A stretch of 64,000 nucleotides of DNA from Myxococcales bacterium (lineage in GTDB: Bacteria > Myxococcota > Myxococcia > Myxococcales > Myxococcaceae). The notes beneath the pieces are model-generated. The model worked only from the letters and a program-made list of their open reading frames with translations. It was not told where the DNA came from and searched no databases. The translations under genes and the position numbers were made by a program. Numbering within the stretch: position 1 is the first letter of the stretch; each line of letters starts with the position of its first letter. Positions 1 to 64,000 of this stretch are shown piece after piece. The DNA lies in NCBI GenBank assembly GCA_020846875.1, contig JADLDB010000087.1:1-64000 (forward strand), given 5' to 3'.

Positions 1-294
1 GAGTGCACCGCCGACGTGTGCGGAGGCGGGGCGTGCGGACACCCGCTGGCCGCCGCGGGGACGGTGTGCCGCGCCTCCATCGACGGCACCGACAAGGGCG
101 CGCGCGTCTCCTTCGCGGAGGTGTCGGACTTGAACGCCTGTCGCCACGCGCTGCAGGTCGAGCCCGACGCCGCGCGCCGCTTCAAGCCAGCCACCTTCCC
201 GCGGGCGGACTGGCTTTGGGTGGGGACCAGCCTCTACGTCGCCGATGCCCCAGCGGCGTGGCGCCAACGTGAAAAGCGCCGCCCCAGCGGATAG
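1..294 (+). CDS. C-terminal part of an unrecognised protein, 5' end outside window
   Basis: The frame is open from the first base and ends with TAG just before the dioxygenase gene. About 97 residues are visible. The first 25 hold five cysteines in a C-x5-C-x4-C-x10-C-like spacing that looks like a small disulfide-stabilised module. The rest is a non-repetitive tail with three tryptophans. No family is recognised. The stop lies 9 bases before the next start, so the two may be co-transcribed. The true start and the main domain lie outside the window, so no function is proposed. Confidence 0.55.
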   Translation, partial: ECTADVCGGGACGHPLAAAGTVCRASIDGTDKGARVSFAEVSDLNACRHALQVEPDAARRFKPATFPRADWLWVGTSLYVADAPAAWRQREKRRPSG

Positions 295-303
295 AAGGGC
301 CGC

Positions 304-1464
304 ATGCTGGAACGCCTCGTCGTCGGCTCGGTCCCGAAGAAGCACCACCTGCAGCTCAGGGACGCCGCCGGCCACCTGCACTTCGAGCACTGCATCACGC
401 AGGAAGGCTTCGACGCGCCCTACACCATCGCCTACCACCGCCACGCGCCGCACCGGCAGCAGGCCGCCACGACGACGCACGGCTTCGGACCGCGCGAGGC
501 CGCGCCACCGCGAGGGCTGGCCAAGCGCCACTTCCTCTCGCAGAAGCTGCCCGCCTCCACGAAGGGTCCGCTGGATGCGCGCGTACCCCTGTTGTTCAAC
601 GCCGACGTGACGCTGGGCGTGGTGAAGCCCGGCGCGGACGACGCGGCGTACTACTCGAATGGCGACGGCGACGACCTGTTCTACGTGCACGAGGGCGGCG
701 GCACCTTGCGCACGCTGCTGGGCGACGTGGACTTCTCCGAAGGCGACTACGTCTGTGTGCCGCGCGGCCTCCTCCACCGCTTCTTGCTGAAGCAGGGCGC
801 GCCGCAGTGGTGGCTGTGGCTCGAGTGCCGCGGCGGCGTGGCGGTGCCGAAGCAGTGGCGCAACCAGGTGGGCCAACTGCGCATGGACGCGCCGTACTGC
901 CACCGCGACTTCCGCGCCCCGCGCTTCGTGGGCCCGCAGGACGAGGGGCTGCGCGAGCTGGTGGTGAAGCGCGGCGACGCCTTCCACGGCTTCACCACGA
1001 AGGAGTCCCCGCTGGACGTGGTGGGCTGGGACGGCAGCGTGTACCCGTGGGCCTTCCCCATCTTGAACTTCCAGCCGCGCGTGGGCCTGACGCACCTGCC
1101 GCCGACGTGGCACGGCACCTTCGCCACGCGGGGCGCGCTCATCTGCAGCTTCGTGCCGCGGCCGGTGGACTTCCACCCCGAGGCGATTCCGTGCCCGTAT
1201 CCGCACTCGTCCGTCGACGTCGACGAGTTCATCTTCTACTGCCGCGGCAACTTCACCTCGCGCAGGGGCGTCAGCCCGGGCTCGATGAGCTACCACCCCG
1301 CCGGCCTTCCCCACGGCCCGCACCCTGGCGCGTACGAGGCGTCCATCGGCACGAAGGAGACGAGCGAGCTGGCGGTGATGCTGGACTGCTTCCTGCCGCT
1401 GCAGCCGACGACGCAGGCGCTGGCGCTGGAAGACCCGGGCTACCACCAGTCCTTCATCCCATGA
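304..1464 (+). CDS. hmgA: homogentisate 1,2-dioxygenase
   Basis: A 386-residue protein of the homogentisate dioxygenase family, the iron(II) ring-cleaving enzyme of tyrosine and phenylalanine breakdown (homogentisate to maleylacetoacetate, cytoplasmic). The C-terminal cupin carries the iron-site pattern: His301 in PYPH, Glu308 in DVDEF and His337 in LPHGPHPG fit the two-His-one-Glu ligands known from the human and Pseudomonas enzymes. The first half has the family's YYSNGDGDDLFYVHEG stretch. It is shorter than the roughly 430-445 residues of the classic enzymes, as in other short bacterial members. No maleylacetoacetate isomerase or fumarylacetoacetase gene lies nearby. It ends 18 bases from the convergent phosphatase gene. 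Assignment to the family is firm; substrate is inferred from the family. Confidence 0.9.
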   Translation: MLERLVVGSVPKKHHLQLRDAAGHLHFEHCITQEGFDAPYTIAYHRHAPHRQQAATTTHGFGPREAAPPRGLAKRHFLSQKLPASTKGPLDARVPLLFNADVTLGVVKPGADDAAYYSNGDGDDLFYVHEGGGTLRTLLGDVDFSEGDYVCVPRGLLHRFLLKQGAPQWWLWLECRGGVAVPKQWRNQVGQLRMDAPYCHRDFRAPRFVGPQDEGLRELVVKRGDAFHGFTTKESPLDVVGWDGSVYPWAFPILNFQPRVGLTHLPPTWHGTFATRGALICSFVPRPVDFHPEAIPCPYPHSSVDVDEFIFYCRGNFTSRRGVSPGSMSYHPAGLPHGPHPGAYEASIGTKETSELAVMLDCFLPLQPTTQALALEDPGYHQSFIP

Positions 1465-1482
1465 GGGACGGCGCTGCTTGCC

Positions 1483-2820
1483 TCAGGGCCGGTACGTCGC
1501 CACGTGGAAGGCCCGGTTGTCCCGGTCGAAGTAGCGGAAGGTGACTTCACCCTTCACCGGGTCCAGGTCCAGCTCGGTCCAGTTGTTGCGGCCGTTGGCC
1601 CAGTCCCACTGCGGGCCGCTGGGGTACGAGGGCAGCGAGTTGGGTGCCTGCGCCCCCGGGCCCACCAGCGCCTCAAGCTGCGTGCCGCCTGGCTCGCCGG
1701 CCTTCGACACCCGGCCGATGCACGCCAGGTGGAAGTCGCCCGAAAGCCACACCAGGCCGCGCGTGCCCGCCTGGTCGAAGGCCTCCAGCACCTGCCGGCG
1801 CTGGTCCGGGTACGCCAGCCACATGTCGTCGCCGAAGGGCCCGAAGAAGGGCGTGTCGAAGCTGCCGATGGGCACGGTGTTGAGGATGAGCTTGAAGGCG
1901 GCCTCACTCTTCGTCACGCCCTGGATGAGCCAGTCGAGCTGCTCCGGCGACAGGTAGTGGCCGTGGGCGCGGTCGCGCTCGCTGCGGGAGTCCAGCACGA
2001 AGAGGTCCACCGTCTTGCCCCACGACAGCTTGCGCCACAGCCGCTCGGGCGCCGCGGCGTCGCTCCTCATCGGCTGGTGCTCCTTGAAGGACGCCAGCGC
2101 GGCGGCGAACAACTGTGGGTCCAGCGTGGCGCGCTCCCAGTTGTTGCGGATTTCGTGGTCGTCCCACAGCGCCACCACCGAGGTGGACGCGCGCAGGGCC
2201 CGGTACTCGGGCGTGTCCAGGGTGAGGCCCCAGTGCTCGCGGAACTCCTCGTGCGTCGTCGCGCCGTCCGCGTAGCAGACGTCGCCCAGCAGGATGAAGG
2301 CGTCGAGGTCGCTGCGCCGGCCCGCCGCGCCCACCGCCGCGAAGTCGTGCGAGTGCTTGGTGCAGCACACCGCGCCCAGCTTGAGCGGAGCCACCGTGCC
2401 GGCGGCGAAGGCGGTGCGGAAGCGGCCCTCGAGGCTCGTCTCCACCACCGCGCCGTCGTCGGCCACCGCCTCGAAGAGGTAGCGGTACCAGGTGGCTGGG
2501 GCCAGGCCGTCCACCGAGACGCGGACGTACCCGCCTTCACCCACCACCGCGGGCAGCCGCGGCGCGCCGGCGGCCACCGGGTAGTCGCCTTCCGAGAGGG
2601 CCACCCGCAGCGCGCGGCCCGCGCCCAGGTAGCGGGTGGCCAGCACCACCGAGTCCGGCGTCGCGTCGCCCGCGGCCAGGCCGATGGGGAAGGGCGAGGT
2701 GGGGACGTAGCGGCTTTCCCCGCAGCCCAGGGCGCCCGCCCCCAGCGCGGACAGCCCGGCCACGAAGGCCCGGCGGGAGACGGACGTGCGCGCCCGGCGA
2801 GAGTGGTGGCGCTTCTTCAT
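1483..2820 (-). CDS. phoD: PhoD-type alkaline phosphatase/phosphodiesterase, Tat-exported
   Basis: A 445-residue metallophosphoesterase of the PhoD family, which removes phosphate from mono- and diesters outside the cytoplasm. The N-terminus has a twin-arginine motif (SRRAFVAG) followed by LGAGALGC, so it may be a Tat substrate that is also lipidated at Cys. An N-terminal beta-sandwich (about residues 35-130) precedes the catalytic domain with GDVCYAD, WDDHEIRNNW and SGDFH, the expected metal-binding motifs. The ATG was chosen because it precedes the Tat signal and overlaps the stop of the upstream membrane-protein gene (ATGA, 4 bases), which implies translational coupling. The same frame runs open far upstream without a signal peptide; that part is non-coding. 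No pho-box-like promoter is visible. Confidence 0.88.
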   Translation of the reverse strand: MKKRHHSRRARTSVSRRAFVAGLSALGAGALGCGESRYVPTSPFPIGLAAGDATPDSVVLATRYLGAGRALRVALSEGDYPVAAGAPRLPAVVGEGGYVRVSVDGLAPATWYRYLFEAVADDGAVVETSLEGRFRTAFAAGTVAPLKLGAVCCTKHSHDFAAVGAAGRRSDLDAFILLGDVCYADGATTHEEFREHWGLTLDTPEYRALRASTSVVALWDDHEIRNNWERATLDPQLFAAALASFKEHQPMRSDAAAPERLWRKLSWGKTVDLFVLDSRSERDRAHGHYLSPEQLDWLIQGVTKSEAAFKLILNTVPIGSFDTPFFGPFGDDMWLAYPDQRRQVLEAFDQAGTRGLVWLSGDFHLACIGRVSKAGEPGGTQLEALVGPGAQAPNSLPSYPSGPQWDWANGRNNWTELDLDPVKGEVTFRYFDRDNRAFHVATYRP

Positions 2821-3419
2821 GGTGGCACCCGGCGTGACTCCTTGTACCCCGTCGACGCACCCATCAACTGCGTCACGTCGAAGGTAATCCAGCTTCCCAA
2901 GGTGCCAATGGCCCCCACCAACATGGCTGTTTGTCCCTTCCCGTAGTTGGCCTTCTCCACCGAGGCCCCCACCAGGTAGGTGCTGACAAAGACGAGCCCC
3001 GCCAGGGCCGCCCACCTCCCCCAGCGCCAGGCGGTGAAGCGGGAGGTGGTGATGGACCCACGGCCCGTCTCGTCGTCGGCCAGGCGGTACGTCTCCGGCA
3101 CGAGGAGGAAGGCCAGCCCCACCTGCATCGCCGCCCCCAGCGCGAGGCCCAGCGCCCCGCAGAGTGGATCCGGCCGGCCCTGGGCCTCGAAGCACATGCC
3201 GGGGATGAACCAGCCCGACAGGCCCGCCACCACCGCCGTGGCCAGCGTGGTGCCGATGGCCGCGGTGTGGGCCAACGCGAGGCGGCCTCGGGGCGCGGGC
3301 ACCGGGGCGGCCTGGGACACCTGGAGCGTCGTCGCCGCGGGCGAGGGCAGCGGTGGAGAGTCGAGCGCCACCGGCGCATCCGCGGCGGCCAGCAGGAGAA
3401 GGACGGCGGCGACGTACAC
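2817..3419 (-). CDS. small integral membrane protein, function unknown
   Basis: A 200-residue protein starting at GTG. It has a hydrophobic signal-like N-terminus (VAAVLLLLAAADA), a short Pro/Ala-rich stretch, then about four membrane segments, including TLATAVVAGLSGWF, ALGAAMQVGLAFLLV, LAGLVFVSTYLVGA and MLVGAIGTLGSWITF. No family is recognised. Its TGA overlaps the ATG of the downstream PhoD-type gene, so the pair is probably made together at the cell envelope. No catalytic motif is visible. The start is supported only by the signal-like sequence; ribosome-binding sequence is weak. Confidence 0.7.
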   Translation of the reverse strand: MYVAAVLLLLAAADAPVALDSPPLPSPAATTLQVSQAAPVPAPRGRLALAHTAAIGTTLATAVVAGLSGWFIPGMCFEAQGRPDPLCGALGLALGAAMQVGLAFLLVPETYRLADDETGRGSITTSRFTAWRWGRWAALAGLVFVSTYLVGASVEKANYGKGQTAMLVGAIGTLGSWITFDVTQLMGASTGYKESRRVPP

Positions 3420-3541
3420 GGAGCTTCACCCTGCCAGCCCATTCCTCTGGGGGCAATGTGGGCGCGCTGTCGCCCGCCCGGTTGGCTGTGGAGGGCCAGT
3501 CCACGCGCACCTCGACCTGCGGGCAGGTGCCAGCCTCGGGG

Positions 3542-5323
3542 TCAAGGACAGGCGGCCCTGCACACGCCGGCGCGGCTGTCACAGGTGCCCGACACGCAGT
3601 TGACGCCGAGGGTGCACGGCTGTCCGTCGGCGCGGCGTGGCGCGCACACCCCGGTGGGGGCGCTGCCCGGCCCGCCGTCGCGCTCGACGCACACGCCGTC
3701 GAGGCACCCCCAGAAGGCGAGGCAAGGCTGGCCCGGGTGGCCGGCCGGCACGCAGCCCCCGTCCGCGCAGGTGAGAGGGAATTGGCAGTTGTCGGTGTCG
3801 CTGCGGCAGGTGGCGCCGGGCGCGCCGAGGCGGCGGCAGGCCAGGGTGGCGTCCTGGTCGCTGGCGCCCACGCAGACGGCCGCCGGGTCCAGGCAACCCG
3901 GGCCGCTGGCGCTGCAGCGCGCACCGGCGGCGACGCGCGCCTGGCACACGCCGTTGACGCAGTCGTCCGACGGCCGGCAGTTGGCCGCCGAGGCGCAAGC
4001 GCTGAGGGCGCCGGCGTCCTGGCAGAAGCGCCCCGACGAGGGGCCGCCTCCGGCGCAGGTCCGCCCGGCGTTGCAGTCGCTGTGGGCGGCGCAGGGGTCG
4101 CCCGGGTTGGAGTCGCGGCAGGTGCCCGACGAGGTGAAGCCGCCGTCGGGGCTCCTCGTCTGGCCGCTGCACACCTGCGCGTCCACGCGGCAGTAGCGGG
4201 TGGAGCGCGTGCAGGTGGCGCCGCGCGGCAGGTCGGCGTCGATGGCGGCGCACCGCCGCTGCACCGCGTCGCAGAGGAGCCCGTCGAGACACTCGGGCGT
4301 GCCGTTGCAGGGAGCGTCGACACCTCCGCGCGCTACGCAGCGGCCGTTGACGCAGGCCAGCCCCACCTGGCACCCGTCCGGTGCCAGGAGCCCGCACGTC
4401 CCGCCCGCGGCCTGGCGCGCCTGGCAGACGAGGCCGGAGCAATAGGCGGCTTCGGCGCAGCGGGGCGTGCCGTTGCGGCAGGGCTGGCCCGCGACGGGAA
4501 GGGCCCGGCAGGTGCCGGCGGTGCAGAAGCCGTCGCCGTCGCACATCGCGCTGGTGAGACAGGCGCTGCCCGGGGGCACCGTCGGCTGGCAGGTGTTGCC
4601 GGGCGCCTGGCAATACAGTCCGTGGTCGCACGGCACGCCCGGGCGGCAGGGGGCGTCGCGGGTGCCCAGCGTCCGGCAGGTGCGCTGGCAAGAGTCGGGG
4701 CCGCCGCACGCGTCGGTGGCCTGCACGCACTCGCTGCCGGTGAAGCAGGCGCCGCCCGTCATCGCCCGCGGGCTGAAGACGTCGAGGCACAGGTTGACCT
4801 CACGGCCCACGTCGGCGCAGGACGCAGCGGCGACGCGGGACAGGCACACGCCAGCGGCGGTCTGGTCGAAGCCCGACGCCCCGCTGGAGACGGACGCGCT
4901 GGTCCCGGTGAAGTACAAGAGTCCGAGGAACGACGCGCAGTCGGCCGCGGCGTTGGCGGCGGTGAAGCCGCAGGCGATGGAGCGGGTGCAGTAGCTGTTG
5001 GTCAACTCGGTGAGGAAGGTGTCGACGGGCGAGGTGGTGCCCCCGCCGCCGCCTCCGGAGCCGCCCCCCCCGCCTCCCGCGCCGCCGCCCGAGCTGCCGG
5101 AGCAGAAGCCGGACGCGCAGACTTGCTCGTCGGGGCAGGCCACGCAGGCAGCGCCCGCCGAGCCGCACGCGCCTTTGCCCGTGCCGGCCACGCACCCGCC
5201 GGTGGTGTCGCAGCAGCCGATGCAGGTGTCAGGGCCACAGGGCCTGGTCGCGCCGCACGCGGGCAGGAGGCCGGCGAAGAAGCCCACGGCGAGACCCAGG
5301 GCGAGGGCACGGAAGACCGACAT
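3542..5323 (-). CDS. Cys-rich exported lipoprotein with Gly-rich linker
   Basis: A 593-residue exported protein. The signal peptide ends in a lipobox (LLPAC, Cys about residue 23), so it should be a lipid-anchored envelope protein. A Cys module follows (pattern C-x4-C-x2-CC, then ACG-x2-GAAC and GFC), nearly the same as the N-terminus of the lipoprotein at 29311-30402. Next is a Gly/Ser linker, a folded region of about 130 residues with few cysteines, and then some ten Dickkopf/EB-like Cys modules of the form G-x-C-x6-C-x4-C-x4-C. The ATG is preceded by GGGGAG. Modules like these are common in myxobacterial surface proteins of unknown role. No enzyme motif is seen. Confidence 0.82.
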   Translation of the reverse strand: MSVFRALALGLAVGFFAGLLPACGATRPCGPDTCIGCCDTTGGCVAGTGKGACGSAGAACVACPDEQVCASGFCSGSSGGGAGGGGGGSGGGGGGTTSPVDTFLTELTNSYCTRSIACGFTAANAAADCASFLGLLYFTGTSASVSSGASGFDQTAAGVCLSRVAAASCADVGREVNLCLDVFSPRAMTGGACFTGSECVQATDACGGPDSCQRTCRTLGTRDAPCRPGVPCDHGLYCQAPGNTCQPTVPPGSACLTSAMCDGDGFCTAGTCRALPVAGQPCRNGTPRCAEAAYCSGLVCQARQAAGGTCGLLAPDGCQVGLACVNGRCVARGGVDAPCNGTPECLDGLLCDAVQRRCAAIDADLPRGATCTRSTRYCRVDAQVCSGQTRSPDGGFTSSGTCRDSNPGDPCAAHSDCNAGRTCAGGGPSSGRFCQDAGALSACASAANCRPSDDCVNGVCQARVAAGARCSASGPGCLDPAAVCVGASDQDATLACRRLGAPGATCRSDTDNCQFPLTCADGGCVPAGHPGQPCLAFWGCLDGVCVERDGGPGSAPTGVCAPRRADGQPCTLGVNCVSGTCDSRAGVCRAACP

Positions 5324-5465
5324 GGGGACTCCCCGTGGGGCGCCGGCCGCCCCGAAAGCGTGAAGAACGCCATCATAAGTGAGGCTTCCGCCAGGCGGGT
5401 GAAAGTCAACCCGGCCCGCCTCCGCGAGGTCGTTGTTGAGTGGAGATTCGCCCCGCGGCGCTCGT

Positions 5466-5678
5466 ATGCTGGCGCGCATGGTTGGCAGTGAGGACGCAGA
5501 GAAGGCCGCCCCCGTGAAGAAGGTGGGGGACACGACGCAGCCGGGGCTCCCCCTGGGCGACAACGACGACGTGCCCACCGACGAGCACGCCGCGCTGGGC
5601 GACAGCGACGCGGACACCGACGAGCACGCCGCGGTGAAGGAGCAGCCCACGACGGACCCGTCCGCGTCCACCGGCTGA
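5466..5678 (+). CDS. small acidic hypothetical protein
   Basis: A reading frame of about 70 residues (or 66 from the second ATG at 5478). It is rich in Asp, Glu and Thr and has an internal duplication (PTDEHAALGDSDAD followed by TDEHAAVKE). No signal peptide or membrane segment is present, so an intrinsically disordered cytoplasmic protein is likely. It lies between a divergent lipoprotein gene and the pyrophosphatase gene. The repetitive acidic composition differs from antisense shadow frames, which here are Arg/Pro-rich. No family is recognised and no function is proposed. Start choice is uncertain. Confidence 0.5.
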   Translation: MLARMVGSEDAEKAAPVKKVGDTTQPGLPLGDNDDVPTDEHAALGDSDADTDEHAAVKEQPTTDPSASTG

Positions 5679-5734
5679 TCTTCAAGGCCCGAGGAAGCAA
5701 GCAGCGCCGCGGGCGGTGGTGTACATGGGTGGCC

Positions 5735-6397
5735 ATGACTCCGTCGCTGACCCAGGCGCTGGGCCTCTTCTTCCAGGCACACCCGTGGCACGGCGTGACT
5801 CCGGGTGAGAAGTCGCCGGGCGAATGCGTCTGCTACATCGAGATGGTCCCCACCGACGCGGTGAAGTACGAGGTGGACAAGCCCACCGGCATCCTCCGGC
5901 TGGACCGCCCGCAGCGCTACTCCAACCAGCCGCCCAGCCTGTACGGCTTCATCCCCCGCTCCTTCTGTGACACCCGGGTGGGCGAGCGCTGCAGCCAGCG
6001 CGTGGGCCGGCCGGGCATCGTCGGCGACGGCGACCCCATCGACGTGTGCGTCTTGACGGAGAAGCCCATCAACCACGGCGCCATCCTGGTGGAGGCGCGG
6101 CCCATCGGCGGCCTGCGGATGATTGACGGCAACCAGGCCGACGACAAAATCATCGCCGTCCTCAAGGGCGACAGCGTGTACGGCGACTGGAGCAGCATCA
6201 AGGACGTGCCCGAGCCCCTCATCGACCGGCTGCGGCACTACTTCCTCACCTACAAGCAGATGCCCGGGGGCGCGGTGGCCCAGGTGGAAATCGCCGAGGT
6301 GTATGACCGCGAGGAGGCGCTGGCCACCATCCGCCAGTCCTTCGAGGACTACCGGGCGAAGTTCGGGCAACTGACCGACCTCTTCGCGCCGCGCTGA
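5735..6397 (+). CDS. ppa: inorganic pyrophosphatase, family I
   Basis: A 220-residue soluble pyrophosphatase that hydrolyses PPi to phosphate and so drives biosynthetic reactions. The signature DGDPIDVCVL supplies the clustered aspartates that hold the magnesium ions. The downstream GLRMIDGN-x-ADDKIIAV segment matches the second conserved Asp/Lys block. It is longer than the E. coli enzyme (176 residues), with extra sequence around the RYSNQPPSLYGFIPRSF stretch, and resembles longer eukaryotic-like members. The ATG at 5735 is preferred; an in-frame GTG lies two codons upstream (5729). The gene stands alone between two unrelated exported-protein genes. Confidence 0.9.
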   Translation: MTPSLTQALGLFFQAHPWHGVTPGEKSPGECVCYIEMVPTDAVKYEVDKPTGILRLDRPQRYSNQPPSLYGFIPRSFCDTRVGERCSQRVGRPGIVGDGDPIDVCVLTEKPINHGAILVEARPIGGLRMIDGNQADDKIIAVLKGDSVYGDWSSIKDVPEPLIDRLRHYFLTYKQMPGGAVAQVEIAEVYDREEALATIRQSFEDYRAKFGQLTDLFAPR

Positions 6398-6498
6398 AGC
6401 CGAGGCCCTTGGCGGCGGTAGGTTTGGCCCGCCGCGGCTGGCGCGGAGGCCCCCGCCTGTGCTTTGTGGGCCGCACGTCCTCGGGGAGGGACGCCCTG

Positions 6499-9400
6499 AT
6501 GCGCCTTCGTCTGCTGCCGTTGCTGGCCCTCGGTGCGGCCGTCACCTTCTCGTCCTGCAAGTGCGGCTCCCGGCCGGTCACCGAAGTCCTGTTGCCCGAA
6601 GGCGAGCCGTGCCCCGCGGACGAGCGCTGCGAGACGGGCCTGTGCGACGCCGTCGACGGCGCGCCGAAGAAGTGCCTGCGGAAGTGTGCGTCGGGCTGCC
6701 GGGGCAGCGACGTGTGTACCCCACTGGCCGCCGACCGCTACGCCTGCGTCCCGGAGAAGGCGGGGCTGTGCAAGTCCTGCCAGGCCGACGCCGACTGCCC
6801 CTACGCGGCCGACAAGTGCATCACCCTGGGCGGCGCCACCTTCTGCGGCCGCGACTGCAGCTTCGACGCCGAGTCGTGTCCGTCCAGCTTCCGCTGCGGC
6901 GAGGCCACCAGCGTCTCGGGCGCGCGCGCGCCGTCCCAGTGCCAGCCGTCCTCGGGCACCTGCGAGTGCATCGCCGCCACCGCCGGCCAGCAGGTGCCCT
7001 GCGAGGTGTCCAACGGCTTCGGCCGCTGCGTGGGCAACCAGACGTGCGTCCCGCCCGACGGCTACACCCAGTGCAGCGCCCGCACCCCGGCGGCCGAGGT
7101 GTGCAACGGCCTGGACGACGACTGCAACGGGATGACGGACGAGGGCCTGGGCGACGCGACGTGCGGCGCCGGGGAGTGCCGGCGCAGCGCGGCGGCCTGC
7201 GCCAACGGGGCGCCCCAGACGTGCACGCCCGGGACGCCGGTGGCCGAGACGTGCGACACCAAGGACAACGACTGCGACGGCACGGTGGACAACGGCTTCG
7301 ACACCATGACCAACGTGGCCCACTGCGGGGCGTGCAACCAGCCCTGCAGCCTGCCCCACGCGGTGCCGAAGTGCGTGGCCGGCGCCTGCGACGTGGACTT
7401 CTGCCAGCCGGGGTGGAGCAACGCCGACGGGGTGGCCTCCAACGGCTGCGAGTACCCCTGCACGCCCTCGGACAGCGGGGTGGAGGAGTGCAACGGGGTG
7501 GACGACGACTGCGACGGCATGACGGACGAGGACTTCAACCTGGCGTCCGATCCCACCAACTGCGGCCAGTGCAACCTGGTGTGCAGCGTGCCCGGCACCA
7601 CGGTGGCCACCTACCAGTGCGTGGCCCGCACCTGCGCCATCGGCACCTGCACGCCCGGCCGCGGTAACTGCAACCAGCAGTACGCCGACGGCTGCGAGGT
7701 GGACACCGCCGCCGACGTGCTGCACTGCGGGGCCTGCGCCATGCCCTGCCTGACGGCCAACGCCACGCCTCAGTGCGTGGGCGGCACCTGCGGCATCGCC
7801 CAGTGCAACCAGGGCTTCGCCAACTGCAACGGCCAGGTGGGCGACGGGTGCGAGGTGAACACCAATTCCACCGTCCAGCACTGCGGCGCGTGCAACAACG
7901 CCTGCGCCTTCGCCAACGCCACGGCGGCGTGCACCCTGGGCGCCTGCACCTTCACCTGCCAGACCAACTGGTGGGACGCCGACGGGCAGTCCGCCAACGG
8001 CTGCGAGTACGCCTGCGTGCGCACCAACGGCGGCCTGGAGGCCTGCGACAACATCGACAACGACTGCGACAACCAGGTGGACGAAGGCTTCGACTTGACC
8101 AGTGATGTCAACCACTGCGGCCTGTGCAACCGGGCCTGCGCCGCGCCCTTCGCCACCACCCACTGCACCGCGTCCACCTGCGGCATCCTCTCCTGCAACC
8201 CGGGGCGCGCGGACTGCAACGGGGCGTACCTCGACGGCTGCGAGGTGGACACGCAGTCGTCGCTTTCCCACTGCGGCACCTGCAACAACGCCTGCGTCAC
8301 CGCCAACGCCACCCCGGCCTGCACCGCGGGCGCCTGCGCCATCGGCAACTGCAACGCCGGCTTCGCCAACTGCAACTCGCTGGTGTCCGACGGCTGCGAG
8401 GTGAACACCTTGACCAGCACCGCCCACTGCGGGGCCTGCAACGCCCAGTGCGCGCCGGCCAACGCGTCGGCGGTGTGCCTCAACGGCTCCTGCGGCATCG
8501 GCGCCTGCCTGCCGGGCTTCTGGAACCTGAACGGCCTGGTGAATGACGGCTGCGAGTACGCCTGCGTCGTCACCAACGGCGGCGCCGAGGCCTGCGACGG
8601 CCTGGACAACGACTGCGACGGCGCCCTCGACGAGGGCTACTCGCTGGCCACCGACGTCAACAACTGCGGGGCCTGCGGCAACGTGTGCAGCGCGCCCAAC
8701 GTGACGGTGCCGCGCTGCACCGCGGGCATGTGCGGCGTGCAGCAGTGCGCCAACGGCTTCTCCAACTGCAACGGCGCCTTCCCCGACGGCTGCGAGGTGA
8801 ACACCAACACCTCGCTGGCCCACTGCGGGGCGTGCAACTCGCTGTGCAGCACGCCCAACGCCACCCCGGTGTGCAGCGCCGGCACCTGCCAGGTGCAGAG
8901 CTGCAACGGAGGCTTCCGCAACTGCAACACGCTGCCGTCCGACGGGTGCGAGGTGAACGTCACCAACGACGCCACCAACTGCGGCGGCTGCGGGACGGTG
9001 TGCAGCCGGCCCAACACCGCGCCTTCGTGCGTAGCCAGCGCCTGCCAGTACGCCTGCCTGCCCAACTACTGGGACCTCGACGGCAGCGCGGCCAACGGCT
9101 GCGAGTACGCCTGCACCTTCCTCTCGGCGGTGGACGAGCCGGACCTGGCCCTCACCGACGCCAACTGCGACGGCCTGGACGGGGAGTGGAACAACGCCGT
9201 CTTCGTGGCGCCCTCCGGCAGCGACGGCAACCCGGGCACGCCGGCGCTGCCCAAGCTGACCATCTCCGCGGGCCTGGCCCAGGCGGTGGCCACCGGCAAG
9301 CGCGACGTCCTCATCGCGGGCGGCACCTACACCGAGCAGGTGTCCGTCACCACCGGCGGCAAGGGCCTCTTCGGCGGGTACACCGCGCCCGCCTGGAGCC

Positions 9401-10515
9401 GCAGCCTGTCCACCGCGGTGACGGTGACGGGCGTCAACATGCCCCTGCGGTTGTCGAATGCGCCCAACACGGTGGTGCAGTCCATCAACTTCATCGGGGC
9501 CAACGCCACCGGGGCGGGCGCGTCGGCGTACGGGGCCCTCATCGCCAACTCGGCCAGCGTGCGCCTGGAGCGCCTCACGCTGTCCGCGGGCAGCGGCACG
9601 GCGGGGACGGCGGGCGCGGCGGGCGCGACGGGGGCCTCAGGCACCACCGGCTACGCGGGGCAGCCGGGGTGCGAGGACTCGGGCGGCTTCTGCGCGTCCT
9701 GCGAGCGGCCGGCCGGAGGCGCCGGAGGCAACAGCGCCTGCGGGCGCTTCGGCGGCACCGGCGGGCAGCCGGGCAACGGAGGGAGCTGGGGCTCGCTGGG
9801 AGGCACGGGGGCGGGCGGGACGGCCGGAGGACCGGGCACGCCCAACGGCCAGGGCAACTGGGTGACGCCGTCCACCTACTGGGGCGCCAATGGGCTTGCA
9901 GGCAGCCTGGGGCCCTTCGGGAGCAACGGGCTCAACTTCGGCACGCTGAGCGCGCTGGGTTACACGGTGGCCTTCACCTCCAACGGGGGGCCGGGCGGCC
10001 ACGGGAATGGCGGGGGCGGCGGCGGAGGAGGTGGCGGCGGCAGCGCCGACTGCGACAGCTACGGCGGGGGAGGAGGAGGAGGCGGCGGCGGTGGCTGCGG
10101 CGGTGGCGCAGGCCTGGCGGGGATGAGCGGCGGCGGCAGCTTCGCCGTCTTCCTGTGGAACAGCACGGCGCAGGCCTCCAACTGCACGGTGACGTCGGCC
10201 AACGGCGGCAACGGCGGCAACGGCGGAGGCGGCGGCGTGGGGGGCTCGGGTGGCCCCGGCGGCCCGCAGAATGGCTACGGCGGGGGCGGCGAGCAGGACG
10301 ACGGCTCCAACGGCGGGCGCGGCGGCGTCGGCGGCGCGGGCGGAAACGGCGGGGCGGGTGGCTCCGGCGGCGGCGGGCCCACGGTGGGCGTGGTGCGCGG
10401 CGGCGGCGCGGTGTGGAGCGCCACCGCCACCACCATCACCACCGGCAACCCGGGCTTCGGGGGTACGTCGGCCGCCGGCAGCGGGGCGATGGGGCTGGAC
10501 GTGGCCGTGTATTAG
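6499..10515 (+). CDS. giant Cys-rich, MopE-like surface lipoprotein with beta-helix and Gly-rich tail
   Basis: A 1338-residue exported protein with signal peptide and lipobox (FSSC, Cys20), started by an ATG 7 bases after GGGGAGGGA. Residues 30-190 are Cys-rich. Five 'putative metal-binding' motifs of the MopE type (CDG-x-DNDCDG-x-x-DEG) lie near residues 200, 250, 331, 513 and 697. Between and after them are repeated HCGACN...NGCEYAC modules of about 45-60 residues. From about 903, FVAPSGSDGNPGTPALP marks a DUF1565/parallel beta-helix segment, and residues about 1033-1335 are extremely Gly-rich. MopE-type motifs are known for metal binding in a Methylococcus surface protein; a similar role here is inference. 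Likely located on the outer membrane surface. Clear expression context is not visible. Confidence 0.88.
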   Translation: MRLRLLPLLALGAAVTFSSCKCGSRPVTEVLLPEGEPCPADERCETGLCDAVDGAPKKCLRKCASGCRGSDVCTPLAADRYACVPEKAGLCKSCQADADCPYAADKCITLGGATFCGRDCSFDAESCPSSFRCGEATSVSGARAPSQCQPSSGTCECIAATAGQQVPCEVSNGFGRCVGNQTCVPPDGYTQCSARTPAAEVCNGLDDDCNGMTDEGLGDATCGAGECRRSAAACANGAPQTCTPGTPVAETCDTKDNDCDGTVDNGFDTMTNVAHCGACNQPCSLPHAVPKCVAGACDVDFCQPGWSNADGVASNGCEYPCTPSDSGVEECNGVDDDCDGMTDEDFNLASDPTNCGQCNLVCSVPGTTVATYQCVARTCAIGTCTPGRGNCNQQYADGCEVDTAADVLHCGACAMPCLTANATPQCVGGTCGIAQCNQGFANCNGQVGDGCEVNTNSTVQHCGACNNACAFANATAACTLGACTFTCQTNWWDADGQSANGCEYACVRTNGGLEACDNIDNDCDNQVDEGFDLTSDVNHCGLCNRACAAPFATTHCTASTCGILSCNPGRADCNGAYLDGCEVDTQSSLSHCGTCNNACVTANATPACTAGACAIGNCNAGFANCNSLVSDGCEVNTLTSTAHCGACNAQCAPANASAVCLNGSCGIGACLPGFWNLNGLVNDGCEYACVVTNGGAEACDGLDNDCDGALDEGYSLATDVNNCGACGNVCSAPNVTVPRCTAGMCGVQQCANGFSNCNGAFPDGCEVNTNTSLAHCGACNSLCSTPNATPVCSAGTCQVQSCNGGFRNCNTLPSDGCEVNVTNDATNCGGCGTVCSRPNTAPSCVASACQYACLPNYWDLDGSAANGCEYACTFLSAVDEPDLALTDANCDGLDGEWNNAVFVAPSGSDGNPGTPALPKLTISAGLAQAVATGKRDVLIAGGTYTEQVSVTTGGKGLFGGYTAPAWSRSLSTAVTVTGVNMPLRLSNAPNTVVQSINFIGANATGAGASAYGALIANSASVRLERLTLSAGSGTAGTAGAAGATGASGTTGYAGQPGCEDSGGFCASCERPAGGAGGNSACGRFGGTGGQPGNGGSWGSLGGTGAGGTAGGPGTPNGQGNWVTPSTYWGANGLAGSLGPFGSNGLNFGTLSALGYTVAFTSNGGPGGHGNGGGGGGGGGGGSADCDSYGGGGGGGGGGGCGGGAGLAGMSGGGSFAVFLWNSTAQASNCTVTSANGGNGGNGGGGGVGGSGGPGGPQNGYGGGGEQDDGSNGGRGGVGGAGGNGGAGGSGGGGPTVGVVRGGGAVWSATATTITTGNPGFGGTSAAGSGAMGLDVAVY

Positions 10516-10545
10516 TCAAGTGCCCTGCCGCGATAAGGAGGCCGC

Positions 10546-11061
10546 GTGCCGCTTCCCGAGGATGCGTCCGAAACCACGGTGGCGACGAAGGTGACGTTCG
10601 CCGCCGCGCCCGCGCGCGCGTGGGACACGTTGATGTTCTACGAGGAGGTCGCGGAGAAGCCACCCCTGCACCTGCGGCTGCTCCTGCCCGTGCCCATCCG
10701 CACCGAGGGCTCGAAGGAGGCGGTGGGCGACGAGGCCCTGTGCCTCTACCAGTCGGGCAGCCTCATCAAGCGCGTCACCGACGTGGAGCCACAGCGCCGC
10801 TACGGCTTCGCGGTGGTGAAGCAGGACCTCGACGTCGGCGGCGGGATGCGCCTGTCGGGAGGCAGCTACACCCTCACCGCGCTGCCAGGCGGTCGCACCG
10901 AAGTGGAAGCCGTCACCCGCTACACCAGCCCCCGGCGGCCGCGCTGGCTGTGGACGCGGGTGGAGGCGGTGGTGTGCCACATGTTCCACCGGCACATCCT
11001 GCGCGAGATGCGCCGGCACGCCGAAACGCCCCGCGCCCTCAAGGGAGCGGCGCCGACGTGA
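10546..11061 (+). CDS. SRPBCC-fold protein, first gene of a three-gene overlapping operon
   Basis: A 171-residue cytoplasmic protein, GTG start after AAGGAGG. The N-terminal pattern (TVATKVTFAAAPARAWDTLMFYEEV) and alternating strand pattern, with a long C-terminal helix (residues about 130-160), fit the SRPBCC/START-like ligand-binding fold (polyketide cyclase or lipid-carrier type). No catalytic residues can be named. Its TGA overlaps the GTG of the DoxX-like gene (GTGA), and that gene overlaps the third gene the same way, so the three products are probably made together. With a membrane protein and a DUF3419 lipid-type transferase as partners, binding of a hydrophobic or lipid ligand is a reasonable inference. 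Confidence 0.78.
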   Translation: MPLPEDASETTVATKVTFAAAPARAWDTLMFYEEVAEKPPLHLRLLLPVPIRTEGSKEAVGDEALCLYQSGSLIKRVTDVEPQRRYGFAVVKQDLDVGGGMRLSGGSYTLTALPGGRTEVEAVTRYTSPRRPRWLWTRVEAVVCHMFHRHILREMRRHAETPRALKGAAPT

Positions 11062-11438
11062 CGGTGCTGCTCCCCAGTTGGCTGGTGCGCGTCGCGGTCG
11101 CCGGCGTGTGGCTGTACGAGGGCCTGTGGTGCAAGTTGCTGGGCGGCGACCCCAACCAACTCACCGTCGTCATGCAGGTGCCGAAGTGGGGCCCGAAGGT
11201 GGGCAAGCCCTTCCTGATGACGTTGGGCGTCGTCGAGGTGTCGCTCGGCCTCTGGGCGCTGTCCGGCCTGCGTCCCTTCGCCTGCGCGGTGGCGCAGACG
11301 GCGCTGCTGGTGACGCTCAACGCCAACGGCCTGTTGTGGTCGCGCAAGCACATCCACGACCCGGCCGGCATGGTGGTGAAGAACTTCGCCTTCCTGGTGC
11401 TGGGCTGGGTGGCGGCCAGCTTCCCGGAGGGCTGGTGA
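11058..11438 (+). CDS. DoxX-like four-helix membrane protein
   Basis: A 126-residue inner-membrane protein with four predicted helices: the N-terminal LLPSWLVRVAVAGVWLYEG, then KPFLMTLGVVEVSLGLWAL, ACAVAQTALLVTLNANGLL and VKNFAFLVLGWVAASF. Size, helix count and the early LYEGLWCKLLGG motif fit the DoxX-like family (DoxX_3 type). The GTG start overlaps the stop of the SRPBCC gene by the sequence GTGA, and its own stop overlaps the DUF3419 start the same way. DoxX-like proteins have been linked to redox and respiratory functions, but the family is diverse and the role here is unknown. A member of this three-gene unit at the membrane would suit a lipid-related pathway. Confidence 0.8.
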   Translation: MTVLLPSWLVRVAVAGVWLYEGLWCKLLGGDPNQLTVVMQVPKWGPKVGKPFLMTLGVVEVSLGLWALSGLRPFACAVAQTALLVTLNANGLLWSRKHIHDPAGMVVKNFAFLVLGWVAASFPEGW

Positions 11439-12349
11439 CGTCCTCCCTGGTGACGACGGGCGCCCAGACGCCGTGGGTGGCGGGGCGCTTCGACGCGAAG
11501 GTGAGCGGCCGGAAAGTCCTCTTCGGGCGCATGTACGAGGACTCGGCCATCGAGCTGGACGCCTTCCGCGGCGCGGGGCGGGTGCTGTGCATCGCCTCGG
11601 CGGGCTGCACGGCGATGACGCTGGCGCCGCACCACGAGGTGGTCGCCGTGGACGTGAACCCCGTGCAACTGGCCTACGCGGCGCAGCGCTTCGCCGGGGG
11701 GCCTCCGGTGCGCGGCAGCGCGGAGCGGGTGATGGACGCGATGCGCTTCTTCGCGCCGCTGTTGGGCTGGTGGCCCTCGAAGCTGCGCCGCTTCCTGGAC
11801 TTGGACGACGTGGCCGCTCAGGCGGACTTCTGGCGCACCCAGTTGGACACCCGCCGCCTGCGCTGGGCCCTGGGCCTGGCCTTCTCCTTCACCGCGCTGC
11901 GGGCGGTGTACTCCTCGCGCTTCCTCGACTTCCTCCCCCGGCGCCTCGGGGCCGTCTTCCACCAGCGCCTCGCGCGCGGCTTCTCCCACAGCCCCAACCG
12001 CACCAACCCGTGGGCGCGGGCGCTGTTGCTGGGGGAAATGTCGACGGACGTGCCGCCGCCCGAGGTGAAGCAGGTGCAGTTGGTCCACGCCGACGCGGCC
12101 TCCTTCCTCGAGGCGCAGCCGGCCGGCAGCTTCGAGGGCTTCACCCTCTCCAACATCCTCGACGGGGCGACGCCGGCGTACCGCGCGCGGCTCTTTTCCG
12201 CGGTGAAGCGGGCAGCGAAGCCGGGGGCGAAGGTGGTGCTGCGCAGCTTCGGCGAGCCGGCAGAGGCGCTCGCCTCGAATCTCGCGGCCCAGGACCGCTC
12301 GATGCTGTGGGGCGTCGTCGACGTGCGGCCCGCGGGCGAGCTGGCTTGA
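11435..12349 (+). CDS. DUF3419 (BtaA-like) SAM-dependent transferase
   Basis: A 304-residue protein, GTG start overlapping the previous stop. The motif LCIASAGCTAMTLA followed by VVAVDVNPVQLAY is the SAM-binding signature of DUF3419 proteins. The C-terminal part has the family's FTLSNILDGATPAYRARLF block and a final GAKVVLRSF strand. The best-known relative is BtaA, which transfers the 3-amino-3-carboxypropyl group of SAM to diacylglycerol in betaine-lipid synthesis. No BtaB-like N-methyltransferase is nearby, so betaine-lipid synthesis cannot be claimed. Context with SRPBCC and DoxX-like proteins suggests a lipid or membrane modification. It ends 14 bases before the convergent kdsB gene. Confidence 0.8.
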   Translation: MTSSLVTTGAQTPWVAGRFDAKVSGRKVLFGRMYEDSAIELDAFRGAGRVLCIASAGCTAMTLAPHHEVVAVDVNPVQLAYAAQRFAGGPPVRGSAERVMDAMRFFAPLLGWWPSKLRRFLDLDDVAAQADFWRTQLDTRRLRWALGLAFSFTALRAVYSSRFLDFLPRRLGAVFHQRLARGFSHSPNRTNPWARALLLGEMSTDVPPPEVKQVQLVHADAASFLEAQPAGSFEGFTLSNILDGATPAYRARLFSAVKRAAKPGAKVVLRSFGEPAEALASNLAAQDRSMLWGVVDVRPAGELA

Positions 12350-12363
12350 CTGCCTGAGGCCGG

Positions 12364-13110
12364 TTACGGCGGGTAGGGCCTGGGCAGCCGGCCCAACGCC
12401 GCCTCGGCCAGCGGCACGTCGGCGGGCGTGTCGACGGCCTGCGTCGCGTGCCGCGTCTCCACGCAGGCAATCGCGACGCCGTGGCCCAGGGCGCGCAGCT
12501 GCTCCAGCGACTCGCTCTTCTCCAGCGCGGTGGGCGCAAGCCCCGACAGCCGCTCCAGGACGTGCGCCCGGTAGCCGTACAGCCCCAGGTGCGCCCAGCG
12601 CTTCACCGGCGCGCCCGCGTCCCGCTGGAAGGGAAGGTCCGCCCGGCTGAAGTACAGCCCCCGCCCGGCCTCGTCCCGCACCACCTTCACCACGTTGGGG
12701 TTGGCGCGCTCTTCCTCGAGCAACGGCCGCACCAGCGTGGCCATCTCCACCGCGTCCGACTCGAAGGCCTTCGCCAGCAGAGAGAGGGACTCGGGGTGGA
12801 CCGCCGGCTCGTCTCCCTGCACGTTCACCACCACCGCCTCGGGTGCCAGCGAGAGAGCGCGCGCCACCTCCGCCACCCGGTCCGTCCCCGACGCACAGGC
12901 CGGGGAGGTCAGCACCGCGTCCCCTCCGAAGGCCTTCACCGCGTCCACGATGCGCCCGTCGTCCGTGGCCACCAGCACCCGCCGGAAGCAGCGCGCCTCC
13001 CCGCAGCGCTCGTAGACGTGCTGCACCATCGGCTTGCCGGCGATGAGCGCCAACGGCTTGCCGGGGAAGCGCTGCGCTGTGTACCGCGCGGGGATGACCG
13101 CGATGGGCAT
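12364..13110 (-). CDS. kdsB: 3-deoxy-manno-octulosonate cytidylyltransferase (CMP-Kdo synthetase)
   Basis: A 248-residue enzyme that activates Kdo with CTP for lipopolysaccharide core synthesis in the cytoplasm. The N-terminal IPARYTAQRFPGKPL matches the nucleotide-binding signature of KdsB, and VNVQGDEP, RWAHLGLYGYR and the closing VDTPADV are also family features. The length equals that of the E. coli enzyme. ATG at 13110 begins the conserved MPIAVIPAR sequence. It lies 23 bases downstream of the P-loop gene and is probably in the same transcript. No other Kdo or LPS genes are present. Confidence 0.92.
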   Translation of the reverse strand: MPIAVIPARYTAQRFPGKPLALIAGKPMVQHVYERCGEARCFRRVLVATDDGRIVDAVKAFGGDAVLTSPACASGTDRVAEVARALSLAPEAVVVNVQGDEPAVHPESLSLLAKAFESDAVEMATLVRPLLEEERANPNVVKVVRDEAGRGLYFSRADLPFQRDAGAPVKRWAHLGLYGYRAHVLERLSGLAPTALEKSESLEQLRALGHGVAIACVETRHATQAVDTPADVPLAEAALGRLPRPYPP

Positions 13111-13133
13111 GGCCGAGTCCTGGGAGACGCGCT

Positions 13134-14132
13134 CTAGCCGCGGGCCTTCGCCAGCGTGTCCATGGCGCGCTTGAGCTCCTGGTGAATCGCCTCCACGTCC
13201 GGTTTCTGCCAGAGCTTCTTGTCCTCTCGCACGAAGGTCGTCTTGTCCTTGCGGTTGTCGAAGAAGGCCACCGGCAGCTCGAAGGTGCGCGCCCGGTACT
13301 TCCCGTCCGCGTCCTGGAACAGCCGCTCCACCGCGATGGTGTTCGGCTTCCCCGACAACCCCCGCAGGTAGGCCATGTCGTCCGTGCCGTACTCCGCCAA
13401 CATCACCTCCATCGGCACCGAGTGGTGAAGAATCGAGCCCGCGCCGTCCGGCCGCCCGCGCTCGATGTTCTTCCGCCGCGACTCCGCCGGCTCCACCTGG
13501 ATGTAGAGGACGCACGCCTTCTCCAGGATGGCCTCCGACAGCTGCCCGAAGGTGGTGGCGTAGCCCTGCGGCGGGGTGAGGGGAAAGGCGCTGCCGTTGG
13601 CGCCGCCCCGGGCGCACTCGATGACCACGGTGCGGCCCTTCTTCGGCAGCAGCGCCTGGGCGTTGCGCGCCTTCAAGTCGTGGCGGGCTTCTTCTTCGAT
13701 GGCCTCGGCCACCTTGACACGGATGCGGTACGGCACGTCGCCGAGGTGCTGCGGCAGGCCCACCTTCGCGTGCGCGGCGTCGAGGCGGTCCATCACCAAC
13801 TGGCCGGCCGAGGAGGCGCGCACCTGGCGGCTGGCCATCAAGTCGGCGTAGTCCTCGTTCAAGAGCTCGATGAGGACGGCCCACTCCCAGCCGTCCTGGA
13901 AGGGGCGCTGCGGGCCCTTGTAGAAGACGTTGGTCCAGCCGTTGGCTACCAGCTCGTCGTCGATGCGGTGCATCAGGTGCACGTACGGGTAGTCGTCCAA
14001 CTGCAGCGTGGGGCCGATGTGGAAGTCGCTCTTGCACTGCTTGGCGGTGAGCGACGCCAGGTACTTGCGCATCTCCGACTTGCCGGAGGCGGGGAGCGAA
14101 AACAGGAGGAGGGTCTCGAGGTGCTGGGCCAT
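13134..14132 (-). CDS. hypothetical P-loop protein upstream of kdsB
   Basis: A 332-residue cytoplasmic protein. Near the start, LLLFSLPASGKSEMRKYL resembles a Walker A loop of the G/P-x-x-x-GK-S kind, followed by a strand and LDDYPYVHLMHR, which could hold the magnesium-binding acidic pair. Later, GRTVVIECARGG and CVLYIQVEPAESRRKN look like further strands of a P-loop nucleotidyl-binding or kinase-like fold. An exact family is not recognised. It precedes kdsB by 23 bases on the same strand. A role with KdsB is possible but only by position. Confidence 0.75.
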   Translation of the reverse strand: MAQHLETLLLFSLPASGKSEMRKYLASLTAKQCKSDFHIGPTLQLDDYPYVHLMHRIDDELVANGWTNVFYKGPQRPFQDGWEWAVLIELLNEDYADLMASRQVRASSAGQLVMDRLDAAHAKVGLPQHLGDVPYRIRVKVAEAIEEEARHDLKARNAQALLPKKGRTVVIECARGGANGSAFPLTPPQGYATTFGQLSEAILEKACVLYIQVEPAESRRKNIERGRPDGAGSILHHSVPMEVMLAEYGTDDMAYLRGLSGKPNTIAVERLFQDADGKYRARTFELPVAFFDNRKDKTTFVREDKKLWQKPDVEAIHQELKRAMDTLAKARG

Positions 14133-14186
14133 GGGGCCGGCGCTTATAGCGCGCGCCTCGCGACTGTGAGGCCCGTTTTGCTCAGG

Positions 14187-14261
14187 TCAGCGCAGGTCGA
14201 GCGCCAGGCGCAGCCCCTCGTCCACCACCGCCATCCGCCGCCGGGCCACGGCACGCTTCAC
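14187..14261 (-). pseudogene. 24-codon remnant overlapping the antitoxin stop, VapB-tail-like
   Basis: A GTG overlaps the antitoxin TGA (GTGA) and opens a 24-codon frame that ends in RRMAVVDEGLRLALDLR. That tail resembles the C-terminal helix of VapB-type antitoxins, in which a basic stretch is followed by AVV-[DE]-E-[GA]-LRLL. It occupies the place where the toxin gene of a type II pair would start. Nothing toxin-like follows. The match is short, so this is an inference; it might be a chance frame. Confidence 0.3.
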
Positions 14262-14506
14262 GCGTCGTCCCAGTCGACCGAGAGCAGGGCTCGGCGCGCT
14301 GCCTCGTTCCGCAGCGCCTTCTCCACCTCCGACTCGGGCTCGCCGAAGGCCGCGTCGTAGGAGGCCGTCACCGACGCCTCGTCCAGGCTTCGCAGCAGGC
14401 GCTCCGCCGCGCGCGAGAAGAACTCGCTGCGGGTGATGCCGAGCTTCCGCGCCGCACGCTCGGCGCGGCGGAAGATCGCGTCAGGGATGGAGATGGCCGT
14501 CTTCAC
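14258..14506 (-). CDS. MazE/CopG-like ribbon-helix-helix antitoxin, without partner
   Basis: An 82-residue protein beginning VKTAISIPDAIFRRAERAARKLG, then ITRSEFFSRAAERLL: the strand and two helices of a ribbon-helix-helix DNA-binding domain, as in antitoxins of the MazE/PemI kind. The C-terminal half is acidic (EPESEVEKALRNEAARR...VDWDDA), which in such antitoxins wraps the toxin. The GTG at 14506 starts exactly at the conserved KTAISIPD sequence and lies 6 bases from a 20-base palindrome, a good autoregulatory operator. No MazF, PIN or RelE-type toxin follows. A chromosomal orphan antitoxin or a decayed pair is the best reading. Confidence 0.75.
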   Translation of the reverse strand: MKTAISIPDAIFRRAERAARKLGITRSEFFSRAAERLLRSLDEASVTASYDAAFGEPESEVEKALRNEAARRALLSVDWDDA

Positions 14507-14512
14507 GCCGCG

Positions 14513-14532
14513 AGTATAACCGCGGTCATACT
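14513..14532. promoter_or_regulatory. near-perfect palindrome, probable antitoxin operator with -10 box
   Basis: Twenty bases, AGTATAACCGCGGTCATACT, pair on themselves except for one position pair. On the minus strand the left half contains TATACT, a good -10 box ending about 6 bases before the GTG of the antitoxin gene, which implies a very short leader. Ribbon-helix-helix antitoxins bind such palindromes to repress their own promoter. The binding itself is inferred. Confidence 0.6.
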
Positions 14533-14549
14533 TGGCGCGGCAATGGCCG

Positions 14550-15356
14550 CTACGCCACGCCGGCCTCGAAGCGGTCGAGGAAGTACTGGGCCACCAGCAG
14601 GTCCACGCTCCTGCCGCGGGCGTCCGCCGGCCGGGCGAAGTTGTTGAGCGGCAGCGCCTCGGTGGTGCGACCGCGGCCACTGGAGCGGTCGACCTGCAGG
14701 GTGAAGGCGCTGTCCTGTCCGGCGGTGACGCGCCAGTGGGTGTCCTTCCCGCCCACCGAGGCCGGCAGCAGCCACGGGGCCGCGGTGAGCAGCTTCTGCG
14801 CCTGCTGAGGGGTGCGGCACTCGGCGCCCGCCAGCTTCCCCTGCGCGTCCACCAGCACGGCCCGCTTCTGCACCGCGCCCTCGCCGCCCTTCTCCTTGAG
14901 CCCCACCTCGAAGAGCAGGCCCTGGCCCGTCTTCACCGCCTTCTCCGGCACCAGCGGCTCGTACTGGGCCAGCGGCTCGTCGGTGTCGAAGAGGCCGGGC
15001 AGCGCGTCGCCGAAGGGAATCACCTTCCACGGGTTGCCCGTCACCTCGATGTCCGTGGAGCCGCCGAACAGCGCCTGCGCGCTCGCCTGCGCCTTGGCGT
15101 AGGCGTTCACCTCGGTGCTCGAAGGCTTCGCCTGGAGCGCCTGCTGCACCTGGTTCACCTGCGCCACCTTGAAGTTGTCGGCGACGCGCGGGCCCTGCGC
15201 CTGGGCCGGCTGCGCGGGGGCCTGCGGGGCGCTGGGGCGGGCGGCCTGCGCCTCGGCGGCGCGCTGCAGCTCCTGGATGAGGCGCACCCGGTCGGCGGGG
15301 GACTTCGGCGCTTCCTGTCCGATGGGCGTGGGCGACTTGCGCTCGTTCTGGCTCAT
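14550..15356 (-). CDS. conserved-looking hypothetical protein
   Basis: A 268-residue protein without signal peptide or membrane segment. Residues 15-75 are Ala/Gln/Pro-rich (likely a disordered or helical linker). A folded part follows, with a block around NPWKVIPFGDALPGLFDTDEPLAQYEPLVPEK split by charged stretches. No known family or motif is recognised. The ATG at 15356 is used because GGAGTGAAG lies upstream and the sequence composition changes there; an in-frame Cys-rich stretch continues upstream to 15530 without a good start codon. The gene is divergent from the methyltransferase gene. Confidence 0.65.
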   Translation of the reverse strand: MSQNERKSPTPIGQEAPKSPADRVRLIQELQRAAEAQAARPSAPQAPAQPAQAQGPRVADNFKVAQVNQVQQALQAKPSSTEVNAYAKAQASAQALFGGSTDIEVTGNPWKVIPFGDALPGLFDTDEPLAQYEPLVPEKAVKTGQGLLFEVGLKEKGGEGAVQKRAVLVDAQGKLAGAECRTPQQAQKLLTAAPWLLPASVGGKDTHWRVTAGQDSAFTLQVDRSSGRGRTTEALPLNNFARPADARGRSVDLLVAQYFLDRFEAGVA

Positions 15357-15561
15357 GAGCGGCCACTTCACTCCGCAGGCGCGCGACGCGCAACGGCCGC
15401 GTGGACCGCAAGGTGCCCCCGCGTGACAGGGCTGTTGGCGGGCGAGGAACCAGCCCCGCGGACGGCGCGTCTCGCGGCAGAGTAGGCCGTCCTCGAGTGC
15501 CTGAGGCACGTGCTGCAACCCACAGTGGCGGCAGCGCCGCGGCGCGGGTAGGGCCTTCCCG

Positions 15562-16236
15562 ATGAACGACCTCCTCTACCGCGCCCGCACCCGCGTGATG
15601 TGCGCGCTGCTTCCCCGCCTGGGGCGGCCCGGCCGGGTGTCCCTGGGCGGCCTCGAACTGGAGGTGGAGCAAGGCGTCCACCACCCCGCGCCGCTGTGGG
15701 GCCTGTCCGTCGCCGCGCTCCAGGAGCTGGCCGTCGCGCGGCTGCCGCAGGACTCGAAGGTGCTGGAGTTGGGCACCGGCGCCGGCTTCTGGGCCCTGGC
15801 CGCGGCGCGCGCCGGCCACCGCGTCACTGCCACCGAGCTACCCGAAGTCCCGCTGCACGCGCCGCGCGCCGCCGCCGCCCACCTCGGCCTGACGGTACGC
15901 TTCCTCGCCTCCGACCTCTTCGAGGCGCTGGCCAAAGAGCGCTTCGACGCCGTCCTCTTCAACCCCCCCTTCCACGACGCCGAGCCCCGTCGCCCCGAGG
16001 AGCGCGCCTGGTGCGGCCGGTCCACCGTGCGCCGCTTCTTCGAGGAGCTGCCCGCGCACCTCGTGCCCGGCGGCAGCGCCTGGGTGCTGATGCCGCGCGC
16101 CGACCAGGCACGCTACGGGCCCCAGCTGTCCCGCTTCGAGCGCGCCCTCGTCGACCGCCGCTGGTTCCCGATTCTGGGGACGCTCGAGCTGCTCCAGCTC
16201 AGCCCGCGTCCCGGCCCACCAGCGCCCGGCCGATGA
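15562..16236 (+). CDS. class I methyltransferase with NPPF motif
   Basis: A 224-residue SAM-dependent methyltransferase. The glycine motif VLELGTGAGFWALAAA binds SAM, ATELPE is the acidic loop, and FDAVLFNPPFHDAEP is the NPP[FY] catalytic motif of enzymes that methylate a planar nitrogen (HemK, RsmC and N6-adenine types). The protein is too short for a full RsmC (two domains), so a small-domain RNA, DNA or protein methyltransferase is likely. The substrate cannot be named. Its last 38 bases overlap the 3' end of the convergent acyl-CoA dehydrogenase gene. Confidence 0.82.
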   Translation: MNDLLYRARTRVMCALLPRLGRPGRVSLGGLELEVEQGVHHPAPLWGLSVAALQELAVARLPQDSKVLELGTGAGFWALAAARAGHRVTATELPEVPLHAPRAAAAHLGLTVRFLASDLFEALAKERFDAVLFNPPFHDAEPRRPEERAWCGRSTVRRFFEELPAHLVPGGSAWVLMPRADQARYGPQLSRFERALVDRRWFPILGTLELLQLSPRPGPPAPGR

Positions 16237-17365
16237 TGAGCTGCTGAATCTGCGAGGTGCCCTCGTAGAGGCGCAGCAGGCGCACGTCCCGGTAGAGGCG
16301 CTCCACCTTCGTCTCGCGCACGTAGCCCGCGCCGCCGTGCACCTGCACGCCGCGGTCCGCCACCCGGCCCACCATCTCGGTGCAGAACAGCTTGCAGCAG
16401 GACGCGCGCATCGAGACGTCGGGGTCGCTGGCGCCGGGCGGCTTCGCGTCGTAGCGGCGCGCGCAGTCCTGCACCATCGACCAGCCCGCGTAGAGCTCCG
16501 CCTGGCTGTCCGCCAGCATCGCCTGGACGAGCTGGAAGTCGCCGATGCGCTGGCCGAACTGCTTGCGGGAGCGCGCGTACGCCACCGCCTCGTTCACCAC
16601 CCGCTGCGCCACCCCGCACGAGAGTGCGGACAGGTGCAGCCGCCCGCGGTCCAGCACCTTCATCGCCGTCTTGAAGCCCTGGCCCTCCACGCCGCCGATG
16701 AGGTTTCTCGCCGGCACCCGCACGTCCTCCAGCAGCACGTCGCACGTCTTGGTGCCGCGCTGGCCCATCTTGTGGTCCGGCTTGCCCAGCGACACGCCGG
16801 CGAGCTTCGACGGCACGATGAAGGCCGAGATGCCGGAAGGCCCCGGCCCGCCGGTGCGCGCCATCAGGGTGAAGGCCCCCGCGCGCGAGGCGTTGGTGAT
16901 GAAGCGCTTGGCGCCGGTGAGGACGTAGTCGTCCCCGTCCCGCACCGCCTTCGTCGTCAGCGCCGCCGCGTCGCTGCCCGCGTCCGGCTCGGTGAGGGCG
17001 AAGGACATCACCAGCTCGCCGGTGGCCACCTTCGGCAGGAACTCCCGCTTCTGCGCCTCCGTCCCGTCCATCAGCACGCCCTGCGAGCCGATGCCCACGT
17101 TGGTGCCGAAGACGCTGCGGAAGGCCAGCGCGGTGTGGCCGAACTCCCAGGCCACCTGCGCCTCTTGCGCCATGGTGAGGCCGATGCCGCCGTAGTCCTG
17201 GGGGATGGACAGGCCGAAGAGGCCTAAGCCCTTCATCTCCTCCACCAGCGCCACGGGCACCTCGTCCGTCTCCTCCACCACGTCCTCGGCGGGGACGAGC
17301 CGCTCCCGGATGAAGCGGCGCAGGGTGCTTTGGAGCAGCTCGAAGGACTCGGCGTCGAGGGCCAT
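16199..17365 (-). CDS. acyl-CoA dehydrogenase, probably acting on an alicyclic acyl-CoA
   Basis: A 388-residue FAD enzyme of the acyl-CoA dehydrogenase family, cytoplasmic, passing electrons to ETF. ALTEPDAGSDAA and FITNAS lie in the middle FAD-binding domain, KMGQRGTKTCDV follows, and the closing RLYEGTSQIQQ carries the catalytic Glu. The gene starts 3 bases after badI, third in the badH-badI-acd order. In Rhodopseudomonas palustris, AliB oxidises cyclohexanecarboxyl-CoA to cyclohex-1-ene-carboxyl-CoA before the BadK/BadH/BadI steps, so AliB or a similar ring dehydrogenase is the most likely role. Another acyl-CoA substrate, such as a pimeloyl-CoA product, cannot be excluded from sequence. 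Confidence 0.85.
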   Translation of the reverse strand: MALDAESFELLQSTLRRFIRERLVPAEDVVEETDEVPVALVEEMKGLGLFGLSIPQDYGGIGLTMAQEAQVAWEFGHTALAFRSVFGTNVGIGSQGVLMDGTEAQKREFLPKVATGELVMSFALTEPDAGSDAAALTTKAVRDGDDYVLTGAKRFITNASRAGAFTLMARTGGPGPSGISAFIVPSKLAGVSLGKPDHKMGQRGTKTCDVLLEDVRVPARNLIGGVEGQGFKTAMKVLDRGRLHLSALSCGVAQRVVNEAVAYARSRKQFGQRIGDFQLVQAMLADSQAELYAGWSMVQDCARRYDAKPPGASDPDVSMRASCCKLFCTEMVGRVADRGVQVHGGAGYVRETKVERLYRDVRLLRLYEGTSQIQQLIIGRALVGRDAG

Positions 17366-17368
17366 GCG

Positions 17369-18151
17369 TCACCGCTTCTGCTTGCGGAAGTCCGGCTTGC
17401 GCTTCTCCTGGAAGGCCTTGACGCCTTCCTTCGACTCTTCCGTCTCGTAGAAGAGCTTGAGCGCGTACATGCCCATGCCGGCGATGCCGTTCTGGTGCGC
17501 CGTGTCCATGTTGAAGCTGCGCTTGGCGATGGCCAGCGCGGTGGGGCTGCGCTCGGCGATTTCCTCGCACCACTTCTGCACCTCGGCGTCGAGCTGCTCG
17601 TGCGGGAAGACGGCGTTGACCAGCCCCATCGCCAGCGCCTCGGCGGCGGTGTAGCGACGGCACAGGTACCAGATTTCCCGCGCCTTCTTCTCGCCCACCA
17701 CCCGCGCCAGGAAGGCGGTGCCGTAGCCGGGGTCCACGCTGCCCACCTTCGGGCCCGCCTGGCCGAACTGCGCCTTCTCGGACGCCAGGGTGAAGTCGCA
17801 GATGGTGCACAGCACGTTGCCGCCGCCAATCGCGTAGCCCTGCACCCGCGCGATGACCGGCTTGGGCACGTCACGAATGGCGTTGTGCAGCTCCTCCATC
17901 GGCAGGCCGATGGTGCCGCGCCCGTCGTACTGCCCCGCGTGGGCCGACTGGTCTCCCCCGGTGCAGAAGGCCTTCTCGCCCGCGCCCGCCAGCACGATGA
18001 CGGCGATGGACGCGTCGTAGCCGGCCTTGTTGATGGCGTGGATCAGCTCGTCGCAGGTGCGGCCGCGGAACGCGTTCATCTTGTCCGGGCGGTTGATGGT
18101 GATCCACGCCGCCGGCCCGCGCACTTCGTAGAGGATGTCTTCGTAGCCCAT
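17369..18151 (-). CDS. badI: 2-ketocyclohexanecarboxyl-CoA hydrolase (ring opening)
   Basis: A 260-residue crotonase-fold enzyme with very strong resemblance to R. palustris BadI, which hydrolytically opens the ring of 2-ketocyclohexanecarboxyl-CoA to pimeloyl-CoA. Diagnostic stretches are INRPDKMNAFRG, FCTGGDQSAHAG, YDGRGTIGLPMEELH, VQGYAIGGGNVL and SVDPGYGTAFLARVVGEKK, together with the ending KRKPDFRK. These follow BadI more closely than its relative MenB. The length also equals that of BadI. ATG follows AAGGAGCG. It sits between badH (28-base gap) and the dehydrogenase (3-base gap). I infer the function from this recognisable family match and the adjacent badH. Confidence 0.9.
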   Translation of the reverse strand: MGYEDILYEVRGPAAWITINRPDKMNAFRGRTCDELIHAINKAGYDASIAVIVLAGAGEKAFCTGGDQSAHAGQYDGRGTIGLPMEELHNAIRDVPKPVIARVQGYAIGGGNVLCTICDFTLASEKAQFGQAGPKVGSVDPGYGTAFLARVVGEKKAREIWYLCRRYTAAEALAMGLVNAVFPHEQLDAEVQKWCEEIAERSPTALAIAKRSFNMDTAHQNGIAGMGMYALKLFYETEESKEGVKAFQEKRKPDFRKQKR

Positions 18152-18179
18152 GGCAGTCGCTCCTTCGTGAGGGTTTGGC

Positions 18180-18947
18180 TCAGCCGTTCATGGTGAGGCC
18201 GCCGGACACGCTCAGCACCTGGCCGGTGATGAAGGCCGCGTCGTCGGAGGCGAAGAAGAGGATGGCGCCGGGCAGGTCGTCCGGCTTCCCGATGCGGCCC
18301 AGGGGGATGGACCGGGTGAAGGCCTCCACCAGCTTCTCCGGGTTGCCCGCGCCCTGCTTGTAGTCCTCGAAGAGCGCGGTGTCGGTGGGGCCGGGGCACA
18401 CCACGTTGCAGGTGACGCCGTGGCGGGCGTGCTCGCGCGCGATGGTCTTCGAGAAGGCCACCAGCCCGCCCTTGCACGCCGCGTAGACCGCCTCGCCCGA
18501 GCTGCCCACCCGCGCCGCGTCGGAAGCGATGTTGACGATGCGCCCCGTCTTGCGCTCCGCCATCGACGGCAGCACCGCGTGGTGCAGGTGCAGCGCGCCC
18601 ACCAGGTTGATGGCGATGAGCTTCTCCCACTGCGCGGGCTCCGTCTTCGTGAAGGGCTTGAAGACGTCCCAGCCGGCGTTGTTCACCAGCACGTCCACCG
18701 GGCCCAGCTTCTCCACCGTGGCCGACACGGCCGCGTCCACGGACTTGCGGTCGGTGATGTCGCAGCGGAAGGCCTCGGCCTTGCCGCCCCCGTCGCGGAT
18801 GTCCGCGGCCACCTTCTGCGCGGCCTCCAGGTTCAGGTCCAGCACCGCCACGCGCGCGCCTTCCTTCGCGAAGCGCCGGCAGGTCGCCCCGCCGATGCCG
18901 CCGCCGCCGCCCGTCACCACCACCGTCCTGCCGTCGAAGCGTCCCAT
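18180..18947 (-). CDS. badH: 2-hydroxycyclohexanecarboxyl-CoA dehydrogenase
   Basis: A 255-residue short-chain dehydrogenase that oxidises 2-hydroxycyclohexanecarboxyl-CoA with NAD+, the step before BadI. The cofactor loop is VTGGGGGIGGATCRR and the catalytic residues are Ser in NIASDAARVG and Tyr/Lys in EAVYAACKGG. The stretches NNAGWDVFKPFTKTEP, CPGPTDTALFEDY and the C-terminal SGGLTMNG match R. palustris BadH. A perfect AGGAGG lies 4 bases before the ATG. It is the first gene of the badH-badI-acd unit, and its promoter region holds a palindrome shared with the divergent MarR gene. Confidence 0.9.
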   Translation of the reverse strand: MGRFDGRTVVVTGGGGGIGGATCRRFAKEGARVAVLDLNLEAAQKVAADIRDGGGKAEAFRCDITDRKSVDAAVSATVEKLGPVDVLVNNAGWDVFKPFTKTEPAQWEKLIAINLVGALHLHHAVLPSMAERKTGRIVNIASDAARVGSSGEAVYAACKGGLVAFSKTIAREHARHGVTCNVVCPGPTDTALFEDYKQGAGNPEKLVEAFTRSIPLGRIGKPDDLPGAILFFASDDAAFITGQVLSVSGGLTMNG

Positions 18948-18963
18948 GGGTCCTCCTGGTTGA

Positions 18964-18977
18964 GTCAATATGTTGAC
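18964..18977. promoter_or_regulatory. 14-base palindrome between badH and the MarR gene
   Basis: GTCAATATGTTGAC pairs on itself except for one central position pair. It lies 17 bases upstream of the badH start and 20 bases upstream of the MarR start, where the MarR-family repressor could block transcription of the catabolic genes and of itself. A dimeric MarR operator is inferred; the local AT-rich core contrasts with the GC-rich surroundings. Confidence 0.5.
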
Positions 18978-18996
18978 GTGAAATAGGCCGAGGGCC

Positions 18997-19521
18997 ATGC
19001 GAGCGCAAGCCCCTCCTGCTAGAAGCGGGGGCGTGGGCGCGAGAGTGACTCTGGACGCGGCGCAGCAGGAGCTGGCCAACCGGCTGTTCTTCAGGCTCTA
19101 CCAATGCGCCAACATGTTGCACAAAACCGGCACCCGCGCGGTCGAGGCCGAGGGGCTCACCACCCAGCAGTGGGCGGTGCTGGGCGCCCTGTCCCGGCCG
19201 CAGGTGGAGCGGGGCATGAGCGTGGGCGAGCTGGCCGAGTACCTGCTGGTCAGCCGGCAGAACCTGTCGGGGCTGCTCTCGCGCATGGAGCGCGACGGGC
19301 ACGTGAAGAGCGCGCCGGACGGGGAAGACCGCCGAAGCCGCCTGGTGACGATGACCGCGTCGGGGCGCCGGCTGTGGAAGGGCCGCGCGCTGCCGAAGAT
19401 CCACACGTATTACTCCCGGGCGCTGGACGGCTTCTCGGACGCCGACGTGACGCACGCGCTGCACTACCTGCTCAAGTTGCTGGACAACATGAAGCGGCTG
19501 GACGGCGGCGACGTCGAGTAG
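18997..19521 (+). CDS. badR: MarR-family regulator, BadR-like
   Basis: A protein of up to 174 residues of the MarR family. The early block ANRLFFRLYQCANMLHKTGT and GLTTQQWAVLGAL are the dimerisation helices. SVGELAEYLLVSRQNLSGLLSRMERDGHV is the winged helix-turn-helix, followed by a wing (DGEDRRSRLVTMT). R. palustris BadR, which controls badHI and ali genes, has the same arrangement, and this gene is divergent from badH. It is therefore a likely local repressor that senses a ring-CoA intermediate; this is inference. The ATG used gives a Pro-rich N-terminus; in-frame GTGs at 19033 and 19045 are good alternatives. Confidence 0.82.
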   Translation: MRAQAPPARSGGVGARVTLDAAQQELANRLFFRLYQCANMLHKTGTRAVEAEGLTTQQWAVLGALSRPQVERGMSVGELAEYLLVSRQNLSGLLSRMERDGHVKSAPDGEDRRSRLVTMTASGRRLWKGRALPKIHTYYSRALDGFSDADVTHALHYLLKLLDNMKRLDGGDVE

Positions 19522-19555
19522 CCTCTGGCGCTCGACCTCGAGCCGGGAGCCGGGC

Positions 19556-19936
19556 ATGACGACGTGGCGCGCGTGGGTGAAGTGGAACCGCAGCATGGAG
19601 CAGACGCTCATCGACGGGCACCACCAGGCCGCCGGTGAGACGACCATCGCCGAGGCCCGCAAGCACGCCAGCAGGACCGGCGCCCCCGGCATCCTCCTCG
19701 TCGACCAACTGGCCGACCACGACATGCTGGGCCGCGTGTGGGTGCTCTCGGGCGAGGAGCTGCACCGGCACTTCGGCTCCAAGACGCCCACCCGCAAGGC
19801 CATCGAGGCCGACCACGACGCCTTCGTCGAGCGCCTCGAGGAAGGCCAGGCCGTGGCCATCACCGCCTTCCTCCGCGGGCAGGCCATGGCGGTGCTCTTC
19901 GCCGGGAAGCCCGAGCGGCCGCGCGCGAAGAGGTGA
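19556..19936 (+). CDS. small hypothetical cytoplasmic protein
   Basis: A 126-residue protein without signal or membrane segment. It starts with a Trp-rich stretch (MTTWRAWVKWNRS) and later has ILLVDQLADHDMLGRVWVLSGEEL and a helical acidic/charged second half ending in basic residues. No family is recognised. It lies 34 bases after the MarR gene on the same strand, so the two may be co-transcribed; that would put it under the same control, but no functional link is visible. Confidence 0.6.
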   Translation: MTTWRAWVKWNRSMEQTLIDGHHQAAGETTIAEARKHASRTGAPGILLVDQLADHDMLGRVWVLSGEELHRHFGSKTPTRKAIEADHDAFVERLEEGQAVAITAFLRGQAMAVLFAGKPERPRAKR

Positions 19937-19944
19937 GCCCCAGG

Positions 19945-20011
19945 GCGCGGTGGCAAACCCACCACGCGAGGGCTGGCAAACCCGCCATGTGAGCGGTGGC
20001 AAGCCCGCCAC
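19945..20011. repeat. three tandem GGTGGCAAACCCACC-like units in a 315-base gap
   Basis: Three copies of a short element, each with a GC-rich stem around a CAAA/CAAG loop (GGTGGCAAACCCACC, GGCTGGCAAACCCGCC and GGTGGCAAGCCCGCC), spaced about 23 bases apart. Each could fold into a small hairpin. The rest of the gap to 20251 shows no gene, only GC-rich sequence with a few imperfect inverted repeats (GAGGCGCCTTCTGATGAGGC). A terminator or REP-like element after the upstream gene is possible. Confidence 0.5.
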
Positions 20012-20251
20012 TGGCCGGCAGCGCTGGAAGGAGACGCAGGACGAGGCCGCGAGGAGCAGCACGACGAGGCGCCTTCTGATGAGGCGCGCCCGTAGCGGCG
20101 CAGGCCGCACCTCGCGCAATCGAGGAGGTGTCGAAACTCCAGAGGCGAAGGAAGGGTTTGGGTGCCGCCTGAGGACAGCGCTGCGCGAGTTCGTGCGCAG
20201 CGCGGCGGTGCGCGCCGCCCCGCGTCCGCGGCCTTGAGGGCGGCACGGCCG

Positions 20252-21580
20252 GTGAAGGCGCACCTGCGTCGCATGCTGACGCTTCTTGCGTGGATGACGC
20301 TGGCCGCGGCGCCGGAGGTGGTGGTGGGCCCGCTGGCGGGCCAGCCCGAGGCGCTGGATTGGAACCAGCCGGTGTGGTGCGTGCGTCTGTCGCCGACGAA
20401 GGTGGTGCCCTCGGGCGAGTTCCGCGTGCAGTGCGACGTGAAGACGAAGCGCTGCCTCGCCGCCCCGCGCTCCGTGCTGGTGGAGGGGGTGGCCGGGCCC
20501 GAGCCGCTGGCCCGCGTGCGCGGCGACTGCTGGGAGCCCTACGCGGGAGACGAGGGCGGCCGGCTGCTGGAGCGCGCGAAGACGGAAGGGTGGCCCTTCG
20601 TGGAGGCGGTGGCCGAGGCACCGCCCGGCTGGTTCCGCGATGAGCGCGGCCGGGTGATGCAGGTGAACTTCGACCTCGGCCGGCGGGTGTACTTCGGCGG
20701 CAGTTGGTCGCCCTTCTACCGGCCTGACGGCACCGGCTCCTTCGCCCGCGGGAAGCCGGAGCTGGGCGTGTCCATCACCTGGCAGGGCGACGAGGGCCGG
20801 CACCTCCACCGCCTCCACCTGGTGGAGGGCGCCGCGTGGCTGGGCAAGTCCGACGACCTGCGCTTCGAGCTGTCCAGCGCGCGCTACGACTTCAGCGTGC
20901 GCCGGGACAGGCCCCCGCTGTGGCTCACTACCTTCGTGGGCCGGCCGCGCCGCTTCGACCTGGACTTGAACGTCACCTGGGCCGCGGAGGTGGGCCGCTT
21001 CGAGTACCTGGGGAGCCGCGCCTTCCTCGGCATCGTCGAGGCCGACGTGGTGGTGGACCTCTGGCACTCGGCCGACCTCGACAGCTTCGTCCGCGTTCGC
21101 GCGGGGCCGGGCCTGGAGTCCGACCTCACGGCGAAGGCGGTGTACTTCCGCCCGGCGGTGGCGGTGGAGCTGGAACTGACGCTGGACCGCGACGGCTTTC
21201 ATCACCTCACCGCCTCGGCGCTGGGCGAGAAGCTCTTCTGGGAGCCCGCGGTGGCCGGGCGCCCGGTGTCCCCGCAGCGGCTCAAGCTGAAGGCCGGGTA
21301 CGAGGTCATCCTCCTCGCGCTCAACGACTACCCGCTGACGCTGGTGCTGGACGCGCGCGCCACCTGGCGTGACGACGTGCCCGGCCTCGACTTCTGGGAG
21401 TTCGCGGGCAACGCCGGCCTGCGCTTCAGTTTGTGGGCGCCCGCGCGGTACGGCGCGGACCTGGTGCGCGTGCCGCCGCCGCACTGGCGCACGGCCCCAC
21501 CGCCCGCGAAGGACCCGGTGCTCAAGCCGTCGCCCGCGCCGCCGGCGGCCGACCCCGAGGGGGCGGAGGGAGAGAGGTGA
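20252..21580 (+). CDS. exported hypothetical protein, first of an overlapping pair
   Basis: About 442 residues. The GTG start gives a good signal peptide (VKAHLRRMLTLLAWMTLAAAP); an ATG seven codons later is the alternative. The mature part has an Ala/Val-rich domain with conserved-looking Trp residues, several long amphipathic strand-like segments (VYFGGSWSPFYRPDG, VEADVVVDLWHS, AVYFRPAVAVELELTL), and a Pro-rich tail. The pattern suggests a periplasmic or outer-membrane beta-rich protein, but no family is recognised. The stop overlaps the GTG of the next gene (GTGA), so the two exported proteins probably function together. Confidence 0.7.
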   Translation: MKAHLRRMLTLLAWMTLAAAPEVVVGPLAGQPEALDWNQPVWCVRLSPTKVVPSGEFRVQCDVKTKRCLAAPRSVLVEGVAGPEPLARVRGDCWEPYAGDEGGRLLERAKTEGWPFVEAVAEAPPGWFRDERGRVMQVNFDLGRRVYFGGSWSPFYRPDGTGSFARGKPELGVSITWQGDEGRHLHRLHLVEGAAWLGKSDDLRFELSSARYDFSVRRDRPPLWLTTFVGRPRRFDLDLNVTWAAEVGRFEYLGSRAFLGIVEADVVVDLWHSADLDSFVRVRAGPGLESDLTAKAVYFRPAVAVELELTLDRDGFHHLTASALGEKLFWEPAVAGRPVSPQRLKLKAGYEVILLALNDYPLTLVLDARATWRDDVPGLDFWEFAGNAGLRFSLWAPARYGADLVRVPPPHWRTAPPPAKDPVLKPSPAPPAADPEGAEGER

Positions 21581-22528
21581 CGCTCCTGTGCGCCGCGCTG
21601 CTGTTGACGGCGGGCGCGGCGCGAGAGGACGACGGGTCCGAGCGCGAGGAGCGCCTGCGCCGCCTGGAGGACGCCGCGCGCGTGCTGAAGGACACCTTCC
21701 ACGCGCCGCGCGCCCCCTGCACCGGGTACGACGAGAACGAGCGGCCCTTCGCGGTGTGCTTCGACCCCTGGAAGGGCCTCGAGGTGGGCGGCGGGCCGGC
21801 GCTGGCCACCCAGGGCTTCACCGGCGCGCTGCTCGTCGATTGGCGCTTCCGGGGGGAGCGCGAGTCGCGCAGTAAAGAGGTCCACCTGGCTCACCCTTCA
21901 CCGCGTGGGCGCCGTCTCTCTGCGCGGCGTGGAGGGCCAGGTGGCCGCGCGCGCCACCCTGTGGAGCGGCTACTTCCGGCGGCACGTGCCGGAAGGCGTC
22001 CTCCTCGTCCCCACCACGCCGCTGCGGCGGCTGCCTTTCCCCCTCGACCTCGCGCTGGCCGCCGAGGTGCTGACGTGGGAGCGCCGCCTCGCGGAAGGCG
22101 ACGACTGGGCGCTGGAGCCGGCGCGCCTCGCCTTCCTCCTCGACCCGCTGCGCTCCGCTTCGAGCTGTTTCCACCTGGGCCTCGGCGCGCTGGCCGGCTA
22201 CCGGATGCGGGAGGCCTCGGGTGCGCTGGTCCACGACATCACCCCCCTCACCGCGCTGACGCTCTTCGCCGATGTGGAGAGCGAGGACGGCCTGTGGGTG
22301 CTGCGCGCGTCGGGCACCGCCGGGTGGACCTTCGGCCCCGGCGCGATGGGCGGCACCTTCCGGGCGCGGGGGGAGGTGGACGCGGCGCGCACCCTGGCCG
22401 CCCTCAACAATCAGCCGCTGTCCGTCTTCGTGCACGCGCGGGCCGCCTGGGCGGACGCGGGGGCGCGGGCCTCCTCCGAGGTGGTGGTGACGGCCGGCGT
22501 GCGCCTCACCCTCTTCTCGGCGCGCTGA
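21577..22528 (+). pseudogene. exported hypothetical protein broken by a frameshift at a run of six G
   Basis: A GTG overlapping the upstream stop opens a signal peptide (VTLLCAALLLTAGAA) and about 95 residues of sequence in one frame. At 21851-21856 lies a run of six G; removing one G joins that frame to the open frame that continues to 22528, giving ...VDWRFRG then SASRAVKR and WLTLHRVGAVSLRGVEG. Without that change, the first frame runs out into Arg-rich nonsense. The joined product (about 316 residues) has amphipathic strand patterns like its upstream neighbour. Either the gene is truly disabled, phase-variable, or the base run is a sequencing error; I cannot tell. Confidence 0.7.
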
Positions 22529-22531
22529 CGC

Positions 22532-24124
22532 TCACGGGTAGCTGCAGGCGGGAACCATGGCCTGGCTGCACTGCGTCGTGACGATGGCCTGGCCCGGGAG
22601 GCAGGCCGTCATCGACTGGACGAAGCAGAAGTCGCCGGAAGCTGTCCCCATGCAACTGGCCCCTGCCACGCAGGACATGCCATTCCCGCAGCGGCACACG
22701 CCCACGTTCCCGCACCGGTGGCAACTGCCGCCGCCGGTGCAGGCCAGCCCGCAGCCGCCGCAGTTCTGCGAGTCCGAGGTGATGTCCTTCTCATTGCCCC
22801 CGCAGCAGCGGTGCCTTCCGTCGCTGCCGGCGTCGGTCCCGTCGGGCCGCGCTACGCCAGCCCCGCCGTTGCAGTTGCCGTTGTCGAGGCAAGTGCTCAC
22901 CTCGCAGCTCGACAGGTCGCACGGACTGCCCAGGGGCGCGACCATGTCCACGCAGCCGCCCGTCGACGGCTGGCACCTGGCGACCCGGCAGGTGGCGGAG
23001 GTGGGTGGGCACGTCTTCGCAGTCCCGCTGCACGTGGCGTCGGCCTGGCAGGTGGCGCCCATCTGGCAGAGGCCCGCGTCGCAGGGAGCGCCGACGCTGA
23101 CGGCGGGCGTCGGCAGGCCGGTGCTCAGAGAGCACACCAGCCGCGTGCACTGGTCGGATCCCGCGCTCACCATGGGTGTGCCGGCGCAGCCCCCGTCGCT
23201 CTGGCACACGTCGTTCGCGGTGCAGGCGACGCCGTCGTCGCAGGCGCCGGTGCGCAGCGCGTAGCGGCACACCCCGCCGTCGAACTCGCAGGTGCCCAGG
23301 GCCGCGAAGCACGGGCCGGGCGGCGACACACAGGCGCCCGGATTGATGCTGCCCGCGCAGCCGGCGTCGGCCACGCACACGTCGGAGGACGTGCACTGGT
23401 TGCCGTCGTTGCACAGCCGCCCGTCGCAGTCCGGGTCGCCGCAGTCGGCGCCCTGGTTGCCGTCGTCGTCCACCCCGTTGGCGCAGTTCGTCTCGGTGGC
23501 GGAGGGCAGGACGCACGTGCCGCGCTCGCACACCCGTCCCGCGGGGCAGGTGAGGCCCGCGCAGGAGGTGTCCACGCACTGCGCGCCCTCGCACCAATAG
23601 CCAATGGGGCAACTGCCGCCGTCGAGGCACACCGTGGTGGAGCGGCACGCGCCGCGGACGCACAACTCCCCGGCGCCGCAGGTGACGAAGGCGCACTCGG
23701 GGTGCACGCACGCCCCCCGCGCGCACAGCGTGCCGCTTGCGCAGTCCGGGGTGCCGCAGGAGGCGGGGAAGCACTGGCCCTTCTCGCAGACGCCTCCGTC
23801 GCAGTCGACGCCGCTGCATGAGAGGTCGAAGCAGGCGCTGTTGACGCACACCTGCCACGGCGCGCACACCACGCTGCCGCAGGCGGTGGGCCCGGCGTCG
23901 AAGCTGCCCGCGTCCGCCCCGCCGCCGTCCACCCCGGCGTCGCTGCCGGCGTCCTCACCGCCGCCCGCGTCGGCGCGGCACGTGAAGGTGCCCGCGGGGC
24001 TCTCCACGCACCCCAGGCCCGGCCCGCAGGCCTTGTCCAGGGGGCAGGGGCGGTTCTCGAGTGAGAAGTCGAAGGTGCAGCCGCCCACCGCCACGAGGAG
24101 CACCAGGCACACGCGGCGCTTCAA
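22532..24124 (-). CDS. Cys-rich exported lipoprotein
   Basis: A 530-residue lipoprotein. The TTG start was chosen because it follows GGGAGGAGCC, overlaps the upstream gene's stop (TTGA), and opens LKRRVCLVLLVAVGGC, a clean signal with lipobox (VGGC). After an Asp/Gly/Ala-rich linker come many short Cys modules of the form C-x3-x-C-x2-G-x-C-x-x-G-x-C, then an NCANGVDDDGNQGADCGDPDC calcium-type motif of the MopE/thrombospondin-like kind and longer modules to the C-terminus. Function unknown; a surface protein is likely. Its coupling to a CsgG-like gene is a clue to shared envelope assembly. Confidence 0.8.
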   Translation of the reverse strand: MKRRVCLVLLVAVGGCTFDFSLENRPCPLDKACGPGLGCVESPAGTFTCRADAGGGEDAGSDAGVDGGGADAGSFDAGPTACGSVVCAPWQVCVNSACFDLSCSGVDCDGGVCEKGQCFPASCGTPDCASGTLCARGACVHPECAFVTCGAGELCVRGACRSTTVCLDGGSCPIGYWCEGAQCVDTSCAGLTCPAGRVCERGTCVLPSATETNCANGVDDDGNQGADCGDPDCDGRLCNDGNQCTSSDVCVADAGCAGSINPGACVSPPGPCFAALGTCEFDGGVCRYALRTGACDDGVACTANDVCQSDGGCAGTPMVSAGSDQCTRLVCSLSTGLPTPAVSVGAPCDAGLCQMGATCQADATCSGTAKTCPPTSATCRVARCQPSTGGCVDMVAPLGSPCDLSSCEVSTCLDNGNCNGGAGVARPDGTDAGSDGRHRCCGGNEKDITSDSQNCGGCGLACTGGGSCHRCGNVGVCRCGNGMSCVAGASCMGTASGDFCFVQSMTACLPGQAIVTTQCSQAMVPACSYP

Positions 24125-24963
24125 AAGGCTCCTCCCACGAAGAAGCCCGACGGCGTCAGCGCCACCTCCAGAGGCGCGGGGGCGCGAACGAGGAGGTACC
24201 AGACGACGGCGCCCGCCACCGCCAGGCTGCCCGCCACCAGCAGGCCCACTCCCACGTCGGCGCGCGTCTGCGCGGCGGCGGCGTAGCCTTGAGCCTCGGC
24301 GTAGCTCAGCGTGGGCAGCGTCGTCGCCCACGCGCTCTCCGCCGCCTTCGCGGTGCCGAGGAGGACTCCGCCCACCGCCACCGCTGCCACGCCCGCGCCG
24401 CCCAGCACCAGCGGCGCCACGGGGACGGAGCGCGGCGCTGGCCGGGACACCACGACGGGAGGCGCGTCGGGCGCGGGCGGCTCCACGGGGGCCACGACAG
24501 CCGGCTCGGGGAGCGAGGACAGCAGTTGAGACACCAGCGCCGGCAGCGCCTCGAGCACCTCCTCCGGGCTGCTCAAGGTTGCGCCGGCGCGTTGCGTGAC
24601 GAGGCTGGAGCGCGTGTCGAGGACCTTGAGGTCGAGGCGGTACTTCTTCCCGAGGCGGCCGAGGGTGCCGGTGAGGAGCCAGCGGGCGTCCAGCGCGCCG
24701 GCGAGCTCCGCGGTGCAACTGCTCGCGTCGTCCGCGCAGCCCAGCAACTGCTTCTGGCGCTCGACGCCAAGGAGCACCGCGACGTCGCTCTGGCCGATGA
24801 CGCGGAAGCGGGGGACGCGCGAGGCCTCGGTGAGGAGCTGCTCGGACACCTGGGCGGCCACCCTCTGCGCCGTCTTGTCGGCGGTGGCGATGTCGATCAC
24901 CACCAGCCGCTCAGGGGCTTCGGCGCCGGCGGCGAGCAGGACGAGGAGAGCGGCGGGGGCCAT
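24121..24963 (-). CDS. CsgG/TolB-like exported protein with two C-terminal membrane helices
   Basis: A 280-residue protein with signal peptide (MAPAALLVLLAAGAEA). Residues 20-150 run VVIDIATADKTAQRVAAQVSEQLLTEASRVPRFRVIGQSDV and RWLLTGTLGRLGKKYRLDLKVLDT, the alternating pattern seen in CsgG/FlgO/TolB-N type domains that act at the outer membrane or in envelope protein secretion. A Pro/Ala-rich linker and two hydrophobic helices (PLVLGGAGVAAVAVGGVLL and VGVGLLVAGSLAVAGAVVWY) follow. This layout is common in myxobacteria. Its stop overlaps the start of the Cys-rich lipoprotein gene by TTGA. Partner role in export or display is inference. Confidence 0.7.
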   Translation of the reverse strand: MAPAALLVLLAAGAEAPERLVVIDIATADKTAQRVAAQVSEQLLTEASRVPRFRVIGQSDVAVLLGVERQKQLLGCADDASSCTAELAGALDARWLLTGTLGRLGKKYRLDLKVLDTRSSLVTQRAGATLSSPEEVLEALPALVSQLLSSLPEPAVVAPVEPPAPDAPPVVVSRPAPRSVPVAPLVLGGAGVAAVAVGGVLLGTAKAAESAWATTLPTLSYAEAQGYAAAAQTRADVGVGLLVAGSLAVAGAVVWYLLVRAPAPLEVALTPSGFFVGGAF

Positions 24964-25091
24964 GGGAGGGTGCGGAACGCTATTCCACGCGAGGCGACGT
25001 GTCTCGCCACGGTGGCGGCCACCTTCGCGGTTGCCTTCCGCGCCCAGAGGCGCCATGAGCCCTCGGCGGACCTGCACGCAAGGAGCCGCAC

Positions 25092-26066
25092 GTGAGCCAG
25101 CCGAAGTCCACGCACCTCCCGCTGGGAGACCAGCGCACCGGCCGCTTCTACGGGAAGGACATCCTCTCGGTGTCGCAGCTCACCCGCGAGGACGTGGAGT
25201 ACGTCTTCGGCGTGGCCCTTGCGATGCGCACCATGGTGGCCCACGTGGGCACCTTCGACCTCTTGAAGGGGAAGATTCTGGCCAACCTCTTCTACGAGCC
25301 GTCCACCCGCACCCAGTCCTCCTTCATGGCGGCGATGCAGCGCCTGGGCGGCAGCGTCATCCCCATCAGCGAGGTGAAGTACTCCTCGGTGGCCAAGGGC
25401 GAGTCCTTGCCCGACACGGTGCGCACGCTGGAGTGCTACGCCGACGTCATCGTGCTGCGCCACCACGAGAAGGGCGCCGCGCAGGTGGCCGCCGACGCGG
25501 CGAAGAAGCCCATCATCAACGCGGGCGACGGCCCCGGCGAGCACCCCACCCAGGCACTCTTGGACCTCTTCACCATCCGCGAGGAGCTGGGCCGCCTCGA
25601 CGCTCTGACCGTCACCATGCTGGGCGACCTGAAGTACGGCCGCACCGTGCACTCGCTGTCGCGGCTCTTGTCGCACTTTGGAGTGACGCTCCACTACGTG
25701 TCGCCGGAGCTGCTCAAGATGCCGCCCGAGCTGGTGAAGGAGCTGGACGCGCGCGGGGTGAAGCAGACGGCCCACACCTCGCTGGACGGAGTGCTGGAGC
25801 AGAGCGACGTGCTGTACGTGACGCGCGTGCAGAAGGAGCGCTTCGAGGACCTGGCGGTGTACGAGTCCTTGAAGCACGCCTTCGTCATCACCCCGGAGGT
25901 GATGAAGCGCGCGAAGCCGAAGATGGCGCTGCTGCACCCGCTGCCGCGCGTGGGCGAAATCTCCACCGAGGTGGATGCGGATCCGCGCGCCGCCTACTTC
26001 CGGCAGATGGAGTACGGCCTGTTCGTCCGCATGGCGCTGCTGGCCATGGTGCTGGGGAAGGCCTGA
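25092..26066 (+). CDS. pyrB: aspartate carbamoyltransferase catalytic subunit
   Basis: A 324-residue transcarbamylase: carbamoyl phosphate plus aspartate to carbamoyl aspartate, the second step of pyrimidine synthesis. [12 protein letters not shown] holds the carbamoyl-phosphate binding STRT motif, [18 protein letters not shown] and HPLPRVGEI are further active-site blocks. A GTG start follows AAGGAG. Divergent from the CsgG-like gene. No pyrI, carAB or pyrC gene is adjacent, and no pyrimidine attenuator is obvious in the leader. Confidence 0.93.
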
Positions 26067-26069
26067 GCG

Positions 26070-27116
26070 ATGGCAAGCGGAAAGAAGACGTGGGTGTGGG
26101 TGCTGGTGGCGGTGGGCGCCGCCTGCTTCGTGTGTGGGGCGGGCGCCGTGGCCTGGGGCCTGCTGTCGACGTTCACCGGTGAGGAGAGCGGCGGAGTCAC
26201 CACGGCCTCGGGCAGCGAAGGGCAGCCCGGCGCGTCGGGAGGCTTCTCCTTCACGCCGCCGCAGGGCTTCGCGCCTTCCGGGCAGGGCCGCTGGAAGTGG
26301 ACGGGCAAGGACCGCGACGCGGACGTGGGCGTGGAGGTGATTCGCCTGCCCGCCATCGACGGCCTCGACGCACCGGAGGCGAAGGTGGCGAAGCTGTGGA
26401 ACGAGCGCATCGGCGCCGACTGGGACGACGTGCCGCCCGCGCCGATGGTGATGCGCCGCTTCGTGGCCAACGGGGCGAAGGCGCACTTCACCTCCGGGGT
26501 GGTGACGCCGAAGGGCGGGGGCATCCAGGCGCGCGTGTCCATCTACCTGGTGGAGGCGGATGACCGGCTCGAGCCGCTGGTGTTTCTCCAGACGTACTTC
26601 GAAGAGGTCAACCTGGTGGGCATCACCATCGTGAATCACATGGCGGCCTTCTCCTGGAACACCACCCACGAGCAGGTGGAGCAGGTGCTGGCCGGCGTAC
26701 AGGGCAGCCCGGTGGGCGCGCCCCTGGTGTCCGACGAGGACGTGGTGGGCGTGTGGCAGTACGGCACCGGCAACTCGCTGCAGTGGGTCAACACGCTGAC
26801 CGGCTCGACCTCGATGACGGCGGTGACTTACGTCGTCGACTACACCTTCACGGAGGAGCACCGCTTCACCTACAAGTTCGGCGGCGCGTCCGGGCAGGTG
26901 GGGGCGATGAACTTCCAGTCCGAGGACGATGAGGGCGAGTGGCGGGTCGAGCACGACCAGCTCATCCTCGCGGGGAAGAAAGAGCGGAAGTTTCTCCTCG
27001 TCGGCTGCGCCCGCACGCCGGAAGGGAAGCGCTCGCTGTTCATGATGCCGCACCCGCGGTGGGCGCTGTCGCCCGGGGCCATCGCGCAGAACGCCGAGCT
27101 GTACGTGGAGAAGTGA
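26070..27116 (+). CDS. membrane-anchored hypothetical protein next to pyrB
   Basis: A 348-residue protein with one N-terminal membrane segment (TWVWVLVAVGAACFVCGAGAVAWGLL) and a short Gly/Ser-rich linker, then an extracytoplasmic part of about 290 residues. It contains VGVWQYGTGNSLQWVN and FTEEHRFTYKFGGASG, with a lipocalin-like or beta-barrel alternating pattern, near its end. Starts 3 bases after pyrB. No known family or catalytic motif. A role in pyrimidine metabolism is not implied by the sequence. Confidence 0.72.
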   Translation: MASGKKTWVWVLVAVGAACFVCGAGAVAWGLLSTFTGEESGGVTTASGSEGQPGASGGFSFTPPQGFAPSGQGRWKWTGKDRDADVGVEVIRLPAIDGLDAPEAKVAKLWNERIGADWDDVPPAPMVMRRFVANGAKAHFTSGVVTPKGGGIQARVSIYLVEADDRLEPLVFLQTYFEEVNLVGITIVNHMAAFSWNTTHEQVEQVLAGVQGSPVGAPLVSDEDVVGVWQYGTGNSLQWVNTLTGSTSMTAVTYVVDYTFTEEHRFTYKFGGASGQVGAMNFQSEDDEGEWRVEHDQLILAGKKERKFLLVGCARTPEGKRSLFMMPHPRWALSPGAIAQNAELYVEK

Positions 27117-27264
27117 CGGCTGGCTTACGCCGCCTCCAGGAAGCGGTGGTGCGGTGAGGGCACGGCGCATTGCCCAACACCAGGCAGCCCCTCCGCCCGC
27201 GATGGAGGACCCGCGATTGCCGGGAGCAACAATGATGACAAGTGGCCCGGGGTGCCCCGGAAGG

Positions 27265-27370
27265 CGTGAGACTGAGATGAGACTGTCGTCTCATTTTGAC
27301 CTCGCAAGCTCCTGATTTTGCATGTGCGTTTTGGGTGATTTTGAGACGACAGTCTCATCTCAGTCTCACG
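27265..27370. repeat. 29-base perfect inverted repeat around a 48-base AT-richer core
   Basis: Arms at 27265-27293 and 27342-27370 are exact reverse complements (the left arm starts CGTGAGACTGAGATGAGACT). Each arm also contains its own hairpin, TGAGAC-TGTC-GTCTCA. The core (27294-27341) is noticeably AT-richer than the surroundings. The element lies between two convergent genes and next to the transposase remnant. It looks like a very short mobile element (MITE-like, about 106 bases) or a strong terminator. No clear target-site duplication is visible beside it. The rest of 27117-27403 holds no gene. Confidence 0.75.
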
Positions 27371-27403
27371 GAAAGAAGGCCGTCCCCCGACCCGGGTGCA
27401 GGA

Positions 27404-28411
27404 TCACTTTGAGGCGAGCTGAGCCCGCGGGCTGACGCGGCTGAGGAGGTGGTCGCGCTTCGCGCGGCGGGGCGAGTTCTTCACCGGCCGGCGAGCGCGC
27501 TGCTCGGCTGTGGCGGTCGGGTAGCTGAGTCCCGCGCGAAGGGCGGCGTGAAAACGGACCGCGCCGGTCGTGCGGTAGACAGCACGGAGGCGAGCCATGC
27601 GACGTGCGCGAGGCAGACTCCAACGCTGGCCTGCCCGCTTCATGCGCACCTGGAGGACGTGGCGGTGGGCGCTCTCGACGATGCCCGAGCCGACGGGCAA
27701 GCCGCGCGCCCGGAAGGTGCGGTAGCGCATGCGTTGCTCGTTGGTGCGGTAGGAGCCGACGACGTCGTCGAGCGCGGCGAGCTGCTCATCGGAGGTCGCG
27801 AACGGGAGACAGGCCATCAACTCGGCGATGGCCTCGTCTGGGCCGTCGGCGTCGATGAGTTGGTAGATACGCGCTTCCCAGTGCGGAAGCAGGCAGTGGC
27901 CTTCACCGAGGAAGGCCTTGCCGCAGAGCATGGCCCAGTGCACCGCGTGGGGAATGTCGAGCACCTGGATGGCGAAGGGCGCCAACTCATCAGCGAGCGT
28001 CCAGTTCTCTCGCGCGCCATCGCCCAGCCACACCACCGTTTCGACTTCATCGGCGCGCTCCGCTGAGAGCGCTGCCGCGAGCGCCTTCTTGAACTCGGGC
28101 TGTCCCCCCAGCACGGCGACGTAGCGAGCGTCCTCGACGCGGCGACGCTTCCGCTCTTCGCCTGGGGGAATGAAGCCCCCACGCGCGACAACGCCGACTT
28201 TCGTCTCCTTCCAGCTCGCTTCGCGAGTGAGCAACATGCTGCCGTCGGTACCCACCGTCAGCATCGAGTGATAGTTCCGCGTCAGGCGCAGCTCGCCCGC
28301 CGTCGTCAGGATGTGACGCAGCCGGTTCTTGGCCTTCACCGGCACCAGTTGCTTGCACTTCGGACACGCCTTCGGCTTCCCGTCCTCAGGCGGCAGCGCC
28401 GCGATGGCCGG
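27404..28411 (-). pseudogene. ISKra4-family transposase, internally deleted and 5' truncated
   Basis: About 336 in-frame codons of an ISKra4-type DDE transposase. The C-terminal half is well kept: VGTDGSML (first Asp), VVWLGDGARENW, FAIQVLDIPHAVHWAMLC, LPVGSGIVESAHRHV (final Glu) and the basic end. The N-terminal zinc-ribbon part remains as CPKCKQLVPVKAKNRLR and TTAGELRLTRNYH. Family members then have a long segment with more cysteines before the first Asp motif; here LTRNYH is joined directly to SMLTVGTDG near 28267, so that segment is missing. The frame is open only from an in-frame stop at 28412-28414, with no good start. A dead copy; no matching ends are seen on both sides. Confidence 0.78.
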
Positions 28412-28624
28412 TCACGGGCGTTTGGGGCTTTCTTCGTCTGCTCATGAGCCGCGTAGATCACGCCTTCTCGGTCCTCGTCGATCCCTCCGACATCATGGGC
28501 TTCCCTCAATCTGGGCGTGCACCCCCCCGGCCCGTCTCCGACCGTGGATGTCAGACCTGGCTGATAGGGAGGGCAGTCCGCGCGCGGTGCGTGGCGAGGG
28601 GTGCACCCTGGAAGGAGAGCGGGC

Positions 28625-29266
28625 GTGGCGTGGAAGGTGGCGAGGAACAGCCTGGCGCGAGACGCGGGCTGGGCGGTGCTGACGGCGGTGGCGGACCGGG
28701 GGCTGGGCGACCTGACGGTGGACGTGGTGGCGGAGCGGCTCGGCCGTTCACGCGCATCGGTGTACCGCGACCTGGGCGATCGCGAGGCGCTGCTGGTGCT
28801 GGCGCACCGCTGTGCGGTGCAGGACCTGTCGAACGGCTTCGGGAGGGTGCGCCCGGGACCGCCGCGCATGCAGCTCGAAGAGGTCTTCACGGAACTGCGG
28901 ACGGCGCTCAGCGGCCGCGAGGGCCGGGCGTTTCGGCAGGTGCGCTCGGCGGTGGCGGGGAGGGGAGACCTGGAGGAATTCCGGCGCCGCGAGGTCGAGG
29001 AGCTGGTGGCCTTACGCCGCTGGGTAGAGTCCTTGATGGACCCCCTCCACGCCAGGGAAGAAGGCGTCGTCGCGGAGCTCACCGCGCAGCTCTGGTCGCT
29101 GTGCCTGGGCCGCCCGCCGCCGCGGGGTGAGCTCGAGCCGGTGAAGAAGGCGGAGCTGGACCTGGCCTTCCACCTGCTCACGCCCTTCATCGCGACGGAA
29201 GAGCAAGTCCTGCGCGCGGAGCTCGACGGGCTGGGGGAAGTCACGCTCCTGGGCGAGCTGCTCTGA
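28625..29266 (+). CDS. TetR-like transcriptional regulator
   Basis: A 213-residue one-component regulator. The N-terminal helix-turn-helix (GLGDLTVDVVAERLGRSRASVYRDLGDREALL) is of the TetR kind; the C-terminal all-helical part is a ligand/dimer domain without recognised family. GTG at 28625 follows GGAAGGAGAG; an upstream in-frame GTG at 28601 lacks a good ribosome site. Its target is not obvious: the gene lies between the transposase remnant and the repeat lipoprotein gene, which starts 44 bases downstream. It may control that gene. Confidence 0.78.
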   Translation: MAWKVARNSLARDAGWAVLTAVADRGLGDLTVDVVAERLGRSRASVYRDLGDREALLVLAHRCAVQDLSNGFGRVRPGPPRMQLEEVFTELRTALSGREGRAFRQVRSAVAGRGDLEEFRRREVEELVALRRWVESLMDPLHAREEGVVAELTAQLWSLCLGRPPPRGELEPVKKAELDLAFHLLTPFIATEEQVLRAELDGLGEVTLLGELL

Positions 29267-29310
29267 CGCTACTTGCCAGCGGCTCTCTCTCCCGAGTACG
29301 GGCCGGGTCC

Positions 29311-30402
29311 ATGCGCGTCCTCACCCTGGGCCTCATCCTCGCGGCTGGCTTCGGCCTGGCCGTCTCTTGCGGCTCCACCCCTGCGAAGTGCGACTCCCGC
29401 ACCTGCCCCAACGGCTGCTGTGACGCGGCAGGCTCCTGCCAGCCAGGGACGGGCATCTCCGCGTGCGGCACTTTCGGCGCGGCGTGCCAGTCCTGCGTCA
29501 TCGGCCAGTTCTGCGTGGGGGGCTTTTGCCTCTCTCCGGCCACCGGCGGCGGCGGTGGCGCATCCGGCGGTGGCACGGGCGGCGGCGGTGGCGGTGGTGC
29601 GTCCGGTGGCGGTGCCGGCGGAGGGCAGGGCGGAGGCCTCGGCGGCGGCACCGGCGGAGGGCAGGGCGGAGGCACCGGCGGCGGCACCGGTGGTGGCTCC
29701 GGTGGCGGCACCGGCGGTGGCGGAGGCGCGGCCGGCCTCTGCACCGCGGGCACGTCCACCGCCTGTACCGACGCCCGGGAGAACTGGACCGGCACCGAGT
29801 GCTGCGTCTCGGGAGCCACCTGGTGCATCGCGGGCACCTCCACTTCCTGCACCGACGCCGTCGAGCACTGGACCGGCACCGACTGCTGCCTCGAGCGCGT
29901 GTCGGGTTGCGCCACCGGCACCCCCACCTCCTGCACCGACTCGGTGGAGCACTGGACCGGCACCAACTGCTGCGTCGAAGGCATCTCGATGTGCACCAGC
30001 GGCACCTCCACCTCCTGCACCGACTCCCTCGAGCACTGGACGGGCACCGAGTGCTGCGTGGGCGACGCCGTCACCTGGTGCACCCGAGGCACCGCCACCT
30101 CCTGCACCGACTCCGTCGAGCACTGGACCGGCACCGACTGCTGCGTGGAGCGCGTCAGCCAGTGCGTCGACGGCACCGCCACCTCCTGCACCGACTCCGT
30201 CGAGCACTGGACCGGCAGCGACTGCTGCGTGGAGCGCGTCACCCAGTGCGTCGACGGCACCTCCACCTCCTGCACCGACTCCGTCGAGCACTGGACGGGC
30301 ACCGTCTGCTGCCTGGAGGGCGTGACGACCTGCACCTCCGGCACCAGCACCTCGTGCACCGGCAGCGGGCAGCACTGGACCGGCTCGCTCTGCTGCTTCT
30401 GA
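29311..30402 (+). CDS. lipoprotein with Gly-rich linker and eight CC-containing repeats
   Basis: A 363-residue lipoprotein (MRVLTLGLILAAGFGLAVSC). The first module, with CPNGCCDAAGSCQPG, then ACGTFGAACQSC and GGFC, matches the N-terminal module of the lipoprotein at 3542-5323. A linker of about 60 Gly/Ala/Ser/Thr residues follows. The C-terminal 217 residues are eight repeats, mostly 28 residues long, with the core TSCTDSVEHWTGTDCC and four cysteines each; the last stops after the CC. The Cys content suggests a disulfide-laddered extracellular rod. I do not recognise the repeat as a known family. The function is unknown. Confidence 0.82.
   Translation: MRVLTLGLILAAGFGLAVSCGSTPAKCDSRTCPNGCCDAAGSCQPGTGISACGTFGAACQSCVIGQFCVGGFCLSPATGGGGGASGGGTGGGGGGGASGGGAGGGQGGGLGGGTGGGQGGGTGGGTGGGSGGGTGGGGGAAGLCTAGTSTACTDARENWTGTECCVSGATWCIAGTSTSCTDAVEHWTGTDCCLERVSGCATGTPTSCTDSVEHWTGTNCCVEGISMCTSGTSTSCTDSLEHWTGTECCVGDAVTWCTRGTATSCTDSVEHWTGTDCCVERVSQCVDGTATSCTDSVEHWTGSDCCVERVTQCVDGTSTSCTDSVEHWTGTVCCLEGVTTCTSGTSTSCTGSGQHWTGSLCCF
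29749..30399 (+). repeat. eight tandem 84-base coding repeats
   Basis: Units encode 28 residues (one has 29, the last is a 20-residue partial). Conserved core at protein level: GT-[SA]-TSCTDSVEHWTG-x-x-CC, with the fourth Cys near the end. At DNA level the middle of each unit (TGCACCGACTCCGTCGAGCA) is nearly identical in the central copies, so the array may expand or contract by recombination. Confidence 0.85.
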
Positions 30403-30408
30403 CAGGCG

Positions 30409-30972
30409 CTACAGCTTCCCGCCGTAGAGGATGAGGCGCTGCTTGAGCCGCTCCACCTGCGCCTCCAGGTCCGCGACGCGGTGGTCCCTCTTCTTCAACT
30501 GCGCTTCCAGCGACTTCACCTGCGCGCGCAGCTCGTCCAACTCGACGGAGGCGGCGGGCCCGGGCGTCCGCGTCAGCACGGGGATGGCGGGGTCGGTGCG
30601 CGCCTCCTGGGGGGGTAGCACCACCAGGGTGCGCACGGCCAGCGGGTCCACCGCGCCCACCAGGCCCTCGATGCGCTGGCTGACGTCGCGGGGCATCGGC
30701 ATGAAGGCGATGCCCATGCCCGGGGCTGCTCCGGCGCGCGTCGACACCACCCGCCCCAGCAGGTTGATGGTCTGGCTGGCCCCGGGCCGGTGAATCTCCA
30801 GCTTCACCTCGGTGCCCACCTTGAGCAGCGTGGGGCAGCGCACGAAGCACCCGCCCAGCGACATGTTCTCCACCGCGAGGCCAATGTGCAGCGCCCCGTC
30901 GTCGGCGGTCAGCCGCGTGGACACCTGCTTCAACTGGACGCGCCGGTACCGGCGGCGGTTGCGCTCGGCCAT
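30409..30972 (-). CDS. PilZ-domain protein with C-terminal coiled coil
   Basis: A 187-residue cytoplasmic protein. The start MAERNRRRYRRV is an RxxxR c-di-GMP-binding motif and ENMSLGGCFV stands for the second motif ([D/N]-x-S-x-x-G), so this is a PilZ receptor for cyclic-di-GMP. Residues about 130-180 form a heptad-like coiled coil (VELDELRAQVKSLEAQLKKRDHRVADLEAQVERL). The start codon is an ATG; an upstream in-frame ATG lacks a clear ribosome site. It ends 6 bases from the convergent lipoprotein gene, and lies 47 bases downstream of the Lhr gene. Myxobacteria use such proteins in motility and surface control; target unknown. Confidence 0.82.
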   Translation of the reverse strand: MAERNRRRYRRVQLKQVSTRLTADDGALHIGLAVENMSLGGCFVRCPTLLKVGTEVKLEIHRPGASQTINLLGRVVSTRAGAAPGMGIAFMPMPRDVSQRIEGLVGAVDPLAVRTLVVLPPQEARTDPAIPVLTRTPGPAASVELDELRAQVKSLEAQLKKRDHRVADLEAQVERLKQRLILYGGKL

Positions 30973-31019
30973 GCGCCGGCGAGTGTAGCCCTGCCCTGTC
31001 CGTGCCGGGGCCGCCCTGC

Positions 31020-34000
31020 TCAACGGAACGGCGAGTCCGCCCCCGGACGGTGCCCGCTGCGGTCCGCTTCGAGCTCCGGCACCCCGTCCACGTAGCGGAC
31101 CTCCTGCCCCAGCACCGAGGCCACCCGCGGCCCCGGCGTCACCACGCCGGTGAGGTTGAGCGGGTCCACCGCCGACACCCGCACCACCTCCCCCTGCTTC
31201 GGCTCCCGCCGCACCGCCCGCGCCAGGTCAACCGCCTCCGGCAGCGCGAACTGCTCGCCCGCGAAGCCCGCGAGGAAGCGCCCGCCGCGGATTTCGCCGC
31301 GCGCCTCCAGCCGCCGGTACCAGGGCAACAAGTCCCTCCAGGCCGGCGCCAGCGGCTCGCGCACCACCAGGTCGCGGAACACCACCCCGTAGCGGCGCAG
31401 GAAGAGCCACGCCAGCTGCTCCTCCACCTGCGCGCTCTCCACCTGCTCGTGCGGCTGGAAGAGCGACCACCGCCCCGGCCCGCCCCGCTGCAGCGCCCGC
31501 TGCCGCCGCCGCAGCTTGGGTGACTGCAGCACCCGCAGGTTCTGCACCGCGTCCGCCGTGATGAGCCCGCGGGACAGCAACTCCCACAGCGCGTCTTCGA
31601 CTTCGGTGGCCAGCCGCCGCGAGCCGGCCTGCAGCTCTCCGAAGAAGGACGCCCCGCGCCGCTCCAGCACCCCCAGCACGTCCTTCGCCGCGTGCGAGAG
31701 GTCCGCAGGCCACGGCCTGGGCCCGTCCGACAGCACCACGTCCGGCCGCGCCGCGTGCAGCAGCCACTCCAGGTCCACCCGCTTGACGAAGGTGAGCGAC
31801 GCCGCGCGCCCTGGCATCGCCTTCCGCGCCGGCACCACCGGCTCCTCCACCAAGAGGCCGCGCCGGGGACCCACCGGCAGCTTCGGCTCCTTCAGGGTGA
31901 GCCGCCCCCAGGCCACTTCACCCGTGAAGCACGCCGACTCCAGCCACTCGCCCACGTAGTGCTTCATCCGCGCGGGGAAGAGGTGCTGCTCCCACGCCGC
32001 CGCCGGCGCCTCGTACCCTTCGAGGAGTGAGACGACCTTGGCCAGCCCACCCGGCCCGCGCGGCTTCTGCTCGGCGTCCAGGTAGTGCCACCGGAAGAGG
32101 AAGCGCATGAAGTCCTGCGCGGAGAGCGGCTCAATCTCCTTGCGCAGCCGGCCCAGGGTGAGCCGGTGGATGCGCTGCAGGAGGCGGCGATCGCACCACT
32201 CCGTCACCTCCTCCGGCTGGCCGGCACGGAACTTCCCCCGCAGCACCTGGCCCACCGACTCCAGCTTGGCCAGCGCCGCGTCCACGTCGTACTTCGTCAG
32301 TGAGAGGCGGGCCTGCAGCTCCTCGGAGGTGGTGGGCCCGAGGATTTCCATCCACCCGCGGACCATCTGGCGGGCGGCGGCCTCGCGGTCGACGGGCGCG
32401 TCACCGGGGAGGGGAGCCACCGGCAGCGGCGTGTCCGGGAAGAGCGACTGGAGGAGCGGCGTGCGCTCGCGCGCGAAGGCGTAGACACGGCCACCGGGTA
32501 GCGTGAGGCGGGCGGCGCGGCCGGCGGCCTCCAGGACGCGCAGCCACGGCTCGAGGGGATAGGTGACCAATTGCAGCAGCGCGTCGTGCAATTCCTCGGC
32601 GTCTCGGATGACGGGCGCCGCGTCGGCGATGACCTCCGCGATGGCCGCGTCGTCCAGCGCTCCGAAGGCCACCTGGTCCGCCGGCGGCAGGGTGCGCCGC
32701 ACCGCCACGTTGCGGGCCCTTCGCTCCTCCAGCGGCGCGTCGTCGAGGAAGGTGTACGGCGCCGAGTTGAGCAACTGGTGCGCGAAGACGCTCGGCTCCG
32801 GCAGGTCCACCGCCACCTTGCGAATTCGCCCCTCCTGCATCCCCTTCAGCACCGCCACGAGGCCCTCGATGTCCATCAAGTCGGTGAGGCAGTCCTTCAT
32901 CGCCTCCGTCACCAGCGGGTGGTCCGGCGGGACAATCTCCTGGCCGCCGTGGTTGTCCTGGCAGCCCACCTGGTCGGGGAACACCGCGGCGATGAGGTCC
33001 TCGGCGCGCGCGCGCTGAATCGGCGGCGGCACCCGCTTGCCGTTGCGCATCCGCGAGAGCGCCAGCGCCCGCCCCGCCGCCCAGCGGAAGCGCGTGCCGA
33101 ACATCGGCCCCTGCAGCACCGCCTGGGTCAGCACCCGCAGGGCACTCGCCGGCGACACGAAGTCGAAGATGTCCATCAGCGGGAAGCTGTGCTGCTCGCC
33201 CAGCGACAGGAGAACCCCGTCGTCGGTGGCCGCGGCCTGCAGCTCGAAGTCGAAGGCCCGGCAGAAGGACTTGCGCAGGGTGAGGCCCCAGGCGCGGTTG
33301 ATGCGCGCACCGAACGGCGCGTGAATGACCAACTGCATCCCGCCGGCCTCGTCGAAGAAGCGCTCCGCCACCACGCAGGCCTGGGTCGGCACGGTGGTGA
33401 GCGCCGCCTCGCCGGCCTTCACGTAGCGCACCAGCAAGTCGGCCGCGCGCTCGGGCAGGCCCAGCTCCCTCGTCAGCCACTCCTGCGCGTCGGGGCGCCT
33501 GGCCACGTCCTCGCGCAGGCGGGCCACCTCCAGCGACAGCTCGTCGGTGCGCGCGGGCGCCTCGCCATTCCAGAAGGGGACGGAGGGCGGCTGGCCGTTG
33601 GCGTTCTCCACCCGCACCTGGCCGTCGAAGATGCGGCGGATGCGCCAGCTGGTGCTGCCCAGCACGAAGACGTCGCCGGGCATGGACTCGATGGAGAAGT
33701 CCTCGTCCAGGGTGCCCACCTGCTTGTCCTCGGGCTCGGCGATGACGGCGTAGGTGAAGAGGTCGGGGATGGCCCCGCCGTTCTGCAGCGCCATCAGCCG
33801 CGCGCCCTTCCGGGGCTTGAGGCGCGCATTCACCCGGTCCCGGTGCAGGTGGACGCGGCTGCGCCCGCGGGAGGTGGACTCGCCTTCGCTGACCAGGCGC
33901 AGCACCTTCTCGAACTCCTCGCGCGTCAGCTCCGCGTAGGGCGTGGCGCGCTTCATCACCTGGTAGAGGCCCTCTTCGTCCCACTCCTGCGCGGCGACTT

Positions 34001-35291
34001 CGGCCACCACCTGCTGGGCCAGCACGTCCAGCGGCTTCACCGGCACCCGCACCTGGTCGAGGTGCTGCTCGTGAATGGCGCGCAGCAGCGCGGCGGTCTC
34101 CACCAACTCATCGCGGGTCAGCGCCAGGACGACGCCCTTCGACACGGCGGACTTGTGGTGGCCGGAGCGGCCGAGGCGCTGCAGCATGACGGCGATGCTG
34201 CGGGGGCTGCCCACCTGCACCACCAGGTCGATGGAGCCGATGTCGAGGCCCAACTCCAGCGAGGCGGTGGCCACCATCACCTTGAGGCCGCCGGACTTGA
34301 GGCGCTCCTCGGCGGCCAGGCGCAGCTCCTTGGCCATGCTGCCGTGGTGGGAGGCGACGGCGCCGTGGCCGAGGCGCTCGCCCAGGTCATGCGCGAGGCG
34401 CTCGGCCAGCCGGCGGGTGTTGGTGAACACCAGCATGGTGCGGTGCTGGGAAGAGAGCTCGCACAGCCGCTCGTAGAGCTGGCCCCACATCTCGTGGGTG
34501 GCGGCGGCGGTGAGCTCGTCCTCGGGCACCTCCAGCGTCAACTCCCACGGGCGCACGTGGCCCACCTGCACCACCTGGCACGGAGCTCGGCCCTCGCGCG
34601 GGACGCCGGTGAGGAAGCGGGCGAGGCCGTCGAGGGGCTTGGTGGTGGCGGACAGGCCGAGGAGCTGCGGGGGCGCGCCCAGCAGCGACTTGAGGCGCTC
34701 CAGCGAGAGGGCGAAGTGGCTGCCGCGCTTGTCGCGGGCCAGGGCGTGAATTTCGTCCACCACCACGGTGCGCACGCTCTTGAGGGTGGCGCGGCTCTTG
34801 TCGGCGGTGAGGTAGAGGTAGAGCGACTCGGGGGTGGTGATGAGGATGTGGGGCGGCGTCTTCACCATCTGCGCGCGCTCGGCGGGGGTGGTGTCGCCGC
34901 TGCGCACCATCACCCGGATGTCGGGCAGCGCGACGCCAGCGTCCTTCGCGCGGGCCTTCAACTGCTCCAGCGGGAAGAGGAGGTTCTTCTGCACGTCGTT
35001 GCCCAGGGCCTTCAAGGGCGAGACGTAGAGGACGCGCGTCTCGTCGGGCAGCGTGCCCTGGGCGGCCTGCTGGAAGAGCTCGTCGAGGCAGGCGAGGAAG
35101 GCGGTGAGCGTCTTGCCGCTGCCGGTGGGCGCGGCGATGAGGACGTCGCGGCCTTCGCGGATGAGCGGCCAGCCGCGCACCTGGGGCTCGGTGGGCTCGC
35201 CCAGCGTCTGGTGAAACCACGCGCGCACCACCGGGTGGAAGGGCGTCAGCGCCTCGTGCACGGACACCTGGGCGGCGTGCGTGAAGTCCAT
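31020..35291 (-). CDS. lhr: Lhr-type ATP-dependent DNA helicase
   Basis: A 1423-residue superfamily 2 helicase. Residues 54-61 APTGSGKT is the Walker A motif; VVDEIHALARDKRG is a DEIH box at about 175, and LLGLSATTKPL, VFTNTRRLAERL, SHHGSMAKELR and QRLGRSGHHKS are the later helicase motifs. The large C-terminal part (winged-helix and DUF/Lhr-specific domains with APFGARINRAWGLTLRK and NHGGQEIVPPDHPLVTEAMKDC) is typical of bacterial Lhr, a DNA repair-linked translocase. ATG at 35291 is preferred; TTG at 35300 is also possible. The long open frame on the opposite strand here is a shadow. Confidence 0.9.
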   Translation of the reverse strand: MDFTHAAQVSVHEALTPFHPVVRAWFHQTLGEPTEPQVRGWPLIREGRDVLIAAPTGSGKTLTAFLACLDELFQQAAQGTLPDETRVLYVSPLKALGNDVQKNLLFPLEQLKARAKDAGVALPDIRVMVRSGDTTPAERAQMVKTPPHILITTPESLYLYLTADKSRATLKSVRTVVVDEIHALARDKRGSHFALSLERLKSLLGAPPQLLGLSATTKPLDGLARFLTGVPREGRAPCQVVQVGHVRPWELTLEVPEDELTAAATHEMWGQLYERLCELSSQHRTMLVFTNTRRLAERLAHDLGERLGHGAVASHHGSMAKELRLAAEERLKSGGLKVMVATASLELGLDIGSIDLVVQVGSPRSIAVMLQRLGRSGHHKSAVSKGVVLALTRDELVETAALLRAIHEQHLDQVRVPVKPLDVLAQQVVAEVAAQEWDEEGLYQVMKRATPYAELTREEFEKVLRLVSEGESTSRGRSRVHLHRDRVNARLKPRKGARLMALQNGGAIPDLFTYAVIAEPEDKQVGTLDEDFSIESMPGDVFVLGSTSWRIRRIFDGQVRVENANGQPPSVPFWNGEAPARTDELSLEVARLREDVARRPDAQEWLTRELGLPERAADLLVRYVKAGEAALTTVPTQACVVAERFFDEAGGMQLVIHAPFGARINRAWGLTLRKSFCRAFDFELQAAATDDGVLLSLGEQHSFPLMDIFDFVSPASALRVLTQAVLQGPMFGTRFRWAAGRALALSRMRNGKRVPPPIQRARAEDLIAAVFPDQVGCQDNHGGQEIVPPDHPLVTEAMKDCLTDLMDIEGLVAVLKGMQEGRIRKVAVDLPEPSVFAHQLLNSAPYTFLDDAPLEERRARNVAVRRTLPPADQVAFGALDDAAIAEVIADAAPVIRDAEELHDALLQLVTYPLEPWLRVLEAAGRAARLTLPGGRVYAFARERTPLLQSLFPDTPLPVAPLPGDAPVDREAAARQMVRGWMEILGPTTSEELQARLSLTKYDVDAALAKLESVGQVLRGKFRAGQPEEVTEWCDRRLLQRIHRLTLGRLRKEIEPLSAQDFMRFLFRWHYLDAEQKPRGPGGLAKVVSLLEGYEAPAAAWEQHLFPARMKHYVGEWLESACFTGEVAWGRLTLKEPKLPVGPRRGLLVEEPVVPARKAMPGRAASLTFVKRVDLEWLLHAARPDVVLSDGPRPWPADLSHAAKDVLGVLERRGASFFGELQAGSRRLATEVEDALWELLSRGLITADAVQNLRVLQSPKLRRRQRALQRGGPGRWSLFQPHEQVESAQVEEQLAWLFLRRYGVVFRDLVVREPLAPAWRDLLPWYRRLEARGEIRGGRFLAGFAGEQFALPEAVDLARAVRREPKQGEVVRVSAVDPLNLTGVVTPGPRVASVLGQEVRYVDGVPELEADRSGHRPGADSPFR

Positions 35292-35323
35292 GAGGAGCAA
35301 CTGAACAAGGGTTCACATGAAGA

Positions 35324-35758
35324 TCAACCGGGGCCCGCCCGATCCCCTGGCGCACCCGGCGGCGGTCCACCGGGCCCGCGATGTGGACGCTGCTTCTTCA
35401 GCTCCTCCAACTTCGCCCGCTGCGCCTCCGTCAGCACCTCACCCAGCTCCTGCTCGATTCTTTCGTGCACCGCGCGCGCTCTCGGGAACGACTCCTCGAA
35501 AACGGCCTGCAGCTCCGGGCGGTGCTTCTCGAAGATGGCGCGGGCCTTCTCCTTCTGCTCCTCCGAGAGGTCGAGCCCCTTCAGCCAGCCAGGCAGTCCT
35601 CCGGGCGGCGGACCGCGCAGGTGCGGCGGAGGTTGCGGCGGATGACGCGGGCCGAGCCAGGCGTGCACGCCTCCCCCCGTGGCGGCGCCGGCGACGAACA
35701 CCGCCAGCAACAGAAGCCCGGACTTGAGGTGCAGACCGCGCGACTCACTCGTGGCCAT
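35324..35758 (-). CDS. Spy/CpxP-like periplasmic protein, membrane-anchored
   Basis: A 144-residue protein with an N-terminal membrane segment (SGLLLLAVFVAGAATGGGVHAW), a Pro-rich stretch, and a helical hairpin: LDLSEEQKEKARAIFEKHRPELQAVFEES plus ELGEVLTEAQRAKLEELKKQ, the LTxxQ-like pattern of Spy/CpxP/ZraP-type periplasmic chaperone and stress proteins. GGAGG lies 5 bases upstream of the ATG; the gene overlaps the end of the anti-sigma gene by 14 bases. It is the third gene of the sigma/anti-sigma unit, which suggests that the sigma factor controls envelope-stress or metal-related functions. Role is inferred. Confidence 0.78.
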   Translation of the reverse strand: MATSESRGLHLKSGLLLLAVFVAGAATGGGVHAWLGPRHPPQPPPHLRGPPPGGLPGWLKGLDLSEEQKEKARAIFEKHRPELQAVFEESFPRARAVHERIEQELGEVLTEAQRAKLEELKKQRPHRGPGGPPPGAPGDRAGPG

Positions 35759-36065
35759 CAGCGCCTCCATACGCAAGGTACCAGGACGCGGCGGCGCTCG
35801 GGTCTCCGCGCGCGGCGAGGTCGGACAACTCTGCCACCGCGTCCGTCGCCTCGTCGGTGCGCTCCTCCCCGCGCCTCAGCACCGGCACCCACGCCAGCAC
35901 CGCGAGCAGCGCCGCCACCGCCACCGCGCCCAGGCCCCACCGCCCCACGCCGTCCCACACGGTGCGCCGGCGCGTCTTCGCCATCACCCCGTGCACCAGG
36001 CGCTCGAAGTGCAATTCGTCCTGCTTCGGATCCACCGGCGAGAAGTCGATGCGGTCAGGGTCCAT
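35745..36065 (-). CDS. probable anti-sigma factor (short, one membrane helix)
   Basis: A 106-residue protein with a cytoplasmic N-terminal part, one membrane helix at about residues 43-62 (GLGAVAVAALLAVLAWVPVL) and an extracytoplasmic tail of about 40 residues. It overlaps the ECF sigma gene by 11 bases and the Spy-like gene by 14 bases. Size, topology and position match anti-sigma proteins of ECF sigma factors. No zinc-binding His-x3-Cys-x2-Cys motif is present, so it is not a ZAS-type. A membrane anti-sigma is the best reading but not proven by sequence. Confidence 0.65.
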   Translation of the reverse strand: MDPDRIDFSPVDPKQDELHFERLVHGVMAKTRRRTVWDGVGRWGLGAVAVAALLAVLAWVPVLRRGEERTDEATDAVAELSDLAARGDPSAAASWYLAYGGADGHE

Positions 36066-36612
36066 GGGAAGTCTCCACGTTCGCCTCGTCGGCGAGGTGC
36101 GCTCTCAACGTCTTGCGGGCGCCGAACAACAACTGCCGCGAGTTCACCTCGGACAGCTCCAGCGCGTCAGCGATTTCTCCGTGCGACCAGCCCTCGAGGT
36201 CGTGCAGCAGCACCACCTCCCGCGCGCGCTCGTCGAGATGCGAGAGCGCGGCCAGCAGGCGCGTCCGGGCGTCGACGCGCGACGACACCGACTCCTCGGC
36301 CACCTCGTTGGCGGCCGACACCTTCGCGAACGACTCGCGCACGCTCCGCTTCTCCAGCGCGTTGCGGGCGGTGTTCCGCGCGATGTGAATGAGCCACCCG
36401 GCGAAGCGCTCGGGCTCGCGACACTCCGCCAACTTCTCCCAGGCCACCACGAGCGCCTCCTGTGCCACGTCTTCCGCCTCGGCGGGCACGCGCAGCACCG
36501 CCAGCGCCACCGAGTACGCCGCGCGCAGGTGCCGGCGCACCAACACCTCGAATGCACGTGCGCTGCCGGCCCTCGCCTGTCCGACGAGGGCCGCGGTGGA
36601 CGCCTCATTCAT
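36055..36612 (-). CDS. ECF RNA polymerase sigma factor
   Basis: A 185-residue sigma factor. Region 2 runs from VLVRRHLRAAYSVALAVLR through DVAQEALVVAWEKL and RFAGWLIHIARNTARN. Region 4 (ERAREVVLLHDLEGWSHGEIADALELSEVNSRQLLFGARKTLRAHL) holds the -35-recognising helix-turn-helix. The last residues overlap the anti-sigma gene. A GGAACG sequence about 30-45 bases upstream on the same strand could be an ECF-type -35, which would mean autoregulation, but the -10 is not clear. Confidence 0.88.
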   Translation of the reverse strand: MNEASTAALVGQARAGSARAFEVLVRRHLRAAYSVALAVLRVPAEAEDVAQEALVVAWEKLAECREPERFAGWLIHIARNTARNALEKRSVRESFAKVSAANEVAEESVSSRVDARTRLLAALSHLDERAREVVLLHDLEGWSHGEIADALELSEVNSRQLLFGARKTLRAHLADEANVETSHGP

Positions 36613-36758
36613 CTCTGTTCGACCTCGAAGACAGCCGGGCTGAGCGTTCCGTTAGGCGCAGGGCGCTTCATAACGCCTTCACGGCCCCGCTGGTCCTCAC
36701 GCACCACGGGCCGCCCCGAGAGGCCCTCAACGCAGCGCGCAGCTTCACCGCGCCTCGA

Positions 36759-36791
36759 GAGGCCTCCCGTTCCTAACGCTCGGGAGGCCTC
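36759..36791 (+). promoter_or_regulatory. 11-base-pair hairpin in the macA leader
   Basis: GAGGCCTCCCG and CGGGAGGCCTC are exact inverted copies separated by 11 bases (TTCCTAACGCT), ending 15 bases before the macA ATG. GGGAGG, the only good ribosome-binding sequence here, is inside the right arm. The hairpin could therefore sequester the ribosome site, act as an attenuator, or bind a regulator. Which of these is not visible. Confidence 0.45.
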
Positions 36792-36806
36792 AGGTGTCTT
36801 CTGGGC

Positions 36807-38102
36807 ATGAAGCCTGGACGCGCGAAGCGGTGGGTGCTGTCGGTGGGCCTCGTGGTGGCGCTGGGCGGCGGCGCCCTGGCGTGGCGGGTGAAGGCAGCAC
36901 AGCCGCCCGCGGCGACCGCGCCCCAGGTGGCCGAGGTGAAGCGCGGCGACGTGCTGGTGGAGGTGACGGCGTCGGGCACGCTCAAGCCCGTCAACGAAGT
37001 CGAGGTGGGCGCGCAGGTGTCGGGGCGCATCAAGGAACTCAAGGTCGACTTCAACGACCGGGTGAAGAAGGGGCAGCTCATCGCGGTCATCGACCCGGTG
37101 GTGTTCGACAGTCAGCGGGCGCAGGCGGCGGCGCGGCTCGAGTCGGCGCAGGCGGACCAGGAGCGCGCGGAGGTGCAACAGGCCCAGGCGCAGGTGGATC
37201 GCGACCGCACGGCGGCGCTGGTGACGAAGGGCCTCTCGGCCGACGCGGAGCTGCAGACGGCGGAGCTGACGCTCAAGAGCGCGAAGGCGTCGGTGTCGTC
37301 GGCGAAGGCGTCGGTGACGCTGGCGAGGGCGGCGCTGGAGCAGGCGGTGGAGAACCTGGCGTATTGCCGCATCGTCTCGCCGGTGGATGGGCTGGTCATC
37401 TCCCGCGACGTGGAGGTGGGGCAGACGGTGGCGGCGAGCCTGCAGGCGCCGACGCTCTTCGTCATCGCGGAGAGCCTCGAGCAGATGGAGCTGCACACCA
37501 ACGTCGCCGAGTCGGACGTGGGGCGGCTGGCCGAGGGGCAGCGGGTGGAATTCACGGTGGACGCGTGGCCGGACCGGAAGTTCGAGGGCGTGGTGCGGCA
37601 GGTGCGCTACGCGGCGACGACGGTGTCGAACGTGGTCACGTACGACGCGGTGGTGCGGGTGGACAACGCGTCACTCGCGCTGCGGCCGGGGATGACGGCG
37701 AACGCGACCTTCATCATCGATGAGCGGCGCGACGTGCTGACGGTGCCGGTCGCGGCGCTCCGCTATCGCCCGAAGCGCGGAACGGAGTCGTCCGGCGCGT
37801 CGCCCTTTCCTCCACCGGGAGGGATGGGGCCGGGCGACGGTCAGGGGCCGTGGAAGGAGCGCGTCGGCCCGAAGCACGCAACCGACGCGGTGCATGGCAC
37901 GGTGTGGACGATGGTGAGCGGCGCGCCGAAGCCCATCGTGGTGAGGACCGGCCTGTCGGACGGCGCGGTGACCGAGGTCGCCTCCGACGAGCTCGAGTCG
38001 GGCGTGCAGGTGCTCACCGGCGACGGGAGCAGCGCCAGGTCAGCCCCGCGTCCCACGCAGCAGCAGCAGCGCGGGCCGCGGCCGCCTCCGGGGATCTTCT
38101 GA
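36807..38102 (+). CDS. macA: MacA-type periplasmic adaptor of an ABC efflux system
   Basis: A 431-residue HlyD-family protein. A membrane segment ([18 protein letters not shown]) anchors it. The barrel-sandwich halves ([33 protein letters not shown] and [20 protein letters not shown]) frame a long Gln/Ala-rich coiled hairpin (residues about 95-185). A beta-barrel domain ([18 protein letters not shown]) follows. The tail is Pro/Gln-rich. Its stop overlaps the ATP-binding gene's start by one base (TGATG). Together the three genes should form a MacAB-like exporter of an unknown substrate; an outer-membrane channel must come from elsewhere. Confidence 0.85.
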
Positions 38103-38812
38103 TGCTGCTCGACGCGAGCCACCTCTGGAAGGTGTACGGCGAGGGCGACGCGCGGGTGGAGGCGCTGCGCGACGTCTGCCTGTCCGTCGAGGCGGGCGAA
38201 TTCGTCGCCATCATGGGGCCGTCGGGCTCGGGGAAGTCGACGTTGATGAACCTCCTCGGCTGTCTCGACAAGCCGACCCGTGGCACGTACCGCGTCGAAG
38301 GCGAGGACGTGAGTCGGCTCTCGGCGACGGACCTCGCGCACCGGCGCAACCGCACCCTGGGCTTCGTCTTCCAGGCGTTCAACCTGCTGCCACGCACCAG
38401 CGCGCTGGCGAACGTGCAGTTGCCGATGCTGTACGCGGGGGTGCCGTCGAAGGAGCTGGAGCGGCGGGCGAGAGCGGCGCTGGAGCGGGTGGGCCTGGGC
38501 GATCGCCTCTCGCACCTGCCGTCGGAGCTGTCGGGCGGGCAGCAGCAGCGGGTGGCCATCGCGCGGGCCATCGTCAACCGGCCGAAGGTCATCCTTGCGG
38601 ACGAGCCGACGGGGAACCTGGACTCGAAGACGAGCGCGCAGATTCTGGAGCTCTTCCAGCAACTGCGCGACGAGGGCCTCACCATCCTCTACGTGACGCA
38701 CGAGCCGGACGTGGCCGAGTACGCGTCGCGGCTGGTGGTGGTGAAGGACGGGCGCATCGCGCAGGACGGGCCGCAGACGCCGAAGCAGGCGGGACCGGGG
38801 GTGGCGGCATGA
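38102..38812 (+). CDS. MacB-type ABC transporter ATP-binding protein
   Basis: A 236-residue ATPase of the MacB/LolD (FtsE-like) family. Walker [10 protein letters not shown] is at residues 39-47, the signature is [15 protein letters not shown], and Walker [11 protein letters not shown] and the His switch THEPD follow. Start overlaps macA by one base and its stop overlaps the permease start by four (ATGA), so the three are translationally coupled. In MacB proper, ATPase and permease are fused; here they are separate, as in many Gram-negative bacteria. Substrate unknown. Confidence 0.9.
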
Positions 38813-40032
38813 ACACGTGGCGCACGCTGGCGGTGGCGTTGCAGGCGCTCACGCGCAACCTCACGCGCTCATTGCTCACGGTGCTGGGCGTCATCATCGG
38901 CGTGGCGGCGGTCATCGCGATGGTGTCCCTGGGCGAGGGCGCGAAGGCGAAGGTGGCGAAGACGTTCGAGTCGATGGGCACGGACATGCTGACGGTCTTC
39001 TCCGGCAGCTCGTTCGCGGGCGGGGCGCGGGGCGGGGCGGGGAGCCAGCCGACGTTGACGTGGGACGACCTCGGGGCCATCCGCGCGATGGAGAACGTGT
39101 CGATGGCGGCGCCGCAGCTCTCCTCGCAGGGGCAGTTGGTCAGCCCGACGGCGAACTGGAATTCGCGCGTCACGGGGACGACGCCGGAGTGGTTTCACAT
39201 TCGCAACTGGTCGCTGGCGAGCGGGCGGTTCTTCGAGGCGGCGGACGAGGCGGGTGGGCGGGCGGTGGCGGTCCTCGGCAAGACGGTGTCGGACGCGCTG
39301 TTCGGCGAGGGCGTGGACCCGGTGGGGCAGACGGTGCGGGTGAACCGGGTTCCGTTCCAGGTCGTCGGCCTGTTGGCGTCGAAGGGCTCGAGCGCGTTCG
39401 GCATGGACAACGACGACGTCATCGTGGTGCCGGCGACGACGTTCAACCGGCGCATCTCGGGAGGGCTGTCGAAGTACCTGCAGGGCGTCATCGTGGTGCA
39501 GGCGTCCTCGGGGCAGACGGACGCGGTGCGGGCGGACCTCTCGGCGCTGTTGCGGACGCGGCACAAGCTGCGGGACGACGCGGAGGACGACTTCGCGGTG
39601 CGGGACCTGGCGGACATTGCGCAGGCGCAGCAGCAGAGCGCGCAGACCATCACCTCGTTGCTGGCGGGGGTGGCGCTGGTGAGCCTCATCGTCGGGGGCA
39701 TCGGCATCATGAACATCATGTTGGTGAGCGTGACGGAGCGGACGCGAGAAATCGGGCTGCGGATGTCGGTGGGAGCGACGCCTTCGAACGTGCTGATGCA
39801 GTTCCTGCTCGAGGCGATGACGTTGTCGGTGTTGGGAGGGCTGATCGGCATCGCGCTGGGCCTCGGAGCGGGGCAGGTGATGGCGATGAAGTTCGGCTTC
39901 CCGGTGGCGGTGCGGCCGGACGTGGTGGTGTTGGCCGTCGTCGTCTCCGCGGCCGTTGGCATCGGCTTCGGGCTGTACCCGGCGCGGAAAGCGTCGCTGC
40001 TCGAGCCGATCGCCGCGCTCCGCTACGAATAG
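38809..40032 (+). CDS. MacB-type ABC transporter permease (FtsX fold)
   Basis: A 407-residue permease with an N-terminal membrane segment (LLTVLGVIIGVAAVIAMVSLGEGAKAKV) that includes the characteristic GVIIGVAAVIA motif, a large periplasmic domain of about 200 residues, and three C-terminal helices (SLLAGVALVSLIVGGIGIMNIMLVSVTERTREIGLRMSVGA is the diagnostic block, then VLGGLIGIALGLGAG and VVVLAVVVSAAVGIGFGLYPA). The family moves substrates out through a mechanotransmission mechanism with MacA. Ends 11 bases from the convergent 939-residue gene. Confidence 0.88.
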   Translation: MNTWRTLAVALQALTRNLTRSLLTVLGVIIGVAAVIAMVSLGEGAKAKVAKTFESMGTDMLTVFSGSSFAGGARGGAGSQPTLTWDDLGAIRAMENVSMAAPQLSSQGQLVSPTANWNSRVTGTTPEWFHIRNWSLASGRFFEAADEAGGRAVAVLGKTVSDALFGEGVDPVGQTVRVNRVPFQVVGLLASKGSSAFGMDNDDVIVVPATTFNRRISGGLSKYLQGVIVVQASSGQTDAVRADLSALLRTRHKLRDDAEDDFAVRDLADIAQAQQQSAQTITSLLAGVALVSLIVGGIGIMNIMLVSVTERTREIGLRMSVGATPSNVLMQFLLEAMTLSVLGGLIGIALGLGAGQVMAMKFGFPVAVRPDVVVLAVVVSAAVGIGFGLYPARKASLLEPIAALRYE

Positions 40033-40043
40033 CCCCCCTGGAG

Positions 40044-42863
40044 TCAGGCACGCTCCTGCGCCAGGAAGCGCTCGAGGGCCTCCCGGAAGCCCTTGCCGGG
40101 GCGGCGGAGGTCCAGCTCCGGCACGGTGCGGACGCCGCTGGCCAGCCGTGCGGCCGCGACGCCGGGGAGTTCGTCTTCGAAGAGGTCGTCCCACGCGTCG
40201 CGCAGGCCCGGGACGGTGTCGCCGGCGAGGGCGTCGAGGACGGCGACGTGCGCGGCCACCTGGGCGGCGAAGTCTGCGTGGAAGGGCTCGGCGCTGGCGC
40301 GGTACCAGTCCGCCACCACGGCGCGGCGCCACGCCGGGGCGACGGCGCGCCAGGAGAAGGGCGCCTCCAGCGGGTCGAACTCCTCGTCGTAGGTGGCCAG
40401 CGGCTGCTGCCCGGGGGTGTACCCGAGGGCGAGGGCCCGCGCCTCGTCGGCTTTCGGCAGGGTCCACATCGCGGTGGTGAAGAGGCTGCCGCGCTCGGGG
40501 CGCACGGTGATGCCCAGCACCTGCCGGCGGTCGAAGGGGTACTCGGTGCGGACGCGGCGGATGGCCCAGGGCAGCGCCTCCTCCAGCACCGGGGCGTTGG
40601 CGGCGAACTCGAAGCGAGGCTCGAGGCCGCCGGACTTCTCCTTGCGCTGCTTGCCTTTAGGGGCCGGCGCGTCGAGGCCGAGCTGGGCGCGGGCGGCCCT
40701 CAGCGCTCTGGCGTCGTCGTCCGTCTCCTTCGCGGCGTTCCAGGCGGCCCAGGCCAGGCGCACCGAGTCGCGCAGTTGCTCCGCCTGGGTGCCGTGGAGG
40801 TCGAGCATCATCGGCGCGACGACGGACTGGAGCGTCAGCGACAGGGGTAGTCCGGCGCCGAAGGTGGCGAACAACTCGTCGGGGCCGACCTCCTGGCCGT
40901 CGAAGTCGACGCCCAGCAGGCGGCGCAGGGCGAGGGCGATGGGCTGTACGTCGTCGTCGGCGTCGGGGTCTCCTGCAGCGCGGGCCTCCTGGTGCTCGAC
41001 GGCGCAGGCCTGGAGGTGGGCGGAGGCGCCGCTTTGGGAGGGGAGGCCCCGGAGGGTGAGCAACTGGAGCACGCGCATCCAGGGGCCCTCGGGCATGGGC
41101 TGGGCGTCGGCCGAGGCGACCAGCGCCTGCTGGGCTTCTCCCACGGGGAAGGTCTGGCGGGCCTCGAAACGGACCGCGCCGGCGAGCTCCTTCTCGAGGA
41201 GGACGCGGAGCCGGTCGAGCCGCTCGACGCAGGAGGCGGAGGCGACGAGCCCCTGTGGCGTCAACGACACGTCGGCCAGAGACGTCTTCCACCACGACGG
41301 GTGGAGCGCGTTACCGCGCTTCGACCAGCACCAGGTCGCGGGTTGTTCGCCGGTGCGCGAGAAGTCGGGGCGCGCGTCGAGCGTGGTCAGGACACGCGCG
41401 CGCTTGTCCAGGGCGTAGAGGTCGGTGCAGGGCAGGAAGGGCTCGCCGTCGGTGGTGGTGAGGCCGGGGCCTTCGGCCGTGTGGCCGGGAGGAGCCACCG
41501 CCTCGCGCTCCCATGCGGCGAGGAGGGCGGCCGGTTCAAGGGGTGACGAGGTGAGCGCGTCGCGAACCGCGCGGCTCTTGCCGGGCGGGAGGGTGACGGG
41601 GTGGGCGGCGACGAAGAGGTGCGTGCCGTCGACGGCGACGACGGCGCCCAGCAGGCCGTCGCGGAAGACGAAGTCCTCGGCGCGCGCGGCGTCGTGCACC
41701 GTGAGGTGGCTGCCGTCGAAGAGGTCGACGAGGGCGACCTCCTCGCCGAGGTCGGAGGTCTCGACCTCCCAGACGGAGACGCGGGCCTTCAGCTTGGCCT
41801 CCAGCCAGGTGCGCTCCTCGGCGGTGGGGGCGCCGTCGGCGAGGAAGCGCTGCGCGACGGTGCGGCCGTCGAAGGGCTGGACGGTGGTGGCGAGGAAGCG
41901 GGCGAAGTCGTCGGCGGGCGGAGCGGTGAAGCCGGGGACGTGGGCGGTGGCGAAGGCGACGAGCTTCGGGACGAGCTTCCGGTCGAGGGTGAGGAGAGGG
42001 TGGGTGCGGAGGGCCTCCGCCGCGGCGCGGACGGAGGAGGGGATGACGGGCGGCTGGCCCCGCGGGAGGAAGTGGCGGACGTCTAGGGTGACGCAGACGC
42101 CGTCCTGGGAAGCGGAGGCGGTGGCACCTTCCTCGGCGACGGCGGTCAGCGCCTTCAGGGTGGCGATGAGGCGGCGGGCCTCGTCGGGGCGCAGGGGCTG
42201 GGGCCGGCCCTTCTTGAAGCGCAGCAGCATGAGGGAGGCCTCGACGTCGAAGGCGGCCTTCACGGCGCGGGCGACGAAGTCGTCGTCGAAGTCGATGAGG
42301 CAGGCCAGGGAGTCGACCTGGGCGGCGGCGCCCGGAGCGCGGGAGTCGACGAGGTCGAGGAATCGCTCGTGGCCGCCGACGGAGTCGTAGAGGACGAGGC
42401 CGAACTGTTCGCCGCTCGCGCCGAGGACGGTGCACTCGAAGGCGCCCCCGCCGGGGCCGGTGGCGCGGCCGTGGACGGTGAGGTCGTTCAAGAAGCGGCG
42501 CCAGGGGCGGGCGCGAGTGAAGGCGGCGGCGGCGGTGAGGAGCTCGAGGACGAGGGGGCCGTCGGACAGCTTCTGCAGGGTCTCCCGGCTGTTGAGGGCC
42601 ACGGCGGTGGCCGCGAGCATCAAGCAGTCGGGCTGGGCGAGGGGGCCGACGCGCCAGCCGGGCTGGTGGGCCTGCGGGCCGAGGGCGTCGTCGACGAGGA
42701 CGTCGGCGCCGGCGGGCAGGGCGCGGCGGGCGGCGAAGACGGCGCCGGCGAGGGTGGACGCGGAGTCCAGCAGGCGGGGCGGGCCGTCGCTGGAGAAGAC
42801 GACGGGGATGAAGGCGTCGCCTTCGTCGGTGTGGAGCGGTCCTAGGACGGAGAGGGAGTGCAT
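40044..42863 (-). CDS. 939-residue cytoplasmic protein of unknown function
   Basis: A large protein with no signal or membrane segment. It has a high content of Leu/Ala/Val and acidic residues, with Trp-rich stretches (QPATWCWSKRGNALHPSWWK; FSWRAVAPAWRRAVVADWYRAS). A domain of about 120 residues with FECTVLGASGEQFGLVLYDS and DLVDSRAPGAAAQVDSLACL lies in the N-terminal third; LFDGSHLTVHDAARAEDFVF lies in the middle. A Lys-rich linker (GKQRKEKSGG) near 720 divides off a C-terminal part. I do not recognise a family. Its length without repeats argues for a real gene. It lies between two efflux operons and divergent from the RND adaptor. Confidence 0.75.
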   Translation of the reverse strand: MHSLSVLGPLHTDEGDAFIPVVFSSDGPPRLLDSASTLAGAVFAARRALPAGADVLVDDALGPQAHQPGWRVGPLAQPDCLMLAATAVALNSRETLQKLSDGPLVLELLTAAAAFTRARPWRRFLNDLTVHGRATGPGGGAFECTVLGASGEQFGLVLYDSVGGHERFLDLVDSRAPGAAAQVDSLACLIDFDDDFVARAVKAAFDVEASLMLLRFKKGRPQPLRPDEARRLIATLKALTAVAEEGATASASQDGVCVTLDVRHFLPRGQPPVIPSSVRAAAEALRTHPLLTLDRKLVPKLVAFATAHVPGFTAPPADDFARFLATTVQPFDGRTVAQRFLADGAPTAEERTWLEAKLKARVSVWEVETSDLGEEVALVDLFDGSHLTVHDAARAEDFVFRDGLLGAVVAVDGTHLFVAAHPVTLPPGKSRAVRDALTSSPLEPAALLAAWEREAVAPPGHTAEGPGLTTTDGEPFLPCTDLYALDKRARVLTTLDARPDFSRTGEQPATWCWSKRGNALHPSWWKTSLADVSLTPQGLVASASCVERLDRLRVLLEKELAGAVRFEARQTFPVGEAQQALVASADAQPMPEGPWMRVLQLLTLRGLPSQSGASAHLQACAVEHQEARAAGDPDADDDVQPIALALRRLLGVDFDGQEVGPDELFATFGAGLPLSLTLQSVVAPMMLDLHGTQAEQLRDSVRLAWAAWNAAKETDDDARALRAARAQLGLDAPAPKGKQRKEKSGGLEPRFEFAANAPVLEEALPWAIRRVRTEYPFDRRQVLGITVRPERGSLFTTAMWTLPKADEARALALGYTPGQQPLATYDEEFDPLEAPFSWRAVAPAWRRAVVADWYRASAEPFHADFAAQVAAHVAVLDALAGDTVPGLRDAWDDLFEDELPGVAAARLASGVRTVPELDLRRPGKGFREALERFLAQERA

Positions 42864-43089
42864 GGCGGCTGGAATAGTCCGCCCAGAGACTCCAGGCCAT
42901 GAGCGAAAGCTCTTGCAAGTCGAGGCCGCGCCCGGCGTGCGGAGGGTGCTGGAAATCTCGCCTCGCGGAGGTGGCTGCCGGTGGAGCTCGATGGCGAGCG
43001 CCCTCTTTCGCCGGTCCCGCTTTCTCGTTGCCCCCTCTCTCCCTCGGGGCTACGCCACCCCCGCCGCGCCACCCTGCAGGGGGAACACC

Positions 43090-44277
43090 ATGCTTCGCCT
43101 CTCCGAAAAGTCCCTCGCCGTCGCGCTCCTCGCGCTGACCGGCTGCACTCCGCCCGCCGCTCCCCAGAAGGGCCCGCAGAAGGTCCTCACCGAGAAAGTC
43201 ACGAAGACGGACGTCCCCATCTACGCCGACTTCATCGGCACCGTGGACGGCTTCGAGAACGCCGAAATCCGCGCCCGCACCGCAGGCTACGTCGAGGCCA
43301 TCCACTACCAGGAAGGCAAGGCGGTGAAGAAGGGCGACCTCCTCTTCACCATCGACCCCATCCTCGCCCAGGCCTCCGTCACTCAGGCCCAGGGCTCCAT
43401 CGCCGACGCGCAGGCCGCGCTCGCCAAGGCCGACCTCGACGTCGCCCGCTTGAAGCCCCTCGTCGCCGTCAACGCCGTCTCCCGCCAGGAATACGACAAC
43501 GCGCTCGCCGCCCAGGCCGCCGCCAGAGCCCGCCTCCTCGCCGCGCAGGGCTCGATGGAGTCGTCCAAGGCCACCCTGAGCTACACCAAGGTCACCAGCC
43601 CCATCGACGGCGTCGCCGGCCTCGCCAAGGTGCGCGTCGGCAACCTCGTCGGCCAGGCCGAGCCCACGCTGCTCACCACCGTCTCGTCCCTCGACCCCGT
43701 CCGCGTCCGCTTCAACATCCCCGAGACGCTGTACCTCAAGGTCGCCGGCCGCCTCGCGCGCTTCCAGAACGAGGGCCCCGACGCCGGCGTCATCGGCCCC
43801 AACCAGGGCACCCTGCAGCTCGTGCTGGCCGACGGCTCCATCTACCCCCACCGCGGCACCATCGCCGTCGTCGACCGGCAGCTCGACATCTCCACCGGCA
43901 CGCTCGCCTTCGACGCCCTCTTCCCCAACCCCGACTCGCTCCTCAAGCCCGGCCAGTTCGGCAAGGTCCGCGGCATCGTCGACACCAAGAAGGACGCCTT
44001 CCTCGTCCCCCAGCGCGCGGTGAAGGAGATGCAGGGCATCCTCCAGGTGGGCGTCGTCAAGGACAACAAGGTCGAGCTCAAGACCGTCGTCGCCACCGAG
44101 CGCGTCGGCCCCAACTGGGTCGTCGAGAAGGGCCTCACCGACGGTGACACCATCATCGTCGAGGGCCTGCTCAAGGTCCGCCCCGGTGACCCCGTCGCCC
44201 CCGAAGACAAGGCCGCTGCCGCCGCCGCCGCGAAGACCGCCCAGGCCCCGACGGCCGAAGAGAAGAAGGCGCCATGA
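43090..44277 (+). CDS. RND efflux periplasmic adaptor (MexA/AcrA type), lipoprotein
   Basis: A 395-residue membrane-fusion protein. A signal with lipobox (LLALTGC) follows the ATG, and AGGGGGAA precedes it. The barrel-sandwich halves are AEIRARTAGYVEAIHYQEGKAVKKGDLLFTIDP and YTKVTSPIDGVAGLAKVRVGNLV, with the alpha-hairpin in between (about residues 100-165), then a beta-barrel (VRVRFNIPETLYLKV) and the membrane-proximal domain. Ala/Lys-rich tail. Its TGA overlaps the pump's ATG (ATGA). It links the inner-membrane pump to the outer-membrane factor. Drug or lipid substrates cannot be read from sequence. No repressor gene is adjacent. Confidence 0.88.
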   Translation: MLRLSEKSLAVALLALTGCTPPAAPQKGPQKVLTEKVTKTDVPIYADFIGTVDGFENAEIRARTAGYVEAIHYQEGKAVKKGDLLFTIDPILAQASVTQAQGSIADAQAALAKADLDVARLKPLVAVNAVSRQEYDNALAAQAAARARLLAAQGSMESSKATLSYTKVTSPIDGVAGLAKVRVGNLVGQAEPTLLTTVSSLDPVRVRFNIPETLYLKVAGRLARFQNEGPDAGVIGPNQGTLQLVLADGSIYPHRGTIAVVDRQLDISTGTLAFDALFPNPDSLLKPGQFGKVRGIVDTKKDAFLVPQRAVKEMQGILQVGVVKDNKVELKTVVATERVGPNWVVEKGLTDGDTIIVEGLLKVRPGDPVAPEDKAAAAAAAKTAQAPTAEEKKAP

Positions 44278-47200
44278 GCTCCCCCGCTCCCGACGCCCAC
44301 GCGCCGGCGCCCGCCGCCGAGCCGAAGGGCAACTTCTTCGTCCGCCGCCCCATCGTGGCGATGGTCATCTCCATCATCACCGTCATCGTCGGCCTGGTCT
44401 CGATGTCGCGCCTGCCCATCGCCCAGTTCCCCGAGATGGTGCCGCCGATGATCAAGATCTCCGGCACGTACACCGGCGCCGACGCGCTCACCGTCGAGCA
44501 GTCCGTCGCCACGCCCATCGAGCAGCAGGTCAACGGCGTCGAGCGGATGATCTACATGCAGTCGACCAACTCGGCCGACGGCAAGATGGCCTTGAACGTC
44601 TCCTTCGAGGTCGGCGCCGACATCGACATCTCCAACGTGCTGGCGAACACCCGCGTCAACATCGCCATGCCGCAGTTGCCCCCCGAGGTGAAGCAGACCG
44701 GCGTCAGCTTGAAGAAGTCGCTCGCCATGCCCCTCATCGTGGTGTCCCTCTTCTCGCCCAACAACACCTGGGACGCGTCGTTCCTCTCCAACTACGCCGT
44801 CATCAACGTCAACGATCAGATCGCCCGCATCAAGGGCGTGGGCGAGGTCGCCATGTACGGCTCCTCCGACTACGCCATGCGCATCTGGGTGAAGCCGGAC
44901 CGGCTGGCGCGCCTGGGGCTCACCGTCGGCGATCTGCAGAACGCCATCAAGAAGCAGAACGTCGTCAACCCCGCCGGCAAGCTGGGCGGCGAGCCCGCGC
45001 CCAAGGGCCAGGAGATGACGTACGTGGTGCGCGCGCAAGGGCGCCTCGTCACCGCCCAGGAGTTCGAAGAGGTCGTCGTCAAGGAGAACGCCGACGGCTC
45101 GCTGGTGCGCCTCAAGGACGTCAGCCGCATCGAGATCGGCACCCAGAACTACGACCAGCGCGGCCGCTTCAACGGCCAGAGCGCCGGCGTCATCACCATC
45201 TTCCAGGCGCCCGGCTCCAACGCGCTCGAGGTGGCCAACAACGTCAAGGCCACCATGGCGAAGCTGAAGGCCAACTTCCCGCAGGACATGGAGTACGACA
45301 TCTCGCTCGACACCACCCTGCCCATCACCGAAGGCATCAACGAGATCGCCCACACCTTCGTCGAGGCCGTCGTCCTCGTCATCCTGGTGGTGTTCATCTT
45401 CCTCCAGGGCTTCCGCGCCACGCTGATTCCGCTGCTCACCGTGCCGGTGTCACTCGTCGGCGCCTTCGCGCTGTTTCCGCTGTTCGGCTTCTCCATCAAC
45501 ACGCTGACGCTGCTGGGGTTGGTGCTGGCCATCGGCATCGTCGTCGACGACGCCATCGTGGTGGTGGAGGCGGTGGAGCACCACATCGAGCACGGGCTGG
45601 AACCGAAGGCCGCCACCAACAAGGCGATGAGCGAAGTGTCCGGCCCCGTCATCGCCATCGCGCTGGTGCTGTCCGCCGTCTTCATCCCCGTCGCCTTCGT
45701 CGGCGGCATCACCGGCCGCATGTACCAGCAGTTCGCCATCACCATCGCCATCTCGGTGATGCTGTCCGCCATCAACGCGCTCACCCTGTCGCCGGCCCTG
45801 TGCGGCATGTTGCTGCGGCCCAAGAAGGAAGGGAAAGGCCTGCTGGCGCGCTTCTTCAAGGCCTTCAACACCGGCTTCACCAAGGCCACCAACGGCTACG
45901 GGCGGGTGACGAACATCCTCTTGCGCAAGGGGCTCATCACCACGGCCATCCTGCTCGTCTTCTTCGGCGGCGCGGGCTTCCTGGGGTCCAAGCTGCCCGG
46001 CGGCTTCGTCCCCGAGGAGGACCAGGGCTACCTGCTGGCGGTGCTGGCGCTGCCGCCCGCGTCTTCGCTGCAGCGCGCCGACGAGGTGGCCAAGCAGGTG
46101 GAGGAGCTGCTCGAGAAGACAGACGGCGTGAAGACGTACAACACCATCGTCGGGCTCTCCATCGCCACCAACACCTCGTCCACGTACCTCGTCACCTTCT
46201 TCATCCAGCTCGAGGACTGGGCCGAGCGCGTGCCCCGCGGCCGCACCGCCGACGTCATCATGCGGGAAATCAACGGCCAGTTGGCGAAGATGCCCGAGAC
46301 GGCCGGGTTCGCCTTCGGGCCGCCCGCCATCCCCGGCATCGGCACCGGCTCGGGCTTCTCGATCTTCGTGCAGGACACGGTGGGGCGCTCCACCGACGAG
46401 CTCGCCCTTCAGACGCAGAAGTTCATCGACGCCGCGAAGAAGCGCCCCGAGTTCAGCCGCGTCGGCACTTCGTGGATGGCCGCCGTCCCTCAAGTCTTCG
46501 TCGACGTCGACCGCGAGAAGATGATGAAGCAAGGCGTCGAGCCCAGCGAGCTGTACGGCGCGCTGCAGACCTTCATGGGCTCCAGCTACATCAACGACTT
46601 CAACCGCTTCGGCCGACAGTGGCGCGTGTACCTCGCCGCGGAACCGGAGTACCGCGCCACCACCAACAACATCGGCGACTTCTACGTGCGCAACAAGGAG
46701 GGCTTCATGGTGCCGGTGTCGTCGGTCGCCAACGTGCGCACCATCAACGGCCCCGAGTACACCACCCGCTTCAACCTGTACCGCGGCGTGGAGGTGACGG
46801 GACAGCCCGCGCCCGGCGTCAGCTCCGGCCAGGCGATGAAGGCGCTCGAAGAGGTGGCGAAGCAGACGCTGGACGAAGGCTACCAGACGTCGTGGAACGC
46901 GATGAGCTACCAGGAGGCCACCGCGCCGTCCTCGGTGCCCACCTTCCTCATGGCGATTCTCCTCGTCTTCCTCATCCTCGCCGCCCAGTACGAGTCGTGG
47001 GCCCTGCCCTTCTCGGTGCTGCTGGTGGTGCCGGTGGCCGTCGTCGGCGCCTTCCTGGGCCTCTTCCTCAACGGGCTGGACTTCAACGTCTTCGGCCAGG
47101 TGGGCCTCATCATGCTGGTGGGCCTCGCCGCGAAGAACGCCATCCTGGTGGTGGAGTTCGCGAAGATGAAGGTGGACTCGGGCATGCCGCTGCTCGAGGC

Positions 47201-47474
47201 GACGCTGGAAGGCGCCAAGCTGCGCCTGCGGCCGATTCTGATGACGGCGTTCGCCTTCATCCTCGGCTGCATTCCGCTTCTTCGCGCGGCCGGCGCGGGC
47301 GCGGCGAGTCGCGTGGCCATTGGCGCCGTCGTGGTGTTCGGCATGTTGATGGCCACCTTCATCGGCATCTTCCTGACGCCGGGCCTCTTCGTGCTGGTGG
47401 AGCGGCTGAAGGCCTTCACGAGTGGCGACAAAGAGAAGGCGAAGATTCCGGCAGCCGCGGGGGAGAAGTCATGA
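44274..47474 (+). CDS. RND inner-membrane multidrug-type pump (AcrB/MexB type)
   Basis: A 1066-residue HAE1-type RND transporter. FVRRPIVAMVISIITVIVGLVSMSRLPIAQFP is the first helix with the family start; the proton-relay aspartates are D425 and D426 in GIVVDDAIVVVEAVE; AAKNAILVVEFAKMK carries the conserved Lys of helix 10. Two large periplasmic loops hold porter/docking domains (VATPIEQQVNGVERMIYMQSTN and similar). It should be a trimer. Start overlaps the adaptor and stop overlaps the outer-membrane factor gene, both by ATGA, so all three parts of the pump are coupled. Substrate unknown. Confidence 0.93.
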   Translation: MSSPAPDAHAPAPAAEPKGNFFVRRPIVAMVISIITVIVGLVSMSRLPIAQFPEMVPPMIKISGTYTGADALTVEQSVATPIEQQVNGVERMIYMQSTNSADGKMALNVSFEVGADIDISNVLANTRVNIAMPQLPPEVKQTGVSLKKSLAMPLIVVSLFSPNNTWDASFLSNYAVINVNDQIARIKGVGEVAMYGSSDYAMRIWVKPDRLARLGLTVGDLQNAIKKQNVVNPAGKLGGEPAPKGQEMTYVVRAQGRLVTAQEFEEVVVKENADGSLVRLKDVSRIEIGTQNYDQRGRFNGQSAGVITIFQAPGSNALEVANNVKATMAKLKANFPQDMEYDISLDTTLPITEGINEIAHTFVEAVVLVILVVFIFLQGFRATLIPLLTVPVSLVGAFALFPLFGFSINTLTLLGLVLAIGIVVDDAIVVVEAVEHHIEHGLEPKAATNKAMSEVSGPVIAIALVLSAVFIPVAFVGGITGRMYQQFAITIAISVMLSAINALTLSPALCGMLLRPKKEGKGLLARFFKAFNTGFTKATNGYGRVTNILLRKGLITTAILLVFFGGAGFLGSKLPGGFVPEEDQGYLLAVLALPPASSLQRADEVAKQVEELLEKTDGVKTYNTIVGLSIATNTSSTYLVTFFIQLEDWAERVPRGRTADVIMREINGQLAKMPETAGFAFGPPAIPGIGTGSGFSIFVQDTVGRSTDELALQTQKFIDAAKKRPEFSRVGTSWMAAVPQVFVDVDREKMMKQGVEPSELYGALQTFMGSSYINDFNRFGRQWRVYLAAEPEYRATTNNIGDFYVRNKEGFMVPVSSVANVRTINGPEYTTRFNLYRGVEVTGQPAPGVSSGQAMKALEEVAKQTLDEGYQTSWNAMSYQEATAPSSVPTFLMAILLVFLILAAQYESWALPFSVLLVVPVAVVGAFLGLFLNGLDFNVFGQVGLIMLVGLAAKNAILVVEFAKMKVDSGMPLLEATLEGAKLRLRPILMTAFAFILGCIPLLRAAGAGAASRVAIGAVVVFGMLMATFIGIFLTPGLFVLVERLKAFTSGDKEKAKIPAAAGEKS

Positions 47475-48937
47475 GGCGCGCAGCGTGGGTGGCACTCGTC
47501 GTCTTCGCGTCGTGCGCCGTGGGCCCGGACTATTCGCGGCCCCAGGTGAAGGCCCCCGACGCGCACCGCGGCCAGGAGAAGCAGGCCCAGTCGCTGGCGG
47601 ACCTGCCGTGGTGGAAGGTGTTCAAGGACCCGGTGCTGGGCAGCCACCTGCAGGAGGCGGTGACGAAGGGCTACGACGTGCGCGTCGCCGCGGCGGCGGT
47701 GGAGAACGCCCGGGCCCAACAGCGCGCCGCCTTCTGGGCCTTCTTCCCCACCCTGGGCGCGGGCGTCGGCTTCGGCGGTGGCAAGGGCTTCCCGGGCGTG
47801 CCCACCATCGTCCCGGCCACCCCCTTCAACGGCAACCTGGGCGCCTACGCGGGCGCCTCGTGGGAGGTCGACGTGTGGGGCAGGCTGCGCCGGCAGAAGG
47901 AAGCCGCCGACGCGCTGGTGGAGGCTTCGCTGGCCGACCAACGCGGCGCCTACGTGGCGCTGGTGGGCGACACCGCGTCGACGTACCTGACGCTGCGCAC
48001 CTTCGACCTGCAGGTCACCATCACCGCCGACGCCATCAAGGCCCGCGAAGAGACGCTGCGCCTCTTCCAGGACAGGGCGAAGGGCGGCGTGGGCAATGAC
48101 CTCGAGGTGGCGCGCGCCGAGGCCAACCTGGCCGACGCGCAGGCCCGCGAGGAGAACCTGAAGCGCGCGGTGTTCCAGACGGAGAACGTGCTGGGCGTGC
48201 TGCTGGCGCGGCCGCCGGGGCCCATCGAGCGCGGTGCGGGCCTCGCCGACTTCGAGACGCCGCCGCAGCTGCCCGCGGGCCTGCCTACGTCGCTTTTGGC
48301 CCAGCGGCCGGACCTCCTGTCCGCGGAGCAGCAACTGCACGCGGCCACCGCGGTGGTGGGCATCAAGGTGGGCGAGCTGTTCCCGAAGTTCCAGTTGTCG
48401 GGCAGCGGCGGCTTCGCGACGGACCTCTTCTCCGCCACGGGGATGAACCAGGGCACCACGGCGGTGTACCGCGGCGCGGTGGGCCTCGAGTACACGTTGC
48501 CGGTGCTGGGCGGGGCGCAGAACCTGGCCGCGGTGGACGCCGCGTGGGCGCAGGTGCACGCCGCCACCGCGCTGTACGAGAAGGCCGCCACCAACGCGCT
48601 CAAGGACGTGTCCAACGCGCTGGTCGCCGTCGACCAGTACCGGAAGGCGCGCGACGCGACGGAGCGGCAGGTGGCCGCGCTCAAGAAGACCGAGGACCTG
48701 GCGATGATGCGCTACAAGGGCGGCGTGTCGAACTACCTCGAGGTGGTGACGGCGCAGGAGCAGCGCCTCATCGCCGAGTTGGCCCTGGCCGACGCGAAGG
48801 GGCAGCAGTTGCAGGCGGTGGTGCAGCTCTACCGCGCGCTGGGCGGGGGCTGGCGCACGCAGGAGGTGCAGGCCGATGGCGGCGTGCCGGAAGAGAAGTC
48901 CGAAGCCGCACCGCCTCCGGTGCCGCCCGGCAAGTAA
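47471..48937 (+). CDS. NodT/OprM-type outer-membrane efflux lipoprotein
   Basis: A 488-residue outer-membrane factor. The signal ends in a lipobox (VFASC), followed by VGPDYSRPQV, the typical N-terminus of NodT family lipoproteins (CxxGPDYxRPxV). Long Ala/Gln-rich helical repeats (residues about 60-120 and 270-330; duplicated TolC-like pattern) form the alpha-barrel; YAGASWEVDVWGRLRRQKEAA and RGAVGLEYTLPVL are outer-membrane beta-strands. ATG overlaps the pump's stop (ATGA). A Pro-rich end. This gene completes the tripartite pump. Confidence 0.9.
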   Translation: MRRAAWVALVVFASCAVGPDYSRPQVKAPDAHRGQEKQAQSLADLPWWKVFKDPVLGSHLQEAVTKGYDVRVAAAAVENARAQQRAAFWAFFPTLGAGVGFGGGKGFPGVPTIVPATPFNGNLGAYAGASWEVDVWGRLRRQKEAADALVEASLADQRGAYVALVGDTASTYLTLRTFDLQVTITADAIKAREETLRLFQDRAKGGVGNDLEVARAEANLADAQAREENLKRAVFQTENVLGVLLARPPGPIERGAGLADFETPPQLPAGLPTSLLAQRPDLLSAEQQLHAATAVVGIKVGELFPKFQLSGSGGFATDLFSATGMNQGTTAVYRGAVGLEYTLPVLGGAQNLAAVDAAWAQVHAATALYEKAATNALKDVSNALVAVDQYRKARDATERQVAALKKTEDLAMMRYKGGVSNYLEVVTAQEQRLIAELALADAKGQQLQAVVQLYRALGGGWRTQEVQADGGVPEEKSEAAPPPVPPGK

Positions 48938-49081
48938 TTCGCCCTCTCCCGAGAAGACGACTTTCGGGTCCAGCGCCGGGACGAGTTCAGCCGCGTCCTC
49001 GTGGATCGGTCTCACCCGACGCGGCAACAGTCTTTGAGGTGGCGCGGCCCGGCGCGTCCCTCGTCCAAGGAGAAGACACAC

Positions 49082-49819
49082 ATGCAGCGAGTCCTGGTGG
49101 CAGCGATGGCGGTGGCAGTCTTGGTGGCCTGTGGCGGCACGTCCACCTCCGACGGCGGCACGGGCGGAGGAAGCGGGGGCGGCGGGACGGGCGGAGGAAG
49201 CGGGGGCGGCGCGGCGGGCGGAGGAAGCGGGGGTGGCGCGACGGGCGGAGGCACCGGCGGCGGCGGCACCGGAATGCCCCTCACCATCAACCTGAGCTAC
49301 CAGTCGCAGTGTCCGGCCATCAACCCGCAGTGCGGCGGCGACCTGGTCGGCCGCTGGTTCTACACGGCGGCGTGCGTGGACGGCTCCATCCTGGGGGACC
49401 TCAACTCCGCGTGCACCGGCGGGGGCGCCACCATCACCGTCACCAACATCACCGGCACCACCCGCGGCGAGGTCACCTTCACATCCACCAACGTGTCCCG
49501 CAGCGTCAACACCAACCTCGTCGCCACCCTCAGCGTGCCCGCGGCCTGCGCGGTGGTGGGCTGCTCCACCATTCAGGCGGCGCTCGACGCCCTCTACGAC
49601 TCCGTCTCCTGCAGCAGCGCCGGCGCCGGCTGCACCTGCACCATCACCCACGCCACCAGCATCAGCGACGGCGCGGCGTACACCTCGTCGAACGGCGTCA
49701 TCTCCGTCGGCGGCGGCGCCCGCGCGTACGCGTACTGCCGCACGGGCAGCTCGATGGTGTACCGCGAGACGTCGACGCCGATGACCGAGCCCGGCACGCT
49801 GACGCTGGAGAAGCAGTAG
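49082..49819 (+). CDS. small Gly-rich-linker lipoprotein
   Basis: A 245-residue lipoprotein with clear signal and lipobox (VLVACGG) and AAGGAGAAG before the ATG. Residues 27-65 are Gly/Ser/Thr repeats (TGGGSGGGG-like). The rest is a Ser/Thr-rich domain with about ten cysteines (CPAINPQCGGDLVGRWFYTAAC near the start) that could form disulfides, and strand-like segments. No family is recognised. It is separated from the efflux operon by 144 bases and is probably transcribed alone. Confidence 0.75.
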   Translation: MQRVLVAAMAVAVLVACGGTSTSDGGTGGGSGGGGTGGGSGGGAAGGGSGGGATGGGTGGGGTGMPLTINLSYQSQCPAINPQCGGDLVGRWFYTAACVDGSILGDLNSACTGGGATITVTNITGTTRGEVTFTSTNVSRSVNTNLVATLSVPAACAVVGCSTIQAALDALYDSVSCSSAGAGCTCTITHATSISDGAAYTSSNGVISVGGGARAYAYCRTGSSMVYRETSTPMTEPGTLTLEKQ

Positions 49820-49843
49820 GCGACGGAGAAGGGGCTGTGCGCG

Positions 49844-50065
49844 TCAGTGGAGGATGACGCGCACGGACTCGATTTCCCGAATCCACCCCACGCTGGACAG
49901 CGAGGCCAATTCGCGGAAGCGGCCCACCGCCACCTTGCGCGCCTCGTCTTCGTCCTTCGCCTTCACGTCCTTCATCGTCCAGGTGAAGGGCTCGGTGCGC
50001 GGGTAGGTCACGGCCTCGTACGTCGGCTCCCGAAAGGCGATGCACACGGTGTAGCGCACGGACAT
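49844..50065 (-). CDS. small hypothetical protein
   Basis: A 73-residue protein without signal or membrane segment. It has alternating strand-like and helical stretches (VRYTVCIAFREPTYEAVTY; FTWTMKDVKAKDEDEARKVAVGRFRELA) and ends VGWIREIESVRVIL. The composition resembles small single-domain alpha/beta proteins, but no family is recognised. ATG at 50065 is preceded by GGAGGCCGTC. Its 3' end faces that of the lipoprotein gene 24 bases away. Confidence 0.6.
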   Translation of the reverse strand: MSVRYTVCIAFREPTYEAVTYPRTEPFTWTMKDVKAKDEDEARKVAVGRFRELASLSSVGWIREIESVRVILH

Positions 50066-50196
50066 GACGGCCTCCGAGGGTGGGTCCATTGGACACCCGA
50101 GGGGTGGAGGTAGGGAAGGGGGACGCGCGCTTTTCCAGTCCGGCTGAAGGCGCTGAAGGGTATGGTGATGCCTTTGCGACTTTCGGGGAGGCGAAC

Positions 50197-51027
50197 ATGC
50201 TGGTCTTGCTGGTGATGAGCGCGCTGGCCGCGGCGCCGGGTTGCACGAAGGACACGGACTGCAAGGGCGAGCGCATCTGCGAGGCGGGGAAGTGCGTCGA
50301 GCCTGCGTCGGGCGCGGTGGCGCCCGTGCCCGTCGCCGACGCCGGAGTGGCCTTCAGCGAGCCGCCCCTGCCGCCGCCGCCTCCCCCGCCCGCCCCGCCG
50401 CTGGCGCCAAACCCGGCTGACTACCCGAAGGTGACGCGGCTCAACGGCATGACCTGCGTGGAGACGCTGGAGGGCGACGGCACCGTGAAGAAGGACTGCC
50501 GGGCGGAAGGGGCGGCGTACACCGGCGCGCCGCGCAATGAGGAGGACGGCATGCCGGTGGGCGTGGCGGCGACGAAGCGGGGGGACACCACCGAGGAGCC
50601 ATCCTCCGTCGTCGCCGACTTCGCGGTGCTGGGGACGCTGGGCATTCTGGCGGCGCGGGCCGTCGGCATCGCTGGCGGCTTCGGGCTGCACCTCTCGGTG
50701 GGAGGACGGCTGACGGACTTCGTGGCCCTGGGCGGGATGCTGGACGGACAGATGCTCCTCGGGGGCGGCGTGTTGCTGGTGACGACGCTGGCGCCGGCGC
50801 TCCGCCTGGGGAACGCGGGCCACGCGACGCTGGGCCTGGGCCCTTCGCTCCTCTTCATCTCAGCCCCGGGGCTGGGCTCGGGCGTTGGCTTTGCCGGCAC
50901 CTTCGTCGTCCACGGTGGCATTCCCCTGGCGGGCGGCTTCGGCCTTCACCCGCGCTTCGGCCTCACCTTCGGCATGGGCGCGGTCATCTTCACCCTGAGC
51001 TTCGGCTTCGGCGGCTCGGTGTTTTGA
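50197..51027 (+). CDS. exported protein with small Cys module and barrel-like domain
   Basis: A 276-residue protein. The signal (MLVLLVMSALAAAPG) leads to a Cys module, CTKDTDCKGERICEAGKCVEP, the same short type (C-x4-DC-x4-IC-x3-KC) that opens the lipoprotein at 59011-62334. A poly-Pro stretch follows, then a Gly/Leu-rich region of about 150 residues with amphipathic strands (GFGLHLSVGGRLTDFVALGG, GVLLVTTLAPALRLG) ending in Phe (SVF), as in outer-membrane beta-barrels. No family is recognised. GGGGAGGCG lies before the ATG. A small outer-membrane protein is the best guess. Confidence 0.68.
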   Translation: MLVLLVMSALAAAPGCTKDTDCKGERICEAGKCVEPASGAVAPVPVADAGVAFSEPPLPPPPPPPAPPLAPNPADYPKVTRLNGMTCVETLEGDGTVKKDCRAEGAAYTGAPRNEEDGMPVGVAATKRGDTTEEPSSVVADFAVLGTLGILAARAVGIAGGFGLHLSVGGRLTDFVALGGMLDGQMLLGGGVLLVTTLAPALRLGNAGHATLGLGPSLLFISAPGLGSGVGFAGTFVVHGGIPLAGGFGLHPRFGLTFGMGAVIFTLSFGFGGSVF

Positions 51028-51106
51028 CAGTCGCGGGGCGCTCCGGCCGCCGTTACCAGCCCGGCAGCCGAGGATCGGGCCGGGACACCTTGAAGGAGCG
51101 TGCCTC

Positions 51107-52120
51107 ATGAAGCTGGGAATCGTCGGGCTGGGCCGCATGGGAGCGAACATGGCCGCGCGGCTGCTCGCGGCGGGTCACGGCGTCGTCGCGTTCGATCGAC
51201 AGGCCGCTCAAACGAAAGCGCTCGCCGACCGCGGGGCCGTCGGCGCGGCCTCGCTCGAGGAGCTGGTGCAGCGCCTGGAGCGGCCGCGCGCCCTCTGGTT
51301 GATGCTGCCCGCGGCCCACGTCGACGAGACCATCGCCGCCCTCACGCCGCTCCTCGCGCGCGACGACACCATCATCGACGGCGGCAACTCCCACTACCGG
51401 GACGACTTGAGGCGCGCCGCCGCGCTCACCGCGCACGGCATCCACTACGTCGACGTTGGCACCTCGGGCGGAGTGTGGGGCAAGGAGCGCGGCTACTGCC
51501 TGATGATCGGCGGGGAGGCCCAGGTGGTGCGCCGCCTCGCGCCGCTCTTCTCGGCCCTGGCGCCCTCGGTGCAGGCGGCCCCGCGCACGCCGGGGCGGGA
51601 AGGCGAGGCGGCGAGCGCCGAGCACGGCTACCTCCACTGCGGGCCGAGCGGCGCCGGTCACTTCGTCAAGATGGTCCACAACGGGATTGAGTACGGGATC
51701 ATGGCGGCCTACGCCGAAGGCCTGAACATTCTCCGCCACGCCAACGCCGGGAAGGCGCAGCGCAGCGTCGACGCCGAGACCACGCCGCTCCAGCAGCCCG
51801 AGCTGTACCAGTACGACTTCGACGTGCGCGACATCGCCGAGCTGTGGCGCCGCGGCAGCGTCATCGGCTCCTGGCTGCTCGACCTCACCGCGGCGGCGCT
51901 CCATACCGATCCCCAGCTCCAGAGCTTCGCCGGACGGGTCTCGGACTCGGGCGAGGGGCGGTGGGCGCTCAAGGCCGCGATCGACGAAGGGGTGCCCGCC
52001 CCCATCCTGTCGACGGCGCTCACCCAGCGCTTCGCCTCCCGCGGCGAGGACGACTTCGCGGACCGGCTCCTCTCGGCCATGCGCTTGCAGTTCGGTGGAC
52101 ACCTGGAGAAGCGCTCGTGA
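51107..52120 (+). CDS. gnd: 6-phosphogluconate dehydrogenase, decarboxylating (short type)
   Basis: A 337-residue enzyme of the short, YqeC-like 6-phosphogluconate dehydrogenase group. The Rossmann loop is [17 protein letters not shown], the substrate/cofactor block is [13 protein letters not shown], and [19 protein letters not shown] carries the catalytic Lys. It makes ribulose 5-phosphate, CO2 and NAD(P)H. It lies 22 bases before zwf and leads a three-gene unit with zwf and a glucoamylase. AAGGAG lies before the ATG. Confidence 0.9.
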
Positions 52121-52142
52121 GCGTGGAGGGGATGGTGCAGGG

Positions 52143-53546
52143 ATGATCGAGCCCGTGCCGCCGGCGCGCGCCGACGTGCTGGTCTTCTTCGGGGCGACCG
52201 GAGACCTGGCCCACAAGAAGGTGTTCCCCGCCCTGTACGCGATGGTCCGGCGCGGCCAGCTCGACGTGCCCGTCATCGGCGTCGCGAAGGCAGGGTGGAA
52301 CGTCGAGCAACTGAAGGCGCGTGCCAGGGAAAGCGTGCAGGCCTTTGGCGAGAGCGAGGACGCGGCCGCGCTGGCCAGGCTGTTGTCGCTGTTGCGGTAC
52401 GTGGACGGCGACTACCAGGAGCCCGCGACCTTCGAGGCGCTCAAGCGCGCGCTGGGCCCGGCGCAGCGGCCGCTCCACTACCTCGCGATTCCCTCGAGCC
52501 TGTTCGGCACCGTGGTGGGACAGCTCGCCCGCTCCGGCTGCGCGAGCGGTGGGCGCGTCGTGGTGGAGAAGCCGCTGGGGCGCGACCTTCCGTCCGCGCG
52601 GGCGCTCAACCAGGCCCTCCTCGCCGCGTTTCCCGAGTCCGACATCTTTCGCATCGACCACTTCCTCGGAAAGGAGCCGGTCCAGAACCTGCTCTACTTC
52701 CGCTTCGCCAACTCCTTCCTCGAGCCGCTCTGGAACCGGGACCACATCGACAACGTGCAGATCACCATGGCCGAGCGCTTCGGGGTGCAGGGCCGCGGGA
52801 AGTTCTACGAGGAAGCCGGCGCCATCCGCGACGTCGTCCAGAACCACCTCCTGCAGGTGACCGCCATCCTGGCGATGGACGCGCCGGTCGCCCTGCACGT
52901 CGAGGCGATCCGCGACGAGAAGGCGCGAATCCTGAAGGCCATCTCGCCGCTCGACCCGGGCCACGTGGTGCGCGGACAGTTTCGCGGCTACCACGATGAG
53001 CCGGGCGTCGCGCCCACCTCCACCGTCGAGACGTTCGCGGCGGTCGACTTGCGCATCGACACCTGGCGCTGGGCCGGCGTGCCCTTCCTCATCCGCGCCG
53101 GGAAGGGCCTGCCGGTCACGGCCACGGAGGTCCTGGTGCAGCTCAAGCGGCCTCCGTGCGACGTCTTCGGTGAGCGCGCCCGGGCGGCCGACTACCTTCG
53201 CTTCCGGCTGGGCCCGGAGGTGATGATCGCGCTGGGGATGCGGGTGAAGGAGCCAGGTGAGCGGATGGTGGGCGGCGCCAGCGAGCTGGTGGCGGTCGAG
53301 GACCCCTCGAGCCAGATGCTGCCGTACGAGCGCCTGCTGGGCGACGCGCTGCGCGGCGACGCCAGCCTGTTCGCGCGCCAGGACGCCATCGAGGCGCAGT
53401 GGCGAATCGTGCAGCCGGTGCTCGGCGACGCGACGGCGCTGCACCTGTACGACTTCGGCACCTGGGGCCCGGGCGAAGCCGAGCGCCTGTTGCCTCCCTC
53501 GCATGGCGGCTGGCACACGCCGCTCGACGGCGGGAGGACGTCCTGA
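52143..53546 (+). CDS. zwf: glucose-6-phosphate dehydrogenase
   Basis: A 467-residue enzyme, first of the oxidative pentose phosphate pathway. [18 protein letters not shown] is the dinucleotide-binding start, [13 protein letters not shown] is the active-site signature with catalytic His, and [19 protein letters not shown] is the C-terminal family block. It follows gnd and overlaps the next gene's probable start by four bases. No 6-phosphogluconolactonase gene is present in this unit. Confidence 0.93.
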
Positions 53547-55981
53547 CCTCCGGCCAGCGACCACCGCCTGCGTCGGGCCACGCGCCCGGCTGGCCCGGCG
53601 GCGCGCCCCGCTGGACCTCGAGCGCCAAGAGCGGCGTGGGCACCGCGCTCGGCGCGAGCGGGCGCCTCTGGTTCACGATCAGCCACGGCATCTTGAACGA
53701 GATCTACTACCCCCGCGTCGACCAGGCCTGCACGCGCGATCTCGGCCTGCTGGTGACGGGGCCGGGCGGCTTCTTCTCCGAAGAGAAGCGTCACGCGCGC
53801 CACGAGCTGGCCCCATTGGCCGACGGCGTGCCGGCGTTCCGCCTCGTCAACACCTGCGAGCAGGGGCGCTACCGCATCGAGAAGGAGGTCCTCGCGGATC
53901 CGCGGCGCGAGGTGGTGCTGCAGCGCGTCTCTTTCACGCCGCTCCAGGGCTCGCCCGGCGACTGGGCGCTCTACGCGCTGTTGGCCCCGCACCTCGGCAA
54001 CGCGGGCCGGGACAACACCGCGTGGCTCGGCGAGGTGAAGGGCACGCCCATGCTGTTCGCCGAGCGCAGCGGCACCGCGCTGGCGCTCGCGTGCTCCGCC
54101 GGGTGGCAGGGGCGCTCGGTGGGCTTCGTGGGCGTGTCGGACGGCTGGCAGGACGTCACGCGGCACCGGCGCCTCACCTGGGGCTACGAGCGCGCGGAGC
54201 GAGGCAACGTCGCGCTCACCGGGCAGGTGGACCTGCAGCGCGCGAAAGGCCCCTTCGTCCTGGCGCTCGGCTTCGGGCGGACCTTCAGTGAGGCGGCCCA
54301 CCGCGTGCTCGCCAGCCTCTGGGACGGGTTCGACGTCGCCGCCGCCGAGTACGGCCGGGGCTGGGAGGCGTGGCAGCGCACGCTGCGGCCTCCGCCCGAG
54401 GCGCCACAGGGCGTCCGCAGCCTCTATCGCGTCTCGGCCCAGGTGCTGCGCACGCACGAGTCGGTGCGCTTCCCCGGCGGGTTCATCGCCAGCCTCTCGA
54501 TCCCCTGGGGCTCGGCCAAGGGCGACGACGACCTCGGCGGCTACCACCTGGCGTGGCCGCGGGACCTGGTCGAGAGCGCGGGGGGGCTGCTCGCGGCCGG
54601 GGCGCGGGCCGACGTGCGCCGCGCGCTGCGCTACCTCGCCGTCACCCAGGAAGCCGATGGCCACTGGCCGCAGAACATGTGGCTGGACGGCACGCCGTAC
54701 TGGAACGGCGTGCAGATGGACGAGACGGGCTTCCCCATCCTGTTGGTGGATCTGGCGCGCCGGCAGGGGGTGCTCGAGCCGGCCGAGCGGGAAGCCCTGT
54801 GGCCGATGGTGCGGCGCGCGGCGGGCTTCCTGGCGCGCAACGGCCCCGTCACGCAGCAGGACCGCTGGGAGGAAGATCCCGGCTACTCGCCCTTCACGCT
54901 GGCGGTGGAGGTGGCGGCGCTGCTCTGCGCGGCTGACCTCGCGGAGGAGTACGAGCCGCCGCTCGCGCAGGCGCTGCGTGAGCTGGCGGACGCCTGGAAC
55001 GCCGCGATCGAGCGGTGGACTTACGTCACCGGGACCGAGCTCGCGCAGCGCCTCGGCGTCGCCGGCTACTACGTGCGCATCGCGCCGCCCGACGAAGCCG
55101 ACGCCGGCTCGCCGAGCGCGGGCTTCGTGCCCATCAAGAACCGGCCGCCGGCGGACAGCCGCGCGCTCGCCAGGCAGATCGTGAGCCCCGACGCCCTGGC
55201 GCTGGTGCGCTTCGGGCTGCGGGCCGCGGACGATCCACGCATCACCGACACGGTGAAGGTCATCGACGCCCTGCTCAAGGTGGACACGCCGAACGGACCT
55301 GCGTGGCGCCGCTACAACGGGGACGGGTACGGCGAGCACGAGGACGGCGCGCCCTTCGACGGCACCGGCGTCGGGCGGCCCTGGCCGCTGCTGACGGGGG
55401 AGCGGGCGCACTACGAGCTGTCGGCTGGCCGGGGCGCCGAGGCGGAGGAGCTGCGGGCGGCGCTGGCGCGCTTCGCCAACGACGGGGGCATGTTGCCCGA
55501 GCAGCTCTGGGACGGGCCCGATCGCCCCGAGCGCGAGCTCTTCTTCGGCAAGCCGTCCGGCTCGGCGATGCCGCTGGCCTGGGCGCACGCGGAGTACTTG
55601 AAGCTGTGCCGCTCTCTTGCGGAGGGGCGCGTCTTCGACACGCCACCGCAGCCGGTGGAGCGCTACCAGGTCCAGCGCACGGGCGCGCCCTTCGGGTTCT
55701 GGCGCTTCAACCACAAGTGTCAGGCGCTCCTGGGGGGCCAGCGCCTGCGCGTCGAGCTGCTCGCGCCGGCGCGGGTCCACGCGAGCTTCGACGGCTGGCG
55801 GACGGCGAGCGACTTCGACACGCGCGACACCGGGCTGGGACTTCACGTGGCCGAGCTGCCGACGGACGCGCTCGCGGTGGGCACGCGCATCGACTTCACG
55901 TTCTTCTGGACGGGGGCCGGCCGGTGGGAAGGCCGTGACTTCTGCGTCCAGGTCGCGGACGCGAGGGGCCAGCGCGGGTGA
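53543..55981 (+). CDS. GH15 glucoamylase/glucodextranase-type glycosidase, probable CTG start
   Basis: About 812 residues of glycoside hydrolase family 15. The N-terminal domain (residues about 20-270) resembles the super-beta-sandwich of bacterial glucoamylases ([14 protein letters not shown]...[13 protein letters not shown]). The (alpha/alpha)6 barrel has [44 protein letters not shown] (general acid Glu) and [13 protein letters not shown] (second Glu). A C-terminal glucodextranase-like beta domain follows. No ATG, GTG or TTG lies in the right place; CTG at 53543 overlaps zwf's stop (CTGA) after GGGAGGA and is the best start. It cuts glucose from alpha-glucans, feeding zwf and gnd. It has no signal peptide, so it is cytoplasmic. 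Confidence 0.85.
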
Positions 55982-55987
55982 AGGCGG

Positions 55988-56150
55988 CGCGTCCTGGACG
56001 CGAAGTACAAGCGCCACGCCGAAGAATTTGAGCGATTCGGCTGGGCCAACGCCGACGACAGGCGTTGGCGTACTCCACGCTCTTCGAAGCCCCACGCATC
56101 GTTGCCTGCCTCGCCTACCCCGCATCGGGCACCAGGAAGAACTCGTTGAA
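55988..56150 (+). pseudogene. remnant of an McrC/DUF2357-like restriction nuclease
   Basis: In one frame VLDAKYKRHAEEFERFGWA (55991-56056) carries the nuclease DAKYK motif, and in the next frame LAYSTLFEAPRIVACLAYP (56059-56115) gives the block that normally follows. Together they look like the C-terminal part of McrC- or DUF2357-type restriction proteins, with a frameshift and a deletion between them. No start is present. It lies right after the glucoamylase stop, so the island begins here. The family call rests on the short blocks, so it is moderately sure. Confidence 0.5.
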
Positions 56151-56154
56151 GAGG

Positions 56155-56800
56155 TGCGCTGCTCGAATCGGGTATGACGCGATCCTGGCCGATGTCACGA
56201 GCGTCATCGAGGAAGGGCGCCGCGCCGTCGCGCGCTCGGTCAACGCAGTCATGACTGCGGCGTACTGGGTCATCGGGCGCGGCGCCCCATCGTCGAGACC
56301 GAGCAAGGAGGCCACGCTCGCGCTGGCTACGGCGAGGCGTTGCTCGAGCGGCTTTCAGCCGACCTCACCACCCGATTCGGGCGCGGCTTCTCACGGCAGA
56401 ACTTGCAGCAGATACGGCAGTTCTATCTCGCGTACCCGAGGGGCGAGATTCGCCAGACGCTGTCTCACGACTCGAGACGTTCCTTCTCGAGTTGGGCGAC
56501 GACTTTGCGTTTGTCGGTCGTCAGCGCCGCCTGCGCCTCGAGGACCAGTGGACCGCGTGGACCTTGTCTTCTTCCACCGACGCCTGCGCTGCCTGGTGGT
56601 GATCGACCTGAGGCTCGGGACCTTCACTCACGCCGACGCCGGGCAGATGCACCTCTACCTCAATTACGCCCGCGAGCACTGGACGAAGCCCGGTGAGAAC
56701 CCGCCTGTGGGGCTCATCCTCTGCGCCAACAAGCGCGAGGCGGTGGCTCGCTACGCGCTCGAAGGGCTCGCCAACCAGAACCGAGAACGACTGCCATCGA
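56155..56800 (+). pseudogene. DUF1016 (YhcG-type) nuclease gene with multiple frameshifts
   Basis: Blocks of the DUF1016 family occur in order but in different frames: ILADVTSVIEEGRRAVARSV and TAAYWVIGR (about 56170-56285), LLERLSADLTTRFGRGFSR and NLQQIRQFYLAYP (56340-56440), FLLELGDDFAFVGRQRRLRLEDQWT (56480-56555), and DLVFFHRRLRCLVVIDLRLG with HADAGQMHLYLNYAREHW and PVGLILCANKREAVARYALEGL (about 56557-56780). The last holds the PD-(D/E)XK nuclease core. At least three frameshifts; the C-terminal end is lost. A clear pseudogene. Confidence 0.8.
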
Positions 56801-56839
56801 GAACGTGCAGGCCCAGCGGCAGCGCGATACGACCCGGCC

Positions 56840-57856
56840 ATGGACCCTCGGTACTTTTTTCAGGGCAAGCTGGCCCGAGAGGAGGCAGCGTCCGCCTTTC
56901 TCGCCACTCTGCTTGCGAGCCGGGCTGACTTCCGCGCCTTCTTCTTCCAGCAACTCCATGACATCACGCCCGAGCGATGCACCGCGCTGACCAAGGCCGA
57001 CTGGAAGGTCAAGACCGAGGCCGACCAAGTCGATGTGCGAATGGAAGCCGGGGCCGACTCCGTCCTCATCGAGAACAAGATTCAAGCGGGAGCGATTCAG
57101 CAGGACCAGCTACTGCGCTACTACCACCACGAACTGGATGCTCTCGCGCCGCCGGAGGGAGCGAGCGAGCCCACCACTCGGTTGCTGATGGTCTTCCTCG
57201 CGCCGGGCAGCCAGAGCGGTTCGGGCGAGGTGCAGGCCGTCAGAGAGTCCGAACGCTACCGCTCCGGCGTGGATGTCGCAGTCCGTCTGAGTTGGGACGC
57301 GCTCGGGAAGTTCCCCATCGCCTCCGACGACAAGGACTACGCCTTCGTCGTCGGCGGGTTCGCCTGCATCAGGGTCGCCATCGAGAATGCGCGGCAGGTG
57401 AAGTTCCCCGTCGATACCACGCGGGAACGGGTCGTCGCCGTCATGAGCGGCGCACATGAGTTGCTTCGGACACGGCTTCCACGGGTCCACCTTCAGCCGT
57501 GGCGGGGCAGCGACTTCGAGCAACTCTTCACGACGGGAACAAACGTCACCCTGTGGGCCGATGCGGTCTTCGACCCGATGAACGTCGTGAACGGGGACGC
57601 GCTCCGCCTCAAGCTCCGCACGCAACTGAAGCTCAGTGCCAAGGGCCGGAAGCAACCCGAACTGAAGGCGTGGTGGACCGCGCTGGCCGCAGCGCAGCAA
57701 CTCGAAGTCCCCGGAGTCGGGGTCCACACGCTGAATGCCAAAGGCTGGGCTGCACGCGAAGCTGACATCGAGGGGTCACCGGCCGAGCTCCAACGCCGCA
57801 TCGCAGATGCCATCGGTCTCGTCTTCACGGCGCTGGGAGACCGGCTCGTCGGGTGA
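56840..57856 (+). CDS. PD-(D/E)XK nuclease family protein
   Basis: A 338-residue soluble protein of the PDDEXK_4 type. D65 (VDVRM), E78 and K80 (VLIENKI) with a Q-x-x-L-x-x-Y-Y following match the nuclease core and the QxxxY motif. The remaining 230 residues hold RLLMVFLAPG, FVVGGFACIRVAIENARQVK and WADAVFDPMNVVNGD without a known second domain. It is intact, in contrast to its neighbours, and its composition is slightly less GC-biased in third positions than nearby operons by eye. In a decayed island next to a tRNA, a defence or nuclease role is possible but not shown. Confidence 0.7.
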   Translation: MDPRYFFQGKLAREEAASAFLATLLASRADFRAFFFQQLHDITPERCTALTKADWKVKTEADQVDVRMEAGADSVLIENKIQAGAIQQDQLLRYYHHELDALAPPEGASEPTTRLLMVFLAPGSQSGSGEVQAVRESERYRSGVDVAVRLSWDALGKFPIASDDKDYAFVVGGFACIRVAIENARQVKFPVDTTRERVVAVMSGAHELLRTRLPRVHLQPWRGSDFEQLFTTGTNVTLWADAVFDPMNVVNGDALRLKLRTQLKLSAKGRKQPELKAWWTALAAAQQLEVPGVGVHTLNAKGWAAREADIEGSPAELQRRIADAIGLVFTALGDRLVG

Positions 57857-57917
57857 CCCGTGGTCGCTCGTTCGGCGCACGCGCCTCGCTCAGGCAGAGG
57901 TAGGCGGACGAGGGGCG

Positions 57918-58310
57918 CTACTTCCCCGACCTCTTCTGCTTGGCCTTGGCCGGTCCCTTGGCGCGGGCGCGGTAGTAGCCATCGGGGCGCAGGCAGTACG
58001 GCCACGTCGCAAGCTCCCTCATCGTCAGACTGCCCTCCTCGCGCGCCGCCCACGTCACTCGGCCATTCACCCTCCGTTGGCGGATGACCTCGGTCTTCCT
58101 CTTCAGGCCAAGGAGCGGCGAGAGCCGGTTCACCTCCGCCACCCACGCGGCGCAGTTGTGCGAACTGGTGCCCCCGGTGTCCACGTCCCGCTCGTCGGCG
58201 TGCTGGTCAATCGACTGGTGCATCATCTCGTGGAGCAAGACATCCACGGCGTACTTCTCGCCGAGGATGTGGCCGATGCCCCACGGGTCTTTCGCTCGCG
58301 GGTCCGTGAC
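57918..58310 (-). pseudogene. N-terminally truncated HExxH metallopeptidase-like gene
   Basis: The minus-strand frame opens at the edge of the integrase remnant (58310) without a start and runs DPWGIGHILGEKYAVDVLLHEMMHQSID, a zinc-binding HExxH helix, then HNCAAWVAEVNRLSP, and a basic tail to 57918. It resembles SprT-like or phage/plasmid-borne small metallopeptidases. The N-terminal part has been lost at the junction, so I call it a remnant; an ATG at 58247 could still start a shorter 109-residue product but it begins only 6 residues before the HExxH helix. Confidence 0.5.
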
Positions 58311-58540
58311 GCTACGCGCACTCGAACGACGAGGCCCGCAAGGCCGCCGTGGCCCGCATCAACATCAGCCTGGATTTGCTGACTGGATTGGCTCTGGCGA
58401 AGAAGTTGGTGCCACGGCGTGGCACCAAGTGTGGCACCAAGGGAGACTCACCCGAGGAGAATCCTCAAGGGAATCAAGTGCCCAGGGCCGGAATCGAACC
58501 AGCGACACGGGGATTTTCAGTCCCCTGCTCTACCAACTGA
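58310..58540 (+). pseudogene. C-terminal remnant of a tyrosine integrase at tRNA-Phe
   Basis: The frame opens RYAHSNDEARKAAVARINISLDLL, which looks like the catalytic Tyr end of phage/island tyrosine recombinases (often YAH-type). It then runs through a low-complexity stretch and into the tRNA-Phe gene in reverse, ending inside it. Only about 76 codons survive. It faces the tRNA and abuts the metallopeptidase remnant at 58310, where both are cut. This is an island end. Confidence 0.6.
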
Positions 58541-58551
58541 GCTACCTGGGC
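58479..58551 (-). tRNA. tRNA-Phe (GAA)
   Basis: The minus-strand sequence folds into a full cloverleaf: acceptor GCCCAGG/CCTGGGC with discriminator A, D-arm GCTC-AGTTGGTA-GAGC, anticodon arm GGGGA-CTGAAAA-TCCCC (anticodon GAA), variable GTGTC, and T-arm GCTGG-TTCGATT-CCGGC. Length is 73 bases. The CCA end is not encoded. The integrase remnant reads into its 3' end, as is usual for tRNA attachment sites. Confidence 0.95.
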
Positions 58552-58645
58552 GTATTTCTTCGACGCGAAAGCGCGGGACTTCTGCCGTACCCCTCCACCC
58601 ACGTCAACGGGAAATGCTCCCTGACGGCGCCTGAGGCACCTCCGT

Positions 58646-58923
58646 TGCGCGACCTGCGGCACCTGCATGAACGCCGACGGCGCTAATAACGCCACCGCCA
58701 CCTGCACCGCCGGCCCCAGTGCACCGCCGGCTTCGCCGACTGCGCCGCCCTGTCCGCCACCGGCTGCGAGGCCGACTTCTCCTCGCCCGCCACCTGCGGC
58801 TCCTGCAGCAACGCGTGCACCGCGGGCCTCAACGCGGCCGGCAGCGAGGCGGTGCGCCATTCGTTTAATTCCACCGGAAGTATCGCAAGTGGCGGAGCGC
58901 TGCGATTCACGCCGCAGCCGTGA
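58646..58923 (+). pseudogene. remnant of a MopE-like Cys-rich repeat protein
   Basis: In one frame TCGTCMNADGANNATATCTAG and, after a one-base slip near 58715, QCTAGFADCAALSATGCEADF and CGSCSNACTAGLNAAG. These match the repeated modules of the 1338-residue lipoprotein at 6499-10515. The frame has no start and ends with TGA. A fragment of a related, now lost gene. It is the only recognisable content of the 459-base gap between tRNA-Phe and the next gene; I see nothing in the remainder. Confidence 0.65.
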
Positions 58924-59010
58924 GCGTCACCGCCGGGTGTCAGCGAGCGCCAACGAAAAAGAGGATTCGGTTGATCCGCGGCGGGAGGGGCGTGCTACAA
59001 GCCGGCCCCT

Positions 59011-62000
59011 ATGAAAATTCCTGCCCTTCGACTTGCCCTCTTCTCCGCGGCGATGGCGTTTCTCGTCGGCTGTGGAGGCTCGCCCACCTGTAAGAGCAAC
59101 GCTGACTGCAAGACGGCCGGCCAGATCTGTTCTGCCGGCAAGTGCGTCGCGGGCACCGGGGGTGGTACCGGCGGCGGTGGAACGGGTGGTGGCACCGGCG
59201 GCGGCGTCGGTGGTGGTACGGGTGGTGGCACCGGCGGCGGCGTCGGCGGTGGTACGGGCGGTGGCACCGGCGGCGGCGTCGGCGGTGGTACGGGCGGTGG
59301 CACCGGCGGCGGCGTCGGTGGTGGTATGGGCGGTGGCACCGGCGGCGGCGTCGGCGGTGGTACGGGCGGTGGCACCGGCGGCGGCGTCGGCGGTGGAACG
59401 GGCGGTGGCACCGGCGGCGGCGTCGGCGGTGGTACGGGCGGTGGCACCGGCGGCGGCGTCGGTGGTGGTACGGGCGGTGGCACCGGCGGCGGCGTCGGCG
59501 GTGGTACGGGTGGTGGCGTCGGCGGCGGTACGGGTGGTGGCGTCGGCGGCGGTACGGGTGGTGGCGTCGGCGGCGGTACGGGTGGTGGCACCGGCGGCGG
59601 TACGGGTGGTGGCACCGGCGGCGGTACGGGTGGTGGCACCGGCGGTGGCACGGGCGGTGGCACCGCGGAGGTCTGCGGCAACGGGACGGTGGCAGGCACC
59701 GAGGGGTGCGACGACAACAACACCACGGCCGGCGACGGGTGTTCGGCCACGTGCACGGTCGAGGCGGGCTATACCTGCACCGGGTCTCCCAGCGTCTGCA
59801 CGGCCGGGGCCTCCGGGGAGGATTGCAGCAGCGCCATCACCATTGCTTCCGGCGCGACCGTCATGAACAGCACGCTGGACGCCGGCAACGACTTCCGCTT
59901 CATCGACGGGGCCGGCTGCCAGGGCACCTCCTCGGTGACGAGCGGCACGGCGGGCGATCTCGTCTACCGCATTCAGGTGCCGGCGAACTCTCGCCTCAAT
60001 GCAGATCTCACCACCACCTTTGACTCGACCTTCAACCTCATCGGAGGGGCGTCCAACTGTGGGATGAACGTCCCCGACGCGGGCACCCAGGGTCTGGCCT
60101 GCGTCGCCGGCCGTGACGACCCGGATGACAGCGGCCTCACCTGGGGCAACGCCGGCAGCTCCGCGGTCGACGTCTTCCTCCTTATCGACGGGTGGGCCGC
60201 AAACTCCGGCGACTTCACGCTCACCACCAACGTGGTCCCGCTCCAGGCCGGTGACATGTGCGGCAACGCCACCCCGCTGACGGCCGGGACGACCCTGATG
60301 GGTGAGTCGACGGTGACGTCGACCAACGACTACTCCGGCTCCGGGACCGGCTGCTCGTCGACGTCCTTGGAGGCTGACAACGCGTACTCCATCAGCGTGC
60401 CGGGAGGTCAGCGGCTCTCCGTCACGGTCACCCCGGCTACGGGTTTCAACACCTCCATCTCCTTCGCCACCTCCGTGGCGAACTGCGGAACGCGCACCTG
60501 TGCGACCAGCGGGAGCAGCGGTGGCGCCGGCGTGGCGGACACCCTCACCTGGACCAACATGGGCTCTGCGGCGCAGACCATCTACGTCATCGTCGACTCG
60601 GACAACGCGGCGGGCGGCACGTACTCCATCGTGGCCGACCTGCAGACGCCGTCCGCGGGCGACATCTGCTCGTCAGCGACGGCGCTGACCGCAGGCACGC
60701 CGCTCACGATGCAGACGACCCAGGGGTACTCCAACGACTACTCGGGCTCCGGCACCGGAGCGTTGTGCAGCGCGTCCGCCGGTGGGCCCGACCGCATCTT
60801 CTCGCTGGCCGTGCCGAACGGGCAGCGCGCCACCTTCGCCGTCTCGCCGGACGCGGGCTTCGACCCTTCGCTCTCGCTCGCGGCCGACCTGACGACGTGC
60901 GGGAATCGCACCTGCCTCGCCGGCAGCAACGCCGCCGGTACGGGCGCGGTGGAGACGCTGGCCTTCAACAACACCAGCGGCTCCGCTCAGACCTGGTACC
61001 TGGTCGTCGACTCCACCTCCACGGCCGGTGGCAACTTCGACGTGAGCGCCACCCTCGACTCGACGCCCTCGGGCGACCTGTGCGACAGCGCCACCGCGCT
61101 GACGGCCGGGACGCCGCTGACCATGCAGACGACGGTTGGCTTCACCAACGACTACTTCGCCTCGGGCACCAACTGCTCGTCGGCGAGCGGTGGACCCGAC
61201 CGCGCGTACTCCGTGTCCGTTCCCAACGGGAACGAGCTCACCGTGGTCGTCTCTCCCGACGCCGGCTACAACTCGAGCATCACCCTCATCGGGAGCCCCG
61301 CCTCGAACTGCGGCGTGACGACCGGGCGGACCTGCCTTGCGAACAACAACTCGGGCAGCGCGGGTGCGGCTGACACGGTCCGCTGGCTGAACATCAGCGG
61401 GAGCAGCCAGACGGTGTACGCCGTGGTGGACTCGACCAGCGGCGCCGGGAACTTCGACATCTCCGCGACGGTGGCGGCCGGGCAGCCCGGCGAGGTGTGC
61501 GAGCTGGCCGGGGCGCCCATCACCGCCAACACCACGCTCTCTTCGGAGACGCTCGCCGGTTATGCGGGCAACTACATCTGGGGCGGCGCTGGAGGGTGCG
61601 TCTCGGGGACGGGCGGGCCGGATCGCAGCTACGCCGTCACCATTCCGGTGGGCCAGCGGATTCGAGCCACCGTCATGCCTGCGTCCAGCTGGAATCCCAC
61701 GCTGCACCTGACGGCGGACTGCAACGCAGCGTCAATCACCTGCGTGGCGAGCTCCAACTCGGGTGCCACCAACGGCGCTACGGACGTGATCACCTACACC
61801 AACCCCGGGACCACGCCGCTCACGTTGTTCCTGTTGGTCGATACGGCGACCACCGCGCCCACCACCTACAGCCTCGACATCGTCTTCGAGACGCCGCCTC
61901 CCCCTCCGGGTGGCGAGACGTGCCAGATGCCGACGGTCATCAACATGTCCGGGACGCTCACCGGGGAGACGACGGTCGGCTACAACAACGACGTGGGGAC

Positions 62001-62334
62001 CGACAGCGCAGCGGCGGAGTGCACCGGCTACCCCAACTCGGGTCCGGACAAGGTGTACCAGGTGACCGTGCCAGCAGGGCAGACTCTCACGGCCACGGCC
62101 ACGCCCACCGCGTGGGACAACGCCCTGTACCTGGTGGCGTCGCCCGCGTCGAACTGCCTGGCGTCGGGGACCCAGTGCGTCAACAGCGGCAGCGGTGACA
62201 GCGGGGGAACGGGCACCGCCGAGTCGGTGACCTACCTCAACTCGACAGCAAGCCCGGTGACGTTGTTCATCGTGGTGGACGGGTGGACCACGAGCGCGTC
62301 GGGCGTCTTCGACCTGACCATCTCGCTCATGTAA
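59011..62334 (+). CDS. giant lipoprotein with Gly-rich repeats and six tandem PPC-like domains
   Basis: An 1107-residue lipoprotein. Signal and lipobox (FLVGCGG) are followed by the short Cys module CKSNADCKTAGQICSAGKC. Residues 50-220 are a Gly/Thr/Val array. Next is a myxococcal Cys-rich repeat (CGNGTVAGTEGCDDNNTTAGDGCSATCTVEAGYTC split by linker). Six tandem domains of about 138 residues follow, each starting GD-[IL]-C-x-x-A-T-x-L-T-A-G-like; they resemble bacterial pre-peptidase C-terminal (PPC) beta-sandwich domains. The surface protein is likely adhesive or substrate-binding; there is no peptidase domain. ATG start, no strong ribosome site seen. Confidence 0.85.
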   Translation: MKIPALRLALFSAAMAFLVGCGGSPTCKSNADCKTAGQICSAGKCVAGTGGGTGGGGTGGGTGGGVGGGTGGGTGGGVGGGTGGGTGGGVGGGTGGGTGGGVGGGMGGGTGGGVGGGTGGGTGGGVGGGTGGGTGGGVGGGTGGGTGGGVGGGTGGGTGGGVGGGTGGGVGGGTGGGVGGGTGGGVGGGTGGGTGGGTGGGTGGGTGGGTGGGTGGGTAEVCGNGTVAGTEGCDDNNTTAGDGCSATCTVEAGYTCTGSPSVCTAGASGEDCSSAITIASGATVMNSTLDAGNDFRFIDGAGCQGTSSVTSGTAGDLVYRIQVPANSRLNADLTTTFDSTFNLIGGASNCGMNVPDAGTQGLACVAGRDDPDDSGLTWGNAGSSAVDVFLLIDGWAANSGDFTLTTNVVPLQAGDMCGNATPLTAGTTLMGESTVTSTNDYSGSGTGCSSTSLEADNAYSISVPGGQRLSVTVTPATGFNTSISFATSVANCGTRTCATSGSSGGAGVADTLTWTNMGSAAQTIYVIVDSDNAAGGTYSIVADLQTPSAGDICSSATALTAGTPLTMQTTQGYSNDYSGSGTGALCSASAGGPDRIFSLAVPNGQRATFAVSPDAGFDPSLSLAADLTTCGNRTCLAGSNAAGTGAVETLAFNNTSGSAQTWYLVVDSTSTAGGNFDVSATLDSTPSGDLCDSATALTAGTPLTMQTTVGFTNDYFASGTNCSSASGGPDRAYSVSVPNGNELTVVVSPDAGYNSSITLIGSPASNCGVTTGRTCLANNNSGSAGAADTVRWLNISGSSQTVYAVVDSTSGAGNFDISATVAAGQPGEVCELAGAPITANTTLSSETLAGYAGNYIWGGAGGCVSGTGGPDRSYAVTIPVGQRIRATVMPASSWNPTLHLTADCNAASITCVASSNSGATNGATDVITYTNPGTTPLTLFLLVDTATTAPTTYSLDIVFETPPPPPGGETCQMPTVINMSGTLTGETTVGYNNDVGTDSAAAECTGYPNSGPDKVYQVTVPAGQTLTATATPTAWDNALYLVASPASNCLASGTQCVNSGSGDSGGTGTAESVTYLNSTASPVTLFIVVDGWTTSASGVFDLTISLM
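59158..59668 (+). repeat. coding minisatellite of 18- to 36-base units
   Basis: The region is built from units such as GGTACGGGCGGTGGCACC and GGCGGCGGCGTCGG, combining to a 36-base repeat that encodes GGGTGGGTGGGV. About ten 36-base copies are followed by shorter GGTACGGGTGGTGG-type units. Copies differ by single third-base changes. Length changes by slippage would keep the frame when whole 9- or 18-base steps are lost or gained. Confidence 0.85.
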
Positions 62335-62360
62335 CGACGCGCATCGGCGCTGTCGGTCGC

Positions 62361-62390
62361 GGGGGCTTCACCCATCGAGGTGGAGCCCCC
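62361..62390. terminator. intrinsic terminator between convergent genes
   Basis: GGGGGCTTCACC and GGTGGAGCCCCC form a 12-base-pair stem (one T-G wobble) with a 6-base loop (CATCGA), followed on the plus strand by GTTGTCTTTC. It lies 26 bases after the stop of the giant lipoprotein gene and 8 bases before the stop of the convergent ATPase gene, so it may work in both directions. Confidence 0.65.
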
Positions 62391-62398
62391 GTTGTCTT

Positions 62399-63139
62399 TC
62401 ACCGCGCTTCGAGCGCCGCGCTGGCCTGACCGGGCAGCTCCGCCCCCGAGCTGCCGTTGCCGTTGCCTTCCACCAGCTTCCCGTCGGCGAGCCGCACCAC
62501 CCGGCGCGCCCGCTTCATGATGCGCGGGTCGTGCGTGGAGAAGAGGAACGTCACCCCCCGGCTCTCGTTGAGCCGCTGCATCAAGTCGAGGATCTGCTCG
62601 CTGGTGACGGAGTCGAGGTTGGCGGTGGGCTCGTCGGCCAGGACAATCTCTGGCTGCGTCGCCAGCGCCCGGGCGATGGCCACCCGCTGCCGCTGCCCAC
62701 CGGACAGCTCGTCGGGCTTGTGGTGCAAGTACGGCTCGAGCCCCACGTCGCCGGCCAGCGTCAACACGCGCTTGCGCAGGATGCCCCGGTCCTCCTTCCG
62801 CAGCAGGCAGGGGAACTCGACGTTCTCCACCACGTTCAGCACCGGGATGAGGTTGAAGGACTGGAAGATGAAGCCGATTTTCCGGTTCCGCAGGCCCGCC
62901 ATCTCGTTGAAGTCGCGCCCACCCAACTCCTCGCCGTCCAGCCGGTAGCTGGAGCCCTCGTCGGCCCGGTCCAGCAGCCCGATGATGTTGAGCAGCGTCG
63001 TCTTCCCGCTGCCCGACGGGCCCATCACCACCGTGAATTCCCCGCGCTCCACCTGAAGGTCCACGCCCTTCAAGGCCGGCACCTGCGTCTTCCCCAGCTG
63101 GTACGTCTTCTTGATGTCTTTGAGCTCGATGAAGGCCAT
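62399..63139 (-). CDS. LolD/MacB-type ABC transporter ATP-binding protein
   Basis: A 246-residue ATPase. Walker A is GPSGSGKTTLLNIIG, the signature is [15 protein letters not shown], and Walker B LADEPTANLD with THDPRIMKRA. The FQSFNLIPVLNVVENVE stretch is typical of the LolD/MacB group. A Gly/Asn-rich tail (GNGNGSSG). It follows the outer-membrane protein gene by 12 bases; the matching FtsX-type permease is not in the window. It would supply energy to extract lipoproteins or to an exporter. Confidence 0.88.
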   Translation of the reverse strand: MAFIELKDIKKTYQLGKTQVPALKGVDLQVERGEFTVVMGPSGSGKTTLLNIIGLLDRADEGSSYRLDGEELGGRDFNEMAGLRNRKIGFIFQSFNLIPVLNVVENVEFPCLLRKEDRGILRKRVLTLAGDVGLEPYLHHKPDELSGGQRQRVAIARALATQPEIVLADEPTANLDSVTSEQILDLMQRLNESRGVTFLFSTHDPRIMKRARRVVRLADGKLVEGNGNGSSGAELPGQASAALEAR

Positions 63140-63151
63140 GGGTCCTCGCTT

Positions 63152-64000
63152 TCAGAAGAAGGCGCGCGCGGTGAAGAGGACGCGGGTGCCGTAGGCAGAC
63201 AGCGTGAATTCGCCGTAGCTGTCCTCGCCGATGGTGACGCCCCACTCAGGCACGCCCGGCAGGGGGATGTACGCGGCCAGGGTGAGCCGCAGCCACTGCC
63301 ACGGCTCGTACGACACCTGCGGCACCAACTGCATCGAGAGGTCCTCCAGGCTGGCCAGCACCGAGGCGAAGACGGTCCAGTCGTCGAAGAGCTGCGGCTT
63401 CTGGTAGCTCAACAGCAGGTAGTGCCGGCGCAGGGGGACGAAGGCGAACTGCTGCGGCGTGCCCGGGTCCTGGCTTTGGCCCAGCGCGGCCTGCACCAGC
63501 GCCGGGTACTGCTTGAAGAGCGTGCCCAGCCTCTGAAAGCCCGCCGGGTCGTGCCCGTCGCCGTTGTAGAAGTACTCGGTGGAGAAGATGCCGCCGTCCT
63601 CGAAGTAGTAGCGCCCGCCCACCACCGCGTTGACGTTGAGCCAGTCGGCCTCGAGGAAGGGCCGGGACGCCAGCGGCACCCCGCGGAGGAAGCACTGCAC
63701 CGGCGACACCTCGCAGCCGTCCGTCACCTCGACGCGCGAGCTGCCCGCCTGCCACAGCGCCTCGCCGTGCACCTCCAGGCCTCCGAAGGTGCGCGACAGC
63801 GAGAGGCCAGGCCGCGTCTTGTTCTGGAAGGCGTCGTTGTAGAGGTTGGTGTAGGCGAGCGACACCGTCACGTCGGTGTCGGCCACCAGCAGGTAGAGGC
63901 GGCTCATGAAGGCCCAGTGGGCCTCGTCGTCGCGCACGTCAGGCACCCAGCCCAGCGTCGCCTCGAAGGACGGGCTCGGCGGGTACCACACCAGCGCGGT
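63152..64000 (-). CDS. outer-membrane beta-barrel-like protein, cut by window edge
   Basis: The frame is open to the end of the window (283 residues seen, N-terminus missing). Repeated amphipathic strand patterns (VSLAYTNLYNDAFQNKTRPG, AVVGGRYYFEDGGIFSTEYFYNGDG, HYLLLSYQKPQLFDDWTVFA) and a C-terminal Phe (TARAFF) are typical of outer-membrane barrels. No family is recognised from this part. It precedes the ABC ATPase gene by 12 bases; with that ATPase it may be part of an export system. Confidence 0.75.
   Translation of the reverse strand, partial: TALVWYPPSPSFEATLGWVPDVRDDEAHWAFMSRLYLLVADTDVTVSLAYTNLYNDAFQNKTRPGLSLSRTFGGLEVHGEALWQAGSSRVEVTDGCEVSPVQCFLRGVPLASRPFLEADWLNVNAVVGGRYYFEDGGIFSTEYFYNGDGHDPAGFQRLGTLFKQYPALVQAALGQSQDPGTPQQFAFVPLRRHYLLLSYQKPQLFDDWTVFASVLASLEDLSMQLVPQVSYEPWQWLRLTLAAYIPLPGVPEWGVTIGEDSYGEFTLSAYGTRVLFTARAFF

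Follow-up and report, generated by a model that had tools for sequence, protein, structure and literature searches.

A DoxX_3 membrane protein and a DUF3419 protein, encoded by adjoining genes in a Myxococcales bacterium, form the core of a three-gene set whose third member, an SRPBCC protein, is exchanged in other bacteria or sometimes encoded elsewhere in the genome. As far as sequence comparison can tell, the trio is a module held together in several distant bacterial groups. Its products probably make or alter an unusual membrane lipid. We tentatively read them as a membrane-docked SAM-dependent lipid-modifying enzyme with BtaA-like chemistry on a putative lipid substrate, and give this reading slightly less than an even chance.

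The three genes lie on the forward strand of the window, the whole stretch of 64,000 nucleotides that was analyzed. The first (10546..11061, 171 aa) encodes an SRPBCC/START-like protein of Polyketide_cyc2-like type, a putative hydrophobic-ligand binder. The second (11058..11438, 126 aa) encodes a DoxX_3 four-helix membrane protein, the putative membrane docking subunit, and the third (11435..12349, 304 aa) a BtaA-like DUF3419 protein, a predicted SAM-dependent transferase. All three have GTG starts, and that of the SRPBCC gene is backed by an AAGGAGG-like site directly 5' of 10546. GTGA start-stop overlaps are read in the sequence between SRPBCC and DoxX (11058..11061) and between DoxX and DUF3419 (11435..11438). 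The open reading frames, the strand and both overlaps were re-read exactly as in the preliminary description; the fixed stoichiometry which it drew from the overlaps does not follow from them alone. No NCBIfam match over cut-off and no PHROGs match was obtained for the trio. Scanning found no promoter-like site at the trio and one terminator-like site within the DUF3419 gene (shuffle mean 0.5). A large Cys-/Gly-rich repeat protein with MopE-type (Cu-binding_MopE) metal-binding motifs is encoded at 6466-10515 and ends 30 bp before the trio; beyond the trio, on the opposite strand, comes a kdsB-like gene.

Conservation of the core was examined within the order and across named genomes. When 145 genomes of the order were searched, the DUF3419 protein was matched in 44 (E 0.001); a close homologue (54-100% identity) occurs in only 9, and the remaining 35 matching genomes are less similar. 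DoxX directly adjoins DUF3419 in all nine close loci, and SRPBCC is seen beside the two in five of them. Named bacterial and archaeal genomes were scanned with a 9-member DUF3419 profile and two DUF3419 motifs, and the best 80 of 89 confirmed relatives were taken; these loci were chosen by DUF3419 sequence alone, DoxX playing no part in the selection. Seven of the 80 records were judged identical to contigs already counted among the nine close loci, so the two sets are not independent. The loci are labelled Myxococcota, Acidobacteriota, Chloroflexota, Actinomycetota and others, the labels being those of the depositors, several of which may be wrong for MAGs. Cultured strains with the module include Bryocella elongata DSM 22489, Silvibacterium bohemicum S15 and several Streptomyces, Kitasatospora and Nocardiopsis.

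By HMM scan, DoxX_3 adjoins DUF3419 in 79 of the 80 loci. In the sole locus without it (L064) the contig end falls inside the DUF3419 gene, and in one of the 79 (L092) DoxX is opposite in strand to DUF3419. A 4-bp NTGA overlap between the two genes is possible in 70 of 81 loci (the 80 and the window); the rest show another short overlap (4), a gap of 0-30 bp (4), a longer gap (1), opposite strands (1) or a cut junction (1). The families brought together in the preliminary description are therefore not apart in relatives, DoxX and DUF3419 being adjacent in both sets. Of 142 genomes sampled from the order, seven hold the DoxX subfamily (E 1e-15 or better), and all seven carry the DUF3419 clade; two module genomes, G123 and G136, are not among the matches listed for this count and may lie outside the sample.

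The profiles of the module's DoxX, SRPBCC, DUF2071 and methyltransferase proteins matched in none of 43 other DUF3419 loci of Myxococcota, with flanks of about 1.5 kb a side. These controls comprise 22 of 30 loci with other DUF3419 proteins (eight Myxococcus-type loci were omitted) and 21 loci from the order-wide search. The proposal that any DUF3419 travels with DoxX was rejected on this count, and chance or annotation artefact was rejected because the order of the genes and the overlap are conserved across loci.

The first gene is more variable in position. Its product is likely an SRPBCC protein: Polyketide_cyc2 (PF10604) matches residues 10-149 with 25.2 bits (E 2.2e-5), under the cut-off of 27.4, and no solved relative was found by sequence at E 0.01. 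SRPBCC adjoins, together with DoxX, in 35 of the 80 loci, and 10 of the 46 loci without DUF2071 have no SRPBCC nearby. Junctions were scored in 35 SRPBCC loci that include the window, under a stricter score than the presence count over 80 loci. An NTGA overlap of SRPBCC with DoxX is possible in only 7 of these, making it less conserved than the overlap of DoxX with DUF3419. A gap of 0-30 bp is commonest (18 loci), and the remaining junctions are another short overlap (3), a longer gap (1), unclassified (1), reversed order (2) and opposite strands (3). Within the order, the SRPBCC subfamily was detected in 9 of 145 genomes (E 1e-10), with 194-232 bits in seven module genomes and 70 and 48 bits in two others; more than 100 bits was reached in 7 of the 9 module genomes and in none of the other 136. 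Two module genomes (G087, G123) hold SRPBCC at another locus, away from the DoxX-DUF3419 pair, and in two of the nine (G053, G009) none was found anywhere in the genome.

In 34 of the 80 loci, from Actinomycetota and Chloroflexota, DUF2071 and a methyltransferase replace SRPBCC beside DoxX-DUF3419, and 32 of these also carry a further small membrane protein. DoxX alone accompanies DUF3419, with neither SRPBCC nor DUF2071, in 10 of the 80. In one Streptomyces locus, DUF3419 is followed by DUF2071 (41.3 bits vs 27) and Methyltransf_11 (36.4 bits vs 21.2); the RefSeq name of the Streptomyces homologue is "BtaA family protein", and the record assigns it no pathway. The operon of Streptomyces sp. 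Caat 7-52 (NZ_CP098484.1) shares the DoxX_3-DUF3419 core and the gene order with the window, but has DUF2071 and a methyltransferase instead of SRPBCC. In a Chloroflexota MAG (L095:7992-9581), DUF3419 and DUF2071 occupy one open frame, possibly a fusion or an assembly artefact; this one MAG gives a hint of physical association. The window's genome yielded no DUF2071 orthologue and no convincing operon-type methyltransferase, the methyltransferase matches in it being weak and partial. The earlier remark that no btaB-like gene is adjacent holds for the window and Myxococcota-type loci, but not as a rule for the module, since the operon in the 34 actinobacterial and chloroflexal loci does contain another methyltransferase.

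Sequence distances between the partners co-vary. The correlation of pairwise distances was 0.87 for DUF3419 and DoxX (42 loci) and 0.87 for DUF3419 and SRPBCC (27 loci), none of 300 permutations being as high in either comparison, and 0.71 for DoxX and SRPBCC (25 loci). The DoxX alignment held 43 sequences (42 of 77 found loci and the window), and the SRPBCC alignment 27 members (26 of 34 found loci and the window). Neighbouring genes that are inherited vertically would co-vary in this way in any case, and the correlations alone are no evidence of contact.

The third protein scores 61.0 bits with the Pfam family DUF3419 (PF11899), over the cut-off of 28.2. About 65 profile positions (67-132 of 385) are unmatched by its clade, and the family profile is not covered at full length. 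Profile comparison relates the clade to btaA-type DUF3419 proteins (probability 99.9%, E 2.3e-35, 20% identity) and to the Myxococcus-type DUF3419 group (probability 99.8%, E 6.9e-29). A quick ML tree was built for 109 DUF3419 proteins by a short, bootstrap-free search, and its outer branches are long; in it, a branch with SH-aLRT 100 separates a 79-member clade from the rest. The clade consists of the window and 78 of the 80 loci, the fused L095 and the truncated L096 being omitted. On these comparisons the clade is a distinct sub-family. In the grouping test, L142 and L145, whose DUF3419 stands next to a BtaB-like methyltransferase, fall outside the clade. The methyltransferase is directly 3' of DUF3419 in L142, a member of the btaA-type set, and L145 looks alike by eye; "BtaB-like" is for L142 our own label, given from position and motifs, and no library names it so.

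The SAM-site motifs of the DUF3419 protein (CIASAGCTAMTLAPHHEVVAVDVNPVQLAY) span residues 52-81 (11588..11677, forward strand), in which A56, G57, D73, N75, Q78 and Y81 are invariant in 79 of 79 aligned clade sequences, and they align with the corresponding motif in other groups of DUF3419 proteins. The second conserved core of the family is the motif LSNILD (residues 238-243, 12146..12163, same strand), with S239, N240 and D243 invariant in all 79 and counterparts in Myxococcus-type and btaA-type proteins. Also invariant in the 79 are F30, G31, E35, D36, E40, G94, R178, N191, G244, R270, W292 and G293, and P76 and E97 are at least 90% conserved in the clade. The kinship with BtaA raised in the preliminary description withstands inspection of the active site: residues common to DUF3419 are kept, and the SAM-site and LSN-x-x-D motifs align with those of btaA-type proteins. 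The conserved motifs are as compatible with methyl transfer as with aminocarboxypropyl transfer. VIA-align matched the AlphaFold2 model (pLDDT 91.1, pTM 0.89) to class I SAM-methyltransferases (best Z 14.8, rmsd 3.6, 173 of 304 residues), which supports a class I SAM-transferase fold; the predicted fold does not distinguish the two kinds of transfer either. Neither the DUF3419 nor the DoxX model had a Foldseek match at E 0.001 or better, and a sequence search of solved structures gave nothing convincing for the trio.

The DoxX protein matches DoxX_3 (PF13781) with 67.2 bits, over the cut-off of 25 (E 2e-18). Its AlphaFold2 model (pLDDT 93.9) is a four-helix bundle with long helices at residues 7-27, 45-69, 73-94 and 102-120, and W18, G22, K26, G57, E60, W66, N88 and P102 are invariant in the aligned set. 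The best solved match of the model is TMEM35A/NACHO (Z 12.1, rmsd 3.2, 119 residues), also a four-helix membrane bundle. A Z under about 13 may reflect a common helical arrangement alone, so kinship of TMEM35A with DoxX is suggestive only and a role in receptor assembly is not implied. A 276-aa tandem DoxX protein with two DoxX_3 stretches is encoded on another contig of the window's genome (G000 contig C9, L173:1393-2223).

According to PMC10685587 and PMC3972451, BtaA converts diacylglycerol and SAM to diacylglyceryl-homoserine, which BtaB then methylates. The window's DUF3419 protein shares with the BtaA of bacterial DGTS synthesis the Pfam family PF11899 and SAM-site, ED and LSN-x-x-D-type motifs. 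It differs in having about 20% identity by profile alignment, the roughly 65 unmatched Pfam positions and a separate clade (SH-aLRT 100). Unlike BtaA, proteins of the window's type have a near-constant DoxX partner, and no BtaB-like gene is adjacent in the window; a BtaB-like search of the whole genome returned one weak partial match (E 8.5e-4). The conserved adjacency and the kept DUF3419 residues bear out the view of the trio as a small, poorly described system of lipid or membrane modification.

Judged by its family, the likeliest chemistry for the DUF3419 protein is 3-amino-3-carboxypropyl transfer: it would move this group of SAM onto the hydroxyl of a neutral lipid, as BtaA does. Diacylglycerol would be the first candidate acceptor, and an isoprenoid or other hydrophobic alcohol the second. 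From family and fold, DoxX_3 would anchor the soluble enzyme at the membrane, and the SRPBCC or DUF2071 protein would bind the hydrophobic molecule, be it substrate or product, or present it. Where the operon has the actinobacterial form, the head group might then be N-methylated by a membrane-anchored methyltransferase to give a betaine-type lipid without BtaB; in the window's genome the product may receive no methyl groups, or receive them from an enzyme encoded at an unlinked site. A more specific version, which we consider rather unlikely, is that the DoxX-docked enzyme represents a new class of polar-lipid synthase, placing an aminocarboxypropyl (homoserine-type) head on a lipid that is not diacylglycerol, such as an isoprenoid alcohol, with SRPBCC and DUF2071 as interchangeable substrate handlers and a non-BtaB methyltransferase in Actinomycetota.

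Genes of isoprenoid metabolism occur near some copies of the module. SQS_PSY is nearby in 5 of the 80 loci (L051, L052, L066, L071, L078) and a pair of ArsA-ATPases (both profiles > 60 bits) in 6, all labelled Myxococcota; in 4 of the 5 SQS_PSY-linked loci two ArsA-type ATPase genes follow SQS_PSY. Neither lies near the trio in the window, and with these low counts they were not adopted as parts of the module. In three loci (L082, L087, L097) a gene resembling a UbiA-type prenyltransferase by eye is directly downstream of DUF3419. Taken with the five SQS_PSY neighbours, it leaves room for an isoprenoid substrate. Two SQS_PSY genes are present on other contigs of the window's genome and are just distant matches to the module-linked ones. 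The SQS_PSY proteins near the module (five loci; L033:9123-10064) read LLGVAxD, lacking the first aspartate of the second Asp motif, which we take to be normally present; the other SQS_PSY copy of the window's own genome has LRDVAED there.

These neighbours bear on a rival account in which the DUF3419 protein is a methyltransferase acting on a lipid, quinone or isoprenoid, docked by DoxX and with SRPBCC binding the substrate. The five squalene/phytoene-synthase and three UbiA-like neighbours agree with it, as do Methyltransf_25 and Methyltransf_11 matches to the protein, sub-threshold or weaker than DUF3419, a faint resemblance, far under cut-off, to the quinone enzyme RquA, and the methyltransferases that head the structural matches of the model. 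However, no family matches the protein better than DUF3419, and the same motifs occur in btaA-type proteins. No solved aminocarboxypropyl transferase of the DUF3419 family is among the matches listed, so the structural ranking cannot decide between methyl and aminocarboxypropyl transfer. We regard plain methyl transfer as rather unlikely.

The 34 loci with an operon methyltransferase and the RefSeq name of the Streptomyces homologue could also indicate a true betaine-lipid (DGTS) operon whose methyltransferase is encoded elsewhere in the genome and has escaped recognition, with DoxX and SRPBCC as accessories. This is improbable: the clade is separate from the proteins beside a BtaB-like methyltransferase (L142, and L145 by eye), and the window's genome shows no obvious BtaB-like gene. 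The patchy spread, with a close homologue in 9 of 145 genomes of the order, would suit a cassette passed among soil bacteria whose SAM enzyme acts on a diffusible specialised metabolite, SRPBCC being a cyclase or carrier; other DUF3419 groups do sit with GNAT and iron-oxygenase-like or AMP-binding genes. A dedicated integral membrane partner is nevertheless almost always present, and no other neighbour recurs widely in Myxococcota-type loci under coarse gene-finding, which leaves such a cassette only a slim chance.

The family is known, and the DoxX-DUF3419 architecture is undescribed in the open-licence literature searched, which gave no account of DUF3419 with DoxX or of DoxX with DUF2071. 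The papers on DUF3419 in that literature appear to contain no operon of the window's kind, those on DoxX with SRPBCC are, judged by their abstracts, off topic, and no description of the module emerged elsewhere in it. To our knowledge, only a few ways in which bacteria make phosphorus-free amino-acid lipids have been described, and a multi-phylum module with a dedicated membrane partner and exchangeable accessories would add one. It would also explain a large DUF3419 sub-family so far named just by similarity to BtaA. If the DoxX-docked synthase is real, Actinomycetota would have assembled a second route to betaine-type lipids independently.

Other DUF3419 proteins occur in different surroundings. 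A second group, in Myxococcus-like genomes (L041-L048), has a GNAT gene and a Haem_oxygenas_2 (iron-containing redox) gene, and in several loci a FA_desaturase and PAP2_3 pair alongside. These loci share the protein family and the bacterial order with the window but not the partners, module-type DoxX or SRPBCC being present in 0 of 21 scanned. A plasmid of Mycobacterium riyadhense (L136) carries DUF3419 with an iron-containing redox enzyme, GNAT and an RND transporter. At L138:2616-4061 and in alphaproteobacterial plasmids (L134, L135) DUF3419 lies by AMP-binding, ketoacyl-synthase, CoF-synthetase or UbiA genes, an arrangement resembling a biosynthetic cluster. In two distant Myxococcota genomes (L144:2586-3446 and L146:2605-3393) DUF3419 is followed by a phosphatidylserine-decarboxylase-family protein (PF02666, 122.6 and 132.7 bits), which could turn an aminocarboxypropyl lipid into an aminopropyl lipid by decarboxylation.
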